A DNA stretch of 64,000 bases, from positions 1-64,000 of IMG/VR virus record IMGVR_UViG_3300032516_000011; one strand, given 5' to 3'. Origin of the DNA: a virus. The notes beneath the pieces were generated by a model. That model did not search any database. It had not been told where the DNA came from and saw nothing but the letters and a program-made list of their open reading frames with translations. Positions 1 to 64,000 of this stretch are shown here, in pieces (positions within the stretch are counted from its first letter, which is position 1; the number at the start of each line of letters is the position of its first letter). Made by a program: the position numbers and the translations under genes.

Positions 1-174
1 TTGGAACGAAAAGATAATCAAAACAATGATGATTGGATGATTTTTGCATTAGAAAATATTGCAAAACGTTCGGCCTTTGAAAAAGAAGGTAGAAACCCAA
101 CGTTGGATGAACTACTTTATAATCAAACAGAAGATGAGATGTTAACAATTAACGAACTTTTGGAAAATGAATAA
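1..174 (+). CDS. C-terminal part of an unidentified small phage protein
   Basis: An open frame enters from the left edge in frame 1 and stops with TAA at 172-174, giving 57 codons of an acidic, Asn/Glu-rich, probably helical sequence that ends LLENE. The stop shares its last base with the ATG of the next gene (TAATG), a coupling arrangement used throughout this genome. The first codon in the window is TTG, but the true start may lie outside. The family is not recognised. Its place just before the neck and sheath genes suggests a head- or tail-associated protein, which is inference only. Confidence 0.6.
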   Translation: MERKDNQNNDDWMIFALENIAKRSAFEKEGRNPTLDELLYNQTEDEMLTINELLENE

Positions 175-1019
175 TGGCACTAAATTTACCGATAGCAATA
201 AAGAAAGTTTTTCTTTCATTTGTTCAACAATGGTTTGCAACGCAAGATTCTCGTTTAGTTTGGAATGTAGATAAAAGGCTAACAAAAATTTTTATTGGGG
301 ATAAGTTTATTGCGGCCCCCGAAGTTGTGGAAAAAATGCCCTCAATAATTTTATCAAGAGGACAAATGGTATGGGCGCAAACCGCCATAGACCAAATGCA
401 GCAAACCGATCTTCCAATGGGACCCTCGAACAAACGAAGAACGGACCTGGTCAGAGCCAGTGTAACTTTTCAATGCCTGTCACAGAACGGCATTGAAGCT
501 GAAACGATAGCAAATACTTTATTTTTAAATTTTGTTGGGTACAAAGACCAGTTGAGGTCAAACGGTATCCATCAAATTATGGGTGTGTCGATGGGCGAAG
601 AACAGCTCGTTCGAAGTGATGTAGTTCCAAGACTTGTAGCGGTCCCAGTGAACGTGGTATTTACTACGCAGGCAAGCATTGCGACTTCACAAGATTTATA
701 TGCTATACAAGTTGTTGTTATTAGTGGAGTATATACTCCCTATATGGAAGATGGTCCATACGGACATGTGTATCAAGACTGGTTCTCTTACTATATTTCA
801 GGTAGTGCACTGTTATTTAGTACGCCACCTCCGTCTGGTGCCGTACTTAGCGTCGGCTATACCGGTAAATATACATTGCAACAATATACAAATCTCACCC
901 CTGCAGGAATCGCAGACGGTGTTAATATGAAATTTAGTTTACCAGAAGACGTATATTCTATATATAATAATTATTCAGGACTTGTAATTGATCCCTATAC
1001 AATATTATTATCCTCATGA
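174..1019 (+). CDS. Virion structural protein, candidate neck/tail-completion protein
   Basis: This 281-residue protein starts at an ATG overlapping the previous stop and ends in an ATGA overlap with the next gene. The sequence is a soluble alpha/beta mix with no signal peptide or membrane segment. The last third is rich in Tyr, Gly and Thr, as in beta-rich virion proteins. I do not recognise a specific family. The position, two genes upstream of the tail sheath in a forward structural run, is where myoviruses often encode head-completion, neck or tail-terminator proteins, so that role is proposed from context alone. Confidence 0.55.
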   Translation: MALNLPIAIKKVFLSFVQQWFATQDSRLVWNVDKRLTKIFIGDKFIAAPEVVEKMPSIILSRGQMVWAQTAIDQMQQTDLPMGPSNKRRTDLVRASVTFQCLSQNGIEAETIANTLFLNFVGYKDQLRSNGIHQIMGVSMGEEQLVRSDVVPRLVAVPVNVVFTTQASIATSQDLYAIQVVVISGVYTPYMEDGPYGHVYQDWFSYYISGSALLFSTPPPSGAVLSVGYTGKYTLQQYTNLTPAGIADGVNMKFSLPEDVYSIYNNYSGLVIDPYTILLSS

Positions 1020-1951
1020 TACCAAAATCATTTTCTAATGAAATAGAAAAAATAGCGTTTCTTGCAACACTTGGAAAATTCTTTGCTAAAAATGTTCCGA
1101 GTATGTTAGAATCATTACGCGGTGCCGAAATGCTGAAAGGTGTCGTTGGCGCTCAAGCGGCTGGTATATCCAAAGCTAAGATGGTAGGCGGATTGCTTGG
1201 AACAGTAGGTGGAGCGTATGCAGGCTCTGATGTTGGTAATACGCCAGAAGCAAAACATAGAAATACTATAGCCGGAGGTATAATTGGCGGTGTTGCTGGT
1301 GCTATTGGGCTTGGAAAAATAGTGCCGAAAGTACAAGCTGCTGCAACTTCGACCGCAAAAGATGTTGCCACACTAGGAAAATTTATGCAGCAACCTGGTG
1401 CTAATATATCAAAGACCGTAGACTTTGCAGCAAAAAAGTTTGGACCACAATTTGCATCTGCTGGTAAAAATGCTCCAACTACAAAAACTTTTTTTGGACT
1501 TGGTAAAGAAACAAAAGCTATAGGCATGCAAACTGCAAAACCATCTGCTATAGGTGGTGCTATTGGTGAGTTGGCTGAAAGTATGAAAACTATAAAAGAT
1601 GCCCCAAACTTTGCTTCAGGGGTGGGAAAAGTTTTAAAACAAAATTGGGAACAGGCTAAGTCTTTTACTAAAGATGTAGGTGGTAAAACTTATAAGTTCC
1701 AACGTTCGGGTATTGGAAAAGTAGTAAACCCAGCATTAACATCTGGGCTTGGCTTTGGCGCGCTTGAGGCTGCTACTATGAAAAATGAAGATGGTTCCAA
1801 ACCAACAATGAGTAAACGTTTACTACATGGCGGTACAACCGCACTAACATGGGGAGCAGCGCCCAAATTAATGTTCGGAAAGACGCTGGCTTATGATATC
1901 CCCAAAACCTTAATTGGTATGAAGAAGCAAAAAGAAATACCAACACAATAA
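1016..1951 (+). CDS. Gly/Ala-rich virion protein
   Basis: This is a 311-residue protein. It opens with a short amphipathic helix (FSNEIEKIAFLATLGK). Two glycine-rich hydrophobic stretches follow at about residues 60-75 and 85-102, with small-residue patterns such as GGLLGTVGG and GGIIGGVAGAIG that could insert in a membrane or pack as helical hairpins. The rest is basic and Gly/Ala/Lys-rich. It overlaps the previous gene by four bases and precedes the sheath by 16 bases, so it belongs to the tail/neck operon. Injected or membrane-interacting virion proteins look like this, but no function can be assigned from sequence. Confidence 0.55.
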   Translation: MIPKSFSNEIEKIAFLATLGKFFAKNVPSMLESLRGAEMLKGVVGAQAAGISKAKMVGGLLGTVGGAYAGSDVGNTPEAKHRNTIAGGIIGGVAGAIGLGKIVPKVQAAATSTAKDVATLGKFMQQPGANISKTVDFAAKKFGPQFASAGKNAPTTKTFFGLGKETKAIGMQTAKPSAIGGAIGELAESMKTIKDAPNFASGVGKVLKQNWEQAKSFTKDVGGKTYKFQRSGIGKVVNPALTSGLGFGALEAATMKNEDGSKPTMSKRLLHGGTTALTWGAAPKLMFGKTLAYDIPKTLIGMKKQKEIPTQ

Positions 1952-1967
1952 TATAGGAGTACTCCAA

Positions 1968-3620
1968 ATGGCATATGTAAAACCAGGCGTAGAAATTACC
2001 CAAGTACAACGAAGCTTTTCACCGAGCCTTATCGCTCCAGACCTAGGTGCTGTGATAGTGGCCCCGGCTTATTTCGTCGTACCCTTGGAAGGTGATGGAA
2101 GCTACGCTTATTCACCAACAAAAACATTCAGTAACGTAGCAAGTACCGTGGTTACACTTTCCGGATTAACTTCTGGTATGGTACTTGATAAAGACACTGT
2201 TTATGTGGACCTCGTCAAAAGTACTGGTCTAACAACAGGACGCATTCACCTCGATACCAACCAACTGAGCGGTATTACAGACGGTGGTACTACAGTAACA
2301 ATACCTTCAGGTGTAGCAACATCTGCATGGAATGGTGCTGATATTAGAATTGGATATCGTGCACTCAGAAAAGATATAACCGGATTTTTTACATTTGAAG
2401 CCGTCGATAAATTAGATAGTGTATTTGGTGGGGGTCAAGTAGTTTATGACAATCCCTTACCATTTGCACTTATGCAGGCTTTAAATAATACTGCCTCACA
2501 GGTATATGGCTATGCAATTCGATACGATGAGTATGCGAGTTTAGCAGGATCAGGTACCGCGGATACAGAACACGCGGCAGCTAGAAGTTGGCTTGAAAAT
2601 AATGAGGTGTATGCAATCGCCCCTTATACAACAAGCAACTCTATTATCGCAGCCTGGACAGTTCATGCTAATGCCATGTCCGTACCAACGGAAAAGCACG
2701 AGCGAATTATCGTAGCGTCTCCAGAAATTCAGTTTTACGACGTTAATGGAAATACAACTACAACTTCCGTCTCAGCCGATAAAGGATATACAGCACGATT
2801 CTTACGCGATGCAGCAGTGGCTGTTCTTGATAAGAGAACCTTTTATGTACGTCCAGATATCTGCTATTTTAATGTAGGTCAGGTTCAAGTACAAAAACTA
2901 AAGCCAGAACTACAGACTGCAACTTATGAATTAGGATACACGGCTGGAGATACAATCTACGCAAAGTTAGCGGGATCCACATCATTAGTACTTAGTACCG
3001 GTGCTACACAATTCTATTCAGCCGGAACAGATATCACGCCAACTGTTTATGCAAATCTAAAAGATGCGACAAACGCATATAAATTCGACGCCTTAGTGCC
3101 AACACCAGGCTATTTCTTGGCAGCAGCGGTTGTCGGACAAATATCTGGCCAACCTCCGGAACAAGGGCATACCAATCTTCCGATTGCGGGGCCAACAGCA
3201 CTGAAGTTCTCCACCGATTTCTTCAGCGAATCAAATTTAAACATAGTTGCCGAAGGCGGTAATTATATAATGACAAATGTTGCTGGAACAGTTGCTTCAC
3301 GGCATCAGCTTTCGACAAATATGAATTCCGTTGAACAGCGGGAACTTAGCATTACGAAGACAGTAGATTATACTGCCAAATATATTCGTAAAGCTTTGGT
3401 CGGGTTCATCGGTCGTTCATTAATTACACCTTCGTTCTTAACAATTGTTGGAGCGATAATTAATGGGCTTGGATTAACTCTTGTTAAGGAAGGCCATATC
3501 AACGCCTTTACACTTAATGGAGTTAAGCAGGATGAAGTACAGAAGGACGTTGTAAGAGTGTCCCTCGCAATTAAACCGATGTATCCTGTGAATTACATCA
3601 AAGTAGACCTGATATTCTAA
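1968..3620 (+). CDS. Contractile tail sheath protein
   Basis: This 550-residue protein begins MAYVKPGVEITQVQ, the typical N-terminus of phage tail sheath subunits (PGVxxxE-type). Its C-terminal section (DVVRVSLAIKPMYPVNYIKV) also matches the sheath family, where the final strand forms the inter-subunit mesh. The length is normal for a myovirus sheath. A good ribosome binding site, AGGAG, lies about 9 bases before the ATG. The tail tube gene follows after 14 bases, as in most myoviruses. The sheath polymer surrounds the tube and contracts during injection. The call rests on N- and C-terminal motifs plus synteny. Confidence 0.92.
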   Translation: MAYVKPGVEITQVQRSFSPSLIAPDLGAVIVAPAYFVVPLEGDGSYAYSPTKTFSNVASTVVTLSGLTSGMVLDKDTVYVDLVKSTGLTTGRIHLDTNQLSGITDGGTTVTIPSGVATSAWNGADIRIGYRALRKDITGFFTFEAVDKLDSVFGGGQVVYDNPLPFALMQALNNTASQVYGYAIRYDEYASLAGSGTADTEHAAARSWLENNEVYAIAPYTTSNSIIAAWTVHANAMSVPTEKHERIIVASPEIQFYDVNGNTTTTSVSADKGYTARFLRDAAVAVLDKRTFYVRPDICYFNVGQVQVQKLKPELQTATYELGYTAGDTIYAKLAGSTSLVLSTGATQFYSAGTDITPTVYANLKDATNAYKFDALVPTPGYFLAAAVVGQISGQPPEQGHTNLPIAGPTALKFSTDFFSESNLNIVAEGGNYIMTNVAGTVASRHQLSTNMNSVEQRELSITKTVDYTAKYIRKALVGFIGRSLITPSFLTIVGAIINGLGLTLVKEGHINAFTLNGVKQDEVQKDVVRVSLAIKPMYPVNYIKVDLIF

Positions 3621-3634
3621 GGAGAAAATAAAAT

Positions 3635-4279
3635 ATGTCAATTACATGGGATTTTAGAAACTCGCACGTAGACCCAGCCGCTTTAAATGAGGGCGGGAAC
3701 CCATCAGGTCCTAGGGGGAACTATATATCATCCGAATCTATACTTCTTGCTGCTGGACCTGGTACGTTGTCAGAAGCAACTGCATCAGCTCTCGATTTAG
3801 TACCGATCGGGGTATGCGATTCAGTTCAGATTCTTCAAAATAAAGGGGTCATCCAGTTATACGAAATAGGCTCACGCTTACCGTATATTATACCTGGACG
3901 TCCTATTATACAATTCCAGATTTCGCGTATTCTTTTCAACGGCGATTCCTTACTTGGAGCGCTTACAAAAAGAAGCACTGCAGATCCGGATTCATTTGCA
4001 CAAAATGTTATTGGAAAACCTGGAACAGATTTTACTCCTGCAGGTGGACAAACAAGTGGGGCATTCTATCTCAATCTTGCATCTCATTACTTTAATCAGC
4101 CAACTGGTTTGGCGATATTCTTTAAAGATTCTGAGGCGGAATGGGTGGGCGCATACTATGCAGAAAACTGTGTGGTACAAAATCATTCAATGGCTATACA
4201 GGGGCAAAATATGGTGGTTATGGAGAACGCGTCGATTCGTTGCACGGGCTTTGTACCATTAGAAAATCCTCCAGCTTAA
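3635..4279 (+). CDS. Tail tube protein
   Basis: This 214-residue beta-rich protein lies directly after the tail sheath, with an AAGGAG ribosome binding site about 9 bases before the ATG. It contains motifs seen in tube subunits of large myoviruses, for example VPIGVCDSVQI followed by Q-x-YEIGSRLPYIIPGRP, a patch in which the tube protein refers to a spectrum of strands forming the hollow tube. It would form the inner tube through which DNA passes. It is the last gene of this rightward run, and a bidirectional terminator follows. Assignment depends on both local motif and synteny. Confidence 0.8.
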   Translation: MSITWDFRNSHVDPAALNEGGNPSGPRGNYISSESILLAAGPGTLSEATASALDLVPIGVCDSVQILQNKGVIQLYEIGSRLPYIIPGRPIIQFQISRILFNGDSLLGALTKRSTADPDSFAQNVIGKPGTDFTPAGGQTSGAFYLNLASHYFNQPTGLAIFFKDSEAEWVGAYYAENCVVQNHSMAIQGQNMVVMENASIRCTGFVPLENPPA

Positions 4280-4290
4280 TCGTTAAGGTA

Positions 4291-4331
4291 AAAAAAATAA
4301 GGCCTGAGTTATTTCAACTCGGGCCTTTTTT
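4291..4331. terminator. Bidirectional intrinsic terminator between convergent operons
   Basis: A 12-base stem (4299-4310 with 4316-4327, one G-T pair) closes a five-base loop. A T-run follows on the + strand, and an A-run at 4291-4297 gives the T-run on the - strand. It ends the sheath/tube transcript and the leftward metabolism transcript. The - strand gene's stop codon (4309-4311) lies inside the stem. Confidence 0.9.
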
Positions 4332-4878
4332 CTTTTAGTTCGTCCCACCCTGAAACTAATTCATGCGGATGTGCTTGTTTGATTGCCCCTGGTATGGTAC
4401 TCATCAATATTGTAATACACTGCGGTGCAAACCTACGTGCATCATTAATATAATATGGATTATCATCAATTAAATAGTCTATATGTAAATCGGCAATAAT
4501 CATCCCTTTTGTAGAAGTGTGATCAGCAAAATAAAGCGGTATATCACCGTATCCTATACGTTTTAATGAGTATATAGTATCAGTTCGAAATTCCTTTGGA
4601 CGTGCAGTAATAAATACAATGGAATGTTTATTGGACAGGCTAAGTAAACCATCTTTTGCACCTGGCATAAAGTCAAGAAATACAAAGCCTCCTTGATTTC
4701 CAAACTCTAATATGTTTTTTTCTCCGGTTCCTTGAGGTACTAATCCACACCCTTCGACAGACCAATCATCTATCAAATCTGTTCGGACTATTTTACGCCC
4801 ATACTTTTTATTTAAAAATACAAAGTAGGGGTCAACAAAATTAAATACTACTTCATCTAAATCTATTCCCCAAGTCAT
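4309..4878 (-). CDS. 5'(3')-deoxyribonucleotidase-like HAD phosphatase
   Basis: This 189-residue protein resembles the NT5C family of deoxyribonucleotidases. HAD motif I is clear at the N-terminus (GIDLDEV, with D6 as nucleophile and D8 as the acid/base). Motif II is the Thr in VFITARP, and the acidic motif IV is YLIDDNP. Such enzymes dephosphorylate deoxynucleoside monophosphates in the cytoplasm. The gene overlaps the dNMP kinase gene by four bases and is the last of the leftward run. Opposing kinase and phosphatase functions side by side suggest tuning of the dNMP pool. The last codons are embedded in the terminator stem. Confidence 0.8.
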   Translation of the reverse strand: MTWGIDLDEVVFNFVDPYFVFLNKKYGRKIVRTDLIDDWSVEGCGLVPQGTGEKNILEFGNQGGFVFLDFMPGAKDGLLSLSNKHSIVFITARPKEFRTDTIYSLKRIGYGDIPLYFADHTSTKGMIIADLHIDYLIDDNPYYINDARRFAPQCITILMSTIPGAIKQAHPHELVSGWDELKEKRPELK

Positions 4879-5495
4879 AATTTCAACATCTCCATTAGTA
4901 TAACACCAGCCTCTGCATCAGTTGTATCAGTTGTATCAATTAAAAAATCACACTTCCGATGACGTATAATTTCTTCTACTTCAATTTCTGAAGCATGGCG
5001 TAATACACTGGAGTCTATATTACCGTACAGCGAAGTAATACGTCGCCACTGAATATCCAAATCCGTTACAACCGCAACACTAGTCCAATTATGTGCTTTA
5101 AAATAATCAAATTCATTTAAAAAGCGTACGTCATCGATGCATACATTTTCATAAAGAGAGGCACGATGGGCCGCAACTTGTATCCAGATATCATCCGCTA
5201 TACGTTTGCGTGCGCCATCCGTGCCTATAAACTGTAGTCTTTTTCTTGGCTTTGGATCTTCGCGCGGAATCTTCTTTGCCTCTTCGATGATTTTACAGAA
5301 CATAGCTTTTTGCATAGGATCGAGAATCTCCAGGTGTTTATTTACTATTTCAGTTGGAGGTAATATTTCGATATCCGCCTCTATCTCTTTTATAGGATCG
5401 GCTAAACCGATTTTTTTAAAATGATGGTAGGTGACTAAATGTTTCGCTAATGCGGTTTTACCAGTAGCCATTTTACCAGTTATAATAATTTTCAT
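4875..5495 (-). CDS. Deoxynucleoside monophosphate kinase
   Basis: This 206-residue P-loop kinase has Walker A GKMATGKT at residues 7-14, an N-terminal beta strand MKIIITG, and a substrate section ADPIKE followed later by FIGTDGARK and IDDVRF, as in phage dNMP kinases of the T4 gp1 type. It would convert dNMPs to dNDPs for DNA synthesis. It starts one base before the end of the polymerase gene (5496) and overlaps the nucleotidase gene, so all three are translated from one mRNA. The substrate range cannot be read from the sequence. Confidence 0.82.
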   Translation of the reverse strand: MKIIITGKMATGKTALAKHLVTYHHFKKIGLADPIKEIEADIEILPPTEIVNKHLEILDPMQKAMFCKIIEEAKKIPREDPKPRKRLQFIGTDGARKRIADDIWIQVAAHRASLYENVCIDDVRFLNEFDYFKAHNWTSVAVVTDLDIQWRRITSLYGNIDSSVLRHASEIEVEEIIRHRKCDFLIDTTDTTDAEAGVILMEMLKL

Positions 5496-7295
5496 CTACT
5501 TACTCCAACAGGTACTAATCTTACCCTCTACTTCTACAGGTACATTAAACATATATTCCTTAGCTGCTCCAAGCATATCGTTTGTTATGATTTTATAGAC
5601 TTCGTCCGCGATGTCTTTATGTGTTCGTACGATGATTTCATCATGCACAGTCCCAACAATGGCAGCGTCTTTATTTGTAATATGCTCTCTAATTCTAATT
5701 AATGCCCGTTTTGTGATAGTAGCATTTCCAGCCTGCATAGGAAAATTCATACACATATTTCTAACGCGTGCGTGTTCTTTTGGATTATCTAGATCGAACC
5801 CATCTAACCAACGTAAACGATTATCGTATGGGCAACGCACACTTCCAGCAGTCATGCTTTTATCTACATGCATATCGAAAAATCTTTTGATATTGGGGAA
5901 ATTTTTCCAAAAATTCGCTACCAAAATTCGAGCTTTGTCATAGGTTAATCCTGTTTCACGTGCTAATTTCTTCGGGCCCATTCCATATCCAATTCCGAAA
6001 TTTAATGATTTGGCTGACTGTCGAAGAGAATAGTTTTCTCCGGGGTCGTCAGGTCCGTTAGTGCCAGGCTTTCTTATAGGCACCCCATATAAAATAGATC
6101 CGTTGATAGCGTGAAGATCACCCTTATCCTCAAACACTTTAATCCATTTTGGTTCTTGGGATAGGTCTGCTAAAATACGAAGTTCCATGCCTGAGTAATC
6201 CACCGTTATTAATCGATAGTTGGGATCTCCGGAAGTAAATGATTCTCTATAAACTTTTTCTCTTGGTAAGTTTTGCATGTTGGGATTAGCGCTAGAGAAG
6301 CGGCCAGTATCTGTATACATCTGACTAAAATCTGAATGGATACGGCCAGTAACAGGATTTACACAATCTAAGAATGCTGCGCCATAGGTACTTATACGCT
6401 TTTCTTTTTCTCTATAAGCTAATAAAGCTTTAATAGCAGGGTGGTCTATTTCTTTCAACGCAGCCTCTGCAGTGGACATCAAACTCGCCGCGGGTTTACC
6501 AACAACGGCTTTAAGTGCGGGTAATAATTGTTTAGGACTGTTATAATTAAGATTACAAACGCCAAACATGTCTACCCCATATATAGGAGTGAAAAATTTA
6601 TTTAATTCTTCCATAGATACCGCACGTGCTGCTTTTGCTTCTTCTTCAGCTTTAAGCCACATAGTTTTATCTACGTACATCCCAGCTAGTTCCATATCTC
6701 CCACTGCTGGAATAACGTCCATCTCAACTGCGGAAACTTTTTCAAGTCCGTGTTTACGTATATATTTTAATTGTTCTTCTCGTAATTGGTGTAAATAGGC
6801 AACATCCATAGCAGAATAATAGAGCTGTTCTTCGCTAAAGGAATCTCCATAAGACATTTTTATAAATGTCTTTCGTATCTCTTTATTCATAACTATGCCA
6901 AGATACTTATCCGCCACATCATCCAAACCAAAGCCTTGAAGTTTACGTCCTTTTAATAAAAGCATTTCTGCGATCATAGTATCGAATAGTGGTTCAACAG
7001 TGATACCAAAGGATTTTTTAAAAAACTTGTAATCAAATTTAGCATTATGAAGTATCTTCGTAATGCTCTGATTAGATAGGATATCTAGGAGAGGTACTAA
7101 ATGAGTATCTAAACGTGCTACATCAAAAACAAATTGATGCTCTGCATTACCGGCACTTATTAATAGAATTTTATTTGTTATGGGATCTGTACCGGTTGTT
7201 TCAGTATCTACGGCTATAGATTTAAAAGAGACAAGTATTTGTAAAGCTTTATTATATTCGTCTCCGGGTGCATCAATGAACTTCCATGTCGACAT
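5496..7295 (-). CDS. polA: Family A DNA polymerase with 3'-5' exonuclease domain
   Basis: This 599-residue replicative polymerase has an N-terminal proofreading exonuclease domain: Exo I around D30/E32 (AVDTETTG), Exo II LHNAKFDYKFF and Exo III YSAMDVAYL all keep their acidic residues. The polymerase motifs follow: A (ITVDYSGMELRIL), B (RQSAKSLNFGIGYG) and C (TVHDEI). No 5'-3' exonuclease domain is present, as usual for phage enzymes. The ATG at 7295 has no clear Shine-Dalgarno sequence, and a hairpin lies just upstream. It probably copies the phage genome together with the ligase, helicase and RNase H encoded upstream in the same direction. Confidence 0.95.
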   Translation of the reverse strand: MSTWKFIDAPGDEYNKALQILVSFKSIAVDTETTGTDPITNKILLISAGNAEHQFVFDVARLDTHLVPLLDILSNQSITKILHNAKFDYKFFKKSFGITVEPLFDTMIAEMLLLKGRKLQGFGLDDVADKYLGIVMNKEIRKTFIKMSYGDSFSEEQLYYSAMDVAYLHQLREEQLKYIRKHGLEKVSAVEMDVIPAVGDMELAGMYVDKTMWLKAEEEAKAARAVSMEELNKFFTPIYGVDMFGVCNLNYNSPKQLLPALKAVVGKPAASLMSTAEAALKEIDHPAIKALLAYREKEKRISTYGAAFLDCVNPVTGRIHSDFSQMYTDTGRFSSANPNMQNLPREKVYRESFTSGDPNYRLITVDYSGMELRILADLSQEPKWIKVFEDKGDLHAINGSILYGVPIRKPGTNGPDDPGENYSLRQSAKSLNFGIGYGMGPKKLARETGLTYDKARILVANFWKNFPNIKRFFDMHVDKSMTAGSVRCPYDNRLRWLDGFDLDNPKEHARVRNMCMNFPMQAGNATITKRALIRIREHITNKDAAIVGTVHDEIIVRTHKDIADEVYKIITNDMLGAAKEYMFNVPVEVEGKISTCWSK

Positions 7296-7311
7296 ATATT
7301 ATGTATTATTT

Positions 7312-7333
7312 TACGTCGCTTAGTGGCGCGACG
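7312..7333 (-). other. Hairpin between sigma factor and polymerase genes
   Basis: A 6-base GC-rich inverted repeat (7314-7319 with 7328-7333, eight-base loop) occupies the 42-base gap between the sigma-factor stop and the polymerase ATG. On the - strand it is followed by an A-rich rather than T-rich stretch, so it is not a convincing terminator. It may be an mRNA processing or stability element. Confidence 0.35.
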
Positions 7334-7337
7334 AGAT

Positions 7338-8105
7338 TTAATCCTTGATATTATCTAATCGTTTACGACGATCCAATCTTCTCAAAGTTTTCAAGGCGCG
7401 CATCTTTATTTGACGTACACGCTCTCGAGTTAGGTCGAGCTTTTCTCCAACCTCTTCCAAGGTGTATGACCGCTCGTGGTCTATTCCATATAACATTTTT
7501 AGTATGATTACTTCACGTTTTTCTAAATGATTTAACACCATTCCCAATTCTTGTTTAAATGCTTCTTGTAAAAGCAAATGGTCGGGAGCGGGGGTCTCTG
7601 AATTAACTAAAGTATCTATTAATAATAAGGATCGCTCACCATCTCCAGATGTTGGGGTGTGGTAGCTGATACTATATTGGTTATAGACTTCGTCAGAATT
7701 TAATTTCATTTCGTGAAAAATCTCTTGTTCCGAAGGTTCTCTCTGCAATGATTGAGATAATCCGGCCTTTGTTTTTTTAACTTGTTCTAAAATATTCACG
7801 CGATTGGCAGGTAAACGAATATGTCTATTGTGTTCGCCAAGACTCTGTAATATGGATTGTTTGATCCACCAACTGGCATAAGTTAAAAATTTGGTGCCAA
7901 GTTTTGGATCGAAACGTTCCATAGCCTTCAATAATCCTATAAACCCTTCTTGCATTAAATCGTCTAAGGGCATTCCCTGTTTTTGATATTGTCGGGCTAT
8001 CCCAGCAACAAATCGTGTATTTATTTTTATTAAAATGGTTTTGGCAGCCTCACTCCCAGCATGGGCTCTGACTGCCAATTCCGTTTGATCAATTGGTATA
8101 TCCAT
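7338..8105 (-). CDS. Sigma-70-family RNA polymerase sigma factor
   Basis: This 255-residue sigma factor has a full region 2 at about residues 28-90 (IARQYQKQGMPLDDLMQEGFIG, then FDPKLGTKFLTYASWWIKQSI), a region 3 at about 100-165, and a region 4 helix-turn-helix at about 215-245 (LEEVGEKLDLTRERVRQIK). Region 1.2 is absent and region 1 is very short. The sequence is close to primary (RpoD-like) sigma factors rather than to T4 gp55-type late factors. It would redirect host RNA polymerase to phage promoters. The promoters seen in this window have housekeeping-type boxes, which would suit it. It lies six bases downstream of the transglycosylase gene. Confidence 0.92.
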   Translation of the reverse strand: MDIPIDQTELAVRAHAGSEAAKTILIKINTRFVAGIARQYQKQGMPLDDLMQEGFIGLLKAMERFDPKLGTKFLTYASWWIKQSILQSLGEHNRHIRLPANRVNILEQVKKTKAGLSQSLQREPSEQEIFHEMKLNSDEVYNQYSISYHTPTSGDGERSLLLIDTLVNSETPAPDHLLLQEAFKQELGMVLNHLEKREVIILKMLYGIDHERSYTLEEVGEKLDLTRERVRQIKMRALKTLRRLDRRKRLDNIKD

Positions 8106-8111
8106 GTATTC

Positions 8112-8846
8112 TTAATTTACCTCGGCGGCGTTTTGTAGGACATCGACGACATAGTTTATATTTTGTGGAACTATGCCCTTATGATATTGTTTCATTGTGT
8201 TTGCTGGACCTTGTTGGTACGCTGAAATACCGTACCGAATATTTCCATTAAACATATCTGTGTAATCTCGAAGAATTTTGGCGCTGGCCATACCATTTTC
8301 AACTGGGTCCATGAGTCGTTTTTCAGTCATCTTTGGATCATAGTGTAGCTGTGCAGTTTTTAAATGTATTTGTCCGAGCCCAAATGCTTTGTATGTATTA
8401 CGAATAATCTTACCGTGCTTATCTAGTTTTCCGTCTCCTCGAGCAGTTGGATTTACTTCGCTTTCTCGCATCCATAGCCCATAGAGTATATTCCATCTCA
8501 CCTTATAAAGAGTTCCAGCTTCTTTAGCTATGGCACAATAAAAATGTTTTTTAGTCGACGCTCTAAGAGAATCTGTCATAACTACGGAAGTGCCTATGAA
8601 CTGTGCATATATTAGTAAAGATTTGATATCAGGCTGCGCGTCATAGAAATTTTTTGCTTCTTCTAAAGTCGTCGGAACTATACTAACTGTCGGCACTACC
8701 ACGATGACTGGCGGTAAAGGTGCTGTGGTACTTAGCATATAAATACACATAATGCCCATTACTAAAGCAACTACCAGGTATACTGTATTCGGTTGAACAG
8801 GATGTAAGACATAACTACGCATTTTTTTTATAAGTTTATTTAACAT
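8112..8846 (-). CDS. Membrane-anchored lytic transglycosylase (endolysin candidate)
   Basis: This 244-residue protein has a basic N-terminus, one membrane segment at about residues 20-40, a Pro/Val-rich linker, then an SLT/goose-lysozyme-type domain at about 105-240. The catalytic Glu is E128 in MRESEVNP. The GLGQI motif (156-160), the segment DPVENGMASAKILRDY and the motif ISAYQQGP complete the fold. It would cut peptidoglycan glycan strands. The N-terminal anchor resembles a signal-anchor endolysin. It overlaps a small three-segment membrane protein upstream, suggesting a lysis pair. A GGGAGG ribosome binding site precedes the ATG. Confidence 0.85.
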   Translation of the reverse strand: MLNKLIKKMRSYVLHPVQPNTVYLVVALVMGIMCIYMLSTTAPLPPVIVVVPTVSIVPTTLEEAKNFYDAQPDIKSLLIYAQFIGTSVVMTDSLRASTKKHFYCAIAKEAGTLYKVRWNILYGLWMRESEVNPTARGDGKLDKHGKIIRNTYKAFGLGQIHLKTAQLHYDPKMTEKRLMDPVENGMASAKILRDYTDMFNGNIRYGISAYQQGPANTMKQYHKGIVPQNINYVVDVLQNAAEVN

Positions 8847-9111
8847 ACGGCCTCCCTTTCTTATACCGTATTGTGAGCCATACCCCTACTCCTCCCCCAA
8901 ATGCGTATGCTAACCCATTTCTCCAAAAGGACAATCCTTCAGAAGGAAGTAAATAGTGCCAAACAGTTGCGGCTGTAACGGTCATAATAACAGATAAAAA
9001 TCCAGCCCATAGCGCACGTTTTTCAATAATGGCTATAGCTTGCCAAGTAATTAATAGGTCTTGTAGTAGACCAATTAAAAAATATAAAAGCACACTCTCT
9101 ACAAGACCCAT
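8836..9111 (-). CDS. Small membrane protein, candidate holin
   Basis: This 91-residue protein has about three hydrophobic segments (residues about 7-28, 34-54 and 63-82) and a basic tail (RYKKGRPYVK), the size and topology of a class I holin. It overlaps the start of the transglycosylase gene by 11 bases and has a GAGGAA ribosome binding site. Holin assignment rests on topology and pairing with the transglycosylase; the family itself is not recognised. Another small two-segment membrane protein at 54826-55092 is a competing holin candidate. Confidence 0.55.
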   Translation of the reverse strand: MGLVESVLLYFLIGLLQDLLITWQAIAIIEKRALWAGFLSVIMTVTAATVWHYLLPSEGLSFWRNGLAYAFGGGVGVWLTIRYKKGRPYVK

Positions 9112-9114
9112 GAA

Positions 9115-9420
9115 TTATTCCTCAATTGGTATATAGTTATGAAATACAATTCCTATTCCGGTGAATGCTATAGACCTTACTCTATAAATGGTTACATCTG
9201 TTTCCATCTTTTCTTTCATGTCGAGCAGGAAAAATAGATTGGGAACATTTGTATCAATCGGGATATCGATTTTATTATCGCCCATCGCTATTCCTGGAAC
9301 AAACATTTTATTCATCCATACCATGTGTCTGGTATTTGGATCCGCTGTAAACTCATACGCGTACCCTCCAGTGATCATGGATCGTTTCAAATCCTCGAAC
9401 TTTAGATTGATTACATTCAT
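9115..9420 (-). CDS. Unidentified protein, first gene after a promoter
   Basis: This 101-residue soluble protein has mixed hydrophobic strands and no visible motif, signal or membrane segment. It is the first gene downstream of a good promoter at 9474-9502, with about 53 bases between the -10 box and the ATG. It lies three bases upstream of the candidate holin gene, so it may head the lysis/sigma/polymerase transcript. Function is unknown. Confidence 0.6.
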   Translation of the reverse strand: MNVINLKFEDLKRSMITGGYAYEFTADPNTRHMVWMNKMFVPGIAMGDNKIDIPIDTNVPNLFFLLDMKEKMETDVTIYRVRSIAFTGIGIVFHNYIPIEE

Positions 9421-9473
9421 TTTTTATTTCATATTTCTTTGAAATTTTTGGAAAAAATTTGTTCACATACAGT

Positions 9474-9502
9474 ATTGTACTAAATTCCCCTATCAATATC
9501 AA
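9474..9502 (-). promoter_or_regulatory. Sigma-70-type promoter (TTGATA-17-TACAAT)
   Basis: On the - strand the -35 box TTGATA (9502-9497) is separated by exactly 17 bases from a -10 box TACAAT (9479-9474). It drives leftward transcription of the lysis, sigma and polymerase genes. It shares its form with seven other promoters in this window. Confidence 0.75.
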
Positions 9503-10746
9503 TCTTCGGAGATACATTCTTGGGGAGTTTTATCCTCTCTAATTCTTTGTATAATGCCAAACTCAAGTTTTCCGGTTTCATCGTGTATAGATTGATATTC
9601 TATCTCTACCACAAAGGGAACTTTACGTCTGTTAGATTTCAGTTCTTCGGTAAGTGCTTTAAGCTGATCATGAGAAAGTGTGCCTGGTCCGACATAACCA
9701 CGATCAATAATTTCTCCTTTAACTCCATATTCAACCAAATGAAATTTTGAGTAGAATTGCGAGTGCTTTCCGCTCTTTCCTTTAAGTACCTCGTTTACAA
9801 CGAAATCACCGGTTTCGACAAATTTATATTTGTATGATCCCTGTCTATGTGCCTTACCATCCAGTGAGTAAGAGATTTGCGACTTGTTGGGATCTCGGAG
9901 AACGAAACCTTCCCAGCCAGTTTGCTTCGCTGTTGTAACAAGCATTGCTTCTGGACCTTCCCATGTAATCATCTCTACGAGATTTTTTAAACGTAACTTC
10001 TTAAGTATGGTATAACGTTCCATGTAAGTCTTACCCCCAACAAATTTATTGTTATGGAAAAGAATGTCAAATGGAATACACTTGAATGTACCTTCCTTAG
10101 AAAGCTCTTTGTATCTCTTTATAGCTTCTATTGGATCCTCGTTACGAATTACTTGAGCAACAAATCTTGGAACCTCTTTGTTAAGTTTGTTATGGTGGTA
10201 CACAACCTCGGATAGAACGAAGTCGCCGGCATCACAAAGTTCCAGCTGTTGGTTGATGAATGGCAGTGTAGCGCAGCTCTCTGTAAGGTTCTCCATTCTT
10301 CGAGAGTACACCATCTCGAGCCCGCCAGCCTTAACAAGGAACACACAATGGCCATTATGTTTTCTTTGAGCGATTGTGGACAAGGATTTAAAGACAGATG
10401 GTGGACATTTAGATATTGGCTTACAGGGGCAAAACGACTCGGGAATTTGGTCGAGTAAGATATGCGCGGACCATTTATTTTTATTATTGGCCGCAGGTTT
10501 TTCATCGGGAGGTGTATCGGCATATCCCTCTTTCTTTTTTAATGTGATCTTAGCCTGCATCTCTGCTTTAGCCTGTTCGGCACCAGTCAATGCATTTGCC
10601 TTTCCTATGTTCATAGGGGTACAAACCTTTGTGGTCTCTTGCATTTTACCGCCAAGTATCCCCCAGCGAGTGATTAGCAAAGAACCATCGGCCTTGATTT
10701 CTAAGAACTTGGTTTTGCCAGTTCGGGCTTTTTGATAGAGTTTCAT
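9499..10746 (-). CDS. ATP-dependent DNA ligase with N-terminal WGR domain
   Basis: This 415-residue protein has a WGR-type module at about residues 1-76 (the W28-G29 of TRWGILGGK, ending KKKEGY). A nucleotidyltransferase core follows. Motif I is KHNG at 129-132, where K129 would carry AMP; most ligases have K-x-D-G, so N131 is unusual. Motif III-like DFVLSEVVY, motif IV EGFVLRDP and motif V SYKYKF are present. An OB-fold-like C-terminal section ends the protein. It would seal nicks in DNA during replication and repair. The start of the gene lies five bases after the E1-like gene, so it ends the ubiquitin-like cassette transcript. WGR domains bind DNA ends in PARP proteins and may help nick recognition here. 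Confidence 0.85.
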   Translation of the reverse strand: MKLYQKARTGKTKFLEIKADGSLLITRWGILGGKMQETTKVCTPMNIGKANALTGAEQAKAEMQAKITLKKKEGYADTPPDEKPAANNKNKWSAHILLDQIPESFCPCKPISKCPPSVFKSLSTIAQRKHNGHCVFLVKAGGLEMVYSRRMENLTESCATLPFINQQLELCDAGDFVLSEVVYHHNKLNKEVPRFVAQVIRNEDPIEAIKRYKELSKEGTFKCIPFDILFHNNKFVGGKTYMERYTILKKLRLKNLVEMITWEGPEAMLVTTAKQTGWEGFVLRDPNKSQISYSLDGKAHRQGSYKYKFVETGDFVVNEVLKGKSGKHSQFYSKFHLVEYGVKGEIIDRGYVGPGTLSHDQLKALTEELKSNRRKVPFVVEIEYQSIHDETGKLEFGIIQRIREDKTPQECISED

Positions 10747-10751
10747 AATGC

Positions 10752-11354
10752 CTAAAACATATGATTGAATACTGGTGGATTATCTTCTTCTCGAATAAAA
10801 TTTAGGAAGTACTGAGCCAAAATAATGGCAGCAATTTGATTTCCTAATTGTATTATACCGGCGGACAGTTCATAGTCTCGTTGACAAGATGCACCCTTTG
10901 AACTTTTATCCGGAAGTGTTTTTAGCAGCTCTTCAAGAGTATTTTTTTTATTTTTGGTATAAATAACGATTCCTTGACCCTCCGCACGCACATCAACCCA
11001 ATATTTTTCAACATGTTTATGTACGTGTCGAAACATCATATCACGAAAGTCTCTGTTATCTACACAACAAATTATAACATCAAACGGTTCCATATCCTTT
11101 GGATCTTTCACGTAACGAGACTTGGCTTGAAAATCATATCTATCAGCCATAACTTTCGCCTTGTTCTCCAGGATATCCTTGGTTTCGTAATCCTGATAAA
11201 GCGTATTTTTCTTCTCCACATCATCTCCATCAAATACGGTAAAGGTTATTCCCTCTGGTATTTGATTTTTTTGTATTAGACGGTGTATGTGCCGTAGAAA
11301 CCAGGACCCGTTTCCACCGGCACCGACAACCATTACTTTCAAATTACTTTTCAA
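10752..11354 (-). CDS. E1-like (ThiF/MoeB family) activating enzyme
   Basis: This 200-residue protein has an N-terminal nucleotide-binding loop (VVGAGGNGS at 10-17), the acidic ATP/substrate motif FDGDDVEKKN (41-50) followed by the conserved Q54, and CVDNRDFR (97-104). A Cys in GASCQRDYE (C157) sits where ThiF proteins of plasmid PRTRC cassettes have a conserved Cys. E1-like enzymes adenylate the C-terminal glycine of a ubiquitin-like protein. The start is TTG at 11354, overlapping the JAB stop (TTGA) with GGAG eight bases upstream. It is co-transcribed with a JAMM protease and a ubiquitin-like protein. Sulphur-transfer use, as in thiamine synthesis, is less likely because no pathway genes are near. 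Confidence 0.85.
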   Translation of the reverse strand: MKSNLKVMVVGAGGNGSWFLRHIHRLIQKNQIPEGITFTVFDGDDVEKKNTLYQDYETKDILENKAKVMADRYDFQAKSRYVKDPKDMEPFDVIICCVDNRDFRDMMFRHVHKHVEKYWVDVRAEGQGIVIYTKNKKNTLEELLKTLPDKSSKGASCQRDYELSAGIIQLGNQIAAIILAQYFLNFIREEDNPPVFNHMF

Positions 11355-11782
11355 GGCAATAACTCCGTTTTAATAAATTCGTTTCCATTCCAGTAATAAC
11401 AATGAAATTGTTCATAATGGATACTATAAATAATGTATATTCCATGATATAATCTGCCATCAACGGCTCCATACCAATCAGCTATAGATGGATATGGACG
11501 ATCAAAATAATGAGAGTGTATAATACCAATGAACTGGGTTGTATGTTCAGCACTGAATAAATCAGTATCTAATATCGCATCAAGAAACTCTACGGGAGCC
11601 ATCATAAATCCCGCAGCTTTATCTGGAGCTATATTTTTCGTAAGTCTAACTTCTTCTACAGTACCGGTTAAGTTACTTGAACATCCTACCAATACTGCAC
11701 ATACCTCATCCCCTCCGGTATCTACTGCTATACGCTTAAATTTATCACGCAATGTATTAGGAAAGGTCAGTATTTGAATCAT
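11351..11782 (-). CDS. JAB/MPN (JAMM) metalloprotease
   Basis: This 143-residue protein carries a full JAMM zinc site: E26 (GGDEVCAVLVG), H89 and H91 in IIHSHYF, P97, S99 and D102 in RPYPSIADW. JAMM proteases remove ubiquitin-like proteins from targets or trim their C-termini. The gene overlaps the upstream ubiquitin-like gene by 26 bases and the E1-like gene by four. Tail-assembly JAB proteins of lambda-type phages (gpK) exist, but they sit among tail genes. This one is in a replication block beside an E1, so a ubiquitin-like role is more likely. Confidence 0.87.
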   Translation of the reverse strand: MIQILTFPNTLRDKFKRIAVDTGGDEVCAVLVGCSSNLTGTVEEVRLTKNIAPDKAAGFMMAPVEFLDAILDTDLFSAEHTTQFIGIIHSHYFDRPYPSIADWYGAVDGRLYHGIYIIYSIHYEQFHCYYWNGNEFIKTELLP

Positions 11783-12005
11783 CCGAACCCCCGATAATTA
11801 CGTTTGTTATTGTGATGATGGAGGCAGCTTTCAAATTATCTACAGTAACATTTTCGATATTGGAAAGAACCTTATCAAGATAAAACCAACCACCCTTTTG
11901 TTGGATATACATTTTGATAGTATCTAATGCCTCTACTGCTGGCTTCTCGTGTACTGAAAAGCCAGATGCGTCGAGGATCTTAAATTTTATTAATGTGTCG
12001 TTCAT
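11757..12005 (-). CDS. Ubiquitin-like protein with internal Gly-Gly
   Basis: This 82-residue protein is the size of ubiquitin. It opens with a beta strand (LIKFKILDASG), continues with a helix around AVEALDTIKMYIQQ, then further strands, and ends with a strand IITITNVIIGG in which G72-G73 is followed by a nine-residue acidic tail (SDDSNTDLS). Strand-helix-strand order and a C-terminal Gly-Gly are what a beta-grasp ubiquitin-like protein needs, and the neighbouring JAMM protease could remove the tail to expose Gly73. The start ATG overlaps the upstream stop (ATGA). It resembles in size and place the ubiquitin-like protein C of PRTRC plasmid cassettes. The fold is inferred; no direct family match is recognised. 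Confidence 0.65.
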   Translation of the reverse strand: MNDTLIKFKILDASGFSVHEKPAVEALDTIKMYIQQKGGWFYLDKVLSNIENVTVDNLKAASIITITNVIIGGSDDSNTDLS

Positions 12006-13954
12006 AATGTACTAATCTCCTTAGCAAGCTTTGAATCGTTTGACAGTGCAAAGAATCTGTTGACGAGACGAGCTGTATTCGTATGTTCGTTCTGTCCTTT
12101 ATCAACCATACAGATATATCTTCCACTAGGATATTCATATACTAATAGGCCTTTGGTTTCGACTATATAATTTCTTAACCCGCCCTTAATAAGATATCCA
12201 TTCAATAACTTACCGTTTTGAGCTTTAAAATCAGGTATCTCTTCAATACCAAACATTGTCATGGTACTTTTGAGAAGGTCCTCTTCTTTTTGTCGTTGAT
12301 CAATCAGAGCTTGTCGACCAGTAGTCATCAATTGTTTAATATCGTCGCCAGACATTCCTCCTGTTTCTTCGTCTAAGAGAAGATCAATAACACGTGACAT
12401 TCCACGTGCATTAAGAATAGTTAAAAGTTTATTGGTGTTGCCGATTTTAAAACGCTTATCATTAAACACAATAAAGTTTTTATTTTTGGTTCGTGTCATG
12501 CTTATTTTGAACTCCATCTGCATATCAAAAATTTCATCGTGTACTTTTACCAAAATTCCACCATGTAAATATTTATGATATTTCAATGAACAAGAAGACA
12601 CCGTATCGCAAAATATATTAAAGGCATCAGTATCGGGAAAACAAATAGCACGTCCTAGAACTTCTCGTACCTCATCTTTATTAATACGATAATTATTAAC
12701 TTTATACACATGTGTTATTACACCATCTTTGGCTTTTCGGGCTGTGTGGTCAAGATGGAATCGGACATCGCCAATTTTACCAACTACAGGTGTAACTGAT
12801 TTTGTCGCCGCTGTGTATAAGGATTGCATCCAGATATCTAGTACACGATCAAAATTAAGATGGTCTTCTGAATACTGCCCAGAAAATTTTGTAAGTATAT
12901 CCTTCATTTCAACACCATTACAGGATATAACCTGATTCTCATATTCAAACTCATGCTTTCGAAATGTCACATCGTTATACGAGAATTCTCCACCTGTAGA
13001 CAGGTCACCAATTTTATCCTTGATCTTCTTTTCAAGCTGTTTTACAGCGGCCTGTTCATCGGCCATATCTTGTTGCTTACGCATCCATCTTTTAACTAAA
13101 GTATCGAGCGTAGCATTATCGATAGCAAGTACGGGTTGTCCTCGACGATAGTTATCTATGACGTTCTTATCTTTTGGCAGTATAGGGTTGTTATCAGTAT
13201 AAAATATATGCGGCGTATCCGTAAGCGTATCTATATGTGAGAAGTATCTATTTTCATCTGTCCAATTGTATGCTGGATCCCCTACTTTCACAATATAAAA
13301 ATAGAGGCCCATTTCAAATCCAGAGTTAGCTGCATAACCATGTTGTTGTCGTTTCGATGTATAGATAGCAATACGTGTATCATCGGGTAATTGTAGAACA
13401 CCTAGTATATGGTGTATATATGCGGGGACCTCCGAGTAATCTTTTTTCTTTACATTTAAATCGGGAGCTATTTTCTCCACACATTTATATAGCATAGATA
13501 CTGTAGCGTCAGTAAACGGATGATAGTAATCAGGCTTATAACTCGGCAGTTCTTTTGTAAGGAGTTGTTGCTTAATTTCTTCCATACTATTAAAAACTAA
13601 GTTACCATCATGTCGTTGTGGAATAAATCGTGCGGCAGTTTCGAGGAACGGTAGATCCTGGACCTGAGGTAAAAATTTTAGATATATATTCTCCATTTTT
13701 ACTGCTGGATATTTTATGGTGTCTAAGATACCATCATGTCGAGTTAGATTTAGATAGGATTCAGTTTCATGCCTATTTAAATTTAGACATAAATCATATC
13801 CAGAAGTGGCAGCCCTATAAATATATGAGAAACTAGTTAATTTTTTATAGGCATCAAACACTGTTTCAAGATGTTTTACATCTATGTCCGTAAGGCCTAA
13901 TCCGTAGATATCACTATAGATTAAAAGGCGTTCAAGTTTAAGAGCTCTGTACAT
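12002..13954 (-). CDS. Large unidentified protein of the ubiquitin-like cassette
   Basis: This 650-residue protein lies directly upstream of the ubiquitin-like gene and overlaps it by four bases, so the two are translationally coupled. It has no signal peptide or membrane segment. A charged helical stretch at about residues 290-335 may form a coiled coil (QQDMADEQAAVKQLEKK). Cysteines are sparse: isolated ones near the start and middle, and a cluster in AICFPDTDAFNIFCDTVSSC. I do not recognise the family. In a conjugation cassette an E2-like or target-recognition protein would be expected, and this is the only candidate, but no E2 signature is visible. Confidence 0.6.
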   Translation of the reverse strand: MYRALKLERLLIYSDIYGLGLTDIDVKHLETVFDAYKKLTSFSYIYRAATSGYDLCLNLNRHETESYLNLTRHDGILDTIKYPAVKMENIYLKFLPQVQDLPFLETAARFIPQRHDGNLVFNSMEEIKQQLLTKELPSYKPDYYHPFTDATVSMLYKCVEKIAPDLNVKKKDYSEVPAYIHHILGVLQLPDDTRIAIYTSKRQQHGYAANSGFEMGLYFYIVKVGDPAYNWTDENRYFSHIDTLTDTPHIFYTDNNPILPKDKNVIDNYRRGQPVLAIDNATLDTLVKRWMRKQQDMADEQAAVKQLEKKIKDKIGDLSTGGEFSYNDVTFRKHEFEYENQVISCNGVEMKDILTKFSGQYSEDHLNFDRVLDIWMQSLYTAATKSVTPVVGKIGDVRFHLDHTARKAKDGVITHVYKVNNYRINKDEVREVLGRAICFPDTDAFNIFCDTVSSCSLKYHKYLHGGILVKVHDEIFDMQMEFKISMTRTKNKNFIVFNDKRFKIGNTNKLLTILNARGMSRVIDLLLDEETGGMSGDDIKQLMTTGRQALIDQRQKEEDLLKSTMTMFGIEEIPDFKAQNGKLLNGYLIKGGLRNYIVETKGLLVYEYPSGRYICMVDKGQNEHTNTARLVNRFFALSNDSKLAKEISTL

Positions 13955-14216
13955 TTTTAAGTTTTTTGGTTAATTTTAATCTTACGATGTTCATCAAGTC
14001 GGTAAATATCTCTCTCCGCATACGTTGGCGATGACCATCTATTCTTATAATATTTTCTTGAAAATCTATAATCACTAAAGAATCGAAAAACTGTGTTGTA
14101 CCTTTTCTTAATAATACACCATTCTCAGTGATTACACCAGCAGGATACCAAGGCTGGCGCTTATATAGGGTAGCTTCGATTAAAGCAAGCCCTCTTTTTG
14201 TTTGACTCATTTTCAT
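13938..14216 (-). CDS. Unidentified basic protein, head of the ubiquitin-like cassette
   Basis: I place the start at the ATG at 14216, giving about 92 residues, because GGAG lies at 14226-14223; a longer frame from a TTG at 14228 would include that site. The product is basic and mixed alpha/beta (residues such as GVLLRKGTTQFFDSLVIIDF), and overlaps the 650-residue gene by 17 bases. No family is recognised. It begins just after the tmRNA terminator, so its transcription depends on read-through or on a weak promoter I cannot see. Confidence 0.6.
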   Translation of the reverse strand: MKMSQTKRGLALIEATLYKRQPWYPAGVITENGVLLRKGTTQFFDSLVIIDFQENIIRIDGHRQRMRREIFTDLMNIVRLKLTKKLKNVQSS

Positions 14217-14237
14217 TTGGCGCTCCAAATATAAAAA

Positions 14238-14266
14238 AAGAAGCTCAGGATTATCCCGAGCTTCTT
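14238..14266 (-). terminator. Intrinsic terminator of the tmRNA gene
   Basis: An inverted repeat (14238-14250 with 14254-14266, one A-C mismatch, three-base loop) is followed on the - strand by a run of seven T. It begins directly at the CCA end of the tmRNA, so it fixes the 3' end of the precursor. Confidence 0.8.
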
Positions 14267-14651
14267 GGTGGACCTGCGGGCTTCGAAGCCCGGTCCGATC
14301 GTTAATCTAGTTCATCGAATTAGTATGCTTAGATTGCAGATGTTAACTTCGCCATAAAGACTTCTAGCTTAAACATGTATGTCTTTATAGTATATCCAGT
14401 CTCTCCTGGTTGTCGGCTCCAATAACATGGACATTATGAGCGTGTTCATGTCCATGTTCAGACGGTTGTCAGTTTAAGCTAAAGCAAAAACTGGTGCAAC
14501 GCTCTTCATACCAACGGGCTTGCCGAAGGTGAAGATGTCTGCGAAAGTGCTGTTGTTTTTGGCACTTAATGTTTTAACAGTTTTTACGTGGACCATCGCC
14601 ACGGCATACCGACTCCCCTCGTTATACAACCGTCGAATCCATTTCAGGCCC
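14266..14651 (-). ncRNA. ssrA: tmRNA (transfer-messenger RNA)
   Basis: On the - strand this 386-base RNA starts GGGCCTG (14651-14645), which pairs in all seven positions with CAGGTCC (14276-14270) and is followed by an encoded ACCA end (14269-14266), forming the acceptor stem. The hallmark tmRNA sequence TGGATTCGACGG is at 14641-14630. A T-arm hairpin (CGGGC, loop TTCGAA, GCCCG) precedes the acceptor strand; its loop is one base short of usual. An internal reading frame ends with TAA at 14476-14474 and codes for a tag ending VAPVFALA, resembling bacterial tags that end in ALA(A). tmRNA rescues stalled ribosomes and marks the nascent protein for proteolysis. It is preceded by the 99-residue gene and followed by a terminator. 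Confidence 0.93.
14474..14563 (-). other. tmRNA tag-coding frame
   Basis: Reading on the - strand from a likely resume codon GCC (14563-14561) to TAA (14476-14474) gives 29 codons. The tag starts AKNNSTFADI and ends KSVAPVFALA. The resume codon is inferred from the A-rich context before it; frame and stop are certain from the sequence. Typical bacterial tags are about 8-15 residues, though some mollicutes have longer ones. A hydrophobic ALA end is the usual ClpXP-type degradation signal. Confidence 0.7.
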
Positions 14652-14660
14652 ATACTTATA

Positions 14661-14960
14661 CTAGATTTCGTGAGAAATCCAAGTGTGACTTAAAGCTGAT
14701 GCCGGCACCAATGTAGCTAAATTCGCTGCTACAAAAGAGTCGTGTGGACTATCAGCTTTCTTTGCACCTGTTTGATCCACAGTCGTTACCCACCATTCAA
14801 TGGCGGCATCTGTAGGAAATATGTATTCTACAAAACTAACTAACATCAACTGGTTTGTTACAATTACTGTTGGAGCTCCTGCTATTAAAGCGTGGACCTC
14901 TTGTTCGTTTGCAAAATCAGAAGGTGATTGTAGCCAACTGAGCCTATATTTTTCTGCCAT
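14661..14960 (-). CDS. Unidentified small protein upstream of the tmRNA
   Basis: This 99-residue protein is Trp-containing and beta-rich (YRLSWLQSP, VEYIFPTDAAIEWWVTTVDQ), somewhat like a single fibronectin- or immunoglobulin-type domain. It has no signal peptide. It sits 9 bases from the tmRNA 5' end and 4 bases after a 41-residue membrane peptide gene, all under one promoter at 15096-15124. Virion decoration or adhesion is possible given the fold-like pattern, but this is only a guess. Confidence 0.6.
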   Translation of the reverse strand: MAEKYRLSWLQSPSDFANEQEVHALIAGAPTVIVTNQLMLVSFVEYIFPTDAAIEWWVTTVDQTGAKKADSPHDSFVAANLATLVPASALSHTWISHEI

Positions 14961-14964
14961 ATTT

Positions 14965-15090
14965 TTACCCTTTATTTTCTAAAAATGTATGTGTAAGATG
15001 ACTTGCCGGCCTTATCTTCCGCCATTTACGATACAGATAAACACCCATCGCGACAAATCCCCCACCTGATAATATATACACTATAATCAT
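14965..15090 (-). CDS. 41-residue single-span membrane peptide
   Basis: A short frame from ATG at 15090 to TAA at 14967-14965 encodes one hydrophobic, glycine-rich segment (residues about 2-20, ILSGGGFVAMGVYLY) followed by a basic stretch RKWRKIRP. It starts five bases after the -10 box of a strong promoter, which makes the mRNA nearly or fully leaderless. Its length is well below usual gene-finder limits, but the promoter, the tight junction with the next gene and the clear membrane pattern support it. Function is unknown. Confidence 0.6.
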   Translation of the reverse strand: MIIVYILSGGGFVAMGVYLYRKWRKIRPASHLTHTFLENKG

Positions 15091-15095
15091 AAAAT

Positions 15096-15124
15096 ATTAT
15101 ACCAAAAATTATAGTTAGTATCAA
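15096..15124 (-). promoter_or_regulatory. Sigma-70-type promoter (TTGATA-17-TATAAT)
   Basis: On the - strand TTGATA (15124-15119) and TATAAT (15101-15096) are separated by 17 bases, a perfect -10 and near-perfect -35. Transcription would begin at or beside the ATG at 15090 and run through the 99-residue gene into the tmRNA. Confidence 0.85.
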
Positions 15125-15136
15125 GTACCATATACA

Positions 15137-15859
15137 TTAGTTGTATAGAAGGATTGGCCTAATATAGTAACTTATTCTTAAAACTACCTGCAAATTGCCA
15201 GTTTGTTGATCGCCCAGCATTTTTATTGGCTCAACCATCATCGAGTACTTTGGAAGCCATATATCTAAAGCGCTACCCATAGTAATTTGTCCTAAGGATG
15301 TCCACGCACTAAATGAACTAGAATAGGCACTACGTACTCTAAAGGCGTAGGTCTTATTGACATTTAGATTATAGAGTACTATCGAAGTATCTGTAAGTAA
15401 AGTATCGATAGCAAGCTTAGAAAAAATCGAGTCTCCGGCTTGAAAATTATATCTTAGTGCTGCATTATCTTTTGGCCACGATTTGGCCATGTCCCCAGAT
15501 AAATAATACTGTGTATTATAGACACTGTTGTATCCTAAATAGGTTTGTACTCGTCGGGTTGATTTTGGTCCTATCCACGTCGCAGTATAAAAACTGGTTC
15601 TATTATTTCCAGCCCCCTTTGTGCTGTCAAGTCGAAAGCTAAAATTCACCGTATCACATTGTATAGAAAAATAGTTCCCGGGCCTTAATTTTATAGTATC
15701 CGCTTTTACTGATTTAGCCCATTGGTCATAATAGGCTGACTCATATTTTTGCATTGTTGGTGTATAGACATTAGTAGCCTTCATCGTTGAGTCGATCACA
15801 GATTGTGATTTCAAGAGGGATGTTAGCAGTAACGTCAACACTATAATTTTTTTAATCAT
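15137..15859 (-). CDS. Secreted protein with fibronectin-III-like C-terminal part
   Basis: This 240-residue protein has a typical signal peptide (MIKKIIVLTLLLTSLLKS, cleavage probably near residue 19), with no lipobox Cys. The mature part is beta-rich. A segment at about residues 165-200 (LYNLNVNKTYAFRVRSAY, then AWTSLG) follows the pattern of the last strands of a fibronectin type III domain. AAGGAT precedes the ATG. A phage protein exported to the cell envelope could alter the cell surface, for example superinfection exclusion, but no direct evidence supports this. It ends just before a promoter that starts the next leftward genes. Confidence 0.7.
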   Translation of the reverse strand: MIKKIIVLTLLLTSLLKSQSVIDSTMKATNVYTPTMQKYESAYYDQWAKSVKADTIKLRPGNYFSIQCDTVNFSFRLDSTKGAGNNRTSFYTATWIGPKSTRRVQTYLGYNSVYNTQYYLSGDMAKSWPKDNAALRYNFQAGDSIFSKLAIDTLLTDTSIVLYNLNVNKTYAFRVRSAYSSSFSAWTSLGQITMGSALDIWLPKYSMMVEPIKMLGDQQTGNLQVVLRISYYIRPILLYN

Positions 15860-15893
15860 ATTATCCTTGGTTTAGTTTATGAATTTATGGGGT

Positions 15894-15917
15894 CGGCAGG
15901 TATAGTTAATCCTGCCC
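15894..15917. other. Hairpin in the gap between two leftward genes
   Basis: A six-base inverted repeat GGCAGG/CCTGCC (about 15895-15900 with 15911-15916) sits in the 75-base gap between the 124-residue gene and the secreted-protein gene. There is no T-run on either side, so it is not a standard terminator. It may be a processing or attenuating structure. Confidence 0.3.
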
Positions 15918-15934
15918 ACCGCGTCTCCACCAGC

Positions 15935-16309
15935 TTATGGTGTACCATTGTCATAAGCAACAATAGCCATAAAACCATTTGGTTTAGGCTCTAAGGTTAC
16001 TTCTTTACCTATCATATCAGAAACATTTTCTGCTTTCAGATATTGTAGAAATTTTGCTAGAAGACTAGTAGCTAATAGTTGTTCTCCCGTAGAATCAAAA
16101 TTCAACCATAAGCCTTTAACAGTTAAACTTCCAGTATGGTCTTTTACCCAAACCTCATTCACTTTGTATTCGGCGCCATCATCTGATTGCGTGTATACAT
16201 AAAAACGTTTGTTCGGATTACCGATGACAGAAGGCTTAACGTCGATGTTTATGATCTTAACTTTTTTCTTATTGCTACCGATCTTTAAATTAAATAACTC
16301 GTTGTTCAT
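15935..16309 (-). CDS. Unidentified protein, possible OB-fold
   Basis: This 124-residue protein consists of alternating strands with Lys and aromatic residues (KKVKIINIDVKPSVIG, RFYVYTQSDDGAEYKV, SLTVKGLWLNF) then a helix and a last pair of strands (KEVTLEPKPNGFMAIVAYD). The pattern suggests a nucleic-acid-binding OB-fold, but no signature confirms it. It is in an ATGA overlap with the upstream WGR-like gene and part of the RNR/dUTPase transcript. Confidence 0.6.
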   Translation of the reverse strand: MNNELFNLKIGSNKKKVKIINIDVKPSVIGNPNKRFYVYTQSDDGAEYKVNEVWVKDHTGSLTVKGLWLNFDSTGEQLLATSLLAKFLQYLKAENVSDMIGKEVTLEPKPNGFMAIVAYDNGTP

Positions 16310-16560
16310 TCATTTTGTTTTGGTTCAATCTTGGCATATCCAATGCTTAATCTGTCCTGTATTTTTTTATTCACTATATCCAGAGCATCGGGATATGAAC
16401 CTGCAAATGCAGGTGTGGCGGGTTGAAAAATGGAATCATCGCCGTTGGGGCCTACTATTCCGTAGGTAACTATCACTGCAAAATTGTCCCCGGAAAGTGG
16501 CATTAAATTAATATCATACCACTTAGTTGCCGCATCAGCTCGTTTACATTCGTATCTCAT
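16306..16560 (-). CDS. Stand-alone WGR-domain-like protein
   Basis: This 84-residue protein follows the WGR domain pattern: KWYDINLMPL strand, FAVIVTYGIVGPNG (Trp replaced by Tyr in the W-G position), then a helix SYPDALDIVNKKIQDRL ending GYAKI. WGR domains bind DNA ends or RNA in PARPs and in some ligases. A second WGR-type domain is at the N-terminus of the DNA ligase in this window. It is nine bases after the ribonucleotide reductase gene. Its role in DNA end processing is inference. Confidence 0.6.
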   Translation of the reverse strand: MRYECKRADAATKWYDINLMPLSGDNFAVIVTYGIVGPNGDDSIFQPATPAFAGSYPDALDIVNKKIQDRLSIGYAKIEPKQNE

Positions 16561-16569
16561 ATTATTTTC

Positions 16570-18693
16570 CTAATTACTTAGTATTGGAAGTTCACATTGT
16601 CCCCCAGCACATACCAACTCTTGTTGAAGTGACGTATGATCTTCTTCTTCAATAAGTTGCGTATAATCAACTGGGCGAAAATCCTTTATAAGTCTATTCC
16701 ATAATTCTTCATCTTGTGGAGTAGTAATAGCCTCTAGAGGTGCTTGTTTGAAATCTTTATCACCGCTTCTCGACAAGAAGGAAACGGCCGAAAAGAAATT
16801 TCTATTAGCGTAAAGGTACTCACTAATTTCTTTCCATTCGCCCGCATCCACAATGACCGTACAAGATACATTATGCGAGACGTCTTTTTTATTGTTGTCA
16901 CTGGTGCCATTCAATACCCAATTTGTTTGCGTACTTTTAATAATATCAAGATGCATAAGTGCAGGTAAGTCCGCTTTAACCATAGCTGTCGCAGAGACTT
17001 CCACAGGAAAGGTTATTACATCATCGGTATGATTAGCACTCCAAACACTTTCTTCACACATATGCGGGTTAGTTTTTTTAAAATGCTTATAAACAGGGTC
17101 CATTTTATTTACTTGAACCCTTCTAAAATAACGTTTCGCATGGTGTGGGTGAATACCTGAAGCTGCTTTTAAAACCAGGCTCGATGTCCCTTCGGGCTTA
17201 ATACAAGTTGTACGTGCTGCTTGATTGGTACCTAAAATTTTAGCCCAACGTTTATTTGTTTCAACAACATGTTTGGCAGCCTTTTGTTGGAATTCAGGAT
17301 TTAAAAGAATTTCTGGACTATCCATCATACCTGTTATGGATACTCCTAGCAACGCTTCTTCCTCCGTTAACCATTTAGATGAATTTGAAAGGTATGGAAA
17401 ATGCGTATATGCAGCTTGTATCGTACCTATTATGGTCGCAGCGGTAGCGGCTCGATAAAAATCCTCTGCACTTCCAATTTGTGCACCATTAATAGACGTA
17501 AGATTACAAAACTGAACCCCCGTAACTCCATCGGCAGCGACGGGTATGAAACCAATTTCAAAACACGGGTTATAAAGAGTGTCAGGATTATTAGCAAATA
17601 CAAACCCGGGCTCACCAAACTGTTTAGTTCTATCGAATATGGTGACGAATGTTTTAAAATCAATCTGATTACGCAAGAGCAGGACGCTATTATTACTCCG
17701 CGCGCGATGGGGATACACAGCATACCAACTAATGGTCTTTTCATTTTTTAATTTTTCATATTCCCATTCTTCTATTTCAACTTTAATATACTCCTGCTTT
17801 GGATATGCTGGATCCTCTATTATTACAAACCCCTCATATTTACCTGTTTCTTTATCCTGTTCAAATTGTTTTTTCTTTTTAACTGGTAGCATGATTTTTG
17901 CATTAAGCATATCTTGATCATCAAAATCAAATATTATCGATGTAGCAGAACGCCGAATGCCCCCAGACAACACAGCATCAGCGCAATGCATAATCACATC
18001 ATATACATTGATCGGATGAAATTGTGCTTGGTGACCCTCTTCTATAATGTTATCAAGCAAAGCTTTTATCTTTGCATGGGCATTTTTAAGGCCTTTGTAA
18101 CCAGGTGCTTTTCCACCGCCTATTTTAAGTGGTGACCCTTTTTTCCTGATTTTCGAATAGTCAAAAACAATCTTTCTACCAGTGTACGGAGTGTTTCGGA
18201 AATAACAACTAAGAAGCGCTTCGACAGAATCCGCCCATCCTTCGATCGTATCTTCTACTGTATACGCAAGAACAATTCCCGTCTTATCATTTGCATCAAC
18301 AAGGTTTGGAAGTCGTCTAAGGTATTTTTTTGATAGACCAATGCCTACTCCGTTTCCGCATAATAGCATGTAAAAAATTTCTGAAAATGAACGAAGAGAA
18401 TCTACATGTTTAACTGAACAATTATACACACGCGCTTCGTGTGCTTCAATGGCTTTCCCTCCGAATTGAAGAGATCTCATTGAAGGCACTATTTTACGTT
18501 GTCGAATAAAATCAAAGGCCTCGGATAATTCTTTTTTTTCTGATTCTTTAAGCCAAGCAAACCTTTTTAAATGCATAGACTCAAGTCGGGAAACGGCTTC
18601 TAACCAAGTCTCCCGACGCTTATGTCTTTCATCATAACGAGCATATTTACTTGTAAAAATAAACTGCGATAGCTCTTCTTTGAAATCAATCAC
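16570..18693 (-). CDS. nrdJ: Adenosylcobalamin-dependent (class II) ribonucleotide reductase
   Basis: This 707-residue protein matches the monomeric class II ribonucleoside-triphosphate reductase type. Visible are PSMRSLQFGG and VYNCSVKHVDS (active-site Cys of the CSV motif), GNGVGIGLSK, GGIRRSATSI, NPCFEIGF, FCNLTSING and PEGTSSLVLKAASGIHPHHAKRYFRRV. The C-terminus ends with a CAGGQCELP redox pair. Length is close to the family norm of about 700-740. It makes dNTPs from NTPs and needs vitamin B12 from the host, but no oxygen and no second subunit. Its stop is nine bases from the WGR-like gene and its start overlaps the dUTPase gene by four bases. Confidence 0.93.
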   Translation of the reverse strand: MIDFKEELSQFIFTSKYARYDERHKRRETWLEAVSRLESMHLKRFAWLKESEKKELSEAFDFIRQRKIVPSMRSLQFGGKAIEAHEARVYNCSVKHVDSLRSFSEIFYMLLCGNGVGIGLSKKYLRRLPNLVDANDKTGIVLAYTVEDTIEGWADSVEALLSCYFRNTPYTGRKIVFDYSKIRKKGSPLKIGGGKAPGYKGLKNAHAKIKALLDNIIEEGHQAQFHPINVYDVIMHCADAVLSGGIRRSATSIIFDFDDQDMLNAKIMLPVKKKKQFEQDKETGKYEGFVIIEDPAYPKQEYIKVEIEEWEYEKLKNEKTISWYAVYPHRARSNNSVLLLRNQIDFKTFVTIFDRTKQFGEPGFVFANNPDTLYNPCFEIGFIPVAADGVTGVQFCNLTSINGAQIGSAEDFYRAATAATIIGTIQAAYTHFPYLSNSSKWLTEEEALLGVSITGMMDSPEILLNPEFQQKAAKHVVETNKRWAKILGTNQAARTTCIKPEGTSSLVLKAASGIHPHHAKRYFRRVQVNKMDPVYKHFKKTNPHMCEESVWSANHTDDVITFPVEVSATAMVKADLPALMHLDIIKSTQTNWVLNGTSDNNKKDVSHNVSCTVIVDAGEWKEISEYLYANRNFFSAVSFLSRSGDKDFKQAPLEAITTPQDEELWNRLIKDFRPVDYTQLIEEEDHTSLQQELVCAGGQCELPILSN

Positions 18694-19178
18694 TTTCCAC
18701 TACTCCCAAAACCTTTTATTCCACGATCACTGGATGACAACTCAACTACTTCTTGAAATGTAACATCCGGTATCTTGCCAAATAACATCTGTGCAATTTT
18801 ATCTCCCGTAACGATTTCATAAGGGTATTCGCTATGATTAACTAATACCACCTTTATTTCGCCACGGTACCCAGGATCCACAATACCCGCATCAACCATA
18901 AGAGGTGTGCGAAGTGCATTTCCACTTCGGTTACGTATGTTGCCATACCAACCCATCGGAATGGCCAGGGCAATACCCGTTTTAACGGCTATCTTTCCTA
19001 GACCCGGAATTCGTACAGTTTCATTTGAATATAAATCCCATGCAGCATCTGGTATATCCCTTTGTGCTCTCTCAGGAAGTTTGGCTTCCGGGGAAAGTTT
19101 TTTAATTTGAATAGTTAGGGCGTTCAGTGTTACCAAATCCGCCATAACTTTGTCCGTATTCTTTAATTGCTTTTTCAT
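18690..19178 (-). CDS. dut: dUTP diphosphatase
   Basis: This 162-residue protein carries the five trimeric dUTPase motifs: DAAWDLYS (I, Trp in place of the usual Gly/Tyr), NRSGNALRTP (II), VDAGIVDPGYRGEIKV (III), GDKIAQMLF (IV) and RGIKGFGSSGK (V). It hydrolyses dUTP to dUMP, keeping uracil out of DNA. The N-terminal 13 residues overlap the upstream 100-residue gene by 77 bases; a second ATG at 19145 would shorten this overlap and still keep all motifs. Confidence 0.93.
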   Translation of the reverse strand: MKKQLKNTDKVMADLVTLNALTIQIKKLSPEAKLPERAQRDIPDAAWDLYSNETVRIPGLGKIAVKTGIALAIPMGWYGNIRNRSGNALRTPLMVDAGIVDPGYRGEIKVVLVNHSEYPYEIVTGDKIAQMLFGKIPDVTFQEVVELSSSDRGIKGFGSSGK

Positions 19179-19404
19179 TAATTGTATCGATGTCCACTAT
19201 ACCACGTATATCCTCGGTGTGGATATGGAACTCTCCTTGAACAGGTACCCACGGTAAGTGGTTCTGTTGATAGGCCTCGTCCCATGGTATTAATTTTATA
19301 AAATTATCGCCAGCATCCGATAACTGAAGTATACCACAAAAAAAGTTAGTGGTCGATGTCCAGTTTGTTATCAGCTGTACGTGTCTGTTTATTAGTTTTT
19401 GCAT
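19102..19404 (-). CDS. Unidentified protein overlapping dUTPase start
   Basis: This 100-residue soluble protein (segments HVQLITNWTSTTNFFCGI and EDIRGIVDIDTINEK) has no recognised family. It overlaps both neighbours: 59 bases with the RecU gene upstream and 77 bases with dUTPase downstream. The frame is fully open and the overlap pattern is consistent with nearby genes, so I accept it. Confidence 0.5.
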   Translation of the reverse strand: MQKLINRHVQLITNWTSTTNFFCGILQLSDAGDNFIKLIPWDEAYQQNHLPWVPVQGEFHIHTEDIRGIVDIDTINEKAIKEYGQSYGGFGNTERPNYSN

Positions 19405-19870
19405 TGAAATATTCTAAGTAATCATCTATTGAGGTTAACCACTCAGCTTTAAAATCGGTGTAGGGTATACTTTTCCTGCCGGTGGGATTGTCCCAATATT
19501 TATTGATCAATTCCACTGGAGTTATATATGCCTTATCTGGGTGAATTTCTTTGAAGTGTATAAAGAAAAATCCTTCCCCTCCCAATTCAATCCATAGTTT
19601 TAAATATTCCAACTGATGTTGGTGGATATTTTTTAGGGGGAAGGATGTAGTGCTTTCACATTCTTTGGTATCGAAAGCAATAGCTTTTCCGAATTTTTTT
19701 CTACCTTTATAGTAGGAAAATACTCCATAAAAGTCAATGGTGCTGAGTGTAGCAACCATTCCTTTTGCAGTTAATCGTATAGGAACTTCAAGTTTTTGTA
19801 TTAAAGCTTTGTATTCTTTACGATAACGTAGATTCGCTTTTCGTACTCTCGTCTCTAGTTGGTTCGACAT
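19346..19870 (-). CDS. recU: RecU-like Holliday junction resolvase
   Basis: This 174-residue nuclease has the RecU core: TIDFYGV (D46), AIAFDTKEC with D67 and K69, SFPLKNIHQHQ with Q86, then GGEGFFFIHF. These form the PD-(D/E)XK-like catalytic site that cuts four-way junctions. RecU is typical of Gram-positive bacteria and their phages, which is a weak hint to host. With the ATPase at 21512-23262 and DUF669-like gene at 21103, it makes up a recombination set. It has 17 bases before the next gene. Confidence 0.82.
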   Translation of the reverse strand: MSNQLETRVRKANLRYRKEYKALIQKLEVPIRLTAKGMVATLSTIDFYGVFSYYKGRKKFGKAIAFDTKECESTTSFPLKNIHQHQLEYLKLWIELGGEGFFFIHFKEIHPDKAYITPVELINKYWDNPTGRKSIPYTDFKAEWLTSIDDYLEYFNAKTNKQTRTADNKLDIDH

Positions 19871-19887
19871 CTATAGTGTGTGGAAGA

Positions 19888-20124
19888 TCATAGGCTAGGA
19901 GCACTGCTCGTATCGCCCTGATTATCTCCTCGTCCTTTCGATTCATCGGATTTTCTAGGATCTTGATGTATATTTCTTTCATATTCATCCGTGTTAAATA
20001 TCTGCTCTAATGAATTATTGTACCTTGTTACTATATCTCCATTCATTAGTGCAGTCAATGACTGGGTAAAAACTTCCATACCGTCAATTTTCTTTTGCGT
20101 ATCTTCGTCTGGAACTAAATTCAT
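19888..20124 (-). CDS. Unidentified small hydrophilic protein
   Basis: This 78-residue protein is Asp/Asn/Thr-rich, with a disordered C-terminal half. The N-terminal part is helical (EDTQKKIDGMEVFTQSLTALM). It overlaps the upstream zinc-finger gene by four bases. Family and function are unknown. Confidence 0.55.
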   Translation of the reverse strand: MNLVPDEDTQKKIDGMEVFTQSLTALMNGDIVTRYNNSLEQIFNTDEYERNIHQDPRKSDESKGRGDNQGDTSSAPSL

Positions 20125-20315
20125 TCTGTTTTTTTGAGTTCACATCGCTGCTGGAAATCTTCCACGTTATGCAGTTCCTGTGTGTGACCTATTTTTTTTA
20201 GGTGGTAAGTAAGCTTAACGTGCTTTCTACCATTGCAATAGGAACACTTTGTATTAATAGATTTAATTTTTCCTCGTCCCATACATGCTGGGCATCCGAT
20301 CTTAATTTGATTCAT
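20121..20315 (-). CDS. Small zinc-ribbon protein (DnaJ-type CxxCxGxG)
   Basis: This 64-residue protein has the paired motifs CPACMGRG (C8, C11) and CSYCNGR (C24, C27), as in the central zinc fingers of DnaJ, followed by a basic helix (KHVKLTYHLKKIGH). Such peptides bind nucleic acid or unfolded proteins. It overlaps its neighbours by four bases on both sides. The role is unknown; the Zn ribbon call itself is secure. Confidence 0.65.
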   Translation of the reverse strand: MNQIKIGCPACMGRGKIKSINTKCSYCNGRKHVKLTYHLKKIGHTQELHNVEDFQQRCELKKTE

Positions 20316-21055
20316 ATCGTTCCGTGTATAATTTTATGTCCTGCCCTAATTAATTTTACAATACGTTGAATATTGTAACGCTTTAAAATTAGCCTAGTCT
20401 CTTCATTTTCAATTTTATCAAGCCTATTATTTTCCAAAAGACGCATAAGACGTCGTGGATCATATTTAGAAAATGCTGCACACTGTTTAATCGATCTATG
20501 TACAAAGCTATTTTTATCGCTATGAGTTGTAAACGTCTTCATCCATTGGATAGCACGAAAAAAATCGTGTTCATTAATTTCCATAGCTAAACTCATTGCA
20601 TAAACAGCCTCTTCTTTATAGTCTATTGACGGATCATCAGCTAACATACAAGATAATATATCGTTTGTTCCTTCATACATAATCTTATATGAGCCAAATG
20701 TTCCGGTAGCGTATTGAAAGAAATGTATAAATTCATGCACTATGGTGGACATGGGTATTACAAAAGTATCAATCTCTGTGCCATCTCTGTATGAAAATCC
20801 TTGGAACACTACATTGTCTTTGAGATGATCGAAGAAGGCAGCGGTTTTAGAATTGATTTCAGCAATTTTTTCTTGGTTCAATTCTTTACTTCGGGTTTCA
20901 TAGTTCTCAAAAAGATTTGCATATTTCTTTGCCGATGATGCAAAAATTACTGTAGGAACTTTAATGGGTACGTATCCTATATGATGTGATACATATTGGA
21001 TTATGCCTTTTATTTCCTGTTTTGTAAGAGGTGATGTAATTGCTGGTTTTAGCAT
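20312..21055 (-). CDS. Predicted zinc metallopeptidase (HExxH protein)
   Basis: This 247-residue protein has a single HEFIH site (H107, E108, H111) within STIVHEFIHFFQYAT, and an acidic residue E128 (MYEGTND) seventeen residues after the second His that could be the third zinc ligand, as in gluzincins. The rest is helical. There is no signal peptide, so it acts in the cytoplasm or the virion. The ATG sits four bases after a terminator-like T-run, with no ribosome binding site, an odd arrangement. Substrate is unknown. Confidence 0.65.
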   Translation of the reverse strand: MLKPAITSPLTKQEIKGIIQYVSHHIGYVPIKVPTVIFASSAKKYANLFENYETRSKELNQEKIAEINSKTAAFFDHLKDNVVFQGFSYRDGTEIDTFVIPMSTIVHEFIHFFQYATGTFGSYKIMYEGTNDILSCMLADDPSIDYKEEAVYAMSLAMEINEHDFFRAIQWMKTFTTHSDKNSFVHRSIKQCAAFSKYDPRRLMRLLENNRLDKIENEETRLILKRYNIQRIVKLIRAGHKIIHGTI

Positions 21056-21058
21056 AAT

Positions 21059-21087
21059 AAAAAAAGGGCGAGTATTACTACCCGCCC
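21059..21087 (-). terminator. Intrinsic terminator within the leftward operon
   Basis: GGGCG (21066-21070) pairs with CGCCC (21083-21087), then an A-C mismatch and GTA/TAC extend the stem. On the - strand seven T follow (21065-21059), and the next gene's ATG begins four bases later. It may stop or attenuate transcripts from the ATPase/DUF669 genes. Because the stem lies against the start codon, it could also control translation. Confidence 0.65.
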
Positions 21088-21102
21088 AATTATTTGTATT
21101 GA

Positions 21103-21534
21103 TTACTTTAAACGAGTAAAGTCTAGACCGTCATCTTCGACGATGTCAACTACAACATTTTTATTTTTATAGTCGGACACGTTTGTACGTGGCTTACCAT
21201 TGTCCCCGTTTGTTGTGGAAAGGTATCCTGATACCTCTAATCCTGTTAGGGCTGCACACAGGGTTTCTGGAGTTGCCGATTCGTTATTCATTTCGGTGCT
21301 TTCTCCAGCCTCAAGAAGGGCATACATTTTCCAGGTTACCCAAGGCATGTAGATATTATCCCATACCTTTCGTCCCTTAAAATCACCGTCTGTAATAGTG
21401 AAAGTAATCTCAAAACGGTGGCCATCCTTTCCGTCTTTTTGATGGGGATCGACTTTGACGGCGTCGACTTTTAATAAGTAACGGCCGTCAGAAATGGGTT
21501 CAAAACTGGACTTACCCTGCTTTAGATTGTACAT
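21103..21534 (-). CDS. DUF669-like recombination-associated protein
   Basis: This 143-residue protein matches the DUF669 type: SFEPISDGRYLLKVDAVKV, then HRFEITFTITDGDFKGRKVWD and a C-terminal strand VVVDIVEDD. In many phages it is encoded next to a RecA-like (Sak4/AAA_24) ATPase and behaves as a partner protein, possibly single-strand binding. Here too it directly follows the ATPase gene, overlapping it by 23 bases. Biochemical role is inference. Confidence 0.75.
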   Translation of the reverse strand: MYNLKQGKSSFEPISDGRYLLKVDAVKVDPHQKDGKDGHRFEITFTITDGDFKGRKVWDNIYMPWVTWKMYALLEAGESTEMNNESATPETLCAALTGLEVSGYLSTTNGDNGKPRTNVSDYKNKNVVVDIVEDDGLDFTRLK

Positions 21535-23262
21535 CAGATTCTGTATTGGTTAAATCTTTGAGAAGCATTTGCGCTTCATCCTCACGAAGATCGAGCAGGC
21601 TTTGGACCGAGTAGTCATCGTTCAATTTATCTCTAAGTTGAGTTTCGGCCATGCCATTTGTTGCCTTCATAAGTTTAGTTAGTGTATCTCCTACAATGCC
21701 CGCGGTTAAAAAATCCTTGCCGCCAATCTTAACACTGATGCTTCTATTCGAAACCTGATTAAGTACTTGTTCAGCACGGAGCTTTACTGGGGGTCGTTCA
21801 AGATCCTTGATCCCAAAATACTTCACAAGCTCTTGATAAGAGAATTCAAGACTTGCTGGAAGTGTGTTGGTACGATCTTTCTTTACTGTTGCAATTCGGG
21901 TTTCATTTGGACCAAAGTTTAATTCTAAGACGACATCAAAAAGATACGGTGCGTCTTTAGGTCCATCGGGTTCAGTGCCTGCCAGCTTCATGAACTCTCC
22001 AGAATCCTGGGAATACATGTTTTTTACTTGCGCTGTAGCAATGATGTTCATATCAAGTGCGAGGAGCTTATTAATGAATGCTCTCAGGTCACTTTTTATT
22101 GTTTTGTAATCTGCCTGTTACCCCTATTTTTATTATATAGGGAGTGGACTGTGTCATTATCCTTTCGGATACCCTTGTCAGTCTCTCGAGCGTTTCTATG
22201 ATTGACGCTTCGATAGTTGCCCATTAGGTTTATGGGGATTCTTCGATATTCGGGTTTTCATGGGAGATTTCTCTAACCATGCCGCCAGTTTTAATAGTGT
22301 GCGATTTTTTCTCTTCATGCCAAAAGGACTGGTTGATAGTAAGTTTATAGCATTGATAAGATCGTTTTGTTTACTTATCTCTAGTCTACTTATATTGCCT
22401 TTTGGATAAAGTTTGTGTTGGATATGTAATTGTTTTCGTACCCATTCCAATAAATCTTTGGTACCATTGAAATACATTCCACACCGCGTATCAGTCCTAT
22501 TCACAGAATAAATTCCTACAGAACCATCCCCATCTAATAAACCACGTAAAAAACTTCCAATAAATTTCTTTGGTAACTTCTTCGGTGCTTTAAGAATCAG
22601 TGATTTGTTAGGAACTACGCCATACTGCTCTAAGCTTTTCGCAAGATATTTACTACATATCTGTAATCTATCTCGTGTATAGTTAGCTGTTTTTTGATCG
22701 TATAGTATGGGACCTGTGTATCCTAATTGTTTTCGGATATATTCTAATACATCGCGCCCATTTGCATGCTGTGTAAAATCTAAACGATACGAAACACTCT
22801 TTGTTCTAGCAATACCACCATCAGCAAAAATGAATCCCAAAATATAGGCTTTTGCCGATGTATCAATATTGTCGAAGTAGTGTGCGTTTAGTTTATACAT
22901 ACGCAAGTTAACGGTTGAAATACATATTGGGGATTACCCTTTTTTACTCTTAAACGTTTAAGGTGTTTTTCTTGTAGAAGGTCCCAGAACTTTGTGAATG
23001 AATCGATCACAAGAGTTTTATAATCTTGCGGATCTTTTATTAACGCATCCACTGCTTGGAAAACCTTATCTACATCCGTTGTTCTCAGCTTTGAGAATTT
23101 GAAAGCCTCGGCATACCAATCGGTACCGCCATCAAGATCTACTACGGCAGCATTTGGGAAAGATAAACTTGTTACAGTTTTCCCAGTTCCATGTGTACCG
23201 TAGATGTACATCTTTAGCCTTCGTTGTTCTGGCAAAGCAGGTGAAAATAGATTAGTACTCAA
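21512..23262 (-). CDS. RecA-like/Sak4-type ATPase, split by a group I intron
   Basis: The two exons (23262-22911 and 22113-21512 on the - strand) join to 318 codons, 317 residues. Exon 1 has Walker A GTHGTGKT (22-29) and a Walker B-like LVIDSFTKF; exon 2 continues DYKTIKSDLRAFI, NIIATAQVKN and a C-terminal helical section. The pattern matches the AAA_24 phage nucleotide-binding family. Exon 1 alone runs into a stop a few codons past the junction. The proposed splice joins CCGT to CAGAT, restoring FQPSDYK. Such proteins pair with annealing proteins in phage recombination. The start is TTG at 23262, without visible Shine-Dalgarno sequence. Confidence 0.8.
22114..22910 (-). other. Group I intron (with LAGLIDADG ORF)
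   Basis: This 797-base insertion interrupts the ATPase gene. Its 3' part (about 22196-22114) has the group I core: GAGAGACUGACA pairing with ACACAGUCC (P7), a P8-like hairpin GGGUAUCC/GGAUA region, a P9-like hairpin CUCCCUAU/AUAGGGG and a terminal UAACAGG with G22114 as the omega G. The 5' splice follows a U (22911), as group I introns require. The core probably overlaps the end of the endonuclease ORF. Exact splice points are inferred from frame restoration. Confidence 0.78.
22196..22906 (-). CDS. LAGLIDADG homing endonuclease (intron-encoded)
   Basis: This 236-residue protein has two LAGLIDADG motifs, YILGFIFADGG (about 21-31) and SFLRGLLDGDGS (about 117-128), which supply the catalytic Asp residues, so it is a single-chain enzyme. 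It starts at TTG 22906 or ATG 22900, just inside the intron, and its C-terminal coding end overlaps the intron core. Such enzymes cut intronless alleles and spread the intron. No Hint domain is present and the frame is not continuous with the exon, so it is not an intein. Confidence 0.9.
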   Translation of the reverse strand: MRMYKLNAHYFDNIDTSAKAYILGFIFADGGIARTKSVSYRLDFTQHANGRDVLEYIRKQLGYTGPILYDQKTANYTRDRLQICSKYLAKSLEQYGVVPNKSLILKAPKKLPKKFIGSFLRGLLDGDGSVGIYSVNRTDTRCGMYFNGTKDLLEWVRKQLHIQHKLYPKGNISRLEISKQNDLINAINLLSTSPFGMKRKNRTLLKLAAWLEKSPMKTRISKNPHKPNGQLSKRQS

Positions 23263-23276
23263 TTATTAAGTTTTGG

Positions 23277-23918
23277 TTATTTTTTGTATATGAATGGCAT
23301 AATCTTTTCAGCTAACAGATATGTGCTTTGAAGATCTCGTAAACAATACTCTGCAATTTCTTTTATACGCCCTTCATAGTAAGCCTTACCTACCTCAGCG
23401 GCAACTATACCGCCTTCTTTAGGAGAAGGAACATTAAAAAATTCGCAAGCCTCGTGTAGGCTATAAAACTGTTCGCGCCCGCCGCTTATCTGTAGAAATA
23501 CATCAAGATGTTGCGGCATCGGATCATATTTGGTGTATTGAAGAAACTGTATATTTGTGGGTTTAATTCCGTGATGTAACGTTCTTCTTATTATAAACGG
23601 AATGTCAAAGCGTATTCCATTATAGGAAATAAAAGTACCGCTGTATCCGGCGATACCATTCCAGAAAGCTTCTAGGATAAGTTTCTCATCGTCGTTCGTT
23701 AAAGCAGTGCTTTTACCTGTTTGGGAATGATAGAGTCCGATACAAACTATACGAGATAAATAAGGATCGGTTCCTTTCAATTCCCCTTCTTTTGCTTTTG
23801 GGTCAACGGTGGGATCTCTTCGAATTGCAGAGTCCAGCTTCTTTTTTATATATCCTTTTTGTGTTTCTGAATACTCTTCTTCTTTAAATGGAGCGGTTTC
23901 AATGTCAAATACTAGCAT
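23277..23918 (-). CDS. RNase H-like 3'-5' exonuclease (PolB-exo type)
   Basis: This 213-residue protein keeps the DnaQ/PolB exonuclease motifs: FDIETAP (Exo I, D4/E6), SYNGIRFDIPFI (Exo II) and YCLRDLQSTYLL (Exo III, D). It resembles the predicted PolB-like exonuclease family (PF10108 type). It is upstream of the split ATPase gene, separated by 14 bases. It probably trims 3' ends during repair or recombination. The polymerase in this window has its own proofreading domain, so this is an additional exonuclease. Confidence 0.85.
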   Translation of the reverse strand: MLVFDIETAPFKEEEYSETQKGYIKKKLDSAIRRDPTVDPKAKEGELKGTDPYLSRIVCIGLYHSQTGKSTALTNDDEKLILEAFWNGIAGYSGTFISYNGIRFDIPFIIRRTLHHGIKPTNIQFLQYTKYDPMPQHLDVFLQISGGREQFYSLHEACEFFNVPSPKEGGIVAAEVGKAYYEGRIKEIAEYCLRDLQSTYLLAEKIMPFIYKK

Positions 23919-23939
23919 GTTATGTATTGGGTTAATGGT

Positions 23940-24335
23940 TTAATCCTCGTAATTTTCAGAGTCGTCAAGTGAGATTTCATCTAAACGAGGTTGAGAATTG
24001 TGTATAAACTCGTTGCACAAGACGACCATACGATCTACTGCTCGTAGGTTGTCTAATTTTTCACAGCTTCGAACCTCTAAAAATTTGTTTTGTTTCATCG
24101 CATAACCCATGACATTTTGTATGGTTTCGTCAGAGATTGCACGTCCTGCTACTATTTCTATTTTTTGTTTCTTCTCAAGTAACAATACGCTTGTAGATGG
24201 AGCAGCGTATCGTACCATGGGTTTTTTACCAGGCATATTATTTGGAACTATGGTTGTTTCTGCATGCCTAAATAACCCTGGGCCGATCTCCCAAATCTCT
24301 TCAACTCCAGGATCGAATACAGGGGAAGTGATCAC
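23940..24335 (-). CDS. Unidentified protein
   Basis: This 131-residue protein has a beta-rich first half (EEIWEIGPGLFRHAETTIV, YAAPSTSVLLLEK) and an acidic disordered tail (ISLDDSENYED). No family is recognised. It overlaps the MBL-fold gene by four bases and belongs to the recombination transcript. Confidence 0.55.
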   Translation of the reverse strand: MITSPVFDPGVEEIWEIGPGLFRHAETTIVPNNMPGKKPMVRYAAPSTSVLLLEKKQKIEIVAGRAISDETIQNVMGYAMKQNKFLEVRSCEKLDNLRAVDRMVVLCNEFIHNSQPRLDEISLDDSENYED

Positions 24336-25078
24336 AAACCTACTGCACCATCAAATGGAGCCACGAAAAATTTTGCCTGATGTTTAGCATTTGGAAAGTA
24401 TTCTTTTATTCTTTCCTGCAATTTAGCGGGGCTATTTGTACGTTCACTAAGATGTCCGATGACCACTGTTTTGAGCCTATCAATGCCTAACGACTGGATA
24501 AACTCTAAGGCTTGCTGATTAGATAAATGTCCAAAATTACTGGCAATTCGATCTTTCAGATCCGTGGTGTAGTCTTCGTACGCTTTCAATAAATCATCAT
24601 CATAATCACATTCCAGTAATAATGAGGTGCATGGTTTAAGAGCTTCTACCATACTTTTTGAGAAGCTTCCTGTATCGGTGACATATCCGAATACAGTATC
24701 TTTGTCCGTTAATATAAATCCAAACGCTTGTACTGCATCGTGTTTAGTTGAGAAAGGCTTTACCTTTATAGACCCGATTTGGATCTCTTGGGTATCACTT
24801 AGATCTTTAACTAAACAACGATTAAATATAGCTGGTTTTTTATTACGGACAAGAGGGCTTACGTATACTGGTACTTTTGTTTTGCGGTGTAATGCTCCGG
24901 CACTTTTAATGTGGTCTGAATGTTCATGCGTTATTAAAAGTGCGTCAAATGATAGGCGCTTGGTTTTTGTCAAGACCTGTTTAACGGGGATACCTGCATC
25001 AATTAAAATAAAAGTGTCGTCGTTGAAGATCAGTGTTGAATTACCGCTAGACGATGAACCTATAGATATTATTTGCAC
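24332..25078 (-). CDS. Metallo-beta-lactamase-fold hydrolase (YycJ/WalJ type)
   Basis: This 248-residue protein starts MQIISIGSSSSGNSTLIF, typical of the YycJ/WalJ branch, and has the metal-binding motif THEHSDHIKSAG, VTDTGSF and GHLSERTNSPA, with a further His in ECDYDDD-containing region. Family members act as 5'-3' exonucleases or nucleases in DNA repair. Phage copies probably process DNA ends. The C-terminal gene end overlaps the 131-residue gene by four bases. Confidence 0.85.
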   Translation of the reverse strand: MQIISIGSSSSGNSTLIFNDDTFILIDAGIPVKQVLTKTKRLSFDALLITHEHSDHIKSAGALHRKTKVPVYVSPLVRNKKPAIFNRCLVKDLSDTQEIQIGSIKVKPFSTKHDAVQAFGFILTDKDTVFGYVTDTGSFSKSMVEALKPCTSLLLECDYDDDLLKAYEDYTTDLKDRIASNFGHLSNQQALEFIQSLGIDRLKTVVIGHLSERTNSPAKLQERIKEYFPNAKHQAKFFVAPFDGAVGL

Positions 25079-25499
25079 GTCGTATGTGTGTATTTCCTTG
25101 CGCTCTCCAACGGGGATTATGGTGTCTCCGGATGGCGCCTATTTGTCGCGCGGTCATTGCCAAGAATCGAATTAATATGTTTGAGGGCGTACAGCCCCAT
25201 CCCGAGATTTCTTGGATAGATGTGGACCTGCTTGTATCATCATAATCCTTAAACGATGCTATAGCTGGATTCGTTTTCAAACTTCTCCAATTATTATCGG
25301 CTGTACGAAGTCCTACACTACTGGTCATAGGAAGGAAGTTTTGCATTCGTAACACATCTTTGATCTTTGTTGTTCTTGGATTCAATGGATCTTTACGCGC
25401 TTCTTGCACGAAGGCGGAGGAAAGTGCTGTACCGAGGACTGTAGCTTTGTGTCGTTGTCCTCTTTTAAACGACTGTTCTTTTTGAAGTTTTTTCTTCAT
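25047..25499 (-). CDS. Unidentified basic protein
   Basis: This 150-residue protein is basic, with a Lys/Arg N-terminus (KKKLQKEQSFKRGQRHK) and many Arg near its end. It overlaps the 93-residue gene upstream by 35 bases and the MBL gene downstream by 32 bases. The last third has the look of a shadow frame, so the true coding extent is uncertain. No family is recognised. Confidence 0.4.
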   Translation of the reverse strand: MKKKLQKEQSFKRGQRHKATVLGTALSSAFVQEARKDPLNPRTTKIKDVLRMQNFLPMTSSVGLRTADNNWRSLKTNPAIASFKDYDDTSRSTSIQEISGWGCTPSNILIRFLAMTARQIGAIRRHHNPRWRAQGNTHIRRANNIYRFIV

Positions 25500-25746
25500 A
25501 CTCTTTTTTATATTTTAGGAATACTTTAATGTTTAATTCATCATGTCGCCATATGGAGTTTAGCCATTGGACGAAATCCTCATCTTTTAAATCATCTTTA
25601 GTTACAGCTCGGGCCGCAACATACTGGCCTTTAAATCTAAAGATCTTAGCGAACTCACTTCTTATACCAAAAAGCTGGTCTGGTGTAGCGAAGTCATTAG
25701 TAACAAGAACCACGAATTTACCTATATATGGAGAAAAATCTATCAT
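25465..25746 (-). CDS. Unidentified protein with a leaderless start
   Basis: This 93-residue soluble protein starts MIDFSPYIGKFVVLV. Its ATG lies six bases after the -10 box of a promoter (25753-25781), so the transcript should start at or very near the ATG. The C-terminal third is charged and helical. No family is recognised. Confidence 0.6.
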   Translation of the reverse strand: MIDFSPYIGKFVVLVTNDFATPDQLFGIRSEFAKIFRFKGQYVAARAVTKDDLKDEDFVQWLNSIWRHDELNIKVFLKYKKEYEEKTSKRTVV

Positions 25747-25752
25747 GGTTCT

Positions 25753-25781
25753 ATTATACTAATTTTTTAGCTCAAAGTCAA
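25753..25781 (-). promoter_or_regulatory. Sigma-70-type promoter (TTGACT-17-TATAAT)
   Basis: On the - strand TTGACT (25781-25776) and TATAAT (25758-25753) are 17 bases apart. The -35 box lies inside the end of the nuclease gene 25778-26278. Leftward transcription would begin near 25746, right at the ATG of the 93-residue gene. Confidence 0.75.
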
Positions 25782-26278
25782 ATTTGGATCTTTGGTGCGG
25801 TATATACCGCTAATAGAGGGTGTTTGTTAAGTAGATATTGCCCAAGTGTGTCCAAGGGTATCTCGATGGCTATATCTGGTGCTATACCGCTTGGTTGGGG
25901 TGAAGGAGTTTGTCCTTCTATTCTATACTCAACCCAAGTAACCTTGCCTTTTTGTATGTGTTCTTTTATTTGCTGTTGTTTTTTACTCAGGCTTGATTGT
26001 CCAGACTTGACTTCTAAAAATACAACCTCATCGTCTGTAAACACTACATAATCTATTGGCATTCCGATGAAATGGGCCTGTTTTGGATTATATGGAAAGT
26101 TCGCTAGGAACGGTGCCATTTGTTCGGCTATTTGTCCCGTTCGCACTTCCGAGGATTTTTTCTGCCCCAGAATTTTTATATTCTGGTCTTCGAGTTGTTG
26201 GATTTTGTTCGCTTGACGACGGGCTAGAAACGCTTGAACTATCAGTACTGCGAACAAAAGTAATATCAGGAATACCAT
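25778..26278 (-). CDS. Membrane-anchored Holliday-junction-resolvase-like endonuclease
   Basis: This 166-residue protein has an N-terminal membrane segment (residues 1-18), a short coiled-coil region, then a PD-(D/E)XK nuclease core: GQIAEQMAPFL, FIGMPIDYVVF (D76), FLEVKSGQSSLSKKQ (E89, K91), and GKVTWVEYR. This matches the Endonuc_Holl family. It could cut branched DNA or host DNA. Its N-terminal coding part overlaps the end of the CCA-adding-like gene by 191 bases in a different frame. Confidence 0.82.
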   Translation of the reverse strand: MVFLILLLFAVLIVQAFLARRQANKIQQLEDQNIKILGQKKSSEVRTGQIAEQMAPFLANFPYNPKQAHFIGMPIDYVVFTDDEVVFLEVKSGQSSLSKKQQQIKEHIQKGKVTWVEYRIEGQTPSPQPSGIAPDIAIEIPLDTLGQYLLNKHPLLAVYTAPKIQI

Positions 26279-27341
26279 TACTTAGAGCCCTTTCAATTTT
26301 TTTCTTTAGTAGTTTAATTTTTCGCATGGAGATTTTTTGTGGTGTTCCACTACGATCGGCTTCTCGTATACGAAGTAAATCAAAAATATATTCTTTGCCT
26401 ACTTTACGTATGAGACGTCTAACCGATTTGTCGGTCATTCTAGGATCCGCATCAAACATGTGGTGTAAGATTAGATGGGATACCTTGTGAACTGTTTCCT
26501 TTGAAAAGTTCCAATATTTAAGATATGTTTTGGCGATCTTCGCTCCGTATATCTCGTGCTTAAAAAAGTGTATATCTCCGTTTGCATTACATTGTAGCGT
26601 TTGAGGCTTAGCAATGTCATGAAAAAGTATAGTCAATCGAAGATCCATTTCCGTAGGGCACGCATCTAACGCATACATAATATGGTCAAACACATTATTT
26701 ACACCAGAACGTTTGCTCTGTATAACCGTTTTACACGCAGCTAATTCTGGAAGAATATACTCGAGAAGTCTTGTTTCTTGAAGATGTTTAAATACTGGAC
26801 TGGGAGATGGAAGTGATAGGATTTGTTCTATTTCATGCCGTATAAGATCTGGCCCCATATGCTTTATAATTTGGGCTGTATCATATATATTGAACCAGGT
26901 TTCAACATTCAAATTAAAACCTAATTCACCGGCCAATCGGCACGCTTCAATCATTTTTATAGGGTTCCCTAAAAAGAGTTTATTAGGGGCTGTAATTATT
27001 TTATTTTTAATATCTACAACCCCATGAAATGGATCATAATAGGTATCAGTTAAAGGATTCAAATATATATTGTTAATCGTGAAATCGATAGGTTCGTTGA
27101 GTTCCTGGATATTAGTTATTAATCGTATTAGCAGGCTCTCAGTTTCTATCTCTGTGGAACTAGAATGTTTAATAGGTATTTCAAGTTTCTCAATTATATG
27201 AACCAGTTGTTGTTCTGATAATCTATTAATGACTATATGTTCTTTTTGATAAGGAATCCCCAAGAAGTGATTACGCAACGAAGGGCCTGTTCGAAATGTA
27301 ACGCCTCCTGCTGCAGCAACCTCTAAATATAATTGTTTCAT
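26088..27341 (-). CDS. CCA-adding/poly(A)-polymerase homologue with HD domain, catalytic site lost
   Basis: This 417-residue protein aligns to class II tRNA nucleotidyltransferases. The GG of the N-terminal motif remains (AAGGVTFR), but the VRD and D-x-D catalytic carboxylates are replaced (KEHIVIN). The RRDFTINA-like segment survives as PIDFTINN, followed by YYDPFHGVVDI. The HD phosphohydrolase domain looks intact: FDHIMYA, LFHDIAKP, FFKHEIYG and LILHHM. It could thus be a phosphodiesterase or RNA-end enzyme rather than a polymerase. The last 64 residues are low-complexity Ser/Asn/Thr and overlap the nuclease gene, suggesting loss of an earlier stop. Confidence 0.75.
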   Translation of the reverse strand: MKQLYLEVAAAGGVTFRTGPSLRNHFLGIPYQKEHIVINRLSEQQLVHIIEKLEIPIKHSSSTEIETESLLIRLITNIQELNEPIDFTINNIYLNPLTDTYYDPFHGVVDIKNKIITAPNKLFLGNPIKMIEACRLAGELGFNLNVETWFNIYDTAQIIKHMGPDLIRHEIEQILSLPSPSPVFKHLQETRLLEYILPELAACKTVIQSKRSGVNNVFDHIMYALDACPTEMDLRLTILFHDIAKPQTLQCNANGDIHFFKHEIYGAKIAKTYLKYWNFSKETVHKVSHLILHHMFDADPRMTDKSVRRLIRKVGKEYIFDLLRIREADRSGTPQKISMRKIKLLKKKIERALSNGIPDITFVRSTDSSSVSSPSSSEQNPTTRRPEYKNSGAEKILGSANGTNSRTNGTVPSELSI

Positions 27342-27811
27342 TGAGTTAGGACTATACCTTTTTGATAAAATTCGGGGGTTTGTTCGAAGGGAATAAACGT
27401 ATATTCAGGAAATAAATCTCCATGTAAATTTTCACGATACTCCTCAACATACATTTCATAATCTATTTCTGCATTGTGTTTATAACGCCCGCGTACTTCG
27501 GCAATTAAATGTGATATACCTTGATCCAGTTTTCCTATATTAGTTTCCAGCTGTACATTGAATACTAATAGGCTACCTCCACCCCATGCTTTATTTGCAT
27601 GTGCAGTGAAATAACTTATAAGATTTATATCTAATTCGCCGGCCGAAACTAATGTAACCTCTAAATTTGTTACTACCGCCTCTACATAGGGGCTTACATG
27701 AGTAAGTGTTTTATTGGTCGCAATTAATAGCATTCTGTGGAAGTTTGTATCAAAGGGTTTCTTTAGCCGTGCGTACACACTAGGCTCGGGCCTAAAAGAA
27801 AGGATATTCAT
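27338..27811 (-). CDS. Unidentified protein
   Basis: This 157-residue protein has strands and helices (HVSPYVEAVVTNLEVTLV, SLLVFNVQLETNIGKLDQGISHLIAEV) with no recognised motif. It overlaps both neighbours by four bases, upstream the Cys-rich gene and downstream the CCA-like gene. Function is unknown. Confidence 0.55.
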   Translation of the reverse strand: MNILSFRPEPSVYARLKKPFDTNFHRMLLIATNKTLTHVSPYVEAVVTNLEVTLVSAGELDINLISYFTAHANKAWGGGSLLVFNVQLETNIGKLDQGISHLIAEVRGRYKHNAEIDYEMYVEEYRENLHGDLFPEYTFIPFEQTPEFYQKGIVLTQ

Positions 27812-28053
27812 ATAGCATCGTCGGGCAATTTAGCTTTATGTGTAAGGGCTGGTTTTTGTACCAGGGCCCTGCTCTTTATCCAGGTATGTGCGTCACAGAC
27901 TAGCATTATATGTGAGCTCAAGGGCTTGGCTTTTGGATCTGTTATAGTAGGTAATTTACAAAGCCCATTAGCACTGGTTGGAACACTCCGTTTAAAAAAA
28001 TAGCAATTCCTACAACAACGGACTAATGTGAAATTTGTTCTTGGGTCATTCAT
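27808..28053 (-). CDS. Small Cys-rich putative zinc-binding protein
   Basis: This 81-residue protein has Cys at 13, 14, 17, 32 and 53, with CCRNCYFF and GLCKLP spaced like a treble-clef or ribbon site. It overlaps the deformylase gene by eight bases. The zinc site is likely; its role is unknown. Confidence 0.55.
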   Translation of the reverse strand: MNDPRTNFTLVRCCRNCYFFKRSVPTSANGLCKLPTITDPKAKPLSSHIMLVCDAHTWIKSRALVQKPALTHKAKLPDDAI

Positions 28054-28513
28054 AATCGGTTATTAACTTTCCTTGTAAGTGATCAAACTCATGTAACCAG
28101 ATTCTGGCAAGTACATATTGAACATGTTGGGCCTCCATTTTGTTTGCTTCTTTATCCATGAAATTAATTACGATATGTTTAGGCCGTCTAATCTCACAAA
28201 ACTTGCCCGGAACAGACATACAACCTTCACGTATAATGACTTGTTTATTAAAACTCTTTATAAGTGTAGGATTTATAAAGGGCATAATACCGACTTCCAT
28301 TCTAATAACAAATATTGCTGGGGGAGGTTCGATACGATCAGTCCATATCTGATTTGAACTTAGGCCAACACAATGCTCATTAGATACACAGGTTTCTGCT
28401 AAATCGTTTACAAGACTTATTATGTCGTCTGTAATACTTAAAACGGGCACACATTTAGTTCGCAGCATCTTTAAATCATCTGGGTTTGTAACTACATTTA
28501 TTTTTTTTACCAT
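28046..28513 (-). CDS. def: Peptide deformylase
   Basis: This 155-residue protein has all three deformylase motifs: GLSSNQ (50-55), EGCMSVP (C98 as metal ligand) and HEFDHLQG (H141, E142, H145). It removes the formyl group from nascent proteins. Phage copies (as in cyanophages and vibriophages) are short, as here. It may raise processing rate of phage proteins made in bulk. It sits just after the helicase gene. Confidence 0.92.
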   Translation of the reverse strand: MVKKINVVTNPDDLKMLRTKCVPVLSITDDIISLVNDLAETCVSNEHCVGLSSNQIWTDRIEPPPAIFVIRMEVGIMPFINPTLIKSFNKQVIIREGCMSVPGKFCEIRRPKHIVINFMDKEANKMEAQHVQYVLARIWLHEFDHLQGKLITDYE

Positions 28514-29835
28514 TATAAGTTCCTTATAATTTTGTGTCTAAAATACCACTGGTGTTTTAACAACTCAACGCGTTTATCGACGAAGTCAACTATGATCGGT
28601 TTCTTAGCGATTGTTCCGGATACGCGCATAAGTCGTCCAGCACTTTGTCTAACTTTTACTACACTTTTTATTGGTGCACATATAAATAAAACCTCAAGAT
28701 TTGGTAAGTCTATACCAGTAGAGAACAGGGAGAAGGTAGATACCACCACTCTATGAGTTCCGTTTAACAGGCCCTTCATAACAGCTATACGATCCTTCTT
28801 CTTCATCGTACCAGTTAACATAACAGCGCCCGATATATTATTTTTTAGATACTCTACTTGCTCTTTCCTTTGACATAGAAGTACACACTGCTGTGTAGGG
28901 TAATTTTTCAACTCAGTAAGTATTAATGTGTTTCGTTCTACATCCTTTGACAAATCAGTTATCATCTCTCCATATTCAGAAGAGCTGAATAACGGAAAAA
29001 AATAATTCGTATCGATTACCTTGTTGGTTGGTTTTATAATAACTTTTCCAAGCGCAGAAACTGGTACTGAATGTCGTAAAGGGCCAGTAACCCAAAAAAT
29101 AACTTTATCTAATCCATCCGATCTTTGAGGTGTGGCAGAAGCCCCGTATTTATACATAGCATTAATTGATGAAAGTGCTTTGTAATAAGTTTCTGCTGGC
29201 GATATGTGTACCTCATCACAAACAACTCCGGACCATTTATTGGCTAAATTCTTTGGGTCCATTGAGGTGATTGTTTGTAAAAGGGCAACCGTGATGTCTT
29301 TATATGTACGTACACCTTCTCCAATAAATCCAATATCGCTGCCTTGAAGATTTGTAAATTTTACTAGTGCCGCTCTAAACTGATGTGCTAATTCAATTGT
29401 GTTTACAAGAATTAGAAAAGGTTCTTGAAGATCGCAGATAAGTTTTATTAGCACCACTGTTTTACCCGATCCAGTCAGTGCCATTAATACACCGCTCTTA
29501 TGTTTCTTCATTTCATTAACTGCGGTGTCTTGGTAGTCGTGCAGTGTCCCTGTGAAACAGGCTTTTATTTTTTTATTTTTTAAGAATCGTTTGTCTATAA
29601 CGTTTGCTTGTGGGTAGGCTTGAATAAGAGAGTCTAAGATACCCGCTGGAACCATAAGTTTATCTGGGACTTCAGTATAATACTTTAACTTTTGTGGTAC
29701 GCCCCACAAAGATTTATTCATTCGTGAGGCGATATCCCATTTAGGATTGATTAGGGTTAGCCCATTTTTTATACTTAGGGCCTCTCCATCCGTATACTCC
29801 TCAACTATAATTTCATTTGCTACTGTTAATTTCAT
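28513..29835 (-). CDS. Superfamily 2 DNA/RNA helicase (UvsW/XPB-like)
   Basis: Starting at the ATG at 29835 (overlapping the RNase H stop as TGATG), this 440-residue helicase has Q-like LHDYQDTAV, Walker A ALTGSGKTV, Walker B VVCDEVH, motif III GASATPQRSDG, and motifs V-VI STFSLFSTGID and RQSAGRLMR. It resembles T4 UvsW, which remodels replication forks and R-loops. It lies next to RNase H, which also acts on RNA-DNA hybrids. Confidence 0.9.
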   Translation of the reverse strand: MKLTVANEIIVEEYTDGEALSIKNGLTLINPKWDIASRMNKSLWGVPQKLKYYTEVPDKLMVPAGILDSLIQAYPQANVIDKRFLKNKKIKACFTGTLHDYQDTAVNEMKKHKSGVLMALTGSGKTVVLIKLICDLQEPFLILVNTIELAHQFRAALVKFTNLQGSDIGFIGEGVRTYKDITVALLQTITSMDPKNLANKWSGVVCDEVHISPAETYYKALSSINAMYKYGASATPQRSDGLDKVIFWVTGPLRHSVPVSALGKVIIKPTNKVIDTNYFFPLFSSSEYGEMITDLSKDVERNTLILTELKNYPTQQCVLLCQRKEQVEYLKNNISGAVMLTGTMKKKDRIAVMKGLLNGTHRVVVSTFSLFSTGIDLPNLEVLFICAPIKSVVKVRQSAGRLMRVSGTIAKKPIIVDFVDKRVELLKHQWYFRHKIIRNL

Positions 29836-30236
29836 CAATGACCTAAATAAAAAACTGTAACTTCTCTGGATATTTTATTGACCTCTGCACCCGCTAACTT
29901 CAAAAGAAGACGAACTTCATCAAATAACAGCGAGATTTTTTTATCCCGAACCTTATAACTTCCGGCTAATTGCAAATATACAAGCATCGAATCAGTAGCG
30001 ATATGGCTGATTGAAATGCCTTGCTTAAGGCAAAATTTAAGACATGCTATGCATATCATATACTCAGCCTCGTTATTAGTTCTATTGCCAAATTGTATTG
30101 TTTCACGAGCTATCGTGGTGGTATCCTGCATCTCGAAAGGTGAGGGCCCTTCCACAATGAGGAACGTACCATAGGCCTGTCTTTTGTTCGGATCTTGATT
30201 ATTTCGAGATCCTCCATCAACTAAAGCATATATCAT
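29835..30236 (-). CDS. Ribonuclease HI-like protein
   Basis: This 133-residue protein keeps the catalytic carboxylates D7 (VDGGSRNN), E56 (NNEAEY) and D82 (ATDSMLV). The C-terminal section where the fourth acidic residue normally sits is short and ends YLGH. It cleaves RNA in RNA-DNA hybrids, useful for primer removal. It is the first gene of the leftward block, divergent from the tail-chaperone gene with 72 bases between. Confidence 0.8.
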   Translation of the reverse strand: MIYALVDGGSRNNQDPNKRQAYGTFLIVEGPSPFEMQDTTTIARETIQFGNRTNNEAEYMICIACLKFCLKQGISISHIATDSMLVYLQLAGSYKVRDKKISLLFDEVRLLLKLAGAEVNKISREVTVFYLGH

Positions 30237-30257
30237 GAATTCTTATACCATAAACCC

Positions 30258-30286
30258 TTGATATTATACTAAAAATTTCCTATAAT
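30258..30286 (+). promoter_or_regulatory. Sigma-70-type promoter (TTGATA-17-TATAAT)
   Basis: TTGATA (30258-30263) and TATAAT (30281-30286) are 17 bases apart, with the ATG of the tail chaperone 22 bases further on. It starts the large rightward tail operon. It lies in a short divergent gap with the leftward RNase H gene. Confidence 0.85.
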
Positions 30287-30308
30287 ACATTAAACCAAAA
30301 CATAAACT

Positions 30309-30737
30309 ATGACACTTACAAATGAACAAATGACCCTATTGGACCAAATTCTGGTACAGGGATACGCCGTTAAGATCATTCCGATCTTGGGCGGAAAAGC
30401 AGAAGTTACTTTCAATTCAATGACCGCGGGCGATCAACTAAATGTCGAATCCTATATGAAAAATATAGACGGAGCTCCTGCGTTTGTCGTACACACGTAT
30501 TCGATTAAACTATTAGCGCAAGTATTAAAAGCATATCATTATATAGGTAAAGATGTAACATTGTTTAAAGATGCTAATGAAGCCGAAACTTTTATTAAAG
30601 GACGCCCATCAACTATTGTGGACGCCATGATATCGGCACAAGGAGCATTTGAAAAAGAATTAGGGCTGTTAGCACGTATGGAGAATTTAGAAGAAAATTT
30701 TACTCCGACCCCATCGCCCGTAGCCGAGCCAACTTAA
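30309..30737 (+). CDS. Tail assembly chaperone, short (G-type) product
   Basis: This 142-residue protein ends at a TAA at 30735-30737. Its position right before the tape-measure gene and its mixed acidic sequence suit the lambda gpG role. The frame contains the slippery heptamer AAATTTT at 30695-30701, so some ribosomes should shift to the -1 frame and add the downstream domain. Chaperones of this type coat the tape measure before tube assembly. Function is inferred from synteny plus the frameshift site. Confidence 0.82.
   Translation: MTLTNEQMTLLDQILVQGYAVKIIPILGGKAEVTFNSMTAGDQLNVESYMKNIDGAPAFVVHTYSIKLLAQVLKAYHYIGKDVTLFKDANEAETFIKGRPSTIVDAMISAQGAFEKELGLLARMENLEENFTPTPSPVAEPT
30695..30701 (+). 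promoter_or_regulatory. Programmed -1 frameshift site (A AAT TTT)
   Basis: In the chaperone's zero frame the codons read GAA AAT TTT, giving the heptamer A AAT TTT, a canonical X XXY YYZ site. After slippage the -1 frame is open from before this point through to 31051. No need for a new start is visible. A GC-containing stretch downstream (CCCATCGCCCG) could provide structure. Confidence 0.8.
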
Positions 30738-31051
30738 TACTTGATGGGGTTGATCTATCTGTTAAAACACCGCTACAAACGCGGCTCTTGCTATATGCAA
30801 AAATTAGAAATGAGAACATTGAATACTTACGCTATATTGTTCTTTTAAAAGCATTGTTATTAGATCGTACAAAAGCCAACAGCGTCACCGAGTTCAATGA
30901 AACGGTAGACCAATTAATGTCTTTGGAACAACTTAAACCAAAGAAGAAAAGACGTACGGCTGAAGAGGCGCAAGATCTAATTAAAGACTTTGAAAAACAG
31001 TTTCCAAAAATAAAAGAACAAAAGCTAAAGAACTTCAAGAGAGCTGACTAA
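30701..31051 (+). CDS. Tail assembly chaperone, -1 frame extension (T-type)
   Basis: The -1 frame from the slippery site reads YSDPIARSRANLILDGVDL and continues into a Lys-rich helical domain (LKPKKKRRTAEEAQ) with a stop at 31051. Fused to the upstream frame it gives a 247-residue GT-like product. A separate start at TTG 30788 is possible but has no ribosome binding site. The stop overlaps the tape-measure ATG by one base (TAATG). Confidence 0.75.
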   Translation, partial: YSDPIARSRANLILDGVDLSVKTPLQTRLLLYAKIRNENIEYLRYIVLLKALLLDRTKANSVTEFNETVDQLMSLEQLKPKKKRRTAEEAQDLIKDFEKQFPKIKEQKLKNFKRAD

Positions 31052-34000
31052 TGCCTGATGAAACTATAAATTATAAAGTTAATGTAGACACAAGTTCCTT
31101 AGCTGATCAACTACAGCAAATAAAAAATCAGGTTGATCAGGCTATGGCGACATATACTTTTAGTGCTACACGTCCCGACCCAGTCCCACTTGCATATGCT
31201 TTCCCTTCTGAACAACTTACTTCGCAGATAGCCGCTACTAGTTCAAATGCGGCTTCGGCGGCATTAGATACTGGCAGAGATTTGGGCCATGCTGTCGAAG
31301 CGCTAGACGCACATACCACAACGTTTGTGGATAGTGCACGGCTAGGATTTCAAAAATTTACTCATGACGTGCAAAATACAATGTTGATGACTCCGGTAGG
31401 GGCTAAACCACAATTTGCACAACAAATACCCGGCATGGCACCACCACAATTTCAAACTATGTCTGGAGCCCGTCTTGGATTTGAAGCGGTAACAGGATTT
31501 GGGTACGATACAAATTCTTCAATGACTCCTGGACGATATCAAAGAATGGCGAGAGAAGCATTCTCTGATCGCTCAATGGAAATGCTTTTAGGCGGGTTAG
31601 ATTTTGCAGCGGGGGCAACAACTATCGGAGGATTCGCTGCGAGTATGTTGGGTATGACTGGAACCGCCGCAACGTTAGGAACTGCGGCAGCTTTACTTGC
31701 ACCTCCGGCGCTTCTTGCGGGGGCTGGTATGGCGACTTTTGGTTATGATGTTAATGCAGCTCTTCGAGGACGAGCGTTTATGCGCGATGCGTCCCCAAGA
31801 TTTTTAAGTGGTCCATTAACAGCACCCGAGTATTCGGCGCTTGGTACACAAATTGCTACAGCTGCCAGAGACCCTGAATTGATAGGTAAGGGTATTTCAC
31901 AGGGCGAGGCAATGGCAGATATTCAAATGCTTACTCAAATGGGTGGCTACGATATGGTACGCAGCGCAGAAGACTTACGTAAAAGAATAAAAACAGATTT
32001 AAAAGATTTGACAGATGTGCAAAAAATTCTTGGAGTAACGAAAGAAGAGGCCGGACAAATTCTTATAGATACTAATCGTATGGGATTACGTCCTACTGAA
32101 AATTTTGCGGCGGGCATTCAAGCACAAGCGTATCAAGCTGGATATACGGGAGCCGAATTTAATCGGTTTGGTTTACAAGCTGCAGAGATGGCACGCGGCA
32201 CAGGCATTATGATGGGCAGCGCATATCTGGGCGGACAGGATGCATTAGCTGATGTTCGCAATATGATGCGTACCGGGGCTATTCCACTTGAATTAATTAA
32301 TCAGCTTGGTGGACAAGAAAATGCAGCGGCTACTATAAATCGTATGGGATCGAATTTTGGACTAAGTCCAACTGGGCTTACATACTTTGCTGCACGAGAC
32401 TTACTTGGACCCAAGGCCGCTTCTATGGATCCGTTACAAACTATCACCGCGGCTACACAAAGAATTCAAAGCATTCCAGACTTTCTTAGTTTCCGTGGAG
32501 CACAGGCTCGAATGACTGGGCAAGTTGGGCCCGAAGCCTTATTCAATGCCGAGACTGCAATGTTCTTAAATGAATTTAAAATGCTACAACAGGCTACTCC
32601 CAACCTTAAACTTACTGAAGACACGTGGGCAGGTTTTATGCAGCAAAAAGGTGAGGCAGATCCAATCGCTAGGCTTCGTTTCTCCATGATTGGCGCAGCA
32701 GCGGGTGGAGCTGGAGCTAAACGAGCTGGCGGTGAAGATGCAGAACGTGCACGTTTATTAGACGAGAATCGTCCAGGACAGATTCAGCTATTAACCGATA
32801 TAGCAAAAAATACATTGGCAAAAGCATTTCAAACAGAAGCCGTCGCAGAAGGTGCGACCGAAGTAGCAAACTGGTTTGATCGAACAATACGAACAGTTGA
32901 AAGGGCTGGGCAACGGGGTGATATACTCGGCGGCCTGCTAGATTCTGTTACTGGACAATCATCGGGACTAGGTGCATTTGCAAGAGCTATTGGATATGAT
33001 TCTATAAACACACCAAAAGTTGCATATAATGAAAGGGCGGTTTTAGATGGGCTTCGTTCATTAGCCCCAGAAACACAAAAACGATTTTTTGGAAATACAT
33101 TTGATCACATAACGGCTGCTTCCGGAATAATCGCACGTGATGTTCTTGATATAAAAACTACAGATATATGGGGAGTACAGGCCAAATTAGCTACAGTACC
33201 AGCTACGTCCACTGCAGGTGCGGGTGTATTACCTTATACAGACGGTAGCCCAGAAGAAAAATTTAAAGCAGCAATGAATGAATGGAAGGATTATGCTGAG
33301 ACAGTAAAAATTGGAACCGCAAAAGGTGAGAATAGAATGGATGTCGAAGAAAAGAAAACTTTCGATAGAGCACGAGCTGTAATGGTGGCGACTGGCGATG
33401 ATCCTGCCAAATTTGTAGCTGCAGTTCTGAATCCAGTTGGAGCAGCGGGACAAGAAACACGAAAATATTTGACCCCATTACGCGAGCTTACTCCAAAGGA
33501 ATCTGTTGTTCAGGTAGCTGAGAAAGTTATAGCAGAATTTAATACTGCATTTGACAAAGCATTTCCATTAACAAAAGTTGCTCAAGAGAATCCTTGGTTA
33601 TCCGCCAAAGTTAGTTCAACCAAAGAAGTTGATCTGTTAGAAGCAAGAAACCTGTTTAAAAAAATAGGGGCAGATGCAACTGAGGGGCAGTCGATGGCAC
33701 AAGCAGTTCTCACTAAACGCGAAGCCCTTGGACCCACAGAGTTTAAAACACAGTTATTTAATGCCTCTGTTGGTATGGGCACAGTTTCCGAACGCGAAGA
33801 TAGGGTTCAGCGTATAGTTGCCGATGTGGACAAATTTAGAGAAAGTAAAGAAGTAAAGCAACTTATGGCGACCGACGTATTGGCTAGATTATCGACAGAG
33901 GGGGCTAAGGACTATATTGTTGAAATGAGTAAAGCTATGGGTAAACCAATTTCAAAAGAAGAACTTTCCAATGCCGCCGGATTACAAAATGCGTTGTTAA

Positions 34001-34320
34001 AAGCGCCCGGCCAACTTCAAAAATTAGCAATTAATTATGCTGACGCCAGTACTTACATATCGACGAACAACACCACTAAAGATATAATGGATCAAAATCA
34101 AAAAACTTTACGAACAAATCTAGCCCAATCGGAAGTAGCTTTGTGGGAGACAGTTAAGGGAATAAATGCTGATCTTAGTACCGTAACAACTCAACAAATA
34201 CAGGAAGCTAAAGATAAACTTATGGTTTCTAGTTTAGTAGCTATATCTAATACTATAAGAACTGGAACCCAAGGTACAGCAATGAACGTAAAAGTTATAA
34301 ATAAAGACGATAAAGAATGA
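31051..34320 (+). CDS. Tail tape measure protein
   Basis: This 1089-residue protein is the longest helical protein after the chaperone genes. The N-terminal region is coiled-coil (SSLADQLQQIKNQVDQAM). Ala/Gly-rich hydrophobic segments at about residues 185-245 (AAGATTIGGFAASMLGMTG, AAALLAPPALLAGAGMATFG) are like the membrane-spanning parts of tape measures. The length sets tail length: by the usual 1.5 A per helical residue it corresponds to about 160 nm. Stop/start overlap with the next gene is ATGA. Confidence 0.88.
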   Translation: MPDETINYKVNVDTSSLADQLQQIKNQVDQAMATYTFSATRPDPVPLAYAFPSEQLTSQIAATSSNAASAALDTGRDLGHAVEALDAHTTTFVDSARLGFQKFTHDVQNTMLMTPVGAKPQFAQQIPGMAPPQFQTMSGARLGFEAVTGFGYDTNSSMTPGRYQRMAREAFSDRSMEMLLGGLDFAAGATTIGGFAASMLGMTGTAATLGTAAALLAPPALLAGAGMATFGYDVNAALRGRAFMRDASPRFLSGPLTAPEYSALGTQIATAARDPELIGKGISQGEAMADIQMLTQMGGYDMVRSAEDLRKRIKTDLKDLTDVQKILGVTKEEAGQILIDTNRMGLRPTENFAAGIQAQAYQAGYTGAEFNRFGLQAAEMARGTGIMMGSAYLGGQDALADVRNMMRTGAIPLELINQLGGQENAAATINRMGSNFGLSPTGLTYFAARDLLGPKAASMDPLQTITAATQRIQSIPDFLSFRGAQARMTGQVGPEALFNAETAMFLNEFKMLQQATPNLKLTEDTWAGFMQQKGEADPIARLRFSMIGAAAGGAGAKRAGGEDAERARLLDENRPGQIQLLTDIAKNTLAKAFQTEAVAEGATEVANWFDRTIRTVERAGQRGDILGGLLDSVTGQSSGLGAFARAIGYDSINTPKVAYNERAVLDGLRSLAPETQKRFFGNTFDHITAASGIIARDVLDIKTTDIWGVQAKLATVPATSTAGAGVLPYTDGSPEEKFKAAMNEWKDYAETVKIGTAKGENRMDVEEKKTFDRARAVMVATGDDPAKFVAAVLNPVGAAGQETRKYLTPLRELTPKESVVQVAEKVIAEFNTAFDKAFPLTKVAQENPWLSAKVSSTKEVDLLEARNLFKKIGADATEGQSMAQAVLTKREALGPTEFKTQLFNASVGMGTVSEREDRVQRIVADVDKFRESKEVKQLMATDVLARLSTEGAKDYIVEMSKAMGKPISKEELSNAAGLQNALLKAPGQLQKLAINYADASTYISTNNTTKDIMDQNQKTLRTNLAQSEVALWETVKGINADLSTVTTQQIQEAKDKLMVSSLVAISNTIRTGTQGTAMNVKVINKDDKE

Positions 34321-36767
34321 TAACAAAGCGAATACATTGTACCGTATACTTGGAAGGTGTGAACGTAAATTTTAATTCGGTTCAGATTCAAGAGGGAATT
34401 GGAAATCCGCCAACAGCAACAGTTTCTTTTCCTGCTGATAGTGGGGCCCTAACTATATTGCCGAAAACCGTTATACATGTTTTCTATCGTGATGATGCTG
34501 GACAAGATGTTTTAATATTTATGGGCGAGCTTAGCGGTTCTGGAATTACATTCACACCAGATAAACGTGCGATCCAACTAACCTTTTCAGGATTTTCACA
34601 GAATTGGAACACTAACATTGTTATACCTATGGATCTTCAGGTACGTACCATGTTATCGAATGCATTATATGCTCAGATTACTCCCACACAAAGAGCTACA
34701 TCTAATCCTATAGGAGTAGCTAAAAGTAATGTCTACGTTGGTACCCTAAAGAAAAAACCATTCGATGAAATTAAATCTTATATATCGTTTGCCGAATCAT
34801 CGGGTAATCCATATAAAACACATCTAAATACAGATGGGACACTTGACACAGGATTATATCAGATTAATGACATACACTTGATCCCTGTTAATGAGCCTAA
34901 AGAAGCATTACGCGTAGAAATTGATACCATATTATTTGATGCAGGGGTTGCAGAAAATGCTCCTATAGAAGTAAAGCAAAGCGCACTTTTAAATCCCACT
35001 ACAAATGAAAAAGTGGCCGCGGCTATATATAAGCATAAGGGTTTACAAGCATGGTCCACAAGGAATACCGTAGCCGCAAGATATTATAAAGACAATCCTG
35101 CTATATTGGAGAATACCACAACAGCACAAGAAGTAGAAGCTTCAATGATGGCACAGTCTTCGGATGCCGACAATAAAATTAATACAACAGTGATAAACTT
35201 TATGAATATTACTGGAGCGAGTTTTATTACCCCTATACTAAACGAATTGATTAAAGGTAAAAGCTTGGTCCAAGTATTTACTTCGTTAGTGGACACCTTC
35301 AGTACGAATTTTAAGGGGGTTTATTGGTCCATGTTGTCTAAGGCTTTTGATTTTAAAAACATGGTAAAAATCGTCGATCACCCAGGAAATACACAGATTG
35401 AGTCGCTTATTAAACATCAAGCCGTTATGCAATATATTAATTCCTTAGCTATGGGTGTTCTTCCTGATAATAGTATAAGTGTTATGCTTAATACTATATT
35501 AAATGCTGCTGGATTTGATTATTGTGAAATTGCGGCGCCAACAGATTTAGGTGGAGTACGTGCACATATCTTAATCAAACCAAAAACACACTTCTTTCCA
35601 CCATTAAAGCACAATCTGGTAGTAGATGATAACATTGCGCAACTCTCTTTTACAAGGGCGTTTGATAATGAGCCTACAAGAATGTTGACGCAAACACTTC
35701 CATTTATGACAACAGATACGTCAGAGTTTGAAAAAAATATAATGGGTGTAATGATTCCGGGTGAGGTGAACGTACCCACAGGTATAAAAGCTACGATAGA
35801 TGGGCCTGAAGATTACGCCAATCTAAAGATGTTTGGATTAAGCCAAGAGGAGCAGTGTCGGGGTGTTGTATTAATTTCTAAAGAAGATCATACAGCAATA
35901 GAAAATGCTTTTCTTACCGCCTCTTTAAATGATAATGGAAAGCCCGAGATTGCTACAATCGAACAATCAAACATTGGCGGGGCGTCCTCGACGAGAGTTA
36001 AGCGTACAGATTCCAAAGCGTTTCACGATACTATAGCCGGTCCTCCTGAGCCTAGTGCCTCTTTCGCTGTTCGAAAATACTGGATTAATATGGCATCCTC
36101 ACAATTTTATGACCGTCGTCATGCTGCTCGTGCGATGCAGGTCAATTCTCCTTTTAGTCCTTATCGCATGGTGGGGTTTCCTGGAGTCATAATAAGCAAA
36201 TATTTTCCTAAAGATACTCCTGCCATGTTAGGAATGCTGGCATCTATTACATCTAATATTTCAGCGGACGGGGATGCTTCACAAGCATTATCTTTCACTC
36301 ATTGTAGATTTGTAGATGGCCAAACGGGAACCACAGCACGACTTGGATTCTTGGATGATGATACAACAAATCTTATATCATGGTATTCCGATTATGCCAA
36401 TAGAAATAGTGTTAATAAGTTCTACGAGCAATTTACAGGAGATTCAAAATCCGCTGTGATTGATGAAGGGGCGGAAAATGAAGATGTGGCGATTTATCGC
36501 GGAGTGAAAAATATTATTTACGATCTAAATAAGAATTTATCTGGTAAAGATATGGGGTCTATTCAAGCATATATACTTAATAAAACAAAAAGAAAATTAG
36601 TATCCAGAGAAACAATTGATGCGTTATATCCAAGTGATCCAAAAAAATTACGTACTTTAGTAAATAGTCCAAAAATTGTATATCAAGATTCCGAAATCTT
36701 TCCGTATGTAAAAGAACGTAGAGAACGCGTATTAGCAGTTTTTGATGTAGTTAAGAAAGGGCAATAA
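34317..36767 (+). CDS. Baseplate hub protein with embedded lysozyme-like domain
   Basis: This 816-residue protein begins with a beta-rich hub-like domain (VYLEGVNVNFNSVQIQEG). A transglycosylase-like insertion occupies about residues 150-260: SYISFAESSGNP (putative catalytic Glu near residue 160), GLYQIN, LNPTTNEKVAAAIYKHKG. The C-terminal part is beta-rich with a conserved SQFYDRRHAARAM patch. It probably forms the tail-tip hub that opens peptidoglycan during injection. It sits directly downstream of the tape measure, the usual hub position. Confidence 0.72.
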   Translation: MITKRIHCTVYLEGVNVNFNSVQIQEGIGNPPTATVSFPADSGALTILPKTVIHVFYRDDAGQDVLIFMGELSGSGITFTPDKRAIQLTFSGFSQNWNTNIVIPMDLQVRTMLSNALYAQITPTQRATSNPIGVAKSNVYVGTLKKKPFDEIKSYISFAESSGNPYKTHLNTDGTLDTGLYQINDIHLIPVNEPKEALRVEIDTILFDAGVAENAPIEVKQSALLNPTTNEKVAAAIYKHKGLQAWSTRNTVAARYYKDNPAILENTTTAQEVEASMMAQSSDADNKINTTVINFMNITGASFITPILNELIKGKSLVQVFTSLVDTFSTNFKGVYWSMLSKAFDFKNMVKIVDHPGNTQIESLIKHQAVMQYINSLAMGVLPDNSISVMLNTILNAAGFDYCEIAAPTDLGGVRAHILIKPKTHFFPPLKHNLVVDDNIAQLSFTRAFDNEPTRMLTQTLPFMTTDTSEFEKNIMGVMIPGEVNVPTGIKATIDGPEDYANLKMFGLSQEEQCRGVVLISKEDHTAIENAFLTASLNDNGKPEIATIEQSNIGGASSTRVKRTDSKAFHDTIAGPPEPSASFAVRKYWINMASSQFYDRRHAARAMQVNSPFSPYRMVGFPGVIISKYFPKDTPAMLGMLASITSNISADGDASQALSFTHCRFVDGQTGTTARLGFLDDDTTNLISWYSDYANRNSVNKFYEQFTGDSKSAVIDEGAENEDVAIYRGVKNIIYDLNKNLSGKDMGSIQAYILNKTKRKLVSRETIDALYPSDPKKLRTLVNSPKIVYQDSEIFPYVKERRERVLAVFDVVKKGQ

Positions 36768-36769
36768 AA

Positions 36770-37726
36770 ATGGCAGATTTACCAGTAAAAGGATCTATAG
36801 CAGCCGCATCATCGAAGGAATTTTTTCGAGATATTAATAGTTCTACTCTCGGTGGACAATATGTTGCTTTTAATATGGGACTTCCCCAACTCAGATTCCC
36901 GAGTGCAACAGATTTAGGACTTGTAGCTCCAGGCGCTTTAAGTATAAATAATCAGTATGATTTATTTCCTTTTAAAGATAATAGCCTAGCCCTTACTGAA
37001 ATTGAAGTTCCAACTACTATAATGATTCTTGATAAGAAGACCAGTAATATACAACTACAAACTAATAGGTTTATTTTGCAATCCATTTCAAAGCCCGAAC
37101 AAGAAAGATTTCAAATCATCGAAACATTTGGTGAACCCTCCGTATATTTCTATGATCAGCGCACACGTGTATATACCCTACAGGGGATGCTATTAGATTC
37201 TGAAGATCCAAAACAAATAGAAAATCAAGGAGGATCTTTGAGTGCGGACAAGGCCAAAGGAAAATATTATTGGGCAACGGCGTTTCAAGCTTTCTACGAT
37301 GATTATTTACGAGGAACTAAATTAAAAGATTCTAATAGTATCGCGGCCTTATTTGTAGACAATAATTTTATAAAAGGTTATCCTATACAGCTTGTACTGG
37401 GCAAATCTTCTGGAGATACTGCACATGTTGTGACGTTTCAAATGACTTGGGTTATTGAAAGTGAGACGTTGCTATCGCGCAGAAAAGCAGAGTGGTTATT
37501 TAAACAAGGCCGAGTTAATAAAGAAACAGTCGCCGCTATCAATGCTTATTTTGATGCACTTAACACATATAATCTTGCCTACGTTGATTGGAACCGGGAA
37601 GCCACACCGGTTGGAAGTGTCACCGCACTATCGACAAAAAAAGATGCTGCGGAGACAGCAGTTATACAGGCATTAAAAGCTGTTAAAGCGGCGCTTGATA
37701 AAGCTGCTGGACAGTCCAGCAAGTAA
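36770..37726 (+). CDS. Baseplate/tail-hub structural protein
   Basis: This 318-residue protein follows the hub gene. Central strands FILQSISKPEQERFQIIETFGEPSVYFYDQ (conserved-looking core) and LQGMLLDSED suggest a baseplate wedge-to-hub adaptor of the type that follows the hub in myoviruses. A C-terminal helix rich in Lys/Ala (AVIQALKAVKAALDKA) may be a trimerisation tail. Exact role is unclear. Confidence 0.55.
   Translation: MADLPVKGSIAAASSKEFFRDINSSTLGGQYVAFNMGLPQLRFPSATDLGLVAPGALSINNQYDLFPFKDNSLALTEIEVPTTIMILDKKTSNIQLQTNRFILQSISKPEQERFQIIETFGEPSVYFYDQRTRVYTLQGMLLDSEDPKQIENQGGSLSADKAKGKYYWATAFQAFYDDYLRGTKLKDSNSIAALFVDNNFIKGYPIQLVLGKSSGDTAHVVTFQMTWVIESETLLSRRKAEWLFKQGRVNKETVAAINAYFDALNTYNLAYVDWNREATPVGSVTALSTKKDAAETAVIQALKAVKAALDKAAGQSSK
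37705..37721 (+). other. Hairpin at the end of the hub-adaptor gene
   Basis: A seven-base inverted repeat (37705-37711 with 37715-37721) lies in the last codons of the gene. The nearest T-run is about ten bases further on, so it is at best a weak terminator before the promoter at 37727-37755. Confidence 0.3.
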
Positions 37727-37755
37727 TTGATTTTTGCCTATAAATTAACTATAAT
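37727..37755 (+). promoter_or_regulatory. Sigma-70-type promoter (TTGATT-17-TATAAT)
   Basis: TTGATT (37727-37732) and TATAAT (37750-37755) are 17 bases apart. The next ATG begins six bases after the -10 box at 37762, so the mRNA for the sigma-like gene should be leaderless. Confidence 0.8.
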
Positions 37756-37761
37756 AACATC

Positions 37762-38475
37762 ATGGATGAGAAATCACAAGAATTGGATTTGTGGAAAAAA
37801 TGGAAAAAAACCGGCGATAAAAGTTATATGAACTCGCTAATCGTTTCCTTGGATCCTTATCTTCAATCACATGTAAATAAATTTTCCCATGCCCCGATAC
37901 CAAGATCAGCTTTAGAAAGTCAAGCAAAGCTTTTGGCTCTAAAAGCATTGCAAACGTATGATCCAAAACGAGGTACACAGATTAATACACATCTCGGACA
38001 TGAATTAAAACATTTAAATCGCTACGTCATTGATTTTCAGAACGTCGGAAAAATACCTGAGAACAGGGGTATTGCTATATCCAAATTTCAAAATATTAAA
38101 TCTAATCTTACAGAAGATTTCAACCGAGAGCCAACAGTTATTGAATTGGCAGATACGCTTCAATGGTCCCCAGCTGAAGTGGAACGTATGCAGAATGAGC
38201 TGAGAAGTGATATTCTCATTGCCCAGGGAAAAGAAGAAGCGTTTTTTGATACTGCATATAATTTATCTGACCGTCCCAAAGATATAGTAGAATTTGTATA
38301 CTATCAATCATCTCCAGATGAGAAAAAAGTATTGGAATATACCTTTGGTTTAGGTGGAAACCCTAAACTTTCAGTAGTTGATATTGCAGCAAAATTAAAT
38401 AAGACACCCGCAGAAATACGTACAATGGCAAAACAACTGGCAAAAACTATAAACGACGCATCAGCCCAATATTAA
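37762..38475 (+). CDS. Divergent sigma-factor-like protein
   Basis: This 237-residue protein resembles a reduced sigma-70 factor. The first half has a weak region 2 (LLALKALQTYDPKRGTQINTHLGHELKHL); a region 3-like segment follows (NREPTVIELADTLQWSPAEVERM), then a region 4-like helix-turn-helix (LSVVDIAAKLNKTPAEIRTMAKQLAKTI). The -10-recognition segment is poorly conserved. It lies alone among tail genes with its own promoter and leaderless start. It could be a late-gene regulator. Alternatively it is a structural protein with a sigma-like fold. Confidence 0.7.
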   Translation: MDEKSQELDLWKKWKKTGDKSYMNSLIVSLDPYLQSHVNKFSHAPIPRSALESQAKLLALKALQTYDPKRGTQINTHLGHELKHLNRYVIDFQNVGKIPENRGIAISKFQNIKSNLTEDFNREPTVIELADTLQWSPAEVERMQNELRSDILIAQGKEEAFFDTAYNLSDRPKDIVEFVYYQSSPDEKKVLEYTFGLGGNPKLSVVDIAAKLNKTPAEIRTMAKQLAKTINDASAQY

Positions 38476-38477
38476 AA

Positions 38478-40286
38478 ATGGATCCTTGTACTATAACTAA
38501 AGCTGCTCGAGAACAACAAAAGTTGTTAGGTGCGGACGTCACAAGTCTGGATCAGAAGCTAGATTTATTGGCTAAACAAGCTAATAAAAATATGGGTATG
38601 CTAGGTATGCCTCCAGCTATACGCACCCTACTAAATGATTTTACAGACGTAGTAAACTCTACAATGACTGGAGCCCTGTCCTCTATAACCGAAGCAATTG
38701 CCGCAAAGATAGGACAGGCGGTCCAAGTAACTGGAGCTTTGGTCGCACTTATTGCCATGGTTGCTTCCGCCGGTAATCAGGTACAACTGCTTTTGATATC
38801 ACAATTACGGCGAGAGTTGACAGTGCGTATTTTAATATATCAATTATTGTTATATCATTATAGGAACATACTCAAAACATTAAATTTATTAAAATCTCCT
38901 CAGAGTACAACCTATAAAAAACTTTTGGCGGCACTACCATATGTGCGTAGAGCAGAATCACGGCTATCTAGAATTGTGTTGGCGGAATCTGCTGGAGGAA
39001 TACCGGCACAAATTAGTTATAGAACATTACAAGCAGCTTTTATCAATCTAGAACAAGCCTCTAAAATTTTAAGTTTTGATGGTAGTCAAGGGGGTAAAGC
39101 GTTAGGACGTGCACTTAGCGACCCGTTAAATATATCTAAACAAAAATGGGATTATATTGCACAAACTATAGCCAAGGATGTGTTCTTTAAATCAATAGCA
39201 CAATCTTTGTCATATATAGAATATCTTACTTGGAACTATATGCGTATAGCAACGTTATTGCCTATACCTTTTGAAGCGGTAGATTCTATTTTTCAGCCTA
39301 ACAATTATACCGAACAATGGTTAAAAAATAATGGGGTTACAGATGTAAAAGTTCAACGCTTTAGTAGGACTGAAGAAGATGCCCTATTAGCAACCTACAG
39401 AGAAGGTCTAATACAACGAGAAAACGAAACATTTTTAAATACTACTGCTCAAGTAATTCTGGGAGTGGATTTATTAAAAGGAATTATTCCCACCAATATT
39501 GTAATAAATAGTTTGCTTGAGACTATAACAAATTTTCCTGATTTTAAATTGAATTTGGAAAAAGCAACATCGACGTTAATTACTACACTGATTCCTTTAT
39601 TAGATACAGTGACTGGTATACGTCAGGGTATGGAAGATTCTTTAAGTCAACAAGATAGTGACATAGTATTGGCTGGAAAAGAAGGTATTTGGTTAACCAA
39701 ATTAAACACAATTATATTATTAAAAGATGGTATACTGCCGATTTTTGAGGGTCAATTTCGAATGTTACAAGATCAACAAACCATTGATGCTCTTATTACT
39801 TATATTGACGAACATGCCGGAGAATTTGTAATTGCAGATAGAATACCAAAAATAATTGTACAGAGCTTGCAGATATTGCGAGCGCCTTTTAGTGCACGTA
39901 GTTTAGAAGAATCTATAATATACACTACGGCTATAATCAAACAACTAGATCGTGGAATGCGTATTGATCGTTCGCTACTGCACAAGACGATGCTTATATC
40001 GGAACCTTTACAACAATTTTCACAGCTATTAAAAGTTGCCTCAAAATTACCTCCGCCGATATCAAGCATAGCTAATGCCTTATCTACTGGACAAGCGCAG
40101 GCTGTACTGGGATTTATTGCGGGAATAACTTTAGGTACAATAGATAGTATTAAAGAACTATTTGATCCATCATGTCCAGAAGTTACTACTACAGAAGATG
40201 TGTCCATCAATACCAATGACAAATTAAATGATACCCAAGATGAATATTTTGGCATCGGCGGGGGAGAGACTACGGCTATAAAATGA
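38478..40286 (+). CDS. Unidentified virion-associated protein
   Basis: This 602-residue protein is largely helical. Hydrophobic stretches occur at about residues 75-110 (VTGALVALIAMVASAGNQVQ) and 545-560 (AVLGFIAGITLGT). It lies between the sigma-like gene and the baseplate wedge genes, so a baseplate or tail-tip role is likely. No family is recognised. Confidence 0.55.
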   Translation: MDPCTITKAAREQQKLLGADVTSLDQKLDLLAKQANKNMGMLGMPPAIRTLLNDFTDVVNSTMTGALSSITEAIAAKIGQAVQVTGALVALIAMVASAGNQVQLLLISQLRRELTVRILIYQLLLYHYRNILKTLNLLKSPQSTTYKKLLAALPYVRRAESRLSRIVLAESAGGIPAQISYRTLQAAFINLEQASKILSFDGSQGGKALGRALSDPLNISKQKWDYIAQTIAKDVFFKSIAQSLSYIEYLTWNYMRIATLLPIPFEAVDSIFQPNNYTEQWLKNNGVTDVKVQRFSRTEEDALLATYREGLIQRENETFLNTTAQVILGVDLLKGIIPTNIVINSLLETITNFPDFKLNLEKATSTLITTLIPLLDTVTGIRQGMEDSLSQQDSDIVLAGKEGIWLTKLNTIILLKDGILPIFEGQFRMLQDQQTIDALITYIDEHAGEFVIADRIPKIIVQSLQILRAPFSARSLEESIIYTTAIIKQLDRGMRIDRSLLHKTMLISEPLQQFSQLLKVASKLPPPISSIANALSTGQAQAVLGFIAGITLGTIDSIKELFDPSCPEVTTTEDVSINTNDKLNDTQDEYFGIGGGETTAIK

Positions 40287-40720
40287 GAACTTTACAAGTA
40301 TATGAACCTGATAGTATAACCGGTGTTTTGGTGATGCGCTTCCCAAAAAACAGACCTTCATCAGTAACTGGTGTCCAAACCTTGTTGCAAAACATTGTCC
40401 TTTATTTAAGGACAAAGCCTGGATCAGATGCCTTTTCTACTGATCGCGGATCTATTTTAGGAGATAGTCGTGCTTTATCCAAGGTTCTAAATAACCAAAC
40501 ACAGCTAAAGGTATTGATATCTGACTCAATCCAACGCTGTCAATCTTATATTATTGATCAACAAACAAAACAACGAGAACGTGGACAAATATTAGCTCCA
40601 GATGAAACACTTAATAAACTTGAGATAAATAATATTTATCAAGGGGCAGATATCACTTCCATATTTGTAGAAATTTTAGTATATACAGATGGTAACAAAC
40701 AATATTTCCTAACGGTGTAA
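40283..40720 (+). CDS. Baseplate wedge protein, gp25-like
   Basis: This 145-residue protein sits directly before the baseplate-J-like gene, the invariant position of gp25-like wedge subunits. It contains features of the family, such as GVQTLLQNIVLYLRTKPG and a C-terminal pair of strands with EILVYTDGNKQYFL. It should form wedge with the next gene's product and start sheath polymerisation. Its start overlaps the previous stop. Confidence 0.7.
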   Translation: MRTLQVYEPDSITGVLVMRFPKNRPSSVTGVQTLLQNIVLYLRTKPGSDAFSTDRGSILGDSRALSKVLNNQTQLKVLISDSIQRCQSYIIDQQTKQRERGQILAPDETLNKLEINNIYQGADITSIFVEILVYTDGNKQYFLTV

Positions 40721-40721
40721 A

Positions 40722-43694
40722 ATGAATATAAAAGAATATATTATTGATAGACTTAATTCCTACGATCCCACTTTAGATACCAGCGATAATTCGGCGCTTG
40801 TGGATTTATTAGTTAATCCAGGTTCTGCAATGCTGGATCCGGTTATTTCCCAACTAAACTATTTATTAGACAATCTAGGACTAACAAGTCCAGATAATAT
40901 AAGTGATAGTGAATTAGATGCTATAGCTAAAAATTTTCTAAAGGCCAGGAAGTTGGGAGCTCAAGCTGTTGGTACTGTAGAATTATTTTATAATAATCCT
41001 ATTGATTTAGATATACCGGCGGGAACAACCTTTACTAGTTCTACTGGAACTGTGTTCGTCACCAAACAAGCAATACATATACCGCTATCTGCTATGGCAG
41101 GAAATACATGGAACTTTCCAAGATACTCAACAGGAAATATTCCGGTTGTTGCTCAAGAATTTGGTCTTATAAGTTCTATTGCCCCAAACAATATAAAAAC
41201 TACAAATTTAGTTCCTGCCCCAGCATTAGTTACCAATCCCTCAGCATTTACTGGTGGGGTAGACCAAGAAAATAATGTTAATTTTATTTCCAGAATCATT
41301 GAAGAGGTTCTTACCGCAGCATTAGGAAGTGCAGCAAGTATAAAAACTAATCTTAGTCCAGCTTATCCATCCATTAAAGAAATTAAAACACGTGGAATGA
41401 ATGATTTGGAGATGCTTAGAGATCTGGTATACTCTGGAATACAGGTTTATTTAAATTATTATGTCGTCGATTTTTACGGTAAATTTTCAGGCATCGGCGA
41501 TCTTCCATTTCCACAAAGTATAGCTTATTGGAATGTATTTTTTGATGATCCTACAACTACAGGATTAATTCCAGACTTACCACCCGTGGCCGAATTTTTT
41601 GATGAGTTTACTACAACTCAGTATGGTGGAATTTATAAGTTAAATGATGCCCTTAAAACTACGATACAAACCCTTACAATATTAAAAGACGATTTTCAAG
41701 CAACCACGCTTGATTCGGCATGGGATCTATCTGATGCGATGACTGGTAACGGGGGACTCAAGGATCCAGATGAAATTGCGTTAACAACAATTAGTGGTTC
41801 TCAGATGCTTCGTGTCGGTCACCAACTTTCTATTAGCGAAGCTGACCAATTTAACATTGTATCTATTACACAACAACAGTTATACAATGCTTTGAATAGG
41901 TTAATGAGTGTTGATGTGTTAGGACAAGATATTGTACAAAACTGGTTAGCAAAGTTTGGTATTACGGGTAAATGGCAGATCCTTTCCTATGTACATTTAT
42001 TACAAGTCTTGGCTGCCAACCCAGTAAATGAAAGTACAGTTACTGCTCAAGAACGTATACTATGGGAGTTAATATTAGATTTAGCAAATGCTGGTCGTAT
42101 TGAAGTCTCCCATAATTTTTATCCAGTTGTTAAACGTTGGCTCGCTAAACACCACGGTATCACAGTGACTGGACGATTTATGACCGATGATACGATTACC
42201 ACCGACAGCACATTATCTTATGTTACAGTTTTACGTGATGAAACTTCTATAGATCCAACCAATGGGTATGGTTTTGCATGGATGATTAATGATGCTGCCA
42301 ATAGTATCTTCAATGTTTACCTGGTCGATAATAGTCCTATGGCTAATGATTTATTTGTGAGCCCAACATTCATTGTTCAGCCTCAGGGCGAAAACCCATT
42401 TAAAGCCGCGGCACAAATAGATATAAAGGCGAATAAGCTATATAGATATAAATTGGTTATAGGTACCGATTACGCCATGTCATTGAAGATATGGCTGGAC
42501 GGTGCGGCGGAACCAGGATCTCCACAACTTACAGCAGGAGCTCCTCTTAATGTTTCTGCCACTGGTACACACATAGGTTTCGGTGTGATGGGAACCCATA
42601 ATGCGCGTTGGTTTTATGATGATCTGTTAGTAGAAAATAGTGCGGGCGTACATACTGCGGCACTATATAGGTTGAAAGCAGACCCCGCGTTATTTCCAAA
42701 CGGAACTTATTCTAGAGTTAATCATTATGGGTATGGATATGATTCTGCGACCTACGGTTTAAGCGCATTTATTAAATCATTCAATGGAAGTGCTTGGATA
42801 TGGACACTTATTGGTACTAATACAAGTACAAATGTAAGTGATAAAACTAGTACCAAAGTATTATATGAATTTACCATGGGTAGTACGTATAGAGATACTG
42901 ACAATTTTATCGATGTTTTAGTAACGTCTACGACCGCACAACAAACTATTACAGAAGTAAGTTCGTACTATGTAAGTTTAGAAACAGGTATTCCATCAGG
43001 CGTTCATACGGGTGGATGTGCAGATATTTATATAAACGATCCTGCTTCGATATTAGTAGCTGAACAAACTGTGAATAATGTGACGGGCAATTTATCGCTC
43101 GATGTGTCCAATGGATTTGTGGGGCCATTACACAGCATAGTAGATGTACAAACAGCGTTGGTAGGTGATTCTTTAATACAGAATGAAGACTGGACATTGA
43201 TCACAACTAATCCAGCTACAGCATTTTCTACTTTAGAATTTCCATATCTTGCATTTACCCCAAGCTTAATTAATACTAAGGTAAAGGTTATATACAGATA
43301 TTATGCCTATGGCGCAGATGTCCAAACAAGAATAACTTCTGATGACTATCGTTATTCAGGAACAAGTAACCTGGCAAAAATAATGCCTCCAGTTATAGTA
43401 CGTATAAACAGTTTAAATTATCGTGGACCTATTTCAGTGGCCCAAGTACAAACTGCTATATCAAACTATGTTAATAATAGTAGTACAAGAATTACGCGCG
43501 ATGAGGTTGTAACCGCAGTATATTCGGCAGGGATAACTTTCGTGGATCTTGCCACATTGGATATTGAGACTATCACGACTAACTATAAACGGATAACCTC
43601 CGATCCTGCACAACTTGTTGGTGAATATATTAAACCAGATTTAGCTGGCTTTTTTACGGATACATATGATATGAATGGAGTTATTAAGTTATAA
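40722..43694 (+). CDS. Baseplate wedge protein, gp6/baseplate-J-like
   Basis: This 990-residue protein has the baseplate-J type N-terminal third (residues about 1-230): MNIKEYIIDRLNSYDPT, SALVDLLVNPGSAMLDP, DIPAGTTFTSSTG. A long beta-rich insertion at about 320-830 contains a lectin-like section (YRYKLVIGTDYAMSLKIWLDG). The C-terminus is again J-like (ISVAQVQTAISNYVN). It would form the ring of the baseplate wedges. It overlaps the next gene by one base. Confidence 0.82.
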   Translation: MNIKEYIIDRLNSYDPTLDTSDNSALVDLLVNPGSAMLDPVISQLNYLLDNLGLTSPDNISDSELDAIAKNFLKARKLGAQAVGTVELFYNNPIDLDIPAGTTFTSSTGTVFVTKQAIHIPLSAMAGNTWNFPRYSTGNIPVVAQEFGLISSIAPNNIKTTNLVPAPALVTNPSAFTGGVDQENNVNFISRIIEEVLTAALGSAASIKTNLSPAYPSIKEIKTRGMNDLEMLRDLVYSGIQVYLNYYVVDFYGKFSGIGDLPFPQSIAYWNVFFDDPTTTGLIPDLPPVAEFFDEFTTTQYGGIYKLNDALKTTIQTLTILKDDFQATTLDSAWDLSDAMTGNGGLKDPDEIALTTISGSQMLRVGHQLSISEADQFNIVSITQQQLYNALNRLMSVDVLGQDIVQNWLAKFGITGKWQILSYVHLLQVLAANPVNESTVTAQERILWELILDLANAGRIEVSHNFYPVVKRWLAKHHGITVTGRFMTDDTITTDSTLSYVTVLRDETSIDPTNGYGFAWMINDAANSIFNVYLVDNSPMANDLFVSPTFIVQPQGENPFKAAAQIDIKANKLYRYKLVIGTDYAMSLKIWLDGAAEPGSPQLTAGAPLNVSATGTHIGFGVMGTHNARWFYDDLLVENSAGVHTAALYRLKADPALFPNGTYSRVNHYGYGYDSATYGLSAFIKSFNGSAWIWTLIGTNTSTNVSDKTSTKVLYEFTMGSTYRDTDNFIDVLVTSTTAQQTITEVSSYYVSLETGIPSGVHTGGCADIYINDPASILVAEQTVNNVTGNLSLDVSNGFVGPLHSIVDVQTALVGDSLIQNEDWTLITTNPATAFSTLEFPYLAFTPSLINTKVKVIYRYYAYGADVQTRITSDDYRYSGTSNLAKIMPPVIVRINSLNYRGPISVAQVQTAISNYVNNSSTRITRDEVVTAVYSAGITFVDLATLDIETITTNYKRITSDPAQLVGEYIKPDLAGFFTDTYDMNGVIKL

Positions 43695-45184
43695 TGATCC
43701 CGCAAATTACAAGACTTTGGGATTATGTTGGAACAGCCTGGGATAGTTTTGAGAACAAAGATGTAATAGAAACATTTTGGCTTGCTCTCCTAAGTGGTCA
43801 TCAACATATAATGGAATACACTGGAAATGTACAATTCAGTCGTACAATAGACATGATGTATCCTACATATGACTATGGCCCAGAAAATTATATGATTGTG
43901 TATTCGGGAGCAATAGAGGATCTAACTGTGGGACCTATAAAAACTACTGTGGAGCAGGTGCTTAATGGTGGTTTTGAAATTAGTACTTCTGGTTGGTCTT
44001 ATAACGCTGCTGCATCTCCGTTCTCAAGATCTAATACAGTAGTACATGGTGGATCGTGGGCTTTAAAGATACCAGGTACACAGAGAAGTAATGATGCAAC
44101 TTATGTATTTGGTGGAACTCAGCGCGGATCTTCTACATTAACGGCGTGGGTATATATAGCATCTGGTTATCTGAGTACGGATTTTGGTTCAGTAGGCATG
44201 GCGGTTCAAGGACCTATTAAAAAATCTTTTCCAAAAGGAACAAAGGAAACTCCACTAGCTACAGATTTTTGGTATACCGCCACTATGGCGAGCGTACTTG
44301 CAAACCTGAGTATTCCTGGATGGCAAAAATTAACCATGCATATTCAAGCGGGTAATATTACACAAATACAAATAGTTAATACTACCAACAAAGATATTTA
44401 TTTAGATGACGTATCATTTAAAACGTTGGCTTTATTTGAATACCCACTTCCTGATTTTACATATTCGGTGCCAACATTAACCTATAAATATACTTATAAT
44501 GGAGTAGTTTATAGTGGGATTTATACACAAGACGTTGATTATGTTATGTCTGCCGAATTAAATTCTTTGGCATGGGTAGGTAGTGGAATAGTTCCAGACC
44601 AACGTTTTACTAATAAAGGTGTATTGATGTCCACGGCCGACCATGTGTATCGAATTAATCCGGTACTTGGGCATGTATGGGCTAAACAATGTGGGTTTAA
44701 TATACCATCCATGTATTCACAATACCGGGCCTATGGACAAGATAAATATACGCATTTAAAACAATTTATTTGGTCACTTGATTATTATCAAAATCAAGCA
44801 CCCAATATCACCACATTAAAAAATGCTTATGGCGTCGCTAGAGGATTGCCCTTTGCATATGAATCTGGGTTAATGAGCTATTCTCTTATTAGCGGTCTCT
44901 ATACCACCTCAATCGGTGGATACTCACATATTTTTCCTTCTGGAGTAATGCCACTGGCTTCGGGATACTACAATAAATTTTCTGTACTTGTCAGTGGATT
45001 AGATTTATATGATTATACCACGAACCCAGCATTAATTGATAGCTATACAAATGTATATACACGTAGATCAACGCTAGTTTACAAAGTTAGCCCCACTTTA
45101 TCGGGGATATCCTTTTCACAGGATTTTCTGGATTCTTATACGGCAAAGATAATGCCAGAACAAATACAATATTTAATAAAATAA
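43694..45184 (+). CDS. Baseplate/tail protein with carbohydrate-binding-like domain
   Basis: This 496-residue protein starts with a tail-fibre-attachment-like region, then at about residues 95-245 has a beta-sandwich pattern: LNGGFEISTSGWSY, GGSWALKIPG and DIYLDDVSF, typical of carbohydrate-binding module 4/9. It may contact the host surface or hold fibres. It follows the wedge gene and precedes long fibre genes. Confidence 0.65.
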   Translation: MIPQITRLWDYVGTAWDSFENKDVIETFWLALLSGHQHIMEYTGNVQFSRTIDMMYPTYDYGPENYMIVYSGAIEDLTVGPIKTTVEQVLNGGFEISTSGWSYNAAASPFSRSNTVVHGGSWALKIPGTQRSNDATYVFGGTQRGSSTLTAWVYIASGYLSTDFGSVGMAVQGPIKKSFPKGTKETPLATDFWYTATMASVLANLSIPGWQKLTMHIQAGNITQIQIVNTTNKDIYLDDVSFKTLALFEYPLPDFTYSVPTLTYKYTYNGVVYSGIYTQDVDYVMSAELNSLAWVGSGIVPDQRFTNKGVLMSTADHVYRINPVLGHVWAKQCGFNIPSMYSQYRAYGQDKYTHLKQFIWSLDYYQNQAPNITTLKNAYGVARGLPFAYESGLMSYSLISGLYTTSIGGYSHIFPSGVMPLASGYYNKFSVLVSGLDLYDYTTNPALIDSYTNVYTRRSTLVYKVSPTLSGISFSQDFLDSYTAKIMPEQIQYLIK

Positions 45185-45194
45185 TGGATAAATC

Positions 45195-47735
45195 ATGGAA
45201 CGAGTAATAGTAAATGAAGGTACAAAAGTTGATCTGTTCAATCTGTTCGAAGATTTACAGAACTATACAGCAAGCAACTTTAATAGACTAGTCGGTCTTT
45301 TTATAGAGAGCTACGGTATTAATGCTAGTACGTTGGAGAATGGGCAAATATACCCATCTGATAACTCTCTACAAGTTACCGCATCAGCGGGCACATTTGT
45401 AAATGTGGCGGTTGGAGAGGCTATTACTTCGGGATTACATTATATAGGAATCACTACTCCTACAACAGTATCGCTTGTAGGCTTAGGTATTGGTATACAT
45501 ACATTGTATATGCGGCATCAATATACATATGGCAATCCTGTTAATGTAATGAGTGGTTTCGCAATCGGTCTTGTCGGAGGATCACAGAAAAATTCTCGTA
45601 CACACGATTCTTATGCGTTTGTTTGGGATACAAGTCCCGCAGTTAGTGGAGTTATATTAGCACAAGTAAATGTTTTAGATGGTGCATATAACCACACCGT
45701 CACGGCAGATTATCGTTGGACTAATGTATTTAAACTTGCCGCTAACGCTATGCCAGGATGGGATATAGTTAGAAAAAATTATCCGGGTGTACAAACAATG
45801 GCGTCCGGTATTCAAGCTGCATCCTATATGGTCAAGAGTACCTTAACTCCTAGCAATTCTTTTTTTCTGACTACAGGTAGCGGAATTAATACTTTAACAG
45901 GGTCAGAGGCCACCTCATTAAAAGCTTTAAGTCATATCCAAAATACAGATACATATACTACAGCGTCTGGTTTTTGGGTAGGCGGCGGTCCAGGTGTAGG
46001 GGCACTTGTTCTAACTGTGGCTGATGATCCTATGATGCCATTAAATCTTCGTATAACAGATATATCTCCTGTTACGTTAAGTAACTATCGACAACCCGGA
46101 TACGAAACAAAGCTTGCATTACCAGTTGCTCAAGGGATAATTTCCCATGACGCTGCATTCACGATCAGATGGAACTGGGATAATGTATTGATTAATAGTT
46201 TTGATGGTACTAATATTATGACAGTTGTATTAAATCCTGGTCCTATTCATAGTGTAGTTGTTAATGCATTAATAGGATATCATTTTTGGCACCCTGCAAA
46301 CTTTGATTATGTAGTAACGGCTAATACGGCAAGTGTATTACAGGTTGCGGGATCCAATATATACACCACACAATTAACGGTACAACCATACAAGCATACT
46401 ACTAATATAAACACATTAGGACTTTTATTTTCTGGATCCCCCACAGCGGGATGTATACATAGTAACGCTATTCATTATGAAATAAATACACAAGTTTTTG
46501 CAGTACATCAAATGACTGTGCGAGAAGAACGCTATGAAAGTACTATAGTTGGAATAGATATTCCAGATAGTTTAATAACTAAAGAAAATTACTACTTAGG
46601 AGAATCAATAGGAATAAATATACGTGCACGAACTATGAATAAAGTGTCTGGATGGCAAACTTTGCTTGGGGGCTCGTTCACAAAACCTTCGCCATGGAAA
46701 TCTCCGGTGTACTATGAATTTCCAACGCTTGTACAAATCCCGGATATCTCTTCAGTTGGGGCCTCGGTCTCTGCTTCAGCAACTACGGCTGGATTCGTAG
46801 TGAATATAAATGGATGGACTTTAGCCACTGCGTTTGAATTGGTGTGGTCTACTGATGCTAATAGTACGGATTTTACTAATACAAGAGCTTTCCGCACGGT
46901 AAGTTCTTCTAGAACAATAGATATTAGTACCACTGATTCAGCAAAATATTATATAAAAGTTCGACCACTCATTTCTGGACAGGCGGTTGCTGATCCTTTA
47001 TCGGTAAATGTCACATCAGGGGCTGGAGGAATGGGAGTTATAATATATTCATTTGGCCCAGTACGTTCACATTTAAGAAGCTATTCCGGAACCCTTGGAG
47101 GATTGGCTACCGGAAGTTATGGATATTCTTGGACCGTTTCTGGCCTGGCAAGTCCCGCTGGAACTTCCTATTCTGGAGTGCTTAGTGATTTTCCAACTAT
47201 AGAGGGGGAAATTTTAACAGTAGGCAATAATGATTATACAATAGATTATATGATCCCAGACTGGCCGGGCAATGGACCTGCTGCTAATTCTCTTGTATTA
47301 TTAGATTCCACAGGTGCCCAAGTATCGACTGGGCTGGCTGGACAAGCTTTTACAATAGGTGTATCAAAATTTGCACGAGAACTAATAACATGGACAGGCC
47401 CAGACTTTGACTTTACAATAACACAAATTGAGGTTTCTCAATATGGCAGACCCGGATATAGTTTATATCCTGTAGCTCCCGTTGTACGAGTATATCCTCT
47501 AGCAATGGAATCGGATGCGGATTCGGTTATATGTAGCACAAGTGGACAAATTAAATATACACAGCCTGCAGACATTTTTATAACTCAAATTAATGGAAAT
47601 CGTATAGTACGTATTGATGCTTATGACCCTAGTGGAGTAGCGGGTGCAAATAAAATGGGCTTAGTCGCCGATATCACATTAACTTATATGAAAGCTGTAA
47701 CACATACAAATATTACTAAAGATTTTGTAAGCTAA
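45195..47735 (+). CDS. Tail protein with fibronectin-III-like section
   Basis: This 846-residue beta-rich protein has an N-terminal helical adaptor (residues 1-50) and, at about 510-605, a fibronectin-III-like domain (TTAGFVVNINGWTLATAFEL, KYYIKVRPLISG). Gly/Thr/Ser content is high in the rest. It probably forms a baseplate arm or a fibre base. It starts 10 bases after the previous stop. Confidence 0.62.
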   Translation: MERVIVNEGTKVDLFNLFEDLQNYTASNFNRLVGLFIESYGINASTLENGQIYPSDNSLQVTASAGTFVNVAVGEAITSGLHYIGITTPTTVSLVGLGIGIHTLYMRHQYTYGNPVNVMSGFAIGLVGGSQKNSRTHDSYAFVWDTSPAVSGVILAQVNVLDGAYNHTVTADYRWTNVFKLAANAMPGWDIVRKNYPGVQTMASGIQAASYMVKSTLTPSNSFFLTTGSGINTLTGSEATSLKALSHIQNTDTYTTASGFWVGGGPGVGALVLTVADDPMMPLNLRITDISPVTLSNYRQPGYETKLALPVAQGIISHDAAFTIRWNWDNVLINSFDGTNIMTVVLNPGPIHSVVVNALIGYHFWHPANFDYVVTANTASVLQVAGSNIYTTQLTVQPYKHTTNINTLGLLFSGSPTAGCIHSNAIHYEINTQVFAVHQMTVREERYESTIVGIDIPDSLITKENYYLGESIGINIRARTMNKVSGWQTLLGGSFTKPSPWKSPVYYEFPTLVQIPDISSVGASVSASATTAGFVVNINGWTLATAFELVWSTDANSTDFTNTRAFRTVSSSRTIDISTTDSAKYYIKVRPLISGQAVADPLSVNVTSGAGGMGVIIYSFGPVRSHLRSYSGTLGGLATGSYGYSWTVSGLASPAGTSYSGVLSDFPTIEGEILTVGNNDYTIDYMIPDWPGNGPAANSLVLLDSTGAQVSTGLAGQAFTIGVSKFARELITWTGPDFDFTITQIEVSQYGRPGYSLYPVAPVVRVYPLAMESDADSVICSTSGQIKYTQPADIFITQINGNRIVRIDAYDPSGVAGANKMGLVADITLTYMKAVTHTNITKDFVS

Positions 47736-47738
47736 TTT

Positions 47739-48953
47739 ATGCTAGATAATTTATCCATAGCGCAACCTAATATAGATAGACTGACCATACTTAATTCAGG
47801 TACGATCACTCTTATAGAAGATTTATATAGAGATGAGTTTGTATTAGATCGAAGTCGAGTTAAAGTAACTGTTGCTTCAGTACAGGTATCTGGAGTTATT
47901 AGTAGACTATATTATGAAATATATGGTGGGGATTTAAAGGCTGATAATGTTATAACATTTATTACGGCTCCTTCTGGCACCGAACTAATTGAAATAGCCG
48001 GTACGAAATATAGATTTGCTAACAGTCTCTCTGGTATAAATGATGTGCCAAGAAAGAATACAGCTTTAGGAAATGCAGTAGCTTTATACCGCGTATTAAA
48101 TATTGCTGGTTTATCTGGAGCTGATTATTATTCAGGACAAAATGCAAACATATATGTATCGGGGTTATTAGCTGATAATCCGTTGTATATTCAGGTGCGC
48201 GTATCCGGTATAATTGGAAACACTTATACTATACGTAGACAAGCTTCATCTAGTGCAATAAAAATATATAATTGGAAATTTACTAAGGGTATGGTACAGG
48301 ACCTAACAGATGCGATACAATATGGATACGTTGCATATTCTGGGGTTAACGGAACTACCTATTTACCCGAAGTACCATCTTCCGATTATGGCAATATATA
48401 CTATGTGCGCTTATATTTTGCTAATAATAGTGGATTACAAGCCTTAAATACTGCGCAACAATTATCGGACTATTGGTTATATACCCCGACATTTTATGGG
48501 CGTACCTCATTACCTTATTATGCCGAAGTATCTGGACTTATAGGATCAGACTTAGTAGGAGGAAAAATTCCATCTATAGGAGAACTATCATTAAATTGGC
48601 GTGATATGATAGCATTCTCTGGAATTACGGCTATGTTAGCTTCGCCAACTACTTCGGGAACACCCACCCAGTCTACTGACTATTATGATATGATAGAGTT
48701 GGGACAAAAATTTCATTACATAGTATTTGTATTCAAATCTGCTGCGGGCTCGTCCCCACAACGAAGCTGGCCAAGACCTCAGGATAATAATGGTACTTGG
48801 TATTATGCTGGCCGTACGGAAAAAATTTTTACTAAAGTAATCATGCCTTTTGGAACTACGTATTCTGTTTGGGTAGGTTTTGGAAATGCTGGTACACTAC
48901 AAACATCAGGACTTCCTTTTGATGTTGTTCATCCACAGATATACCTGGAATAA
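47739..48953 (+). CDS. Tail-associated protein
   Basis: This 404-residue beta-rich protein is Tyr/Ser/Gly-rich (YWLYTPTFYGRTSLPYYAE). It is three bases after the previous gene and two before the long fibre. Position suggests a fibre connector. No family is recognised. Confidence 0.58.
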   Translation: MLDNLSIAQPNIDRLTILNSGTITLIEDLYRDEFVLDRSRVKVTVASVQVSGVISRLYYEIYGGDLKADNVITFITAPSGTELIEIAGTKYRFANSLSGINDVPRKNTALGNAVALYRVLNIAGLSGADYYSGQNANIYVSGLLADNPLYIQVRVSGIIGNTYTIRRQASSSAIKIYNWKFTKGMVQDLTDAIQYGYVAYSGVNGTTYLPEVPSSDYGNIYYVRLYFANNSGLQALNTAQQLSDYWLYTPTFYGRTSLPYYAEVSGLIGSDLVGGKIPSIGELSLNWRDMIAFSGITAMLASPTTSGTPTQSTDYYDMIELGQKFHYIVFVFKSAAGSSPQRSWPRPQDNNGTWYYAGRTEKIFTKVIMPFGTTYSVWVGFGNAGTLQTSGLPFDVVHPQIYLE

Positions 48954-48955
48954 CT

Positions 48956-51900
48956 ATGGCATATTTATTAAAACGAACCGCCGATAGTGTAGTATATGGA
49001 ACAAAAATAAAAAACGGCTCGCTTGTTGTAGGTGCCTATGTTGTTCTATATAACTCTACTACCTCCGCACTTCTCGGACAAACTACAACCGATCAGTATG
49101 GTCGCTGGTCATTTATTTTAAATACTATTTCTCCCACACCAGGAACATACGAAGTACGTTTCTATGGTTCTGGATTAACCTCTTCTCTTCCTCCCGCAGG
49201 TGACTGGGAATTCGTCGAAGTCATTGATCTCTCGGCAGTTACAGCTTCTGCAATAACCTATCGTGGAATATGGAATGTTTCAAAACAATACTACGGTACA
49301 TCTACATATCATGAAGCTGTAAAAGCTCCCGATGGTAAATATTACTATTCAATAGCTAACAGTTTAGGTGTATCCCCTCCCAATGCTACTTATTGGACAT
49401 ATTTTTCTGACCAATTTTCATCTGTAGCTACCGACCTTCTCCTCGCGCAAGATGTAGCTGTAGGACGAACTATAACTCTTGGTACAGCATTAGACGATGG
49501 TGGCGCTGGTGGGATATTGAAAACTGCTGGTGTGGGGACGTTGTATACAGGTACTGGAGGATTTTATGTTAAAGGTTCGGGACTTAGCGAACTTCGAATA
49601 GGGACGGTGAATGGTAGCTCAGCTTTGATCAGCGGTATTCTATGGGACGGCCCAAACGGTGTATTTGAAATTCGCTCGAAGAATTTTGTAGTAGATCGTT
49701 TTGGAAATGTAATATTGAGTGGTACTATAACGGCGGCGTCTGGCATAATTGGTGGTTGGAATATAGGCCCTACTTATTTATATAGTAATGTAGGAGCAGG
49801 TGCTGGACTAGCTCCAAAAGAGTATCCTTTTTTTGGCGGTGCTCTATATGCTTCACGTGCAACTGCTCCATTTAGAGTTGATACTTCAGGGAATATGTGG
49901 GCTACGGCCGGATATATTGGGGGAAATAGTACTAGTGATGGTTGGCAAATTACTACCGGATCATTAAGTACAGGGGATATACTTATAGTGGACGAGTACT
50001 TTCAAGTTAGTGCTGCCCTTAAACGTTTCGGAGTTGGGCCTTTCTATGCAGGCATGTTTACTCACTATAGTGGTAGTGGTCGAGATGCTAGATCGGGAGT
50101 TCTTGGAACCACTTCAGAAAACGTTCCAGCAATTTATGTATCTGCCAATGTTGAACCCCCAATTATAGATTTTGACACCATTGCTTTTTATGTAGATCAG
50201 TATGGTGGAATGAAGGCATCGCACATTGATCTACTGCAAACTGCCTACTCCACCACACTAATATCTAATAACTTATTAAATACAGTAATTAAAAAAGATA
50301 TTATTGTAGGAGATATAATACCACGAAGCTTTAATACTTTAGGTAGTGGAACTGCTTTGGGTTTTGATACACTAACTGGATACTGGAAACCGTTCACATA
50401 CACTAAGGCTATAAGACAAAAAATTGATGTGTTCCCAGATATATATCAGAGTACTTTAAGTGGCTGTCTTAGTACTTATGGAACTGTTAATCTTACTACA
50501 TCCTTTCCTATATATGCTACTGATGCGGTGATGGTGTTTGATCGTAACGATTCGACTGGATATAAAGGACTATCGTTACGCGGACAAAACCGAATTAACA
50601 GTACAGGGTTTTTAACAGGCGGTAACTCTCTACTTAATTTATACCAACTAAGTAATGAAGATGCAGCAACACAAACCGTAGAAATTTTTCATAGCCTCTC
50701 AGGTATCACAAGTGAAGTACAAAAAACACTTTTTATTAGTTCCACTGGCTACGGAGATAATAGAACCATATACGTGATGGCGGACTCGCGCGTTGAAAAA
50801 CCCAATGCTATACATGCAGCGCGCGGTGTATCGGCAGAAGCATATTCCAATGCCAGTGGTTTGGCTTATGGTGTACAAGGATATGCGTATGGCAACGGAG
50901 GCACAAGCCGTGCTGTTGGTATTGTTGGTTATGCATCTGGTGGGGGAACTGGTGGAACATACGCCGGTTTATTTGATAATGCCCCGGTACAATTTAGATC
51001 GTACGAAGAGCTATGGGAAATCGCAGCTCCGGGAACGCCTGCTACTGGAACAGGATTTCTTTACCCAAAAGCAAACCATCTTTTATATTGGAAGAGTCAA
51101 GCCGGTATTGAGTATGATTTGACTGGAGCAACTACAGGCTCTGGAATAACAAGTTTAAACGCACTCACTACCAGTACTCAAAATTTTGTACCCGGTACAG
51201 CGGGATCCACTTTTAATATATCCTCTGCAGCCAGTACGCACACATTTAATATTCCGAATGCGGCGCTTTCGGCTAGTGGGTTAGTTACTACAAGTGCCCA
51301 GACGTTTGCAGGAGACAAAACCCTTCGAAATTTTTTAATCTTCGATACCTCTAATATTGCTCCTCCAAGTGGAAGTACTCGGTCACTTGGTACTCGAGCT
51401 GTTCTATATTCACAAGTTGGTGGCGGTAATGCAGACTATGCGATAGGAATAGATAATGGATCATTTTGGCTTAGTCTTCCACTTCCTGACTCTGGATATT
51501 CATATCAATGGTATGGTGGTACAACAAAAGTAATGACTCTCGACGCGACTGGGGTATTAGCAATACTTGCTTCTGGAGTTAGTACGAATATTAGTAATTT
51601 TATTGAACTCAATGAAATTATCGCCCCCATTTCTCCTGGTGCTAGTAAAGGAAGATTATATGAAAAAACAGATAGACGACTTTACTTTAAAAACGCAACA
51701 GGAACAGAGTATGATTTAACTTCATCGGGCATAACCGCATTAAATGGTTTAACAGACCCTGGACAAACATTAGCTACTGGAACCGCCGGCTCAACATTCA
51801 ACATCGTTTCGTCAGCAGGAACACATACGTTCAATATACCAGTAGCTGGAACAACTGCTAGTGGTTTGATGACTACGAGTGCTCAAACATTCGCTGGAAA

Positions 51901-53371
51901 TAAATCCTTCAGTGATACAATAGATGTTGGTGGCGGTACTCTTTCCTCCGCTGGATTTAGCTTCTTACATCCTACACAAAACTGGATTGACTTTAAAACT
52001 CCAGGAATTAATCCTCCAACATATACTACGCGTTCTACGGGTACAAAGATAGCTCTATACAATGCACTCAACTCAACACAAGTTGACTACGCTCTTGGAA
52101 TCGAAATTAATACTCTCTGGTATTCAGTACCACAGTTTGCTGCTACATATCATCACAAATGGTATGCTGGAACTTCAGGCATCATGGACCTCTCCGGCCA
52201 AGGAGATCTTACAGTTGCTAAGCACATCAACGCTGGTGGCTTACTACAGCTTCGTGGAGCTGACGTAAACGTAGCCGGCACTCTATCGAATGTTGCTTAC
52301 CTCAATCAAGCAAATACTTTTACCGCTACGCAAAATATGTCTGTAGCCGGAACCTCTACAACTCCAGCTGTATTATTAGGTGGGACAACCCAACGTTGGA
52401 TAGATTTTGGTGCGATTGGAGCAGCGGCTCCGGCATATACAACAAAGTCTATAGGTATAAAACTAAATTTATTTGAAGGTATATCTTCAACTCAAGTAGA
52501 CTATGCAATAGGTATTGAAGCAAATACGCTATGGTATTCTACACGACAAGCAACCAATGCATTTTTTCACAAATGGTATGCTGGAACTTCTGGTATTATG
52601 GATATTAGTGGTGTTGGAGACTTGCGTGTATTTCATAATCTTCATGCTGGAGGAACCGGTATATTCATGGGGCCCGTAGGAGTTGGAGAGGCTTCTCCGC
52701 GATTTTCCCTTGAAGTGCTCGGAGACATTGGCCAATCGATGTCACGAAGAGAGATGCGGGTGTTGGTGAACGCAGGTGCTACAACTATAAGTACACTTGG
52801 TTTAGCTGCTGCTCCCGCCATCAATGCCACGCTTAGCAATGCAGATTCGACTGACGGTCCGTGGCTTAATCATGCCACAACTGGTTCTGGTGGACACACA
52901 GAAGTAATTAGTGCCTTTACTGTTATACGTAGAGATTGGGAAGTTGAATATGTAACCCGAGTAAAAACAGATGCCACAACTATTGCTGGGCTTAGATATT
53001 GGATTGGACTATTTGAGACTGATCCATCAGCTGTTACTCGTACAGGTAATTTTAATACGATATCATTCAGCTATGATTCAGCACTGGACAGCACAAATTT
53101 TTGGAGAACCTGTACTTCTATAAGCGCGGGAACGTGGACTACTAACACAACAACTGCAGCAATTGCGGCCAATACATCTTATCAACTAAGGATAATTTGT
53201 AATACAGCTAATGCAGATGTAAGGTTTTACGTGGATGGTGTATTAGTGACTACGCATACTACTAACTTACCTAATGCAGCGGTCTTAATGGGTTATGGTA
53301 ATGTTGTTACCGCCCTCACTGCGGGTGTTCGCAATATAAAGTGGAGTAGAATTTTAATAAGACATAATTAA
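48956..53371 (+). CDS. Long tail fibre protein with internal repeats
   Basis: This 1471-residue protein starts with a carboxypeptidase-regulatory-like domain (residues about 15-85, VVLYNSTTSALLGQTTTDQYG). Next is a small Trp/Tyr-rich domain (YRGIWNVSKQYYG) and a fibre segment GIIGGWNIGPTYL. The distal half has three related blocks, starting near residues 738, 925 and 1115, with the shared elements TFNI/HTFNIP, LVTTSAQTFAG, STQVDYAxGIE, LWYS and HKWYAGTSGIMD. The C-terminus, about residues 1320-1465, resembles a LamG/concanavalin lectin (VRFYVDGVLVTTH). It should bind the host receptor. Confidence 0.8.
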   Translation: MAYLLKRTADSVVYGTKIKNGSLVVGAYVVLYNSTTSALLGQTTTDQYGRWSFILNTISPTPGTYEVRFYGSGLTSSLPPAGDWEFVEVIDLSAVTASAITYRGIWNVSKQYYGTSTYHEAVKAPDGKYYYSIANSLGVSPPNATYWTYFSDQFSSVATDLLLAQDVAVGRTITLGTALDDGGAGGILKTAGVGTLYTGTGGFYVKGSGLSELRIGTVNGSSALISGILWDGPNGVFEIRSKNFVVDRFGNVILSGTITAASGIIGGWNIGPTYLYSNVGAGAGLAPKEYPFFGGALYASRATAPFRVDTSGNMWATAGYIGGNSTSDGWQITTGSLSTGDILIVDEYFQVSAALKRFGVGPFYAGMFTHYSGSGRDARSGVLGTTSENVPAIYVSANVEPPIIDFDTIAFYVDQYGGMKASHIDLLQTAYSTTLISNNLLNTVIKKDIIVGDIIPRSFNTLGSGTALGFDTLTGYWKPFTYTKAIRQKIDVFPDIYQSTLSGCLSTYGTVNLTTSFPIYATDAVMVFDRNDSTGYKGLSLRGQNRINSTGFLTGGNSLLNLYQLSNEDAATQTVEIFHSLSGITSEVQKTLFISSTGYGDNRTIYVMADSRVEKPNAIHAARGVSAEAYSNASGLAYGVQGYAYGNGGTSRAVGIVGYASGGGTGGTYAGLFDNAPVQFRSYEELWEIAAPGTPATGTGFLYPKANHLLYWKSQAGIEYDLTGATTGSGITSLNALTTSTQNFVPGTAGSTFNISSAASTHTFNIPNAALSASGLVTTSAQTFAGDKTLRNFLIFDTSNIAPPSGSTRSLGTRAVLYSQVGGGNADYAIGIDNGSFWLSLPLPDSGYSYQWYGGTTKVMTLDATGVLAILASGVSTNISNFIELNEIIAPISPGASKGRLYEKTDRRLYFKNATGTEYDLTSSGITALNGLTDPGQTLATGTAGSTFNIVSSAGTHTFNIPVAGTTASGLMTTSAQTFAGNKSFSDTIDVGGGTLSSAGFSFLHPTQNWIDFKTPGINPPTYTTRSTGTKIALYNALNSTQVDYALGIEINTLWYSVPQFAATYHHKWYAGTSGIMDLSGQGDLTVAKHINAGGLLQLRGADVNVAGTLSNVAYLNQANTFTATQNMSVAGTSTTPAVLLGGTTQRWIDFGAIGAAAPAYTTKSIGIKLNLFEGISSTQVDYAIGIEANTLWYSTRQATNAFFHKWYAGTSGIMDISGVGDLRVFHNLHAGGTGIFMGPVGVGEASPRFSLEVLGDIGQSMSRREMRVLVNAGATTISTLGLAAAPAINATLSNADSTDGPWLNHATTGSGGHTEVISAFTVIRRDWEVEYVTRVKTDATTIAGLRYWIGLFETDPSAVTRTGNFNTISFSYDSALDSTNFWRTCTSISAGTWTTNTTTAAIAANTSYQLRIICNTANADVRFYVDGVLVTTHTTNLPNAAVLMGYGNVVTALTAGVRNIKWSRILIRHN

Positions 53372-53381
53372 GGAGAAATAA

Positions 53382-53627
53382 ATGCCGTTTAATAAAGAAA
53401 GTTCACAAATTCCTTCCACTATAGGTAGTTTTTCCGTTGTTATAAATACTCCAAACGGAGTGGCCCCAGCAACAATTAATGCCTTTGTGGATGTACTTGC
53501 AGGAGATGGAAGCATCATTCGTAGGGTTAGCTTAGATTTATTACCCCATTTAGCAGGTGCACAGATAACAACTATAGAGACTTTTATGGCTAATTTAAGA
53601 ACTAAAGCTGTTGTTGAAATGATTTAA
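53382..53627 (+). CDS. Small protein after the tail fibre
   Basis: This 81-residue protein follows the fibre gene by 10 bases with a strong AAGGAG site. It has strands SFSVVINTPNGVAPATINAFVDV and a helical end. It may be a fibre assembly chaperone, a common neighbour, but this is inference. Confidence 0.55.
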   Translation: MPFNKESSQIPSTIGSFSVVINTPNGVAPATINAFVDVLAGDGSIIRRVSLDLLPHLAGAQITTIETFMANLRTKAVVEMI

Positions 53628-53630
53628 TGC

Positions 53631-53659
53631 TTGATACTTTTATAATAATTTCGTATAAT
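53631..53659 (+). promoter_or_regulatory. Sigma-70-type promoter (TTGATA-17-TATAAT)
   Basis: TTGATA (53631-53636) and TATAAT (53654-53659) are 17 bases apart. The next ATG is 25 bases further at 53685, a short leader. It drives the right-hand cluster with membrane proteins and the portal. Confidence 0.88.
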
Positions 53660-53684
53660 AATACATAAACCAATACCAATAACT

Positions 53685-54074
53685 ATGAAATATTATCAAA
53701 TCTTAGAAGTTAAAAATGCACTTACCGACTTAGGTCGCGAGCGTTTACCCATTGCATATGAAGTAGCGAAAAACATTCGCATATGCAATAAAATTATAGA
53801 TGAGACTGCAGAGCTATCAAAAGATATGTTTGAGAAATTTGCAGATAAAGGTTCTGATAACAAACCTATCATGGTGCCTGATGAAAAAAATGGTAATCAG
53901 CCTACAATGAAAATTACCGATGCTGTTAATTTAGCAGCTTATCAAGAAGAAATAATGAAGATCTTAAATGCAGATCATAAAGTGGAATTTATCAAGATTT
54001 CAAAGATTCGTATTCAAAGTGAAAAATTAACGGCCTCTATGATTGTGCCGCTAATTGATGCGATTATAGAATAA
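53685..54074 (+). CDS. Unidentified protein
   Basis: This 129-residue helical protein (KYYQILEVKNALTDLGRERLPIAYEVAKNI) has a mostly polar C-terminal half. It resembles some small phage DUF1617-type proteins in pattern, which I cannot confirm. It is the first gene after a strong promoter. Confidence 0.5.
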   Translation: MKYYQILEVKNALTDLGRERLPIAYEVAKNIRICNKIIDETAELSKDMFEKFADKGSDNKPIMVPDEKNGNQPTMKITDAVNLAAYQEEIMKILNADHKVEFIKISKIRIQSEKLTASMIVPLIDAIIE

Positions 54075-54084
54075 TGGATTATCG

Positions 54085-54822
54085 ATGCCAAAGAAAGCTA
54101 CCGCCAAAGAAAGACGCCATACTACGGGCAAATTGAATGACGGCGTTAAAGAATATATAGATGGGGTCACAATGAAAATACATGATGAGTTAATATCTAA
54201 ATTAAATGTTATTGATAACCGTGATAAAGCTCAGTATGATGCTGCAAAAAAAATAATACTGGATACTAATGCAGTATTTGATCGACGGCAACAAACTATA
54301 GAAGATACCGTATCACGAATGGAGATCGCATTAAACACGGTGCAGAAGGAGCGTGAGACTACAGATATTAAACTAACTACTTCTATAGCAAACATCCACA
54401 GAGAGTTTAGAACCCATATACACGATGAAACAGATGAGTTTAAGCAAATAGCTTCTAACCAACTTAACATGGCAACTAATATTGCTGATATCCAAACCAC
54501 ATTAAATACTGTATCAGCTAATGGAAATAAAGGATTGCACGCCTCTTTACGTGATCTATATGAAAAAAATAGTGAGGTTCATACTGATTTAAAGGAAATA
54601 AAAATCCTGTTAGCTCCAGCACTTGATCGACATCAATGGTGGGAAAGTACAAAGAAAGTATTTAAAACTTCCGGTATATTTACTATAGTAAAAAGTAAGG
54701 TTGGCCGCCTGGTATTATTATTATGTATACTATTACTAGTGAATACCGTTTTGCATCCATTTTTTGGTGGTAACTTTGATCTACAGAGTATCCTGGAATT
54801 TTTTGGCATTGGAAAGGGTTAA
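54085..54822 (+). CDS. Coiled-coil protein with C-terminal membrane anchor
   Basis: This 245-residue protein has a Lys-rich N-terminus, long heptad-like helices at about residues 20-180 (many Ile/Leu/Val spaced by 3-4), and a membrane segment at about 205-225 (GRLVLLLCILLLVNTVLH). Such anchors occur in phage rigidity or spanin-like proteins; no lipobox is visible. It is four bases upstream of a small two-segment membrane protein. Confidence 0.6.
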   Translation: MPKKATAKERRHTTGKLNDGVKEYIDGVTMKIHDELISKLNVIDNRDKAQYDAAKKIILDTNAVFDRRQQTIEDTVSRMEIALNTVQKERETTDIKLTTSIANIHREFRTHIHDETDEFKQIASNQLNMATNIADIQTTLNTVSANGNKGLHASLRDLYEKNSEVHTDLKEIKILLAPALDRHQWWESTKKVFKTSGIFTIVKSKVGRLVLLLCILLLVNTVLHPFFGGNFDLQSILEFFGIGKG

Positions 54823-54825
54823 TAT

Positions 54826-55092
54826 ATGAATTGGATTGAGCGCCAGATAGAGTGGGGAAAAAGTTTTCTTAGCGAGTCTTATAAAATTGGAGTTGCCGGA
54901 AAAGCTTCCTCACGCAGAGTTATCGAGCTCGGCGTTGTATGGGCATTTATATTCTCCTATGTTAAGATCGCAATTGCTTCTGCAACTGTGATCGATATTC
55001 CAACGACTTGGGGGATGGTTATATTAGGAATCCTGGGAATCAAGGTTTGGGATAAAATTAAAAATAAAGATATATCAGAAACTAAGCCATAA
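54826..55092 (+). CDS. Small membrane protein, alternative holin candidate
   Basis: This 88-residue protein has two hydrophobic segments (residues about 35-55 and 60-74; WAFIFSYVKIAIASATVI, WGMVILGILGIKVW) and a charged C-terminus (KIKNKDISETKP). Size and topology suit a class II holin, but it does not pair with a lysin gene. It could work with the coiled-coil protein upstream. Confidence 0.5.
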   Translation: MNWIERQIEWGKSFLSESYKIGVAGKASSRRVIELGVVWAFIFSYVKIAIASATVIDIPTTWGMVILGILGIKVWDKIKNKDISETKP

Positions 55093-55180
55093 AATATTGC
55101 TGTTGAGTTAAAAATGTTAAATACTCTACGCAAATAAAAGTAAAAGTATAGAATAACAAACTGTTTATAAGGAATAAATA
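55093..55180 (+). other. AT-rich gap with no visible feature
   Basis: I see no promoter with 17-base spacing and no hairpin. The next gene has a TAAGGA site before its ATG. Confidence 0.4.
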
Positions 55181-56242
55181 ATGAAAAAGTTTGCAGGGAT
55201 ATCGTATGATGTCACAGATTTAGTTTCCGATGGGAGAATTGAATACCTTGTTTCTCTTACAAAGGATGACGCTGATGACTTAATAAAGAATGCCCACATC
55301 CCCTCTAAAGATGAGGTAGAAGCTATGCCATCAGAAGACTTTGCCGTCATTCTGTATCATCCGCATACGGGCTTTCTAAAAAAATTCGCATGCCATGATA
55401 AGTATGTAACAAAGTTAAACATAAAGATTCTTCAGGATACAAATCAAAATTATCCCGATGAGATCTCCAAGACAGCGGCGTTTTACTTGACCAAAGCAGC
55501 GAAGCATTTTCGGCTTGAAGTGCCAGAGAATTTAAAGAAATTAGCAGAAGGAAAACATGTAACAAATATTGTAGACCTTGATGAGATTGATCGCACAGGG
55601 TGGTATAAAAAACATACGTCTCAAATAAAGGTAGCTGAATCTAAAGAATTTGCTTTACCAGAAGTAAAAAAGTATCCTATTGATACTGCCACATTAACGA
55701 AGACAGCTGTGCAGTACTTCGAAAAGAATGCAACTAAGTTATCGCCTAAAGATGCTATTACCTATGCTCTCAATGTAAAAAAAGCATCAAAAAAATTCTC
55801 TGTTGATACGACAGATACACGTATTGAAAAGTATGCGGCTCTTACTGCATCACATTTCAACGACGATTATAGAGAACACATTCGCTCAAGAAAGATTTTC
55901 ACCACCGAAGATAATCGTGGCATCTACGAAGAGCTTCTTGATCATGCTGAAGATTTTGGAGTAATAAAAACAGCAGAAGTTCTCGAACATATAGATAAAA
56001 CATTGGATGTATATCGTGAATGGGGACATGATATTGTAGATCCTTATATATCTGTTTTAGGCATGAAGAAAGAAGCAAATTGTAGCCATAAGGGTAAAAA
56101 GATACAGGTATCTATGCTAAAGAAAGCTGCAGAAGGTATCGTAGATTCTGGCACACTTAGAGATTTAGACGGCCCTGAAGCTGCGTTTGTATTTGATTCA
56201 CTTCCGACACCCATAAAAGATAAGATAATTAACAACATATAA
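55181..56242 (+). CDS. Unidentified protein, head-associated by context
   Basis: This 353-residue helical protein recurs in Lys-Thr/Ala-Ala (KTAAFYLTKAAKHF, KTAVQYFEK, VIKTAEVLEH), suggesting repeated helical units. It starts MKKFAGISYDVTD. It lies two genes upstream of the portal. Possible roles are scaffold, protease or minor head protein; none can be shown. It overlaps the next gene by one base. Confidence 0.52.
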   Translation: MKKFAGISYDVTDLVSDGRIEYLVSLTKDDADDLIKNAHIPSKDEVEAMPSEDFAVILYHPHTGFLKKFACHDKYVTKLNIKILQDTNQNYPDEISKTAAFYLTKAAKHFRLEVPENLKKLAEGKHVTNIVDLDEIDRTGWYKKHTSQIKVAESKEFALPEVKKYPIDTATLTKTAVQYFEKNATKLSPKDAITYALNVKKASKKFSVDTTDTRIEKYAALTASHFNDDYREHIRSRKIFTTEDNRGIYEELLDHAEDFGVIKTAEVLEHIDKTLDVYREWGHDIVDPYISVLGMKKEANCSHKGKKIQVSMLKKAAEGIVDSGTLRDLDGPEAAFVFDSLPTPIKDKIINNI

Positions 56243-56739
56243 TGCACCCAGCACTAAAGGCTCTTATAACGAGCCAAGAAAATATTCTCGAGCCGGAAAC
56301 TATAAGACAGTTCGAACCAGGCATGAGCGAAGAGGACGTTAATAAAATATTAGCGTTAGCTACTCTTTATAAGTCTCGAGTCTTCTTCGAAGATTATAAT
56401 TCATTTGAGGATATTACACAAGCATTGAACGGATTAGTTCCAACCCCCAATGTATTGCAAGGATGCTCACCCGAACAAATATGGTATGCACTTGATATGG
56501 CGCATAAATTATATCCTGATCGTGAATATAGTCTCGAAGTCCTAAAATATATAGAGTTTATATTCAATGAATCTGGTGTATTTATTTATCCGAGCTATCT
56601 TCCAATTGATAATCCATATTTTGATAAGGCTGTAGAGCTTGCAACCAATGGTCCCTTCCCTTTGGGAGAGACTACTGAAGAAATTCAGGCGGCAAAGTAC
56701 CTCGCAATACAAGCGTACTTAACACAAAAAAAGGACTAA
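56242..56739 (+). CDS. Unidentified protein upstream of portal
   Basis: This 165-residue mainly helical acidic protein (QFEPGMSEEDVNKILALATLYK) is six bases before the portal gene. It may be a head-related small protein. No family is recognised. Confidence 0.52.
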   Translation: MHPALKALITSQENILEPETIRQFEPGMSEEDVNKILALATLYKSRVFFEDYNSFEDITQALNGLVPTPNVLQGCSPEQIWYALDMAHKLYPDREYSLEVLKYIEFIFNESGVFIYPSYLPIDNPYFDKAVELATNGPFPLGETTEEIQAAKYLAIQAYLTQKKD

Positions 56740-56745
56740 TAAGCT

Positions 56746-58728
56746 ATGCCAACACTTCCATTTGATGGGACAGCTCTTTCGGCTTCGGACGCAACTATAG
56801 CAACATACAGCCGGCTCCAGTATCCCAACCCATTCTTTGATTTATCCAGGCATTATTTTCCAAAAACAGTTAAGACACTGTTTAAATATTGCCGTATCTT
56901 TTTTTATCAAAATGAATTTATCAGTAATGTTATCACCAAGTTAGCCGAATACCCTGTCACTGATTTCCTCTACGAAAATATTCAGGACAAAGAAGTTAAG
57001 GCTAACTATAAGGAGTTAATAGATCACCACCTCAATTTAAAGTCATTCCTTATTGAATGTGGACTGGATTACTTTACTTACGGTAACTGTATCATCTCTG
57101 CAAACATGAAGTTCAAACGCTTCTTGCAGTGTCCTGCGTGTAAAGAAATGTTACCTGCAGAAAATGTAAAATTTAGATGGGTAAATTATGCCTTCATTGG
57201 TAAGTGTGAAAAATGTAGCGTCGAAGGAGTAACCTTCAAGATAGTCGATAAATATTTAAAGAGCCCGCGGTTCTTAAAATTTATACGCTGGGCCCCAGAA
57301 AATGTTAATTTAGATTACGATGATTTGACTGGCGAAACCGTGTACTATTACACGATGAACGATAAAACAAATAAAGCTATACGAGAAGGCAAGCCCGAAG
57401 TTCTGGTACGAGTCCCTAAAATTTTCATTGATGCTATCAAGAACAATAAAAAAATAGTACTTGACGCACACAACCTATTCCATCTGAAACGTCCTACTCT
57501 TGCCGAAGAAGATCAGGGCTGGGGCAAACCATTACTCCTTCCCACTATGAAAATGCTTTGGTATATGCAGACATTACGCAGAGGAAATGAAGCCATAGTA
57601 GCAGACCATCTTATCCCTAACCGTGCTGTATTCCCTTCGTCTCAGGGCAACCTCGATCCATTTACACAGCTTAATATGGGTCAATGGAGAAGTAACGTCG
57701 AAGATCAAATACTCAAGTGGAGACGCGATCCTAATGCGATTGGCATATTCCCTATACCTATTGGATATCAATCCCTTGGTGGAGATGCACGCGTACTTAT
57801 GGTTACTCCCGAGTTAAAGTATCTTGAAGAGTCAATCATCAACGCGCTCGGTGTTCCGGTTGAATTTATTAAAGGCGGTTCTACATGGACCAGCTCTTCG
57901 GTATCTCTACGGATAGTAGAGAACCACTTCCTTACATACCGGGAAGAGCTCGACAAATTTATAAACTATTTTATTGTGCCTAAAATCCGGTATTTTTTAG
58001 GCTACCCTCCTGTAACAGTTCGTCTAAAGAAGTTTAAAATGATGGATGATTACCAAACTAAAGAAATTATGTTGCAGATGTCACAGCTTGGGAAGCTATC
58101 GGATACTACCTTCTATTCTGAGATGGGTATGGATCCACAGGAAGAGATAGAGAATCGGCGTCAGGAAGCAAAGGTACAAACAGATATACAGACGCAATCA
58201 ATGCTTGCTCAAGCTGATGCTCAAGGTAAGTCACTGGTTCTGCAGGCACGGTACCAAGCGAAAGCACAGTATGATGCTATCGAAGAGACAGCCCGTATAA
58301 AAGAACGTAAGTTTTCTCCTGAGCTTATAAAAGAATTACAGCTCACAGACATTGATCCCTCGGACTTTCTGGAAAAGCAATCGATTATGATCGAAGGATT
58401 GGATCCAGCTAAACAACAACAGTTACTTGAAATATACCAACAAAAGGCTCCGGTAGCATTTGGTTTTTTAATGAAAAGATTACAAGGACTGTCCGGGCTA
58501 ACTCCTGAAGCTATGGCGCAGCAACAAATGGAAGCAGAGAGTATGAAGCAGCAAGATAAGATGCAAGGTAAACAACACGAACGAGATATGGAAAAAGCAA
58601 AGGTTGAAGAGAAGCATTCAAAGACCGAGCACGAACGTCATATAGAACGTACATCAGTTGATATGGCAAAGAAAGAACATGCTGCACAAGTAGAAAAAGA
58701 AAATCCAAAGGAAGAAAAAAAGAAATGA
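56746..58728 (+). CDS. Portal protein with zinc-ribbon insertion
   Basis: This 660-residue protein has features of large myovirus portals. The N-terminal domain has helices and FYQNEFISNVITKLAEYPVTDFLYENIQ. A four-Cys ribbon (C129, C132, C154, C157) is inserted. Next come the FHLKRPTLAEEDQGWGKPLLLPTMKMLWYM-type core, the stem/wing with ALGVPVEFIKGGSTWTSSSVSLRI, and a Gln/Lys/Glu-rich coiled tail. The dodecameric ring would sit at the head vertex for DNA packaging. The Cys pairs suggest bound zinc. The stop is followed by two small KYG-motif genes. Confidence 0.85.
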   Translation: MPTLPFDGTALSASDATIATYSRLQYPNPFFDLSRHYFPKTVKTLFKYCRIFFYQNEFISNVITKLAEYPVTDFLYENIQDKEVKANYKELIDHHLNLKSFLIECGLDYFTYGNCIISANMKFKRFLQCPACKEMLPAENVKFRWVNYAFIGKCEKCSVEGVTFKIVDKYLKSPRFLKFIRWAPENVNLDYDDLTGETVYYYTMNDKTNKAIREGKPEVLVRVPKIFIDAIKNNKKIVLDAHNLFHLKRPTLAEEDQGWGKPLLLPTMKMLWYMQTLRRGNEAIVADHLIPNRAVFPSSQGNLDPFTQLNMGQWRSNVEDQILKWRRDPNAIGIFPIPIGYQSLGGDARVLMVTPELKYLEESIINALGVPVEFIKGGSTWTSSSVSLRIVENHFLTYREELDKFINYFIVPKIRYFLGYPPVTVRLKKFKMMDDYQTKEIMLQMSQLGKLSDTTFYSEMGMDPQEEIENRRQEAKVQTDIQTQSMLAQADAQGKSLVLQARYQAKAQYDAIEETARIKERKFSPELIKELQLTDIDPSDFLEKQSIMIEGLDPAKQQQLLEIYQQKAPVAFGFLMKRLQGLSGLTPEAMAQQQMEAESMKQQDKMQGKQHERDMEKAKVEEKHSKTEHERHIERTSVDMAKKEHAAQVEKENPKEEKKK

Positions 58729-58931
58729 TGGAAAAGTACGGGGTAGTAAAAGAAGTAGTGATGGGCGAGGTACGTTTTCAAGTACCCCTTAATGCTACAG
58801 AGGAAGAAATAATAAGGGAAGGTGATGCTAGAGGAGTTGAATTTGAGAAAATGGCTTCTTGGAAGGAGGTAGACGATGGAGGAACGGAGAGTGTCCACAT
58901 TCGATCTGAGCAATCTACAGGAGAAAATTGA
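58725..58931 (+). CDS. Small protein, KYG-motif family
   Basis: This 68-residue acidic protein begins MMEKYGVVKEVVMGEVRFQV and overlaps the portal stop by four bases. The next short gene has a similar KYGIIKE segment, suggesting a duplicated small domain. Function unknown. Confidence 0.55.
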   Translation: MMEKYGVVKEVVMGEVRFQVPLNATEEEIIREGDARGVEFEKMASWKEVDDGGTESVHIRSEQSTGEN

Positions 58932-59037
58932 GTACGAGAGGATCCTGAACAAGTACGGGATTATTAAAGAAGAGTTCGCGTATATGAGGGACAGTACTCC
59001 AAAAGTTACTGTCTGGTATGTAGTGGAGGATGAATAA
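58876..59037 (+). CDS. 53-residue protein, KYG-motif family
   Basis: An ATG at 58876 to TAA at 59035-59037 encodes 53 residues, preceded by a perfect AAGGAGGT ribosome binding site five bases upstream. It overlaps the previous gene by 56 bases. It contains KYGIIKEEF, matching KYGVVKEVV of the preceding product. The strong site supports translation; the role is unknown. Confidence 0.6.
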   Translation: MEERRVSTFDLSNLQEKIEYERILNKYGIIKEEFAYMRDSTPKVTVWYVVEDE

Positions 59038-59038
59038 A

Positions 59039-59062
59039 AAAGGCCCTTATTACAGGGCCTTT
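59039..59062. terminator. Bidirectional terminator after the portal operon
   Basis: A nine-base stem (59039-59047 with 59054-59062) and six-base loop lie between convergent genes. A T-run follows on the + strand and A-run precedes it. It closes both the portal transcript and the leftward membrane-protein transcript. Confidence 0.85.
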
Positions 59063-59073
59063 CTTTTTTGCTT

Positions 59074-59463
59074 TTATTTTTTTATTTTGTAAGGAAGATA
59101 ATGAATTATAGTGGAGCTATATAATATCAAAGATACAATTGTTGCAAGTGTCATTGTTAATGGTGGTGGTGTAAATATAATGCCGAGTAACATTACTGCG
59201 TAGCAGACTATACGTGCACATATTAAATGTACTAACGCATAGATGCCTATTTCCGGTATTATAGTATATTGTAGAAGTAATTTACCGATGAAGGAGCCGT
59301 AATTAAATTCCTTTTGGCTCATTAATTTTGTAAATACCAAAGTAGCTATCAATGCCTCAACAACTATACCCATAGCATATGGTAGCCATATCAATGGTGG
59401 TGAAACAAAAATAAAGGTTAGCAATACTGCAAGTCCGCTATAGGGTACGCGTATTTTAAGCAT
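59074..59463 (-). CDS. Multi-span membrane protein
   Basis: This 129-residue protein has three to four hydrophobic segments (residues about 9-30, 32-50, 62-85 and 93-120; LAVLLTFIFVSPPLIWLPYAMG). It follows the glycosyltransferase gene with an eight-base overlap. It may anchor or assist the glycosyltransferase or help surface modification. No family is recognised. Confidence 0.6.
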   Translation of the reverse strand: MLKIRVPYSGLAVLLTFIFVSPPLIWLPYAMGIVVEALIATLVFTKLMSQKEFNYGSFIGKLLLQYTIIPEIGIYALVHLICARIVCYAVMLLGIIFTPPPLTMTLATIVSLILYSSTIIHYLPYKIKK

Positions 59464-61004
59464 ATTCTTTCAACCAACCGAGCATCTGTGCCCGTTTTTC
59501 GTCCCACATAAAGTTCTTGTAGACACGATCAATGGCAGCTTCATTAAGAACTCTTTTCCGTCCATTGGCTACCCATTTTTGATATTCTTTTTCTAATGCT
59601 TCAACATATAGCCTTGTATTAACAATTGGGCGAAGATGCCCATTGTCCATTGCAATATTGATGTGTGCAACGTTCGGGATTATGTGGCCTGTTTCTCCAA
59701 GCATTTCTGGAATTGAAGAGTTGTTTGGAGCAATAGTTGTAGTGCCTACTGCAGAGGCTTCAATCAGCGACAGCCCTACGCCTTCACCAAGAGCAGTGCT
59801 AAGATTAACATCTGCCATGTTATAAAACCCATTCAATTCTTCGTCCGAAATAGGATTAGCATATACGTTACCAGCGAATGCGGTAATAGTGTTGTTGACA
59901 TCGGTGTTCTCGAAGCCTGCATTAATCATGTGTGCCTGAAGAATATTCGCGCGTCCAGGACCCATCATACGCTCTTGTGTATTACAGTGTAAATAAAGAA
60001 TTGCATCCTGATGCCCCCCATGCTGTTCAATAACATCAGTGGCCGCACATCCGTTGAGATCGCATGTTGGGCGAGTTGCAACGTAGGAATTACCGCACTT
60101 GCATACTTTATAGCCCTTTGTAAAATGTGCCCACGCACGAAGTGTTCCAGGTATAAATTTTCTTGGTTGAAATCTATTGTTTGAAATAGCCATAAATTTA
60201 TCATCCCAGCCACGTGCTTTACGCAACTGTGTTATTGCTACCTGTGGTAATGGGTAGAATATTTCGGTATTGACTCCGTGATATAGATATTCAATATTGG
60301 TTGTCGCAAGTTCGGGTATAGCTTCTTTTATACTTTTAATGCCCCATTTTGTATAGGTAACGAGTTTATTCATGCCTAACATGGTATTTCCCCACGAACG
60401 AGAAACGGGACTACCATCTATAGGAAAATAACCCACGATAGGGATTTTGTCATTAAATTTCTTTACAGAAGGCAATACGAAATCAATGTTGAATATATCT
60501 TGGAAAAGAAGAATGATGTCGGGATTGAAATCCGGCAGAACTCTCTGCATGCGATCGAGGCCAAGCATGTCCTGTAGATCGACGGGGTATATAAAGTACT
60601 TCGTAGTATCATAACGATGGATACCATAATAATTGACTCCGAGAATAGCAACTTCAAATTCTTGATGTAGATCTCTGAAGAGATTTTCTGCTACTATTCC
60701 GAAACCTGTTTTAACTGTTGGAGCGTCACCTACATGTTATCCTAAGGGCTTTTTATCCCTTAGTTCTTACAATTTTATTCTTGTAAGTCCAGCATATATT
60801 TTCAACCATTTTAAGGTTGTCGGGCACTCGTGCGAGCATTATATTTATTCAGCTCGTATGCGTTACACTGTCAATAGACCTTTAGCAATTCCATTGATTA
60901 GCACGGTATTGGCATTTCAGCGTTCACCGTTTTTGTCCGATTCATCATACAAGTTTCCTTGTATGCGGGCATTGCTACCAAATAAGTAACTTCTTTTTAT
61001 TCAT
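59456..61004 (-). CDS. Glycosyltransferase (GT4-like), split by a group I intron
   Basis: Exon 1 (61004-60980) encodes MNKKKLLI plus one base, and exon 2 runs 60732-59456; together 434 codons, 433 residues. The joined N-terminus reads LILGDAPTVKTGFGIVAENL, the classic start of GT4 glycosyltransferases. The C-terminal nucleotide-sugar motif is ALGEGVGLSLIEASAVG, with the paired Glu residues. A Cys-rich loop (CKCGNSYVATRPTCDLNGC) may bind zinc. It would transfer sugars to DNA bases, phage proteins or host surface. Without the intron the reading frame is interrupted by TAG at exon 1's end. Confidence 0.85.
60733..60979 (-). other. Group I intron, short, no ORF
   Basis: This 247-base insertion interrupts the glycosyltransferase after codon 8. 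On the - strand it has CAAUACCGUGCUAAUCAAUG, close to the P4/R-type element CAAUCCCGUGCUAAAUUGUAG of the T4 td intron. Then come a P8-like hairpin GACAACC/GGUUG, the S-type AAAUAUAUGCUGGAC and an end CCUUAGGAUAACAUG, resembling the td end. It starts after a U (60980) and ends with G60733. Splicing restores the frame. Hairpin CATACAAG/CTTGTATG is near its 5' end. Confidence 0.85.
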
Positions 61005-61038
61005 TTTGTAGTGTTGGTTAATGTTTTAATGTACCCCT

Positions 61039-61067
61039 ATTATACGAAAAATATATGACAAAATCAA
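61039..61067 (-). promoter_or_regulatory. Sigma-70-type promoter (TTGATT-17-TATAAT)
   Basis: On the - strand TTGATT (61067-61062) and TATAAT (61044-61039) are 17 bases apart, 35 bases before the glycosyltransferase ATG. It faces away from the HNH promoter. Confidence 0.82.
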
Positions 61068-61097
61068 GTTTTGGCCAGCAAAAAATGGTTTTGGCCA
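61068..61097. repeat. Direct repeat GTTTTGGCCA between divergent promoters
   Basis: The ten-base GTTTTGGCCA occurs at 61068-61077 and 61088-61097, twenty bases apart, about two helical turns. It lies between the two divergent promoters and abuts the leftward -35 box. An operator for a repressor that controls both is plausible. Confidence 0.5.
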
Positions 61098-61116
61098 CAT
61101 TTAATTTGGGCAAAAT

Positions 61117-61145
61117 TTGACTCTTATTAGTTTTATTTGTATAAT
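61117..61145 (+). promoter_or_regulatory. Sigma-70-type promoter (TTGACT-17-TATAAT)
   Basis: TTGACT (61117-61122) and TATAAT (61140-61145) are 17 bases apart, with AGGAG at 61152-61156 and the HNH ATG at 61164. It is a complete promoter/RBS unit for a single gene. Confidence 0.88.
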
Positions 61146-61163
61146 AATTTAGGAGACTACTAT

Positions 61164-61676
61164 ATGACAAAAATCGAAAGAAAAGAATACCAACGAAAAT
61201 GGAGAGAATCTCACAAGGGATACTATAAACTATACTGTGAAAAAAATAAGTATCAAATAAGTGCCAATCGTAAACGATGGTGGGCAACCCATAAGAAAAA
61301 ACATATAGAGTATGAAAACACAAGAAAAAAGAAATATATTTATAAGCCAGAATCAGAAAAAGTAAGTAAGCATAAGAACTACTATTTATGGGTTCATGCA
61401 AAACGTAGAGCTAAAAAAAGTAAGGTTCCGTTCACTATAAAAGTAACGGATATAATTATGATGGAGCATTGTCCATATTTAAATATCCCGCTATATAGAG
61501 GTAATAAAATACATTGTGCGAATAGTCCTTCCATAGATCGCATTGTTCCAGAGAAGGGGTACATCCCCGAGAACATACAGGTGATATCATATAAAGCAAA
61601 TCTTATGAAGAATGACGCCAGTATCGATCGCCTAATAATTTTTGCCAACAACATATTAAGAATACATAGTTCTTGA
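61164..61676 (+). CDS. Free-standing HNH homing endonuclease
   Basis: Starting at ATG 61164, with AGGAG 8 bases upstream, this 170-residue protein is basic and has the HNH-type segments HCPYLNIPL, SPSIDRIVPEKGYIPENIQVIS and KANLMKNDA. Family members cut DNA near their own site and spread to neighbouring locations. A longer start at TTG 61137 would lie in the promoter. It sits opposite the split glycosyltransferase, about 160 bases from exon 1, and may mobilise that intron. Confidence 0.88.
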   Translation: MTKIERKEYQRKWRESHKGYYKLYCEKNKYQISANRKRWWATHKKKHIEYENTRKKKYIYKPESEKVSKHKNYYLWVHAKRRAKKSKVPFTIKVTDIIMMEHCPYLNIPLYRGNKIHCANSPSIDRIVPEKGYIPENIQVISYKANLMKNDASIDRLIIFANNILRIHSS

Positions 61677-61754
61677 TAAGGTAAAAAAAATGCAAGACGA
61701 TTATGCACCTTTTCTTTTACTTTAAATGTCACTACTTGGTATTGGTTAAATAAA

Positions 61755-61776
61755 AGGGGAGCCCAAAGACTCCCCT
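61755..61776 (-). terminator. Intrinsic terminator of the radical-SAM-like transcript
   Basis: A seven-base stem (61755-61761 with 61770-61776) and eight-base loop are followed on the - strand by TTTTATTT. It lies four bases past the stop of the 61781 gene and ends that leftward transcript. Confidence 0.75.
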
Positions 61777-61780
61777 AATA

Positions 61781-62668
61781 CTATTCGTTCCAGCCCAGTG
61801 TTTTCAACTGGAGCTTATATTGTTTTTTATTGAAAGATATCTTGCCAACGCAATTATTGCAATATTCCTTGCCGGCTATTGTACCACATCTTTCTTTTGT
61901 TTTTTTCCAATCATCATGTAACATATTGGGGCGTAAATCTCCGTGACCATAACTAAATAGGCCGGTAGATTTCGCTTCATCCCAAGTTATATCCTGTCGG
62001 TTCTTTTCAAACACGGCTTTACTTGTATAATGCAGGGGCGTCAGTAAAATGCCCGCTGATCCCATTTCTTTGAATACTTGTTTATGGAAATCAGTCATTG
62101 GCAATGTTATATCGGCCACTATACGTACCTGTGTAGGACAGCTTATTTTTTTATATTGAATAGCTTGCTGTAGTCGCCATTCATTGGTCGCGCCTTGCAA
62201 AACTGGACCTTTTTCTAACGCATCCGCTCCTAAGCTTATGTGTACAATACCTTGTGATTGTATTACGAGATTTGCTACCCTAGGATCGTATTCTAATATC
62301 TTAGATGTTACAACCGGCCTCATTTTGTATTTGACACAATACTCTAAAACTTGATATAATTGTGAGCGTGTGTTTCTATGACCACATTCAACATTCTTAC
62401 CCAATCTTAAAATATGTGCTGGGTACTTTAGGGCTATTTTTTTGAATTCTGATTCTTTTACTTCCTTGACTTTATAAGCATCTGGATCTTTTTTATAGAG
62501 GTACGCAGCATAACAGTATGCACATGCTTTATCTCTATCTGCTTTTCCGGCTGCGTCTAAAGTGACAGAACAAACATTCGATTCAATATCTAAATTGAAA
62601 TCTAAAATACATAGCTCATAATGTTGCCCTTTTCCGGGCACTATTTTTGCTACGGGATTATTTGACAC
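61781..62668 (-). CDS. Predicted radical-SAM-like protein
   Basis: This 295-residue protein starts with GTG at 62668. It has a Cys cluster ACAYCYAA (C49, C52) plus C33, close to the SPL/radical-SAM type C-x-YCY site. A TIM-barrel-like series of strands follows (GIVHISLGADALEKG, PTQVRIVADITLPM). A second C-terminal cluster (C261, C270, C273; GKEYCNNC) may bind another FeS site. Such enzymes do radical chemistry on nucleic acids or peptides. The atypical CX3CX2C spacing lowers certainty. Confidence 0.6.
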   Translation of the reverse strand: MSNNPVAKIVPGKGQHYELCILDFNLDIESNVCSVTLDAAGKADRDKACAYCYAAYLYKKDPDAYKVKEVKESEFKKIALKYPAHILRLGKNVECGHRNTRSQLYQVLEYCVKYKMRPVVTSKILEYDPRVANLVIQSQGIVHISLGADALEKGPVLQGATNEWRLQQAIQYKKISCPTQVRIVADITLPMTDFHKQVFKEMGSAGILLTPLHYTSKAVFEKNRQDITWDEAKSTGLFSYGHGDLRPNMLHDDWKKTKERCGTIAGKEYCNNCVGKISFNKKQYKLQLKTLGWNE

Positions 62669-62867
62669 TTCCTCGACTCACCCCTGCTATATACTCATCG
62701 CGTTCGATAAGTCTTGCATAGAGTAAGCGACCAAAGGGTATTTTCCTTACAACGTTGAGTAATCCACCGATTGCTTCTTTATCGGAAGCTTTTACCCAAA
62801 TTGTTTTCTCGAATTGTTTTTTCTTTTTAAGCGATCCGCATGTAACTCTCGCTCGATAATACTTCAT
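62658..62867 (-). CDS. Unidentified small basic protein
   Basis: This 69-residue basic protein (ARVTCGSLKKKKQFEKTIWVKASDKEA) overlaps the radical-SAM-like gene start by 11 bases. It is probably co-translated with it. The strand-turn-strand-helix look may be RNA- or DNA-binding, which is a guess. Confidence 0.5.
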   Translation of the reverse strand: MKYYRARVTCGSLKKKKQFEKTIWVKASDKEAIGGLLNVVRKIPFGRLLYARLIERDEYIAGVSRGSVK

Positions 62868-62917
62868 TCTTTAGTGGTATTCCTCAGTACTTAACCTTAC
62901 ACCTTATATATCCTTGC

Positions 62918-63022
62918 TTATGCTTTTTTCAGGTATTTCTCGATCCTATCATAAAGAAGGGTCGCTATTACAATTGAAAGAGTTGCAAACGCAAATACAA
63001 ACTCTTTTCTCTGAATATGCAT
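62918..63022 (-). CDS. 34-residue single-span membrane peptide
   Basis: A frame from ATG at 63022 to TAA at 62920-62918 encodes MHIQRKEFVFAFATLSIVIA and then a basic tail (DRIEKYLKKA). It has one membrane segment and a positive end. It sits between the reverse-transcriptase partner and the 69-residue gene in an otherwise empty 176-base gap. Small retron- or toxin-like peptides look like this, but support is modest. Confidence 0.4.
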   Translation of the reverse strand: MHIQRKEFVFAFATLSIVIATLLYDRIEKYLKKA

Positions 63023-63043
63023 AGCCGGTGTGCTGGTCTTTGA

Positions 63044-63436
63044 TTACGAAGTATGACAGTACAGTATGTAGAACCTGTTAGCCTCGTCGATCAGTATATT
63101 TATAGCTTCGTCTATATCTCGTAAATCTACGAGTAACCGGGATATCACAACGTTCTCTTTTTGTTTTAATCTGTAATTGAACCCCGGTATTTTTGTCATT
63201 GATAGGTGAATGTTGAGCGGCTTGCTCAACTCTTGTTGCAGTTCCCTTGTAAAAGCATGCCCTTTGTCTAATAATTGGTAAGACCAACTGATTCTCATGG
63301 GATGTACTAAACGATCACCAGTAAATGACCATTTCTTTACATGTGCCAAGGGCATTAGAGCGGAGGCATAGAATCCAATCAAAGGTATATCGAATTCTAA
63401 TCTTGATAATTTTTGTTGCTGAAACAACTCGTCCAT
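63044..63436 (-). CDS. Partner protein coupled to the reverse transcriptase
   Basis: I place the start at ATG 63436, which overlaps the reverse-transcriptase stop (TAATG), giving 130 residues. A longer frame from 63508 would lie inside the reverse-transcriptase gene. The sequence has strands (SRLEFDIPLIGFYASAL, NIHLSMTKIPGFNYRL) and a C-terminal helix (IDEAINILIDEANRFY). No family is recognised. Genes placed directly after a retron reverse transcriptase are often its effector, so this is the candidate. Confidence 0.6.
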   Translation of the reverse strand: MDELFQQQKLSRLEFDIPLIGFYASALMPLAHVKKWSFTGDRLVHPMRISWSYQLLDKGHAFTRELQQELSKPLNIHLSMTKIPGFNYRLKQKENVVISRLLVDLRDIDEAINILIDEANRFYILYCHTS

Positions 63437-64000
63437 TACACTACATCTATGTTCAAAAGTTGTTGGAGTAATTGGTTGCCCCGAGACGGGTTGAGAGATC
63501 GGATCCATTCTATTTGGCCCCTTAATTGCTGAAAATTTGTGGTGGTTATTGTGATGCCACTGTGTTTCAAATTATGAAGCTGGGCACGTAGATTTCTCCA
63601 AACTTCTTTTCTTATACTTGTTTTTTTATTGACCACAACGCCGGTTATTTGTTGCCTTTGATAATATCTTCTTATTTTTGTCTTTTTTTTATTCGGACGC
63701 AATCCATACGCAAAAATGTGTGAATATACGGTTGCCTTTAATTTTAATATGTTTGGAGTATCGCCTGAAATTGCAATATCGTCTGCATAGCGCGTAATGG
63801 ATACGTTGTGCACTGTTGCTAGATCTGATAATTTTTTATCCAGTCCTAAGCATACTAAATTTGATATAATTGGAGAGGTAGGCGCACCTTGTGGCAGGGA
63901 GCTATCATAGCACATTAAGTTTGTAATTATGTTAACATCTTCTTCTGTGTATGCAAAAAGTTTTTGTTGCTGGAATAACCAATTAAGAGTACCGTTAACA
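63436..64000 (-). CDS. Retron-type reverse transcriptase, 5' end beyond the window
   Basis: The frame is open to the right edge, giving at least 187 residues of the C-terminal part. It has RT motif 4 LPQGAPTSPIISNL, motif 5 TRYADDIAISGD (catalytic DD), motif 6-7 RPNKKKTKIRRYYQRQQITG and VVNKKTSIRKEVWRNLRAQL, and a thumb LRGQIEWIRSLNPSRG. The QGAPTSP and VTG-like features are those of retron/DRT type enzymes, not DGR or group II intron ones. It would make cDNA, possibly for a defence system carried by the phage. The upstream RNA (msr/msd), if any, lies outside. Confidence 0.85.
   Translation of the reverse strand, partial: VNGTLNWLFQQQKLFAYTEEDVNIITNLMCYDSSLPQGAPTSPIISNLVCLGLDKKLSDLATVHNVSITRYADDIAISGDTPNILKLKATVYSHIFAYGLRPNKKKTKIRRYYQRQQITGVVVNKKTSIRKEVWRNLRAQLHNLKHSGITITTTNFQQLRGQIEWIRSLNPSRGNQLLQQLLNIDVV

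Follow-up and report, generated by a model that had tools for sequence, protein, structure and literature searches.

The genome of an uncultured virus carries four overlapping genes that appear to form a core, vertically inherited cassette for modification by a ubiquitin-like protein (Ubl). Judging from sequence comparisons, we put at roughly 55% the probability that the cassette performs SAMP-like reversible tagging without an E2 enzyme, with a large partner protein, here called BIG, as transfer factor or target.

The cassette and its genome setting

The window, that is, the whole 64,000-nucleotide stretch of DNA analysed here, comes from a 103.7-kb uncultured virus record that encodes a tail sheath, class II ribonucleotide reductase (RNR), dUTPase, DNA ligase, sigma factor and family A polymerase. 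Inspection of the open reading frames of the window identified four co-oriented genes on the minus strand, running from 13954 to 10752: BIG (650 aa; 12002-13954), the Ubl (82 aa; 11757-12005), a JAMM/JAB metalloprotease (143 aa; 11351-11782) and an E1-like adenylating enzyme (200 aa, TTG start; 10752-11354). Consecutive genes overlap by 4 bp (BIG/Ubl), 26 bp (Ubl/JAMM) and 4 bp (JAMM/E1). An earlier note on this DNA had described a cassette of three overlapping genes, Ubl, JAMM and E1, at 10752-12005. All these reading frames were confirmed, but the upstream 650-aa BIG gene had been missed as a member.

The neighbours of the cassette, also on the minus strand, are its syntenic neighbours in related viruses. 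Upstream lie the class II RNR (16570-18693) and a conserved 124-aa protein without a Pfam family (15935-16309). Downstream are an ATP-dependent DNA ligase (9499-10746), which occupies this place in the window and in close relatives, a sigma-70-type factor (7338-8105) and a family A DNA polymerase (PolA; 5496-7295). Elsewhere in the window (26088-27341) there is a phage poly(A) polymerase or CCA-adding-type nucleotidyltransferase with an HD domain.

The ubiquitin-like protein

The AF2 model of the 82-residue protein is a beta-grasp (bb-a-bb-(a)-b, pLDDT 83.5) with a tail disordered from about residue 70. Its best PDB neighbours were SUMO, NEDD8, ISG15 and other ubiquitin-like proteins (probability up to 0.99, TM about 0.48, E about 0.01); a beta-grasp is the predicted fold that the earlier note had suggested looking for. 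Profile searches gave no sequence-family match: the PRTRC-C-like profile did not match the Ubl, and the NCBIfam PRTRC families matched none of 23 Ubls. A Prok_Ub search of the genome gave no match either and is uninformative, since its control also gave no signal. In all homologues the Ubl is a single domain of 66-88 aa, and no tandem-domain, ISG15-like protein was found among them. Two Ubls weakly matched PinA (PF10465, best E = 5e-4); this identity was rejected as a probable chance match, none of ten phage Ubls showing it on rescanning.

The predicted activation site is Gly72-Gly73 (codons GGG GGT, 11787-11792), followed by the nine-residue tail SDDSNTDLS (11760-11786), as the earlier note had read it. 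Gly-Gly stands at or near the C-terminus in all 24 distinct homologues and forms the exact end in 14 of them; extensions, where present, are Q, Y, AY, SC, NL, NAN or nine residues. Among 1,104 other ORFs of 60-100 aa from the same loci, one (0.09%) ended in Gly-Gly, and 2.7% had Gly-Gly in the last 12 residues. Loss of Gly-Gly with the gene order kept, a pattern which the earlier note had named as contrary to its interpretation, was not seen in any of the 24 distinct Ubls.

Since the tail of the window Ubl falls almost wholly within the 26-bp overlap, most of it is JAMM coding DNA read in another frame, and the tail may be a by-product of gene overlap that JAMM must remove. The two glycine codons are located just 5′ of the JAMM ATG (11782-11792) and may double as the JAMM ribosome-binding site.

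The JAMM protease and the E1-like enzyme

The protease matched Prok-JAB (3.7e-8), scoring above the curated cut-off. Its top profile was that of the haloarchaeal desampylase (1.1e-12), and the family profile matched P. furiosus JAMM1 (3.8e-12). The active-site residues E26, H89, H91, S99 and D102 (HxH-x7-S-x2-D), which include the four zinc ligands listed in the earlier note, are invariant in 16 of 16 homologues. The same note had JAMM trimming the Ubl to expose Gly-Gly for E1. The intact catalytic residues support such a step where a tail exists, but most relatives already end at Gly-Gly. JAMM retains its full active site beside the 14 distinct Ubls that stop there, so precursor maturation cannot be its sole job. 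This suggests that JAMM is a deconjugase, the removal of the Ubl from something being the more likely common job. Both activities are known from Caldiarchaeum subterraneum, where the JAMM protease CsRpn11 takes off the nine residues that follow Gly-Gly and acts as a deconjugase as well (PMC6043591).

The E1-like enzyme matched ThiF (7.6e-14) and, as its best profile, PRTRC_ThiF (TIGR03736, 1.5e-19), and its family profile matched ThiF-type, NEDD8 E1, MccB and Cap2 chains. PRTRC_ThiF matched all 23 E1s of the family, and the SAMP E1 profile NF047750 matched 13 of the 23. Alignment revealed the GxGGxGS nucleotide loop, Asp, Asn, Lys, Asp and the catalytic Cys; the loop, Asp, Asn, Lys and Cys157 (codon 10884-10886) are invariant in 23 of 23 homologues. 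Cys157 aligns with Cys184 of E. coli ThiF and Cys187 of MoeB, in agreement with the loop and conserved-position cysteine reported previously for this DNA. The enzyme is minimal: it lacks paired zinc CxxC motifs and the Cys and UFD domains. The Arg of the canonical N-L-x-R-Q motif, present in ThiF, MoeB and PRTRC-type E1s, is replaced by Tyr in all 23 E1s (Tyr53 in the window), so the activity of these enzymes may differ.

The partner protein BIG

BIG has three invariant cysteines, Cys438, Cys455 and Cys615 (Cys615 codon, 12110-12112), of which only Cys615 is shared with the archaeal-virus relatives described below. The model of the protein is moderately confident (pTM 0.51). Sequence and fold searches gave no match to a known enzyme, and the NCBIfam PRTRC families matched neither BIG nor its upstream neighbour. 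Viewed by eye alone, the C-terminus (G(R/K)YICIVDK...NRIYALHND) resembles that of an E2 (ICLDIL...LLSI..LL.D), a likeness that we treat as speculative. PDB profile searches with the whole protein and with its C-terminal 120 aa returned no E2-like match. Nor did a whole-chain fold search, in which weak, partial SSB/OB-like matches appeared (probability up to 0.57). A Prok-E2_B search of the 103.7-kb record found no match, the control also remaining silent.

Reversible tagging or sulfur transfer

Reversible tagging, the reading that we favour, would proceed as follows. Where a tail is present, JAMM would trim the Ubl to Gly73. E1 would adenylate Gly73, then capture the Ubl on Cys157. The activated Ubl would be joined, with no canonical E2, to lysines of replication or transcription proteins of the virus or the host, and BIG, possibly via Cys615, would act as transfer factor or main target. 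JAMM would take the tag off again, making the modification reversible. We tentatively advance a more specific proposal: BIG may be an E2/E3-like transfer protein of a new type, forming a thioester on Cys615, or a dedicated target. It would belong to an undescribed core viral Ubl system, common to diverse phages and the probable archaeal viruses, whose reversible tagging would control the viral replication or transcription machinery.

The main rival explanation is a sulfur carrier, for which an identical gene set would serve. E1 would adenylate the Ubl, host sulfur would turn it into a thiocarboxylate, and BIG would accept the sulfur, e.g. to thiolate a nucleotide, a tRNA or a DNA base, with JAMM trimming the tail or hydrolysing the adduct. 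These are the roles of JAMM proteases in the CysO/Mec+ and QbsE/QbsD sulfur-carrier systems. A minimal E1 of the ThiF/MoeB type would suit this scheme, as would the location of the cassette among nucleotide-metabolism genes with a constant large partner. In the archaeal-virus group the tails of the Ubls are short and differ from one another (Q, Y, AY, SC, NL), as in tailed sulfur carriers. The Ubl end is ThiS-like, and the best local alignment with ThiS joins GG to GG, at a non-significant E-value of 0.02. However, no rhodanese was found in the 103.7-kb record (the control was detected in 13 of 14 genomes), although a host donor is possible. The missing rhodanese and the desampylase-type JAMM weaken the sulfur-carrier scheme. 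An E1 devoid of the zinc CxxC pairs that ThiF and MoeB possess, and a partner protein matching no known enzyme, also speak against it, and we regard it as possible but rather unlikely.

Conservation in viral relatives

Relatives were gathered by scanning viral contigs with E1, JAMM and BIG, which yielded 28 loci with BIG. The order and strand of BIG-Ubl-JAMM-E1 are kept in all 28, though in some of them other DNA is inserted between Ubl and JAMM. On every contig that is long enough, the sequence of genes is RNR, 124-aa protein, BIG, Ubl, JAMM, E1, (ligase), sigma factor and PolA; no 124-aa protein was detected in L061 or L062. Pairwise divergence of E1 correlated with that of BIG (r=0.90), JAMM (0.90), Ubl (0.86) and PolA (0.88), all with Mantel p <0.002, and the divergence of BIG with that of PolA (r=0.91). 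Between the window and one relative (L002) dN was far below dS, the latter being saturated for two genes. Constant synteny, co-divergence and the low dN are what characterises a core module that is inherited vertically. The synteny in relatives also agrees with the earlier remark that the cassette stands beside replication genes.

This core position argues against an accessory role in counter-defence or host take-over, in which the Ubl would be put on host proteins, disabling immunity or serving as a decoy for host Ubl-based defences. Counter-defence had been raised as a possibility in the earlier note. Bacterial Ubl conjugation does act against phages, as in Bil and CBASS Cap2, and PADLOC weakly matches the window E1 to E1-E2 proteins. 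Accessory anti-defence genes are patchy, however, whereas the cassette is syntenic and co-inherited with RNR, sigma factor and PolA in every relative, and we find counter-defence improbable.

Three loci (L032, L048 and L050) have an extra 226-aa gene between Ubl and JAMM, with a weak match to the RWP-RK helix below the cut-off. It is possibly a mobile or homing element. In L049 and L059 the gap between Ubl and JAMM is of similar size and unmatched to the 226-aa gene.

Searches of cultured phages by tblastn gave no hits for BIG (window and L059 versions) or JAMM, and for E1 distant relatives only. An E1 pattern scan of one-per-species prokaryote genomes returned three distant E1s only. Within the sensitivity of the pattern scan, the cassette appears confined to uncultured viruses. 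Acinetobacter phage ME3 (L068, 235 kb) carries a gene annotated as 'PRTRC system protein A' a few kb from a ThiF-family E1.

A second group in probable archaeal viruses

Genes for TFIIB-type factors and for a TCP-1/cpn60 chaperonin at loci L011-L020 lead us to infer archaeal hosts; these loci are probably from archaeal viruses. Their cassette is dispersed over several kb. Where the stored DNA reaches, these loci encode a Gly-Gly Ubl and a JAMM-like protein with the motif HTHPFG-x4-SxxD. They also encode a protein of 390-475 aa whose C-terminal region, including one invariant cysteine, is shared with BIG. Comparison of this protein with BIG by hhalign gave E-values of 2.8e-4 over the full length and 3.5e-5 with the C-terminus alone, at low hhalign probabilities, whereas profile-profile controls between unrelated families gave E-values of about 0.4-0.5. 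In BFVD the BIG model matched three viral proteins of 416-452 aa (probability 1.00, E=6e-8), whose membership in the archaeal-virus family is deduced from size only. The E-values relative to the controls, together with the structural match, make the link between BIG and the archaeal-virus protein better than chance.

In the E1 tree the archaeal-virus clade (99/97) and the phage clade (100/99) are sisters, united with 92/88 support apart from PRTRC-type and crAss E1s. A transcription initiation factor adjoins the cassette in both groups, a sigma factor in the phages and a TFIIB-like factor in L011-L020. Predicted archaeal viruses have been reported to carry a ThiF-family gene, along with thermosomes, as one of their commonest auxiliary genes, and that gene was linked to ubiquitination; the rest of the cassette is absent from that account (PMC8276007).

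Comparison with known systems

By analogy, the cassette would work most like the SAMP/JAMM system. The gene set is of the SAMP type: a Gly-Gly beta-grasp modifier, a minimal ThiF-type E1 and a JAMM nearest to the desampylase, corresponding to SAMP, UbaA and HvJAMM1, with no E2. Conjugation of SAMP1 is reported to be reversible, with HvJAMM1 (PMC4443979). Unlike the SAMP genes, the viral genes form a single overlapping four-gene cassette in a replication module, with the large partner BIG; unlike the SAMP E1, the viral E1 has no zinc CxxC pairs, and Tyr stands in place of its motif Arg. The SAMPs, for their part, serve their host both in sulfur transfer and in conjugation.

Other systems share some features with the cassette. 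The ubiquitin of C. subterraneum is made as a precursor with nine residues past Gly-Gly that are removable by JAMM (PMC6043591), but that system has an E2, a RING E3 and an Rpn11-class JAMM. In lambda and T1 the tail proteins TAPI and TAPK are a phage Ubl and an adjoining JAB protease (PMC1779556). They belong to tail-assembly genes, with an NlpC/P60 domain and no E1, whereas the viral cassette has an E1 and is part of a replication module. The Bil operon (BilABCD), the components of which have been reviewed, likewise has four genes including Ubl, JAMM and E1, but its Ubl has two domains, its E2 a catalytic Cys and its E1 two domains (PMC11354881). The viral Ubl has one domain, the E1 is one 200-aa domain, and there is no recognisable E2. 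By its predicted architecture the cassette is not Bil.

The earlier note had placed the cassette near PRTRC and Bil sets. Its relatedness to PRTRC holds at E1, the nearest profile, and the logic of Ubl, JAB and E1 is common to both; the PRTRC-type Ubls found here lack Gly-Gly, however, and a Bil-like E2 was not recognised. Marine viral contigs L021-L029 have, in a row, a sigma-like gene, a PRTRC-C-like Ubl (ending ASSKA, without Gly-Gly), a 266-aa protein, an E1 (NLDRQ) and a 380-aa protein. A virus lineage thus has a cassette of PRTRC type, except that L026 represents a separate and more distant E1 locus. That the viral set is itself a divergent PRTRC cassette, with the PRTRC function tied to plasmid-like maintenance, is a very improbable explanation: although PRTRC_ThiF matches every E1, the window E1 scores far below the family cut-off (70.3 vs 144.75 bits), its clade is split from PRTRC-type and crAss E1s (92/88), the Ubl has no PRTRC-C match and ends in Gly-Gly unlike the PRTRC-type Ubls of L021-L028, and BIG, itself without PRTRC match, would take the place of the other PRTRC proteins and ParB. 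By the E1 cut-off and the Ubl tests we do not classify the cassette as a PRTRC member, its PRTRC kinship being confined to E1.

In three Crassvirales genomes (L070-L072: cr106_1, crAss001 gp79-gp75 and bajarodcaudo virus 1) the JAB-like gp77 GLIHSHNNMATFFSGTD adjoins the ThiF/E1 gp76 within the replication module, a likeness to the viral cassette. Unlike the latter, the crAss001 set has an E1 of a separate clade, other partner proteins and no recognised Gly-Gly Ubl. The N-terminus of crAss001 gp79 is beta-grasp-like by eye, and gp78 has 445 aa. The gp79-gp75 region of Crassvirales is a possible unlabelled PRTRC-like ubiquitin-related cassette.

Implications

In the open-access literature, to which the search was confined, no account of the full cassette turned up, and its novelty is provisional. 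A comparative survey of jumbo phages contains no Ubl, JAB or E1-like terms (PMC7824862). Single elements were already known: ThiF in predicted archaeal viruses (PMC8276007) and phage tail Ubl/JAB pairs (PMC1779556).

Bacterial Ubl conjugation is known chiefly from antiviral defence and from plasmid or metabolic cassettes. The present cassette looks like core viral equipment, its position being as well conserved as that of the polymerase, in phages and probable archaeal viruses, and Ubl systems appear to be a core rather than an accessory function in viruses of microbes. If this is true, the cassette would offer a compact system in which to ask how tagging of the ubiquitin type dispenses with an E2, with replication and transcription proteins as a fixed set of likely targets. 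It would also bear on how viruses may have moved such cassettes between domains.
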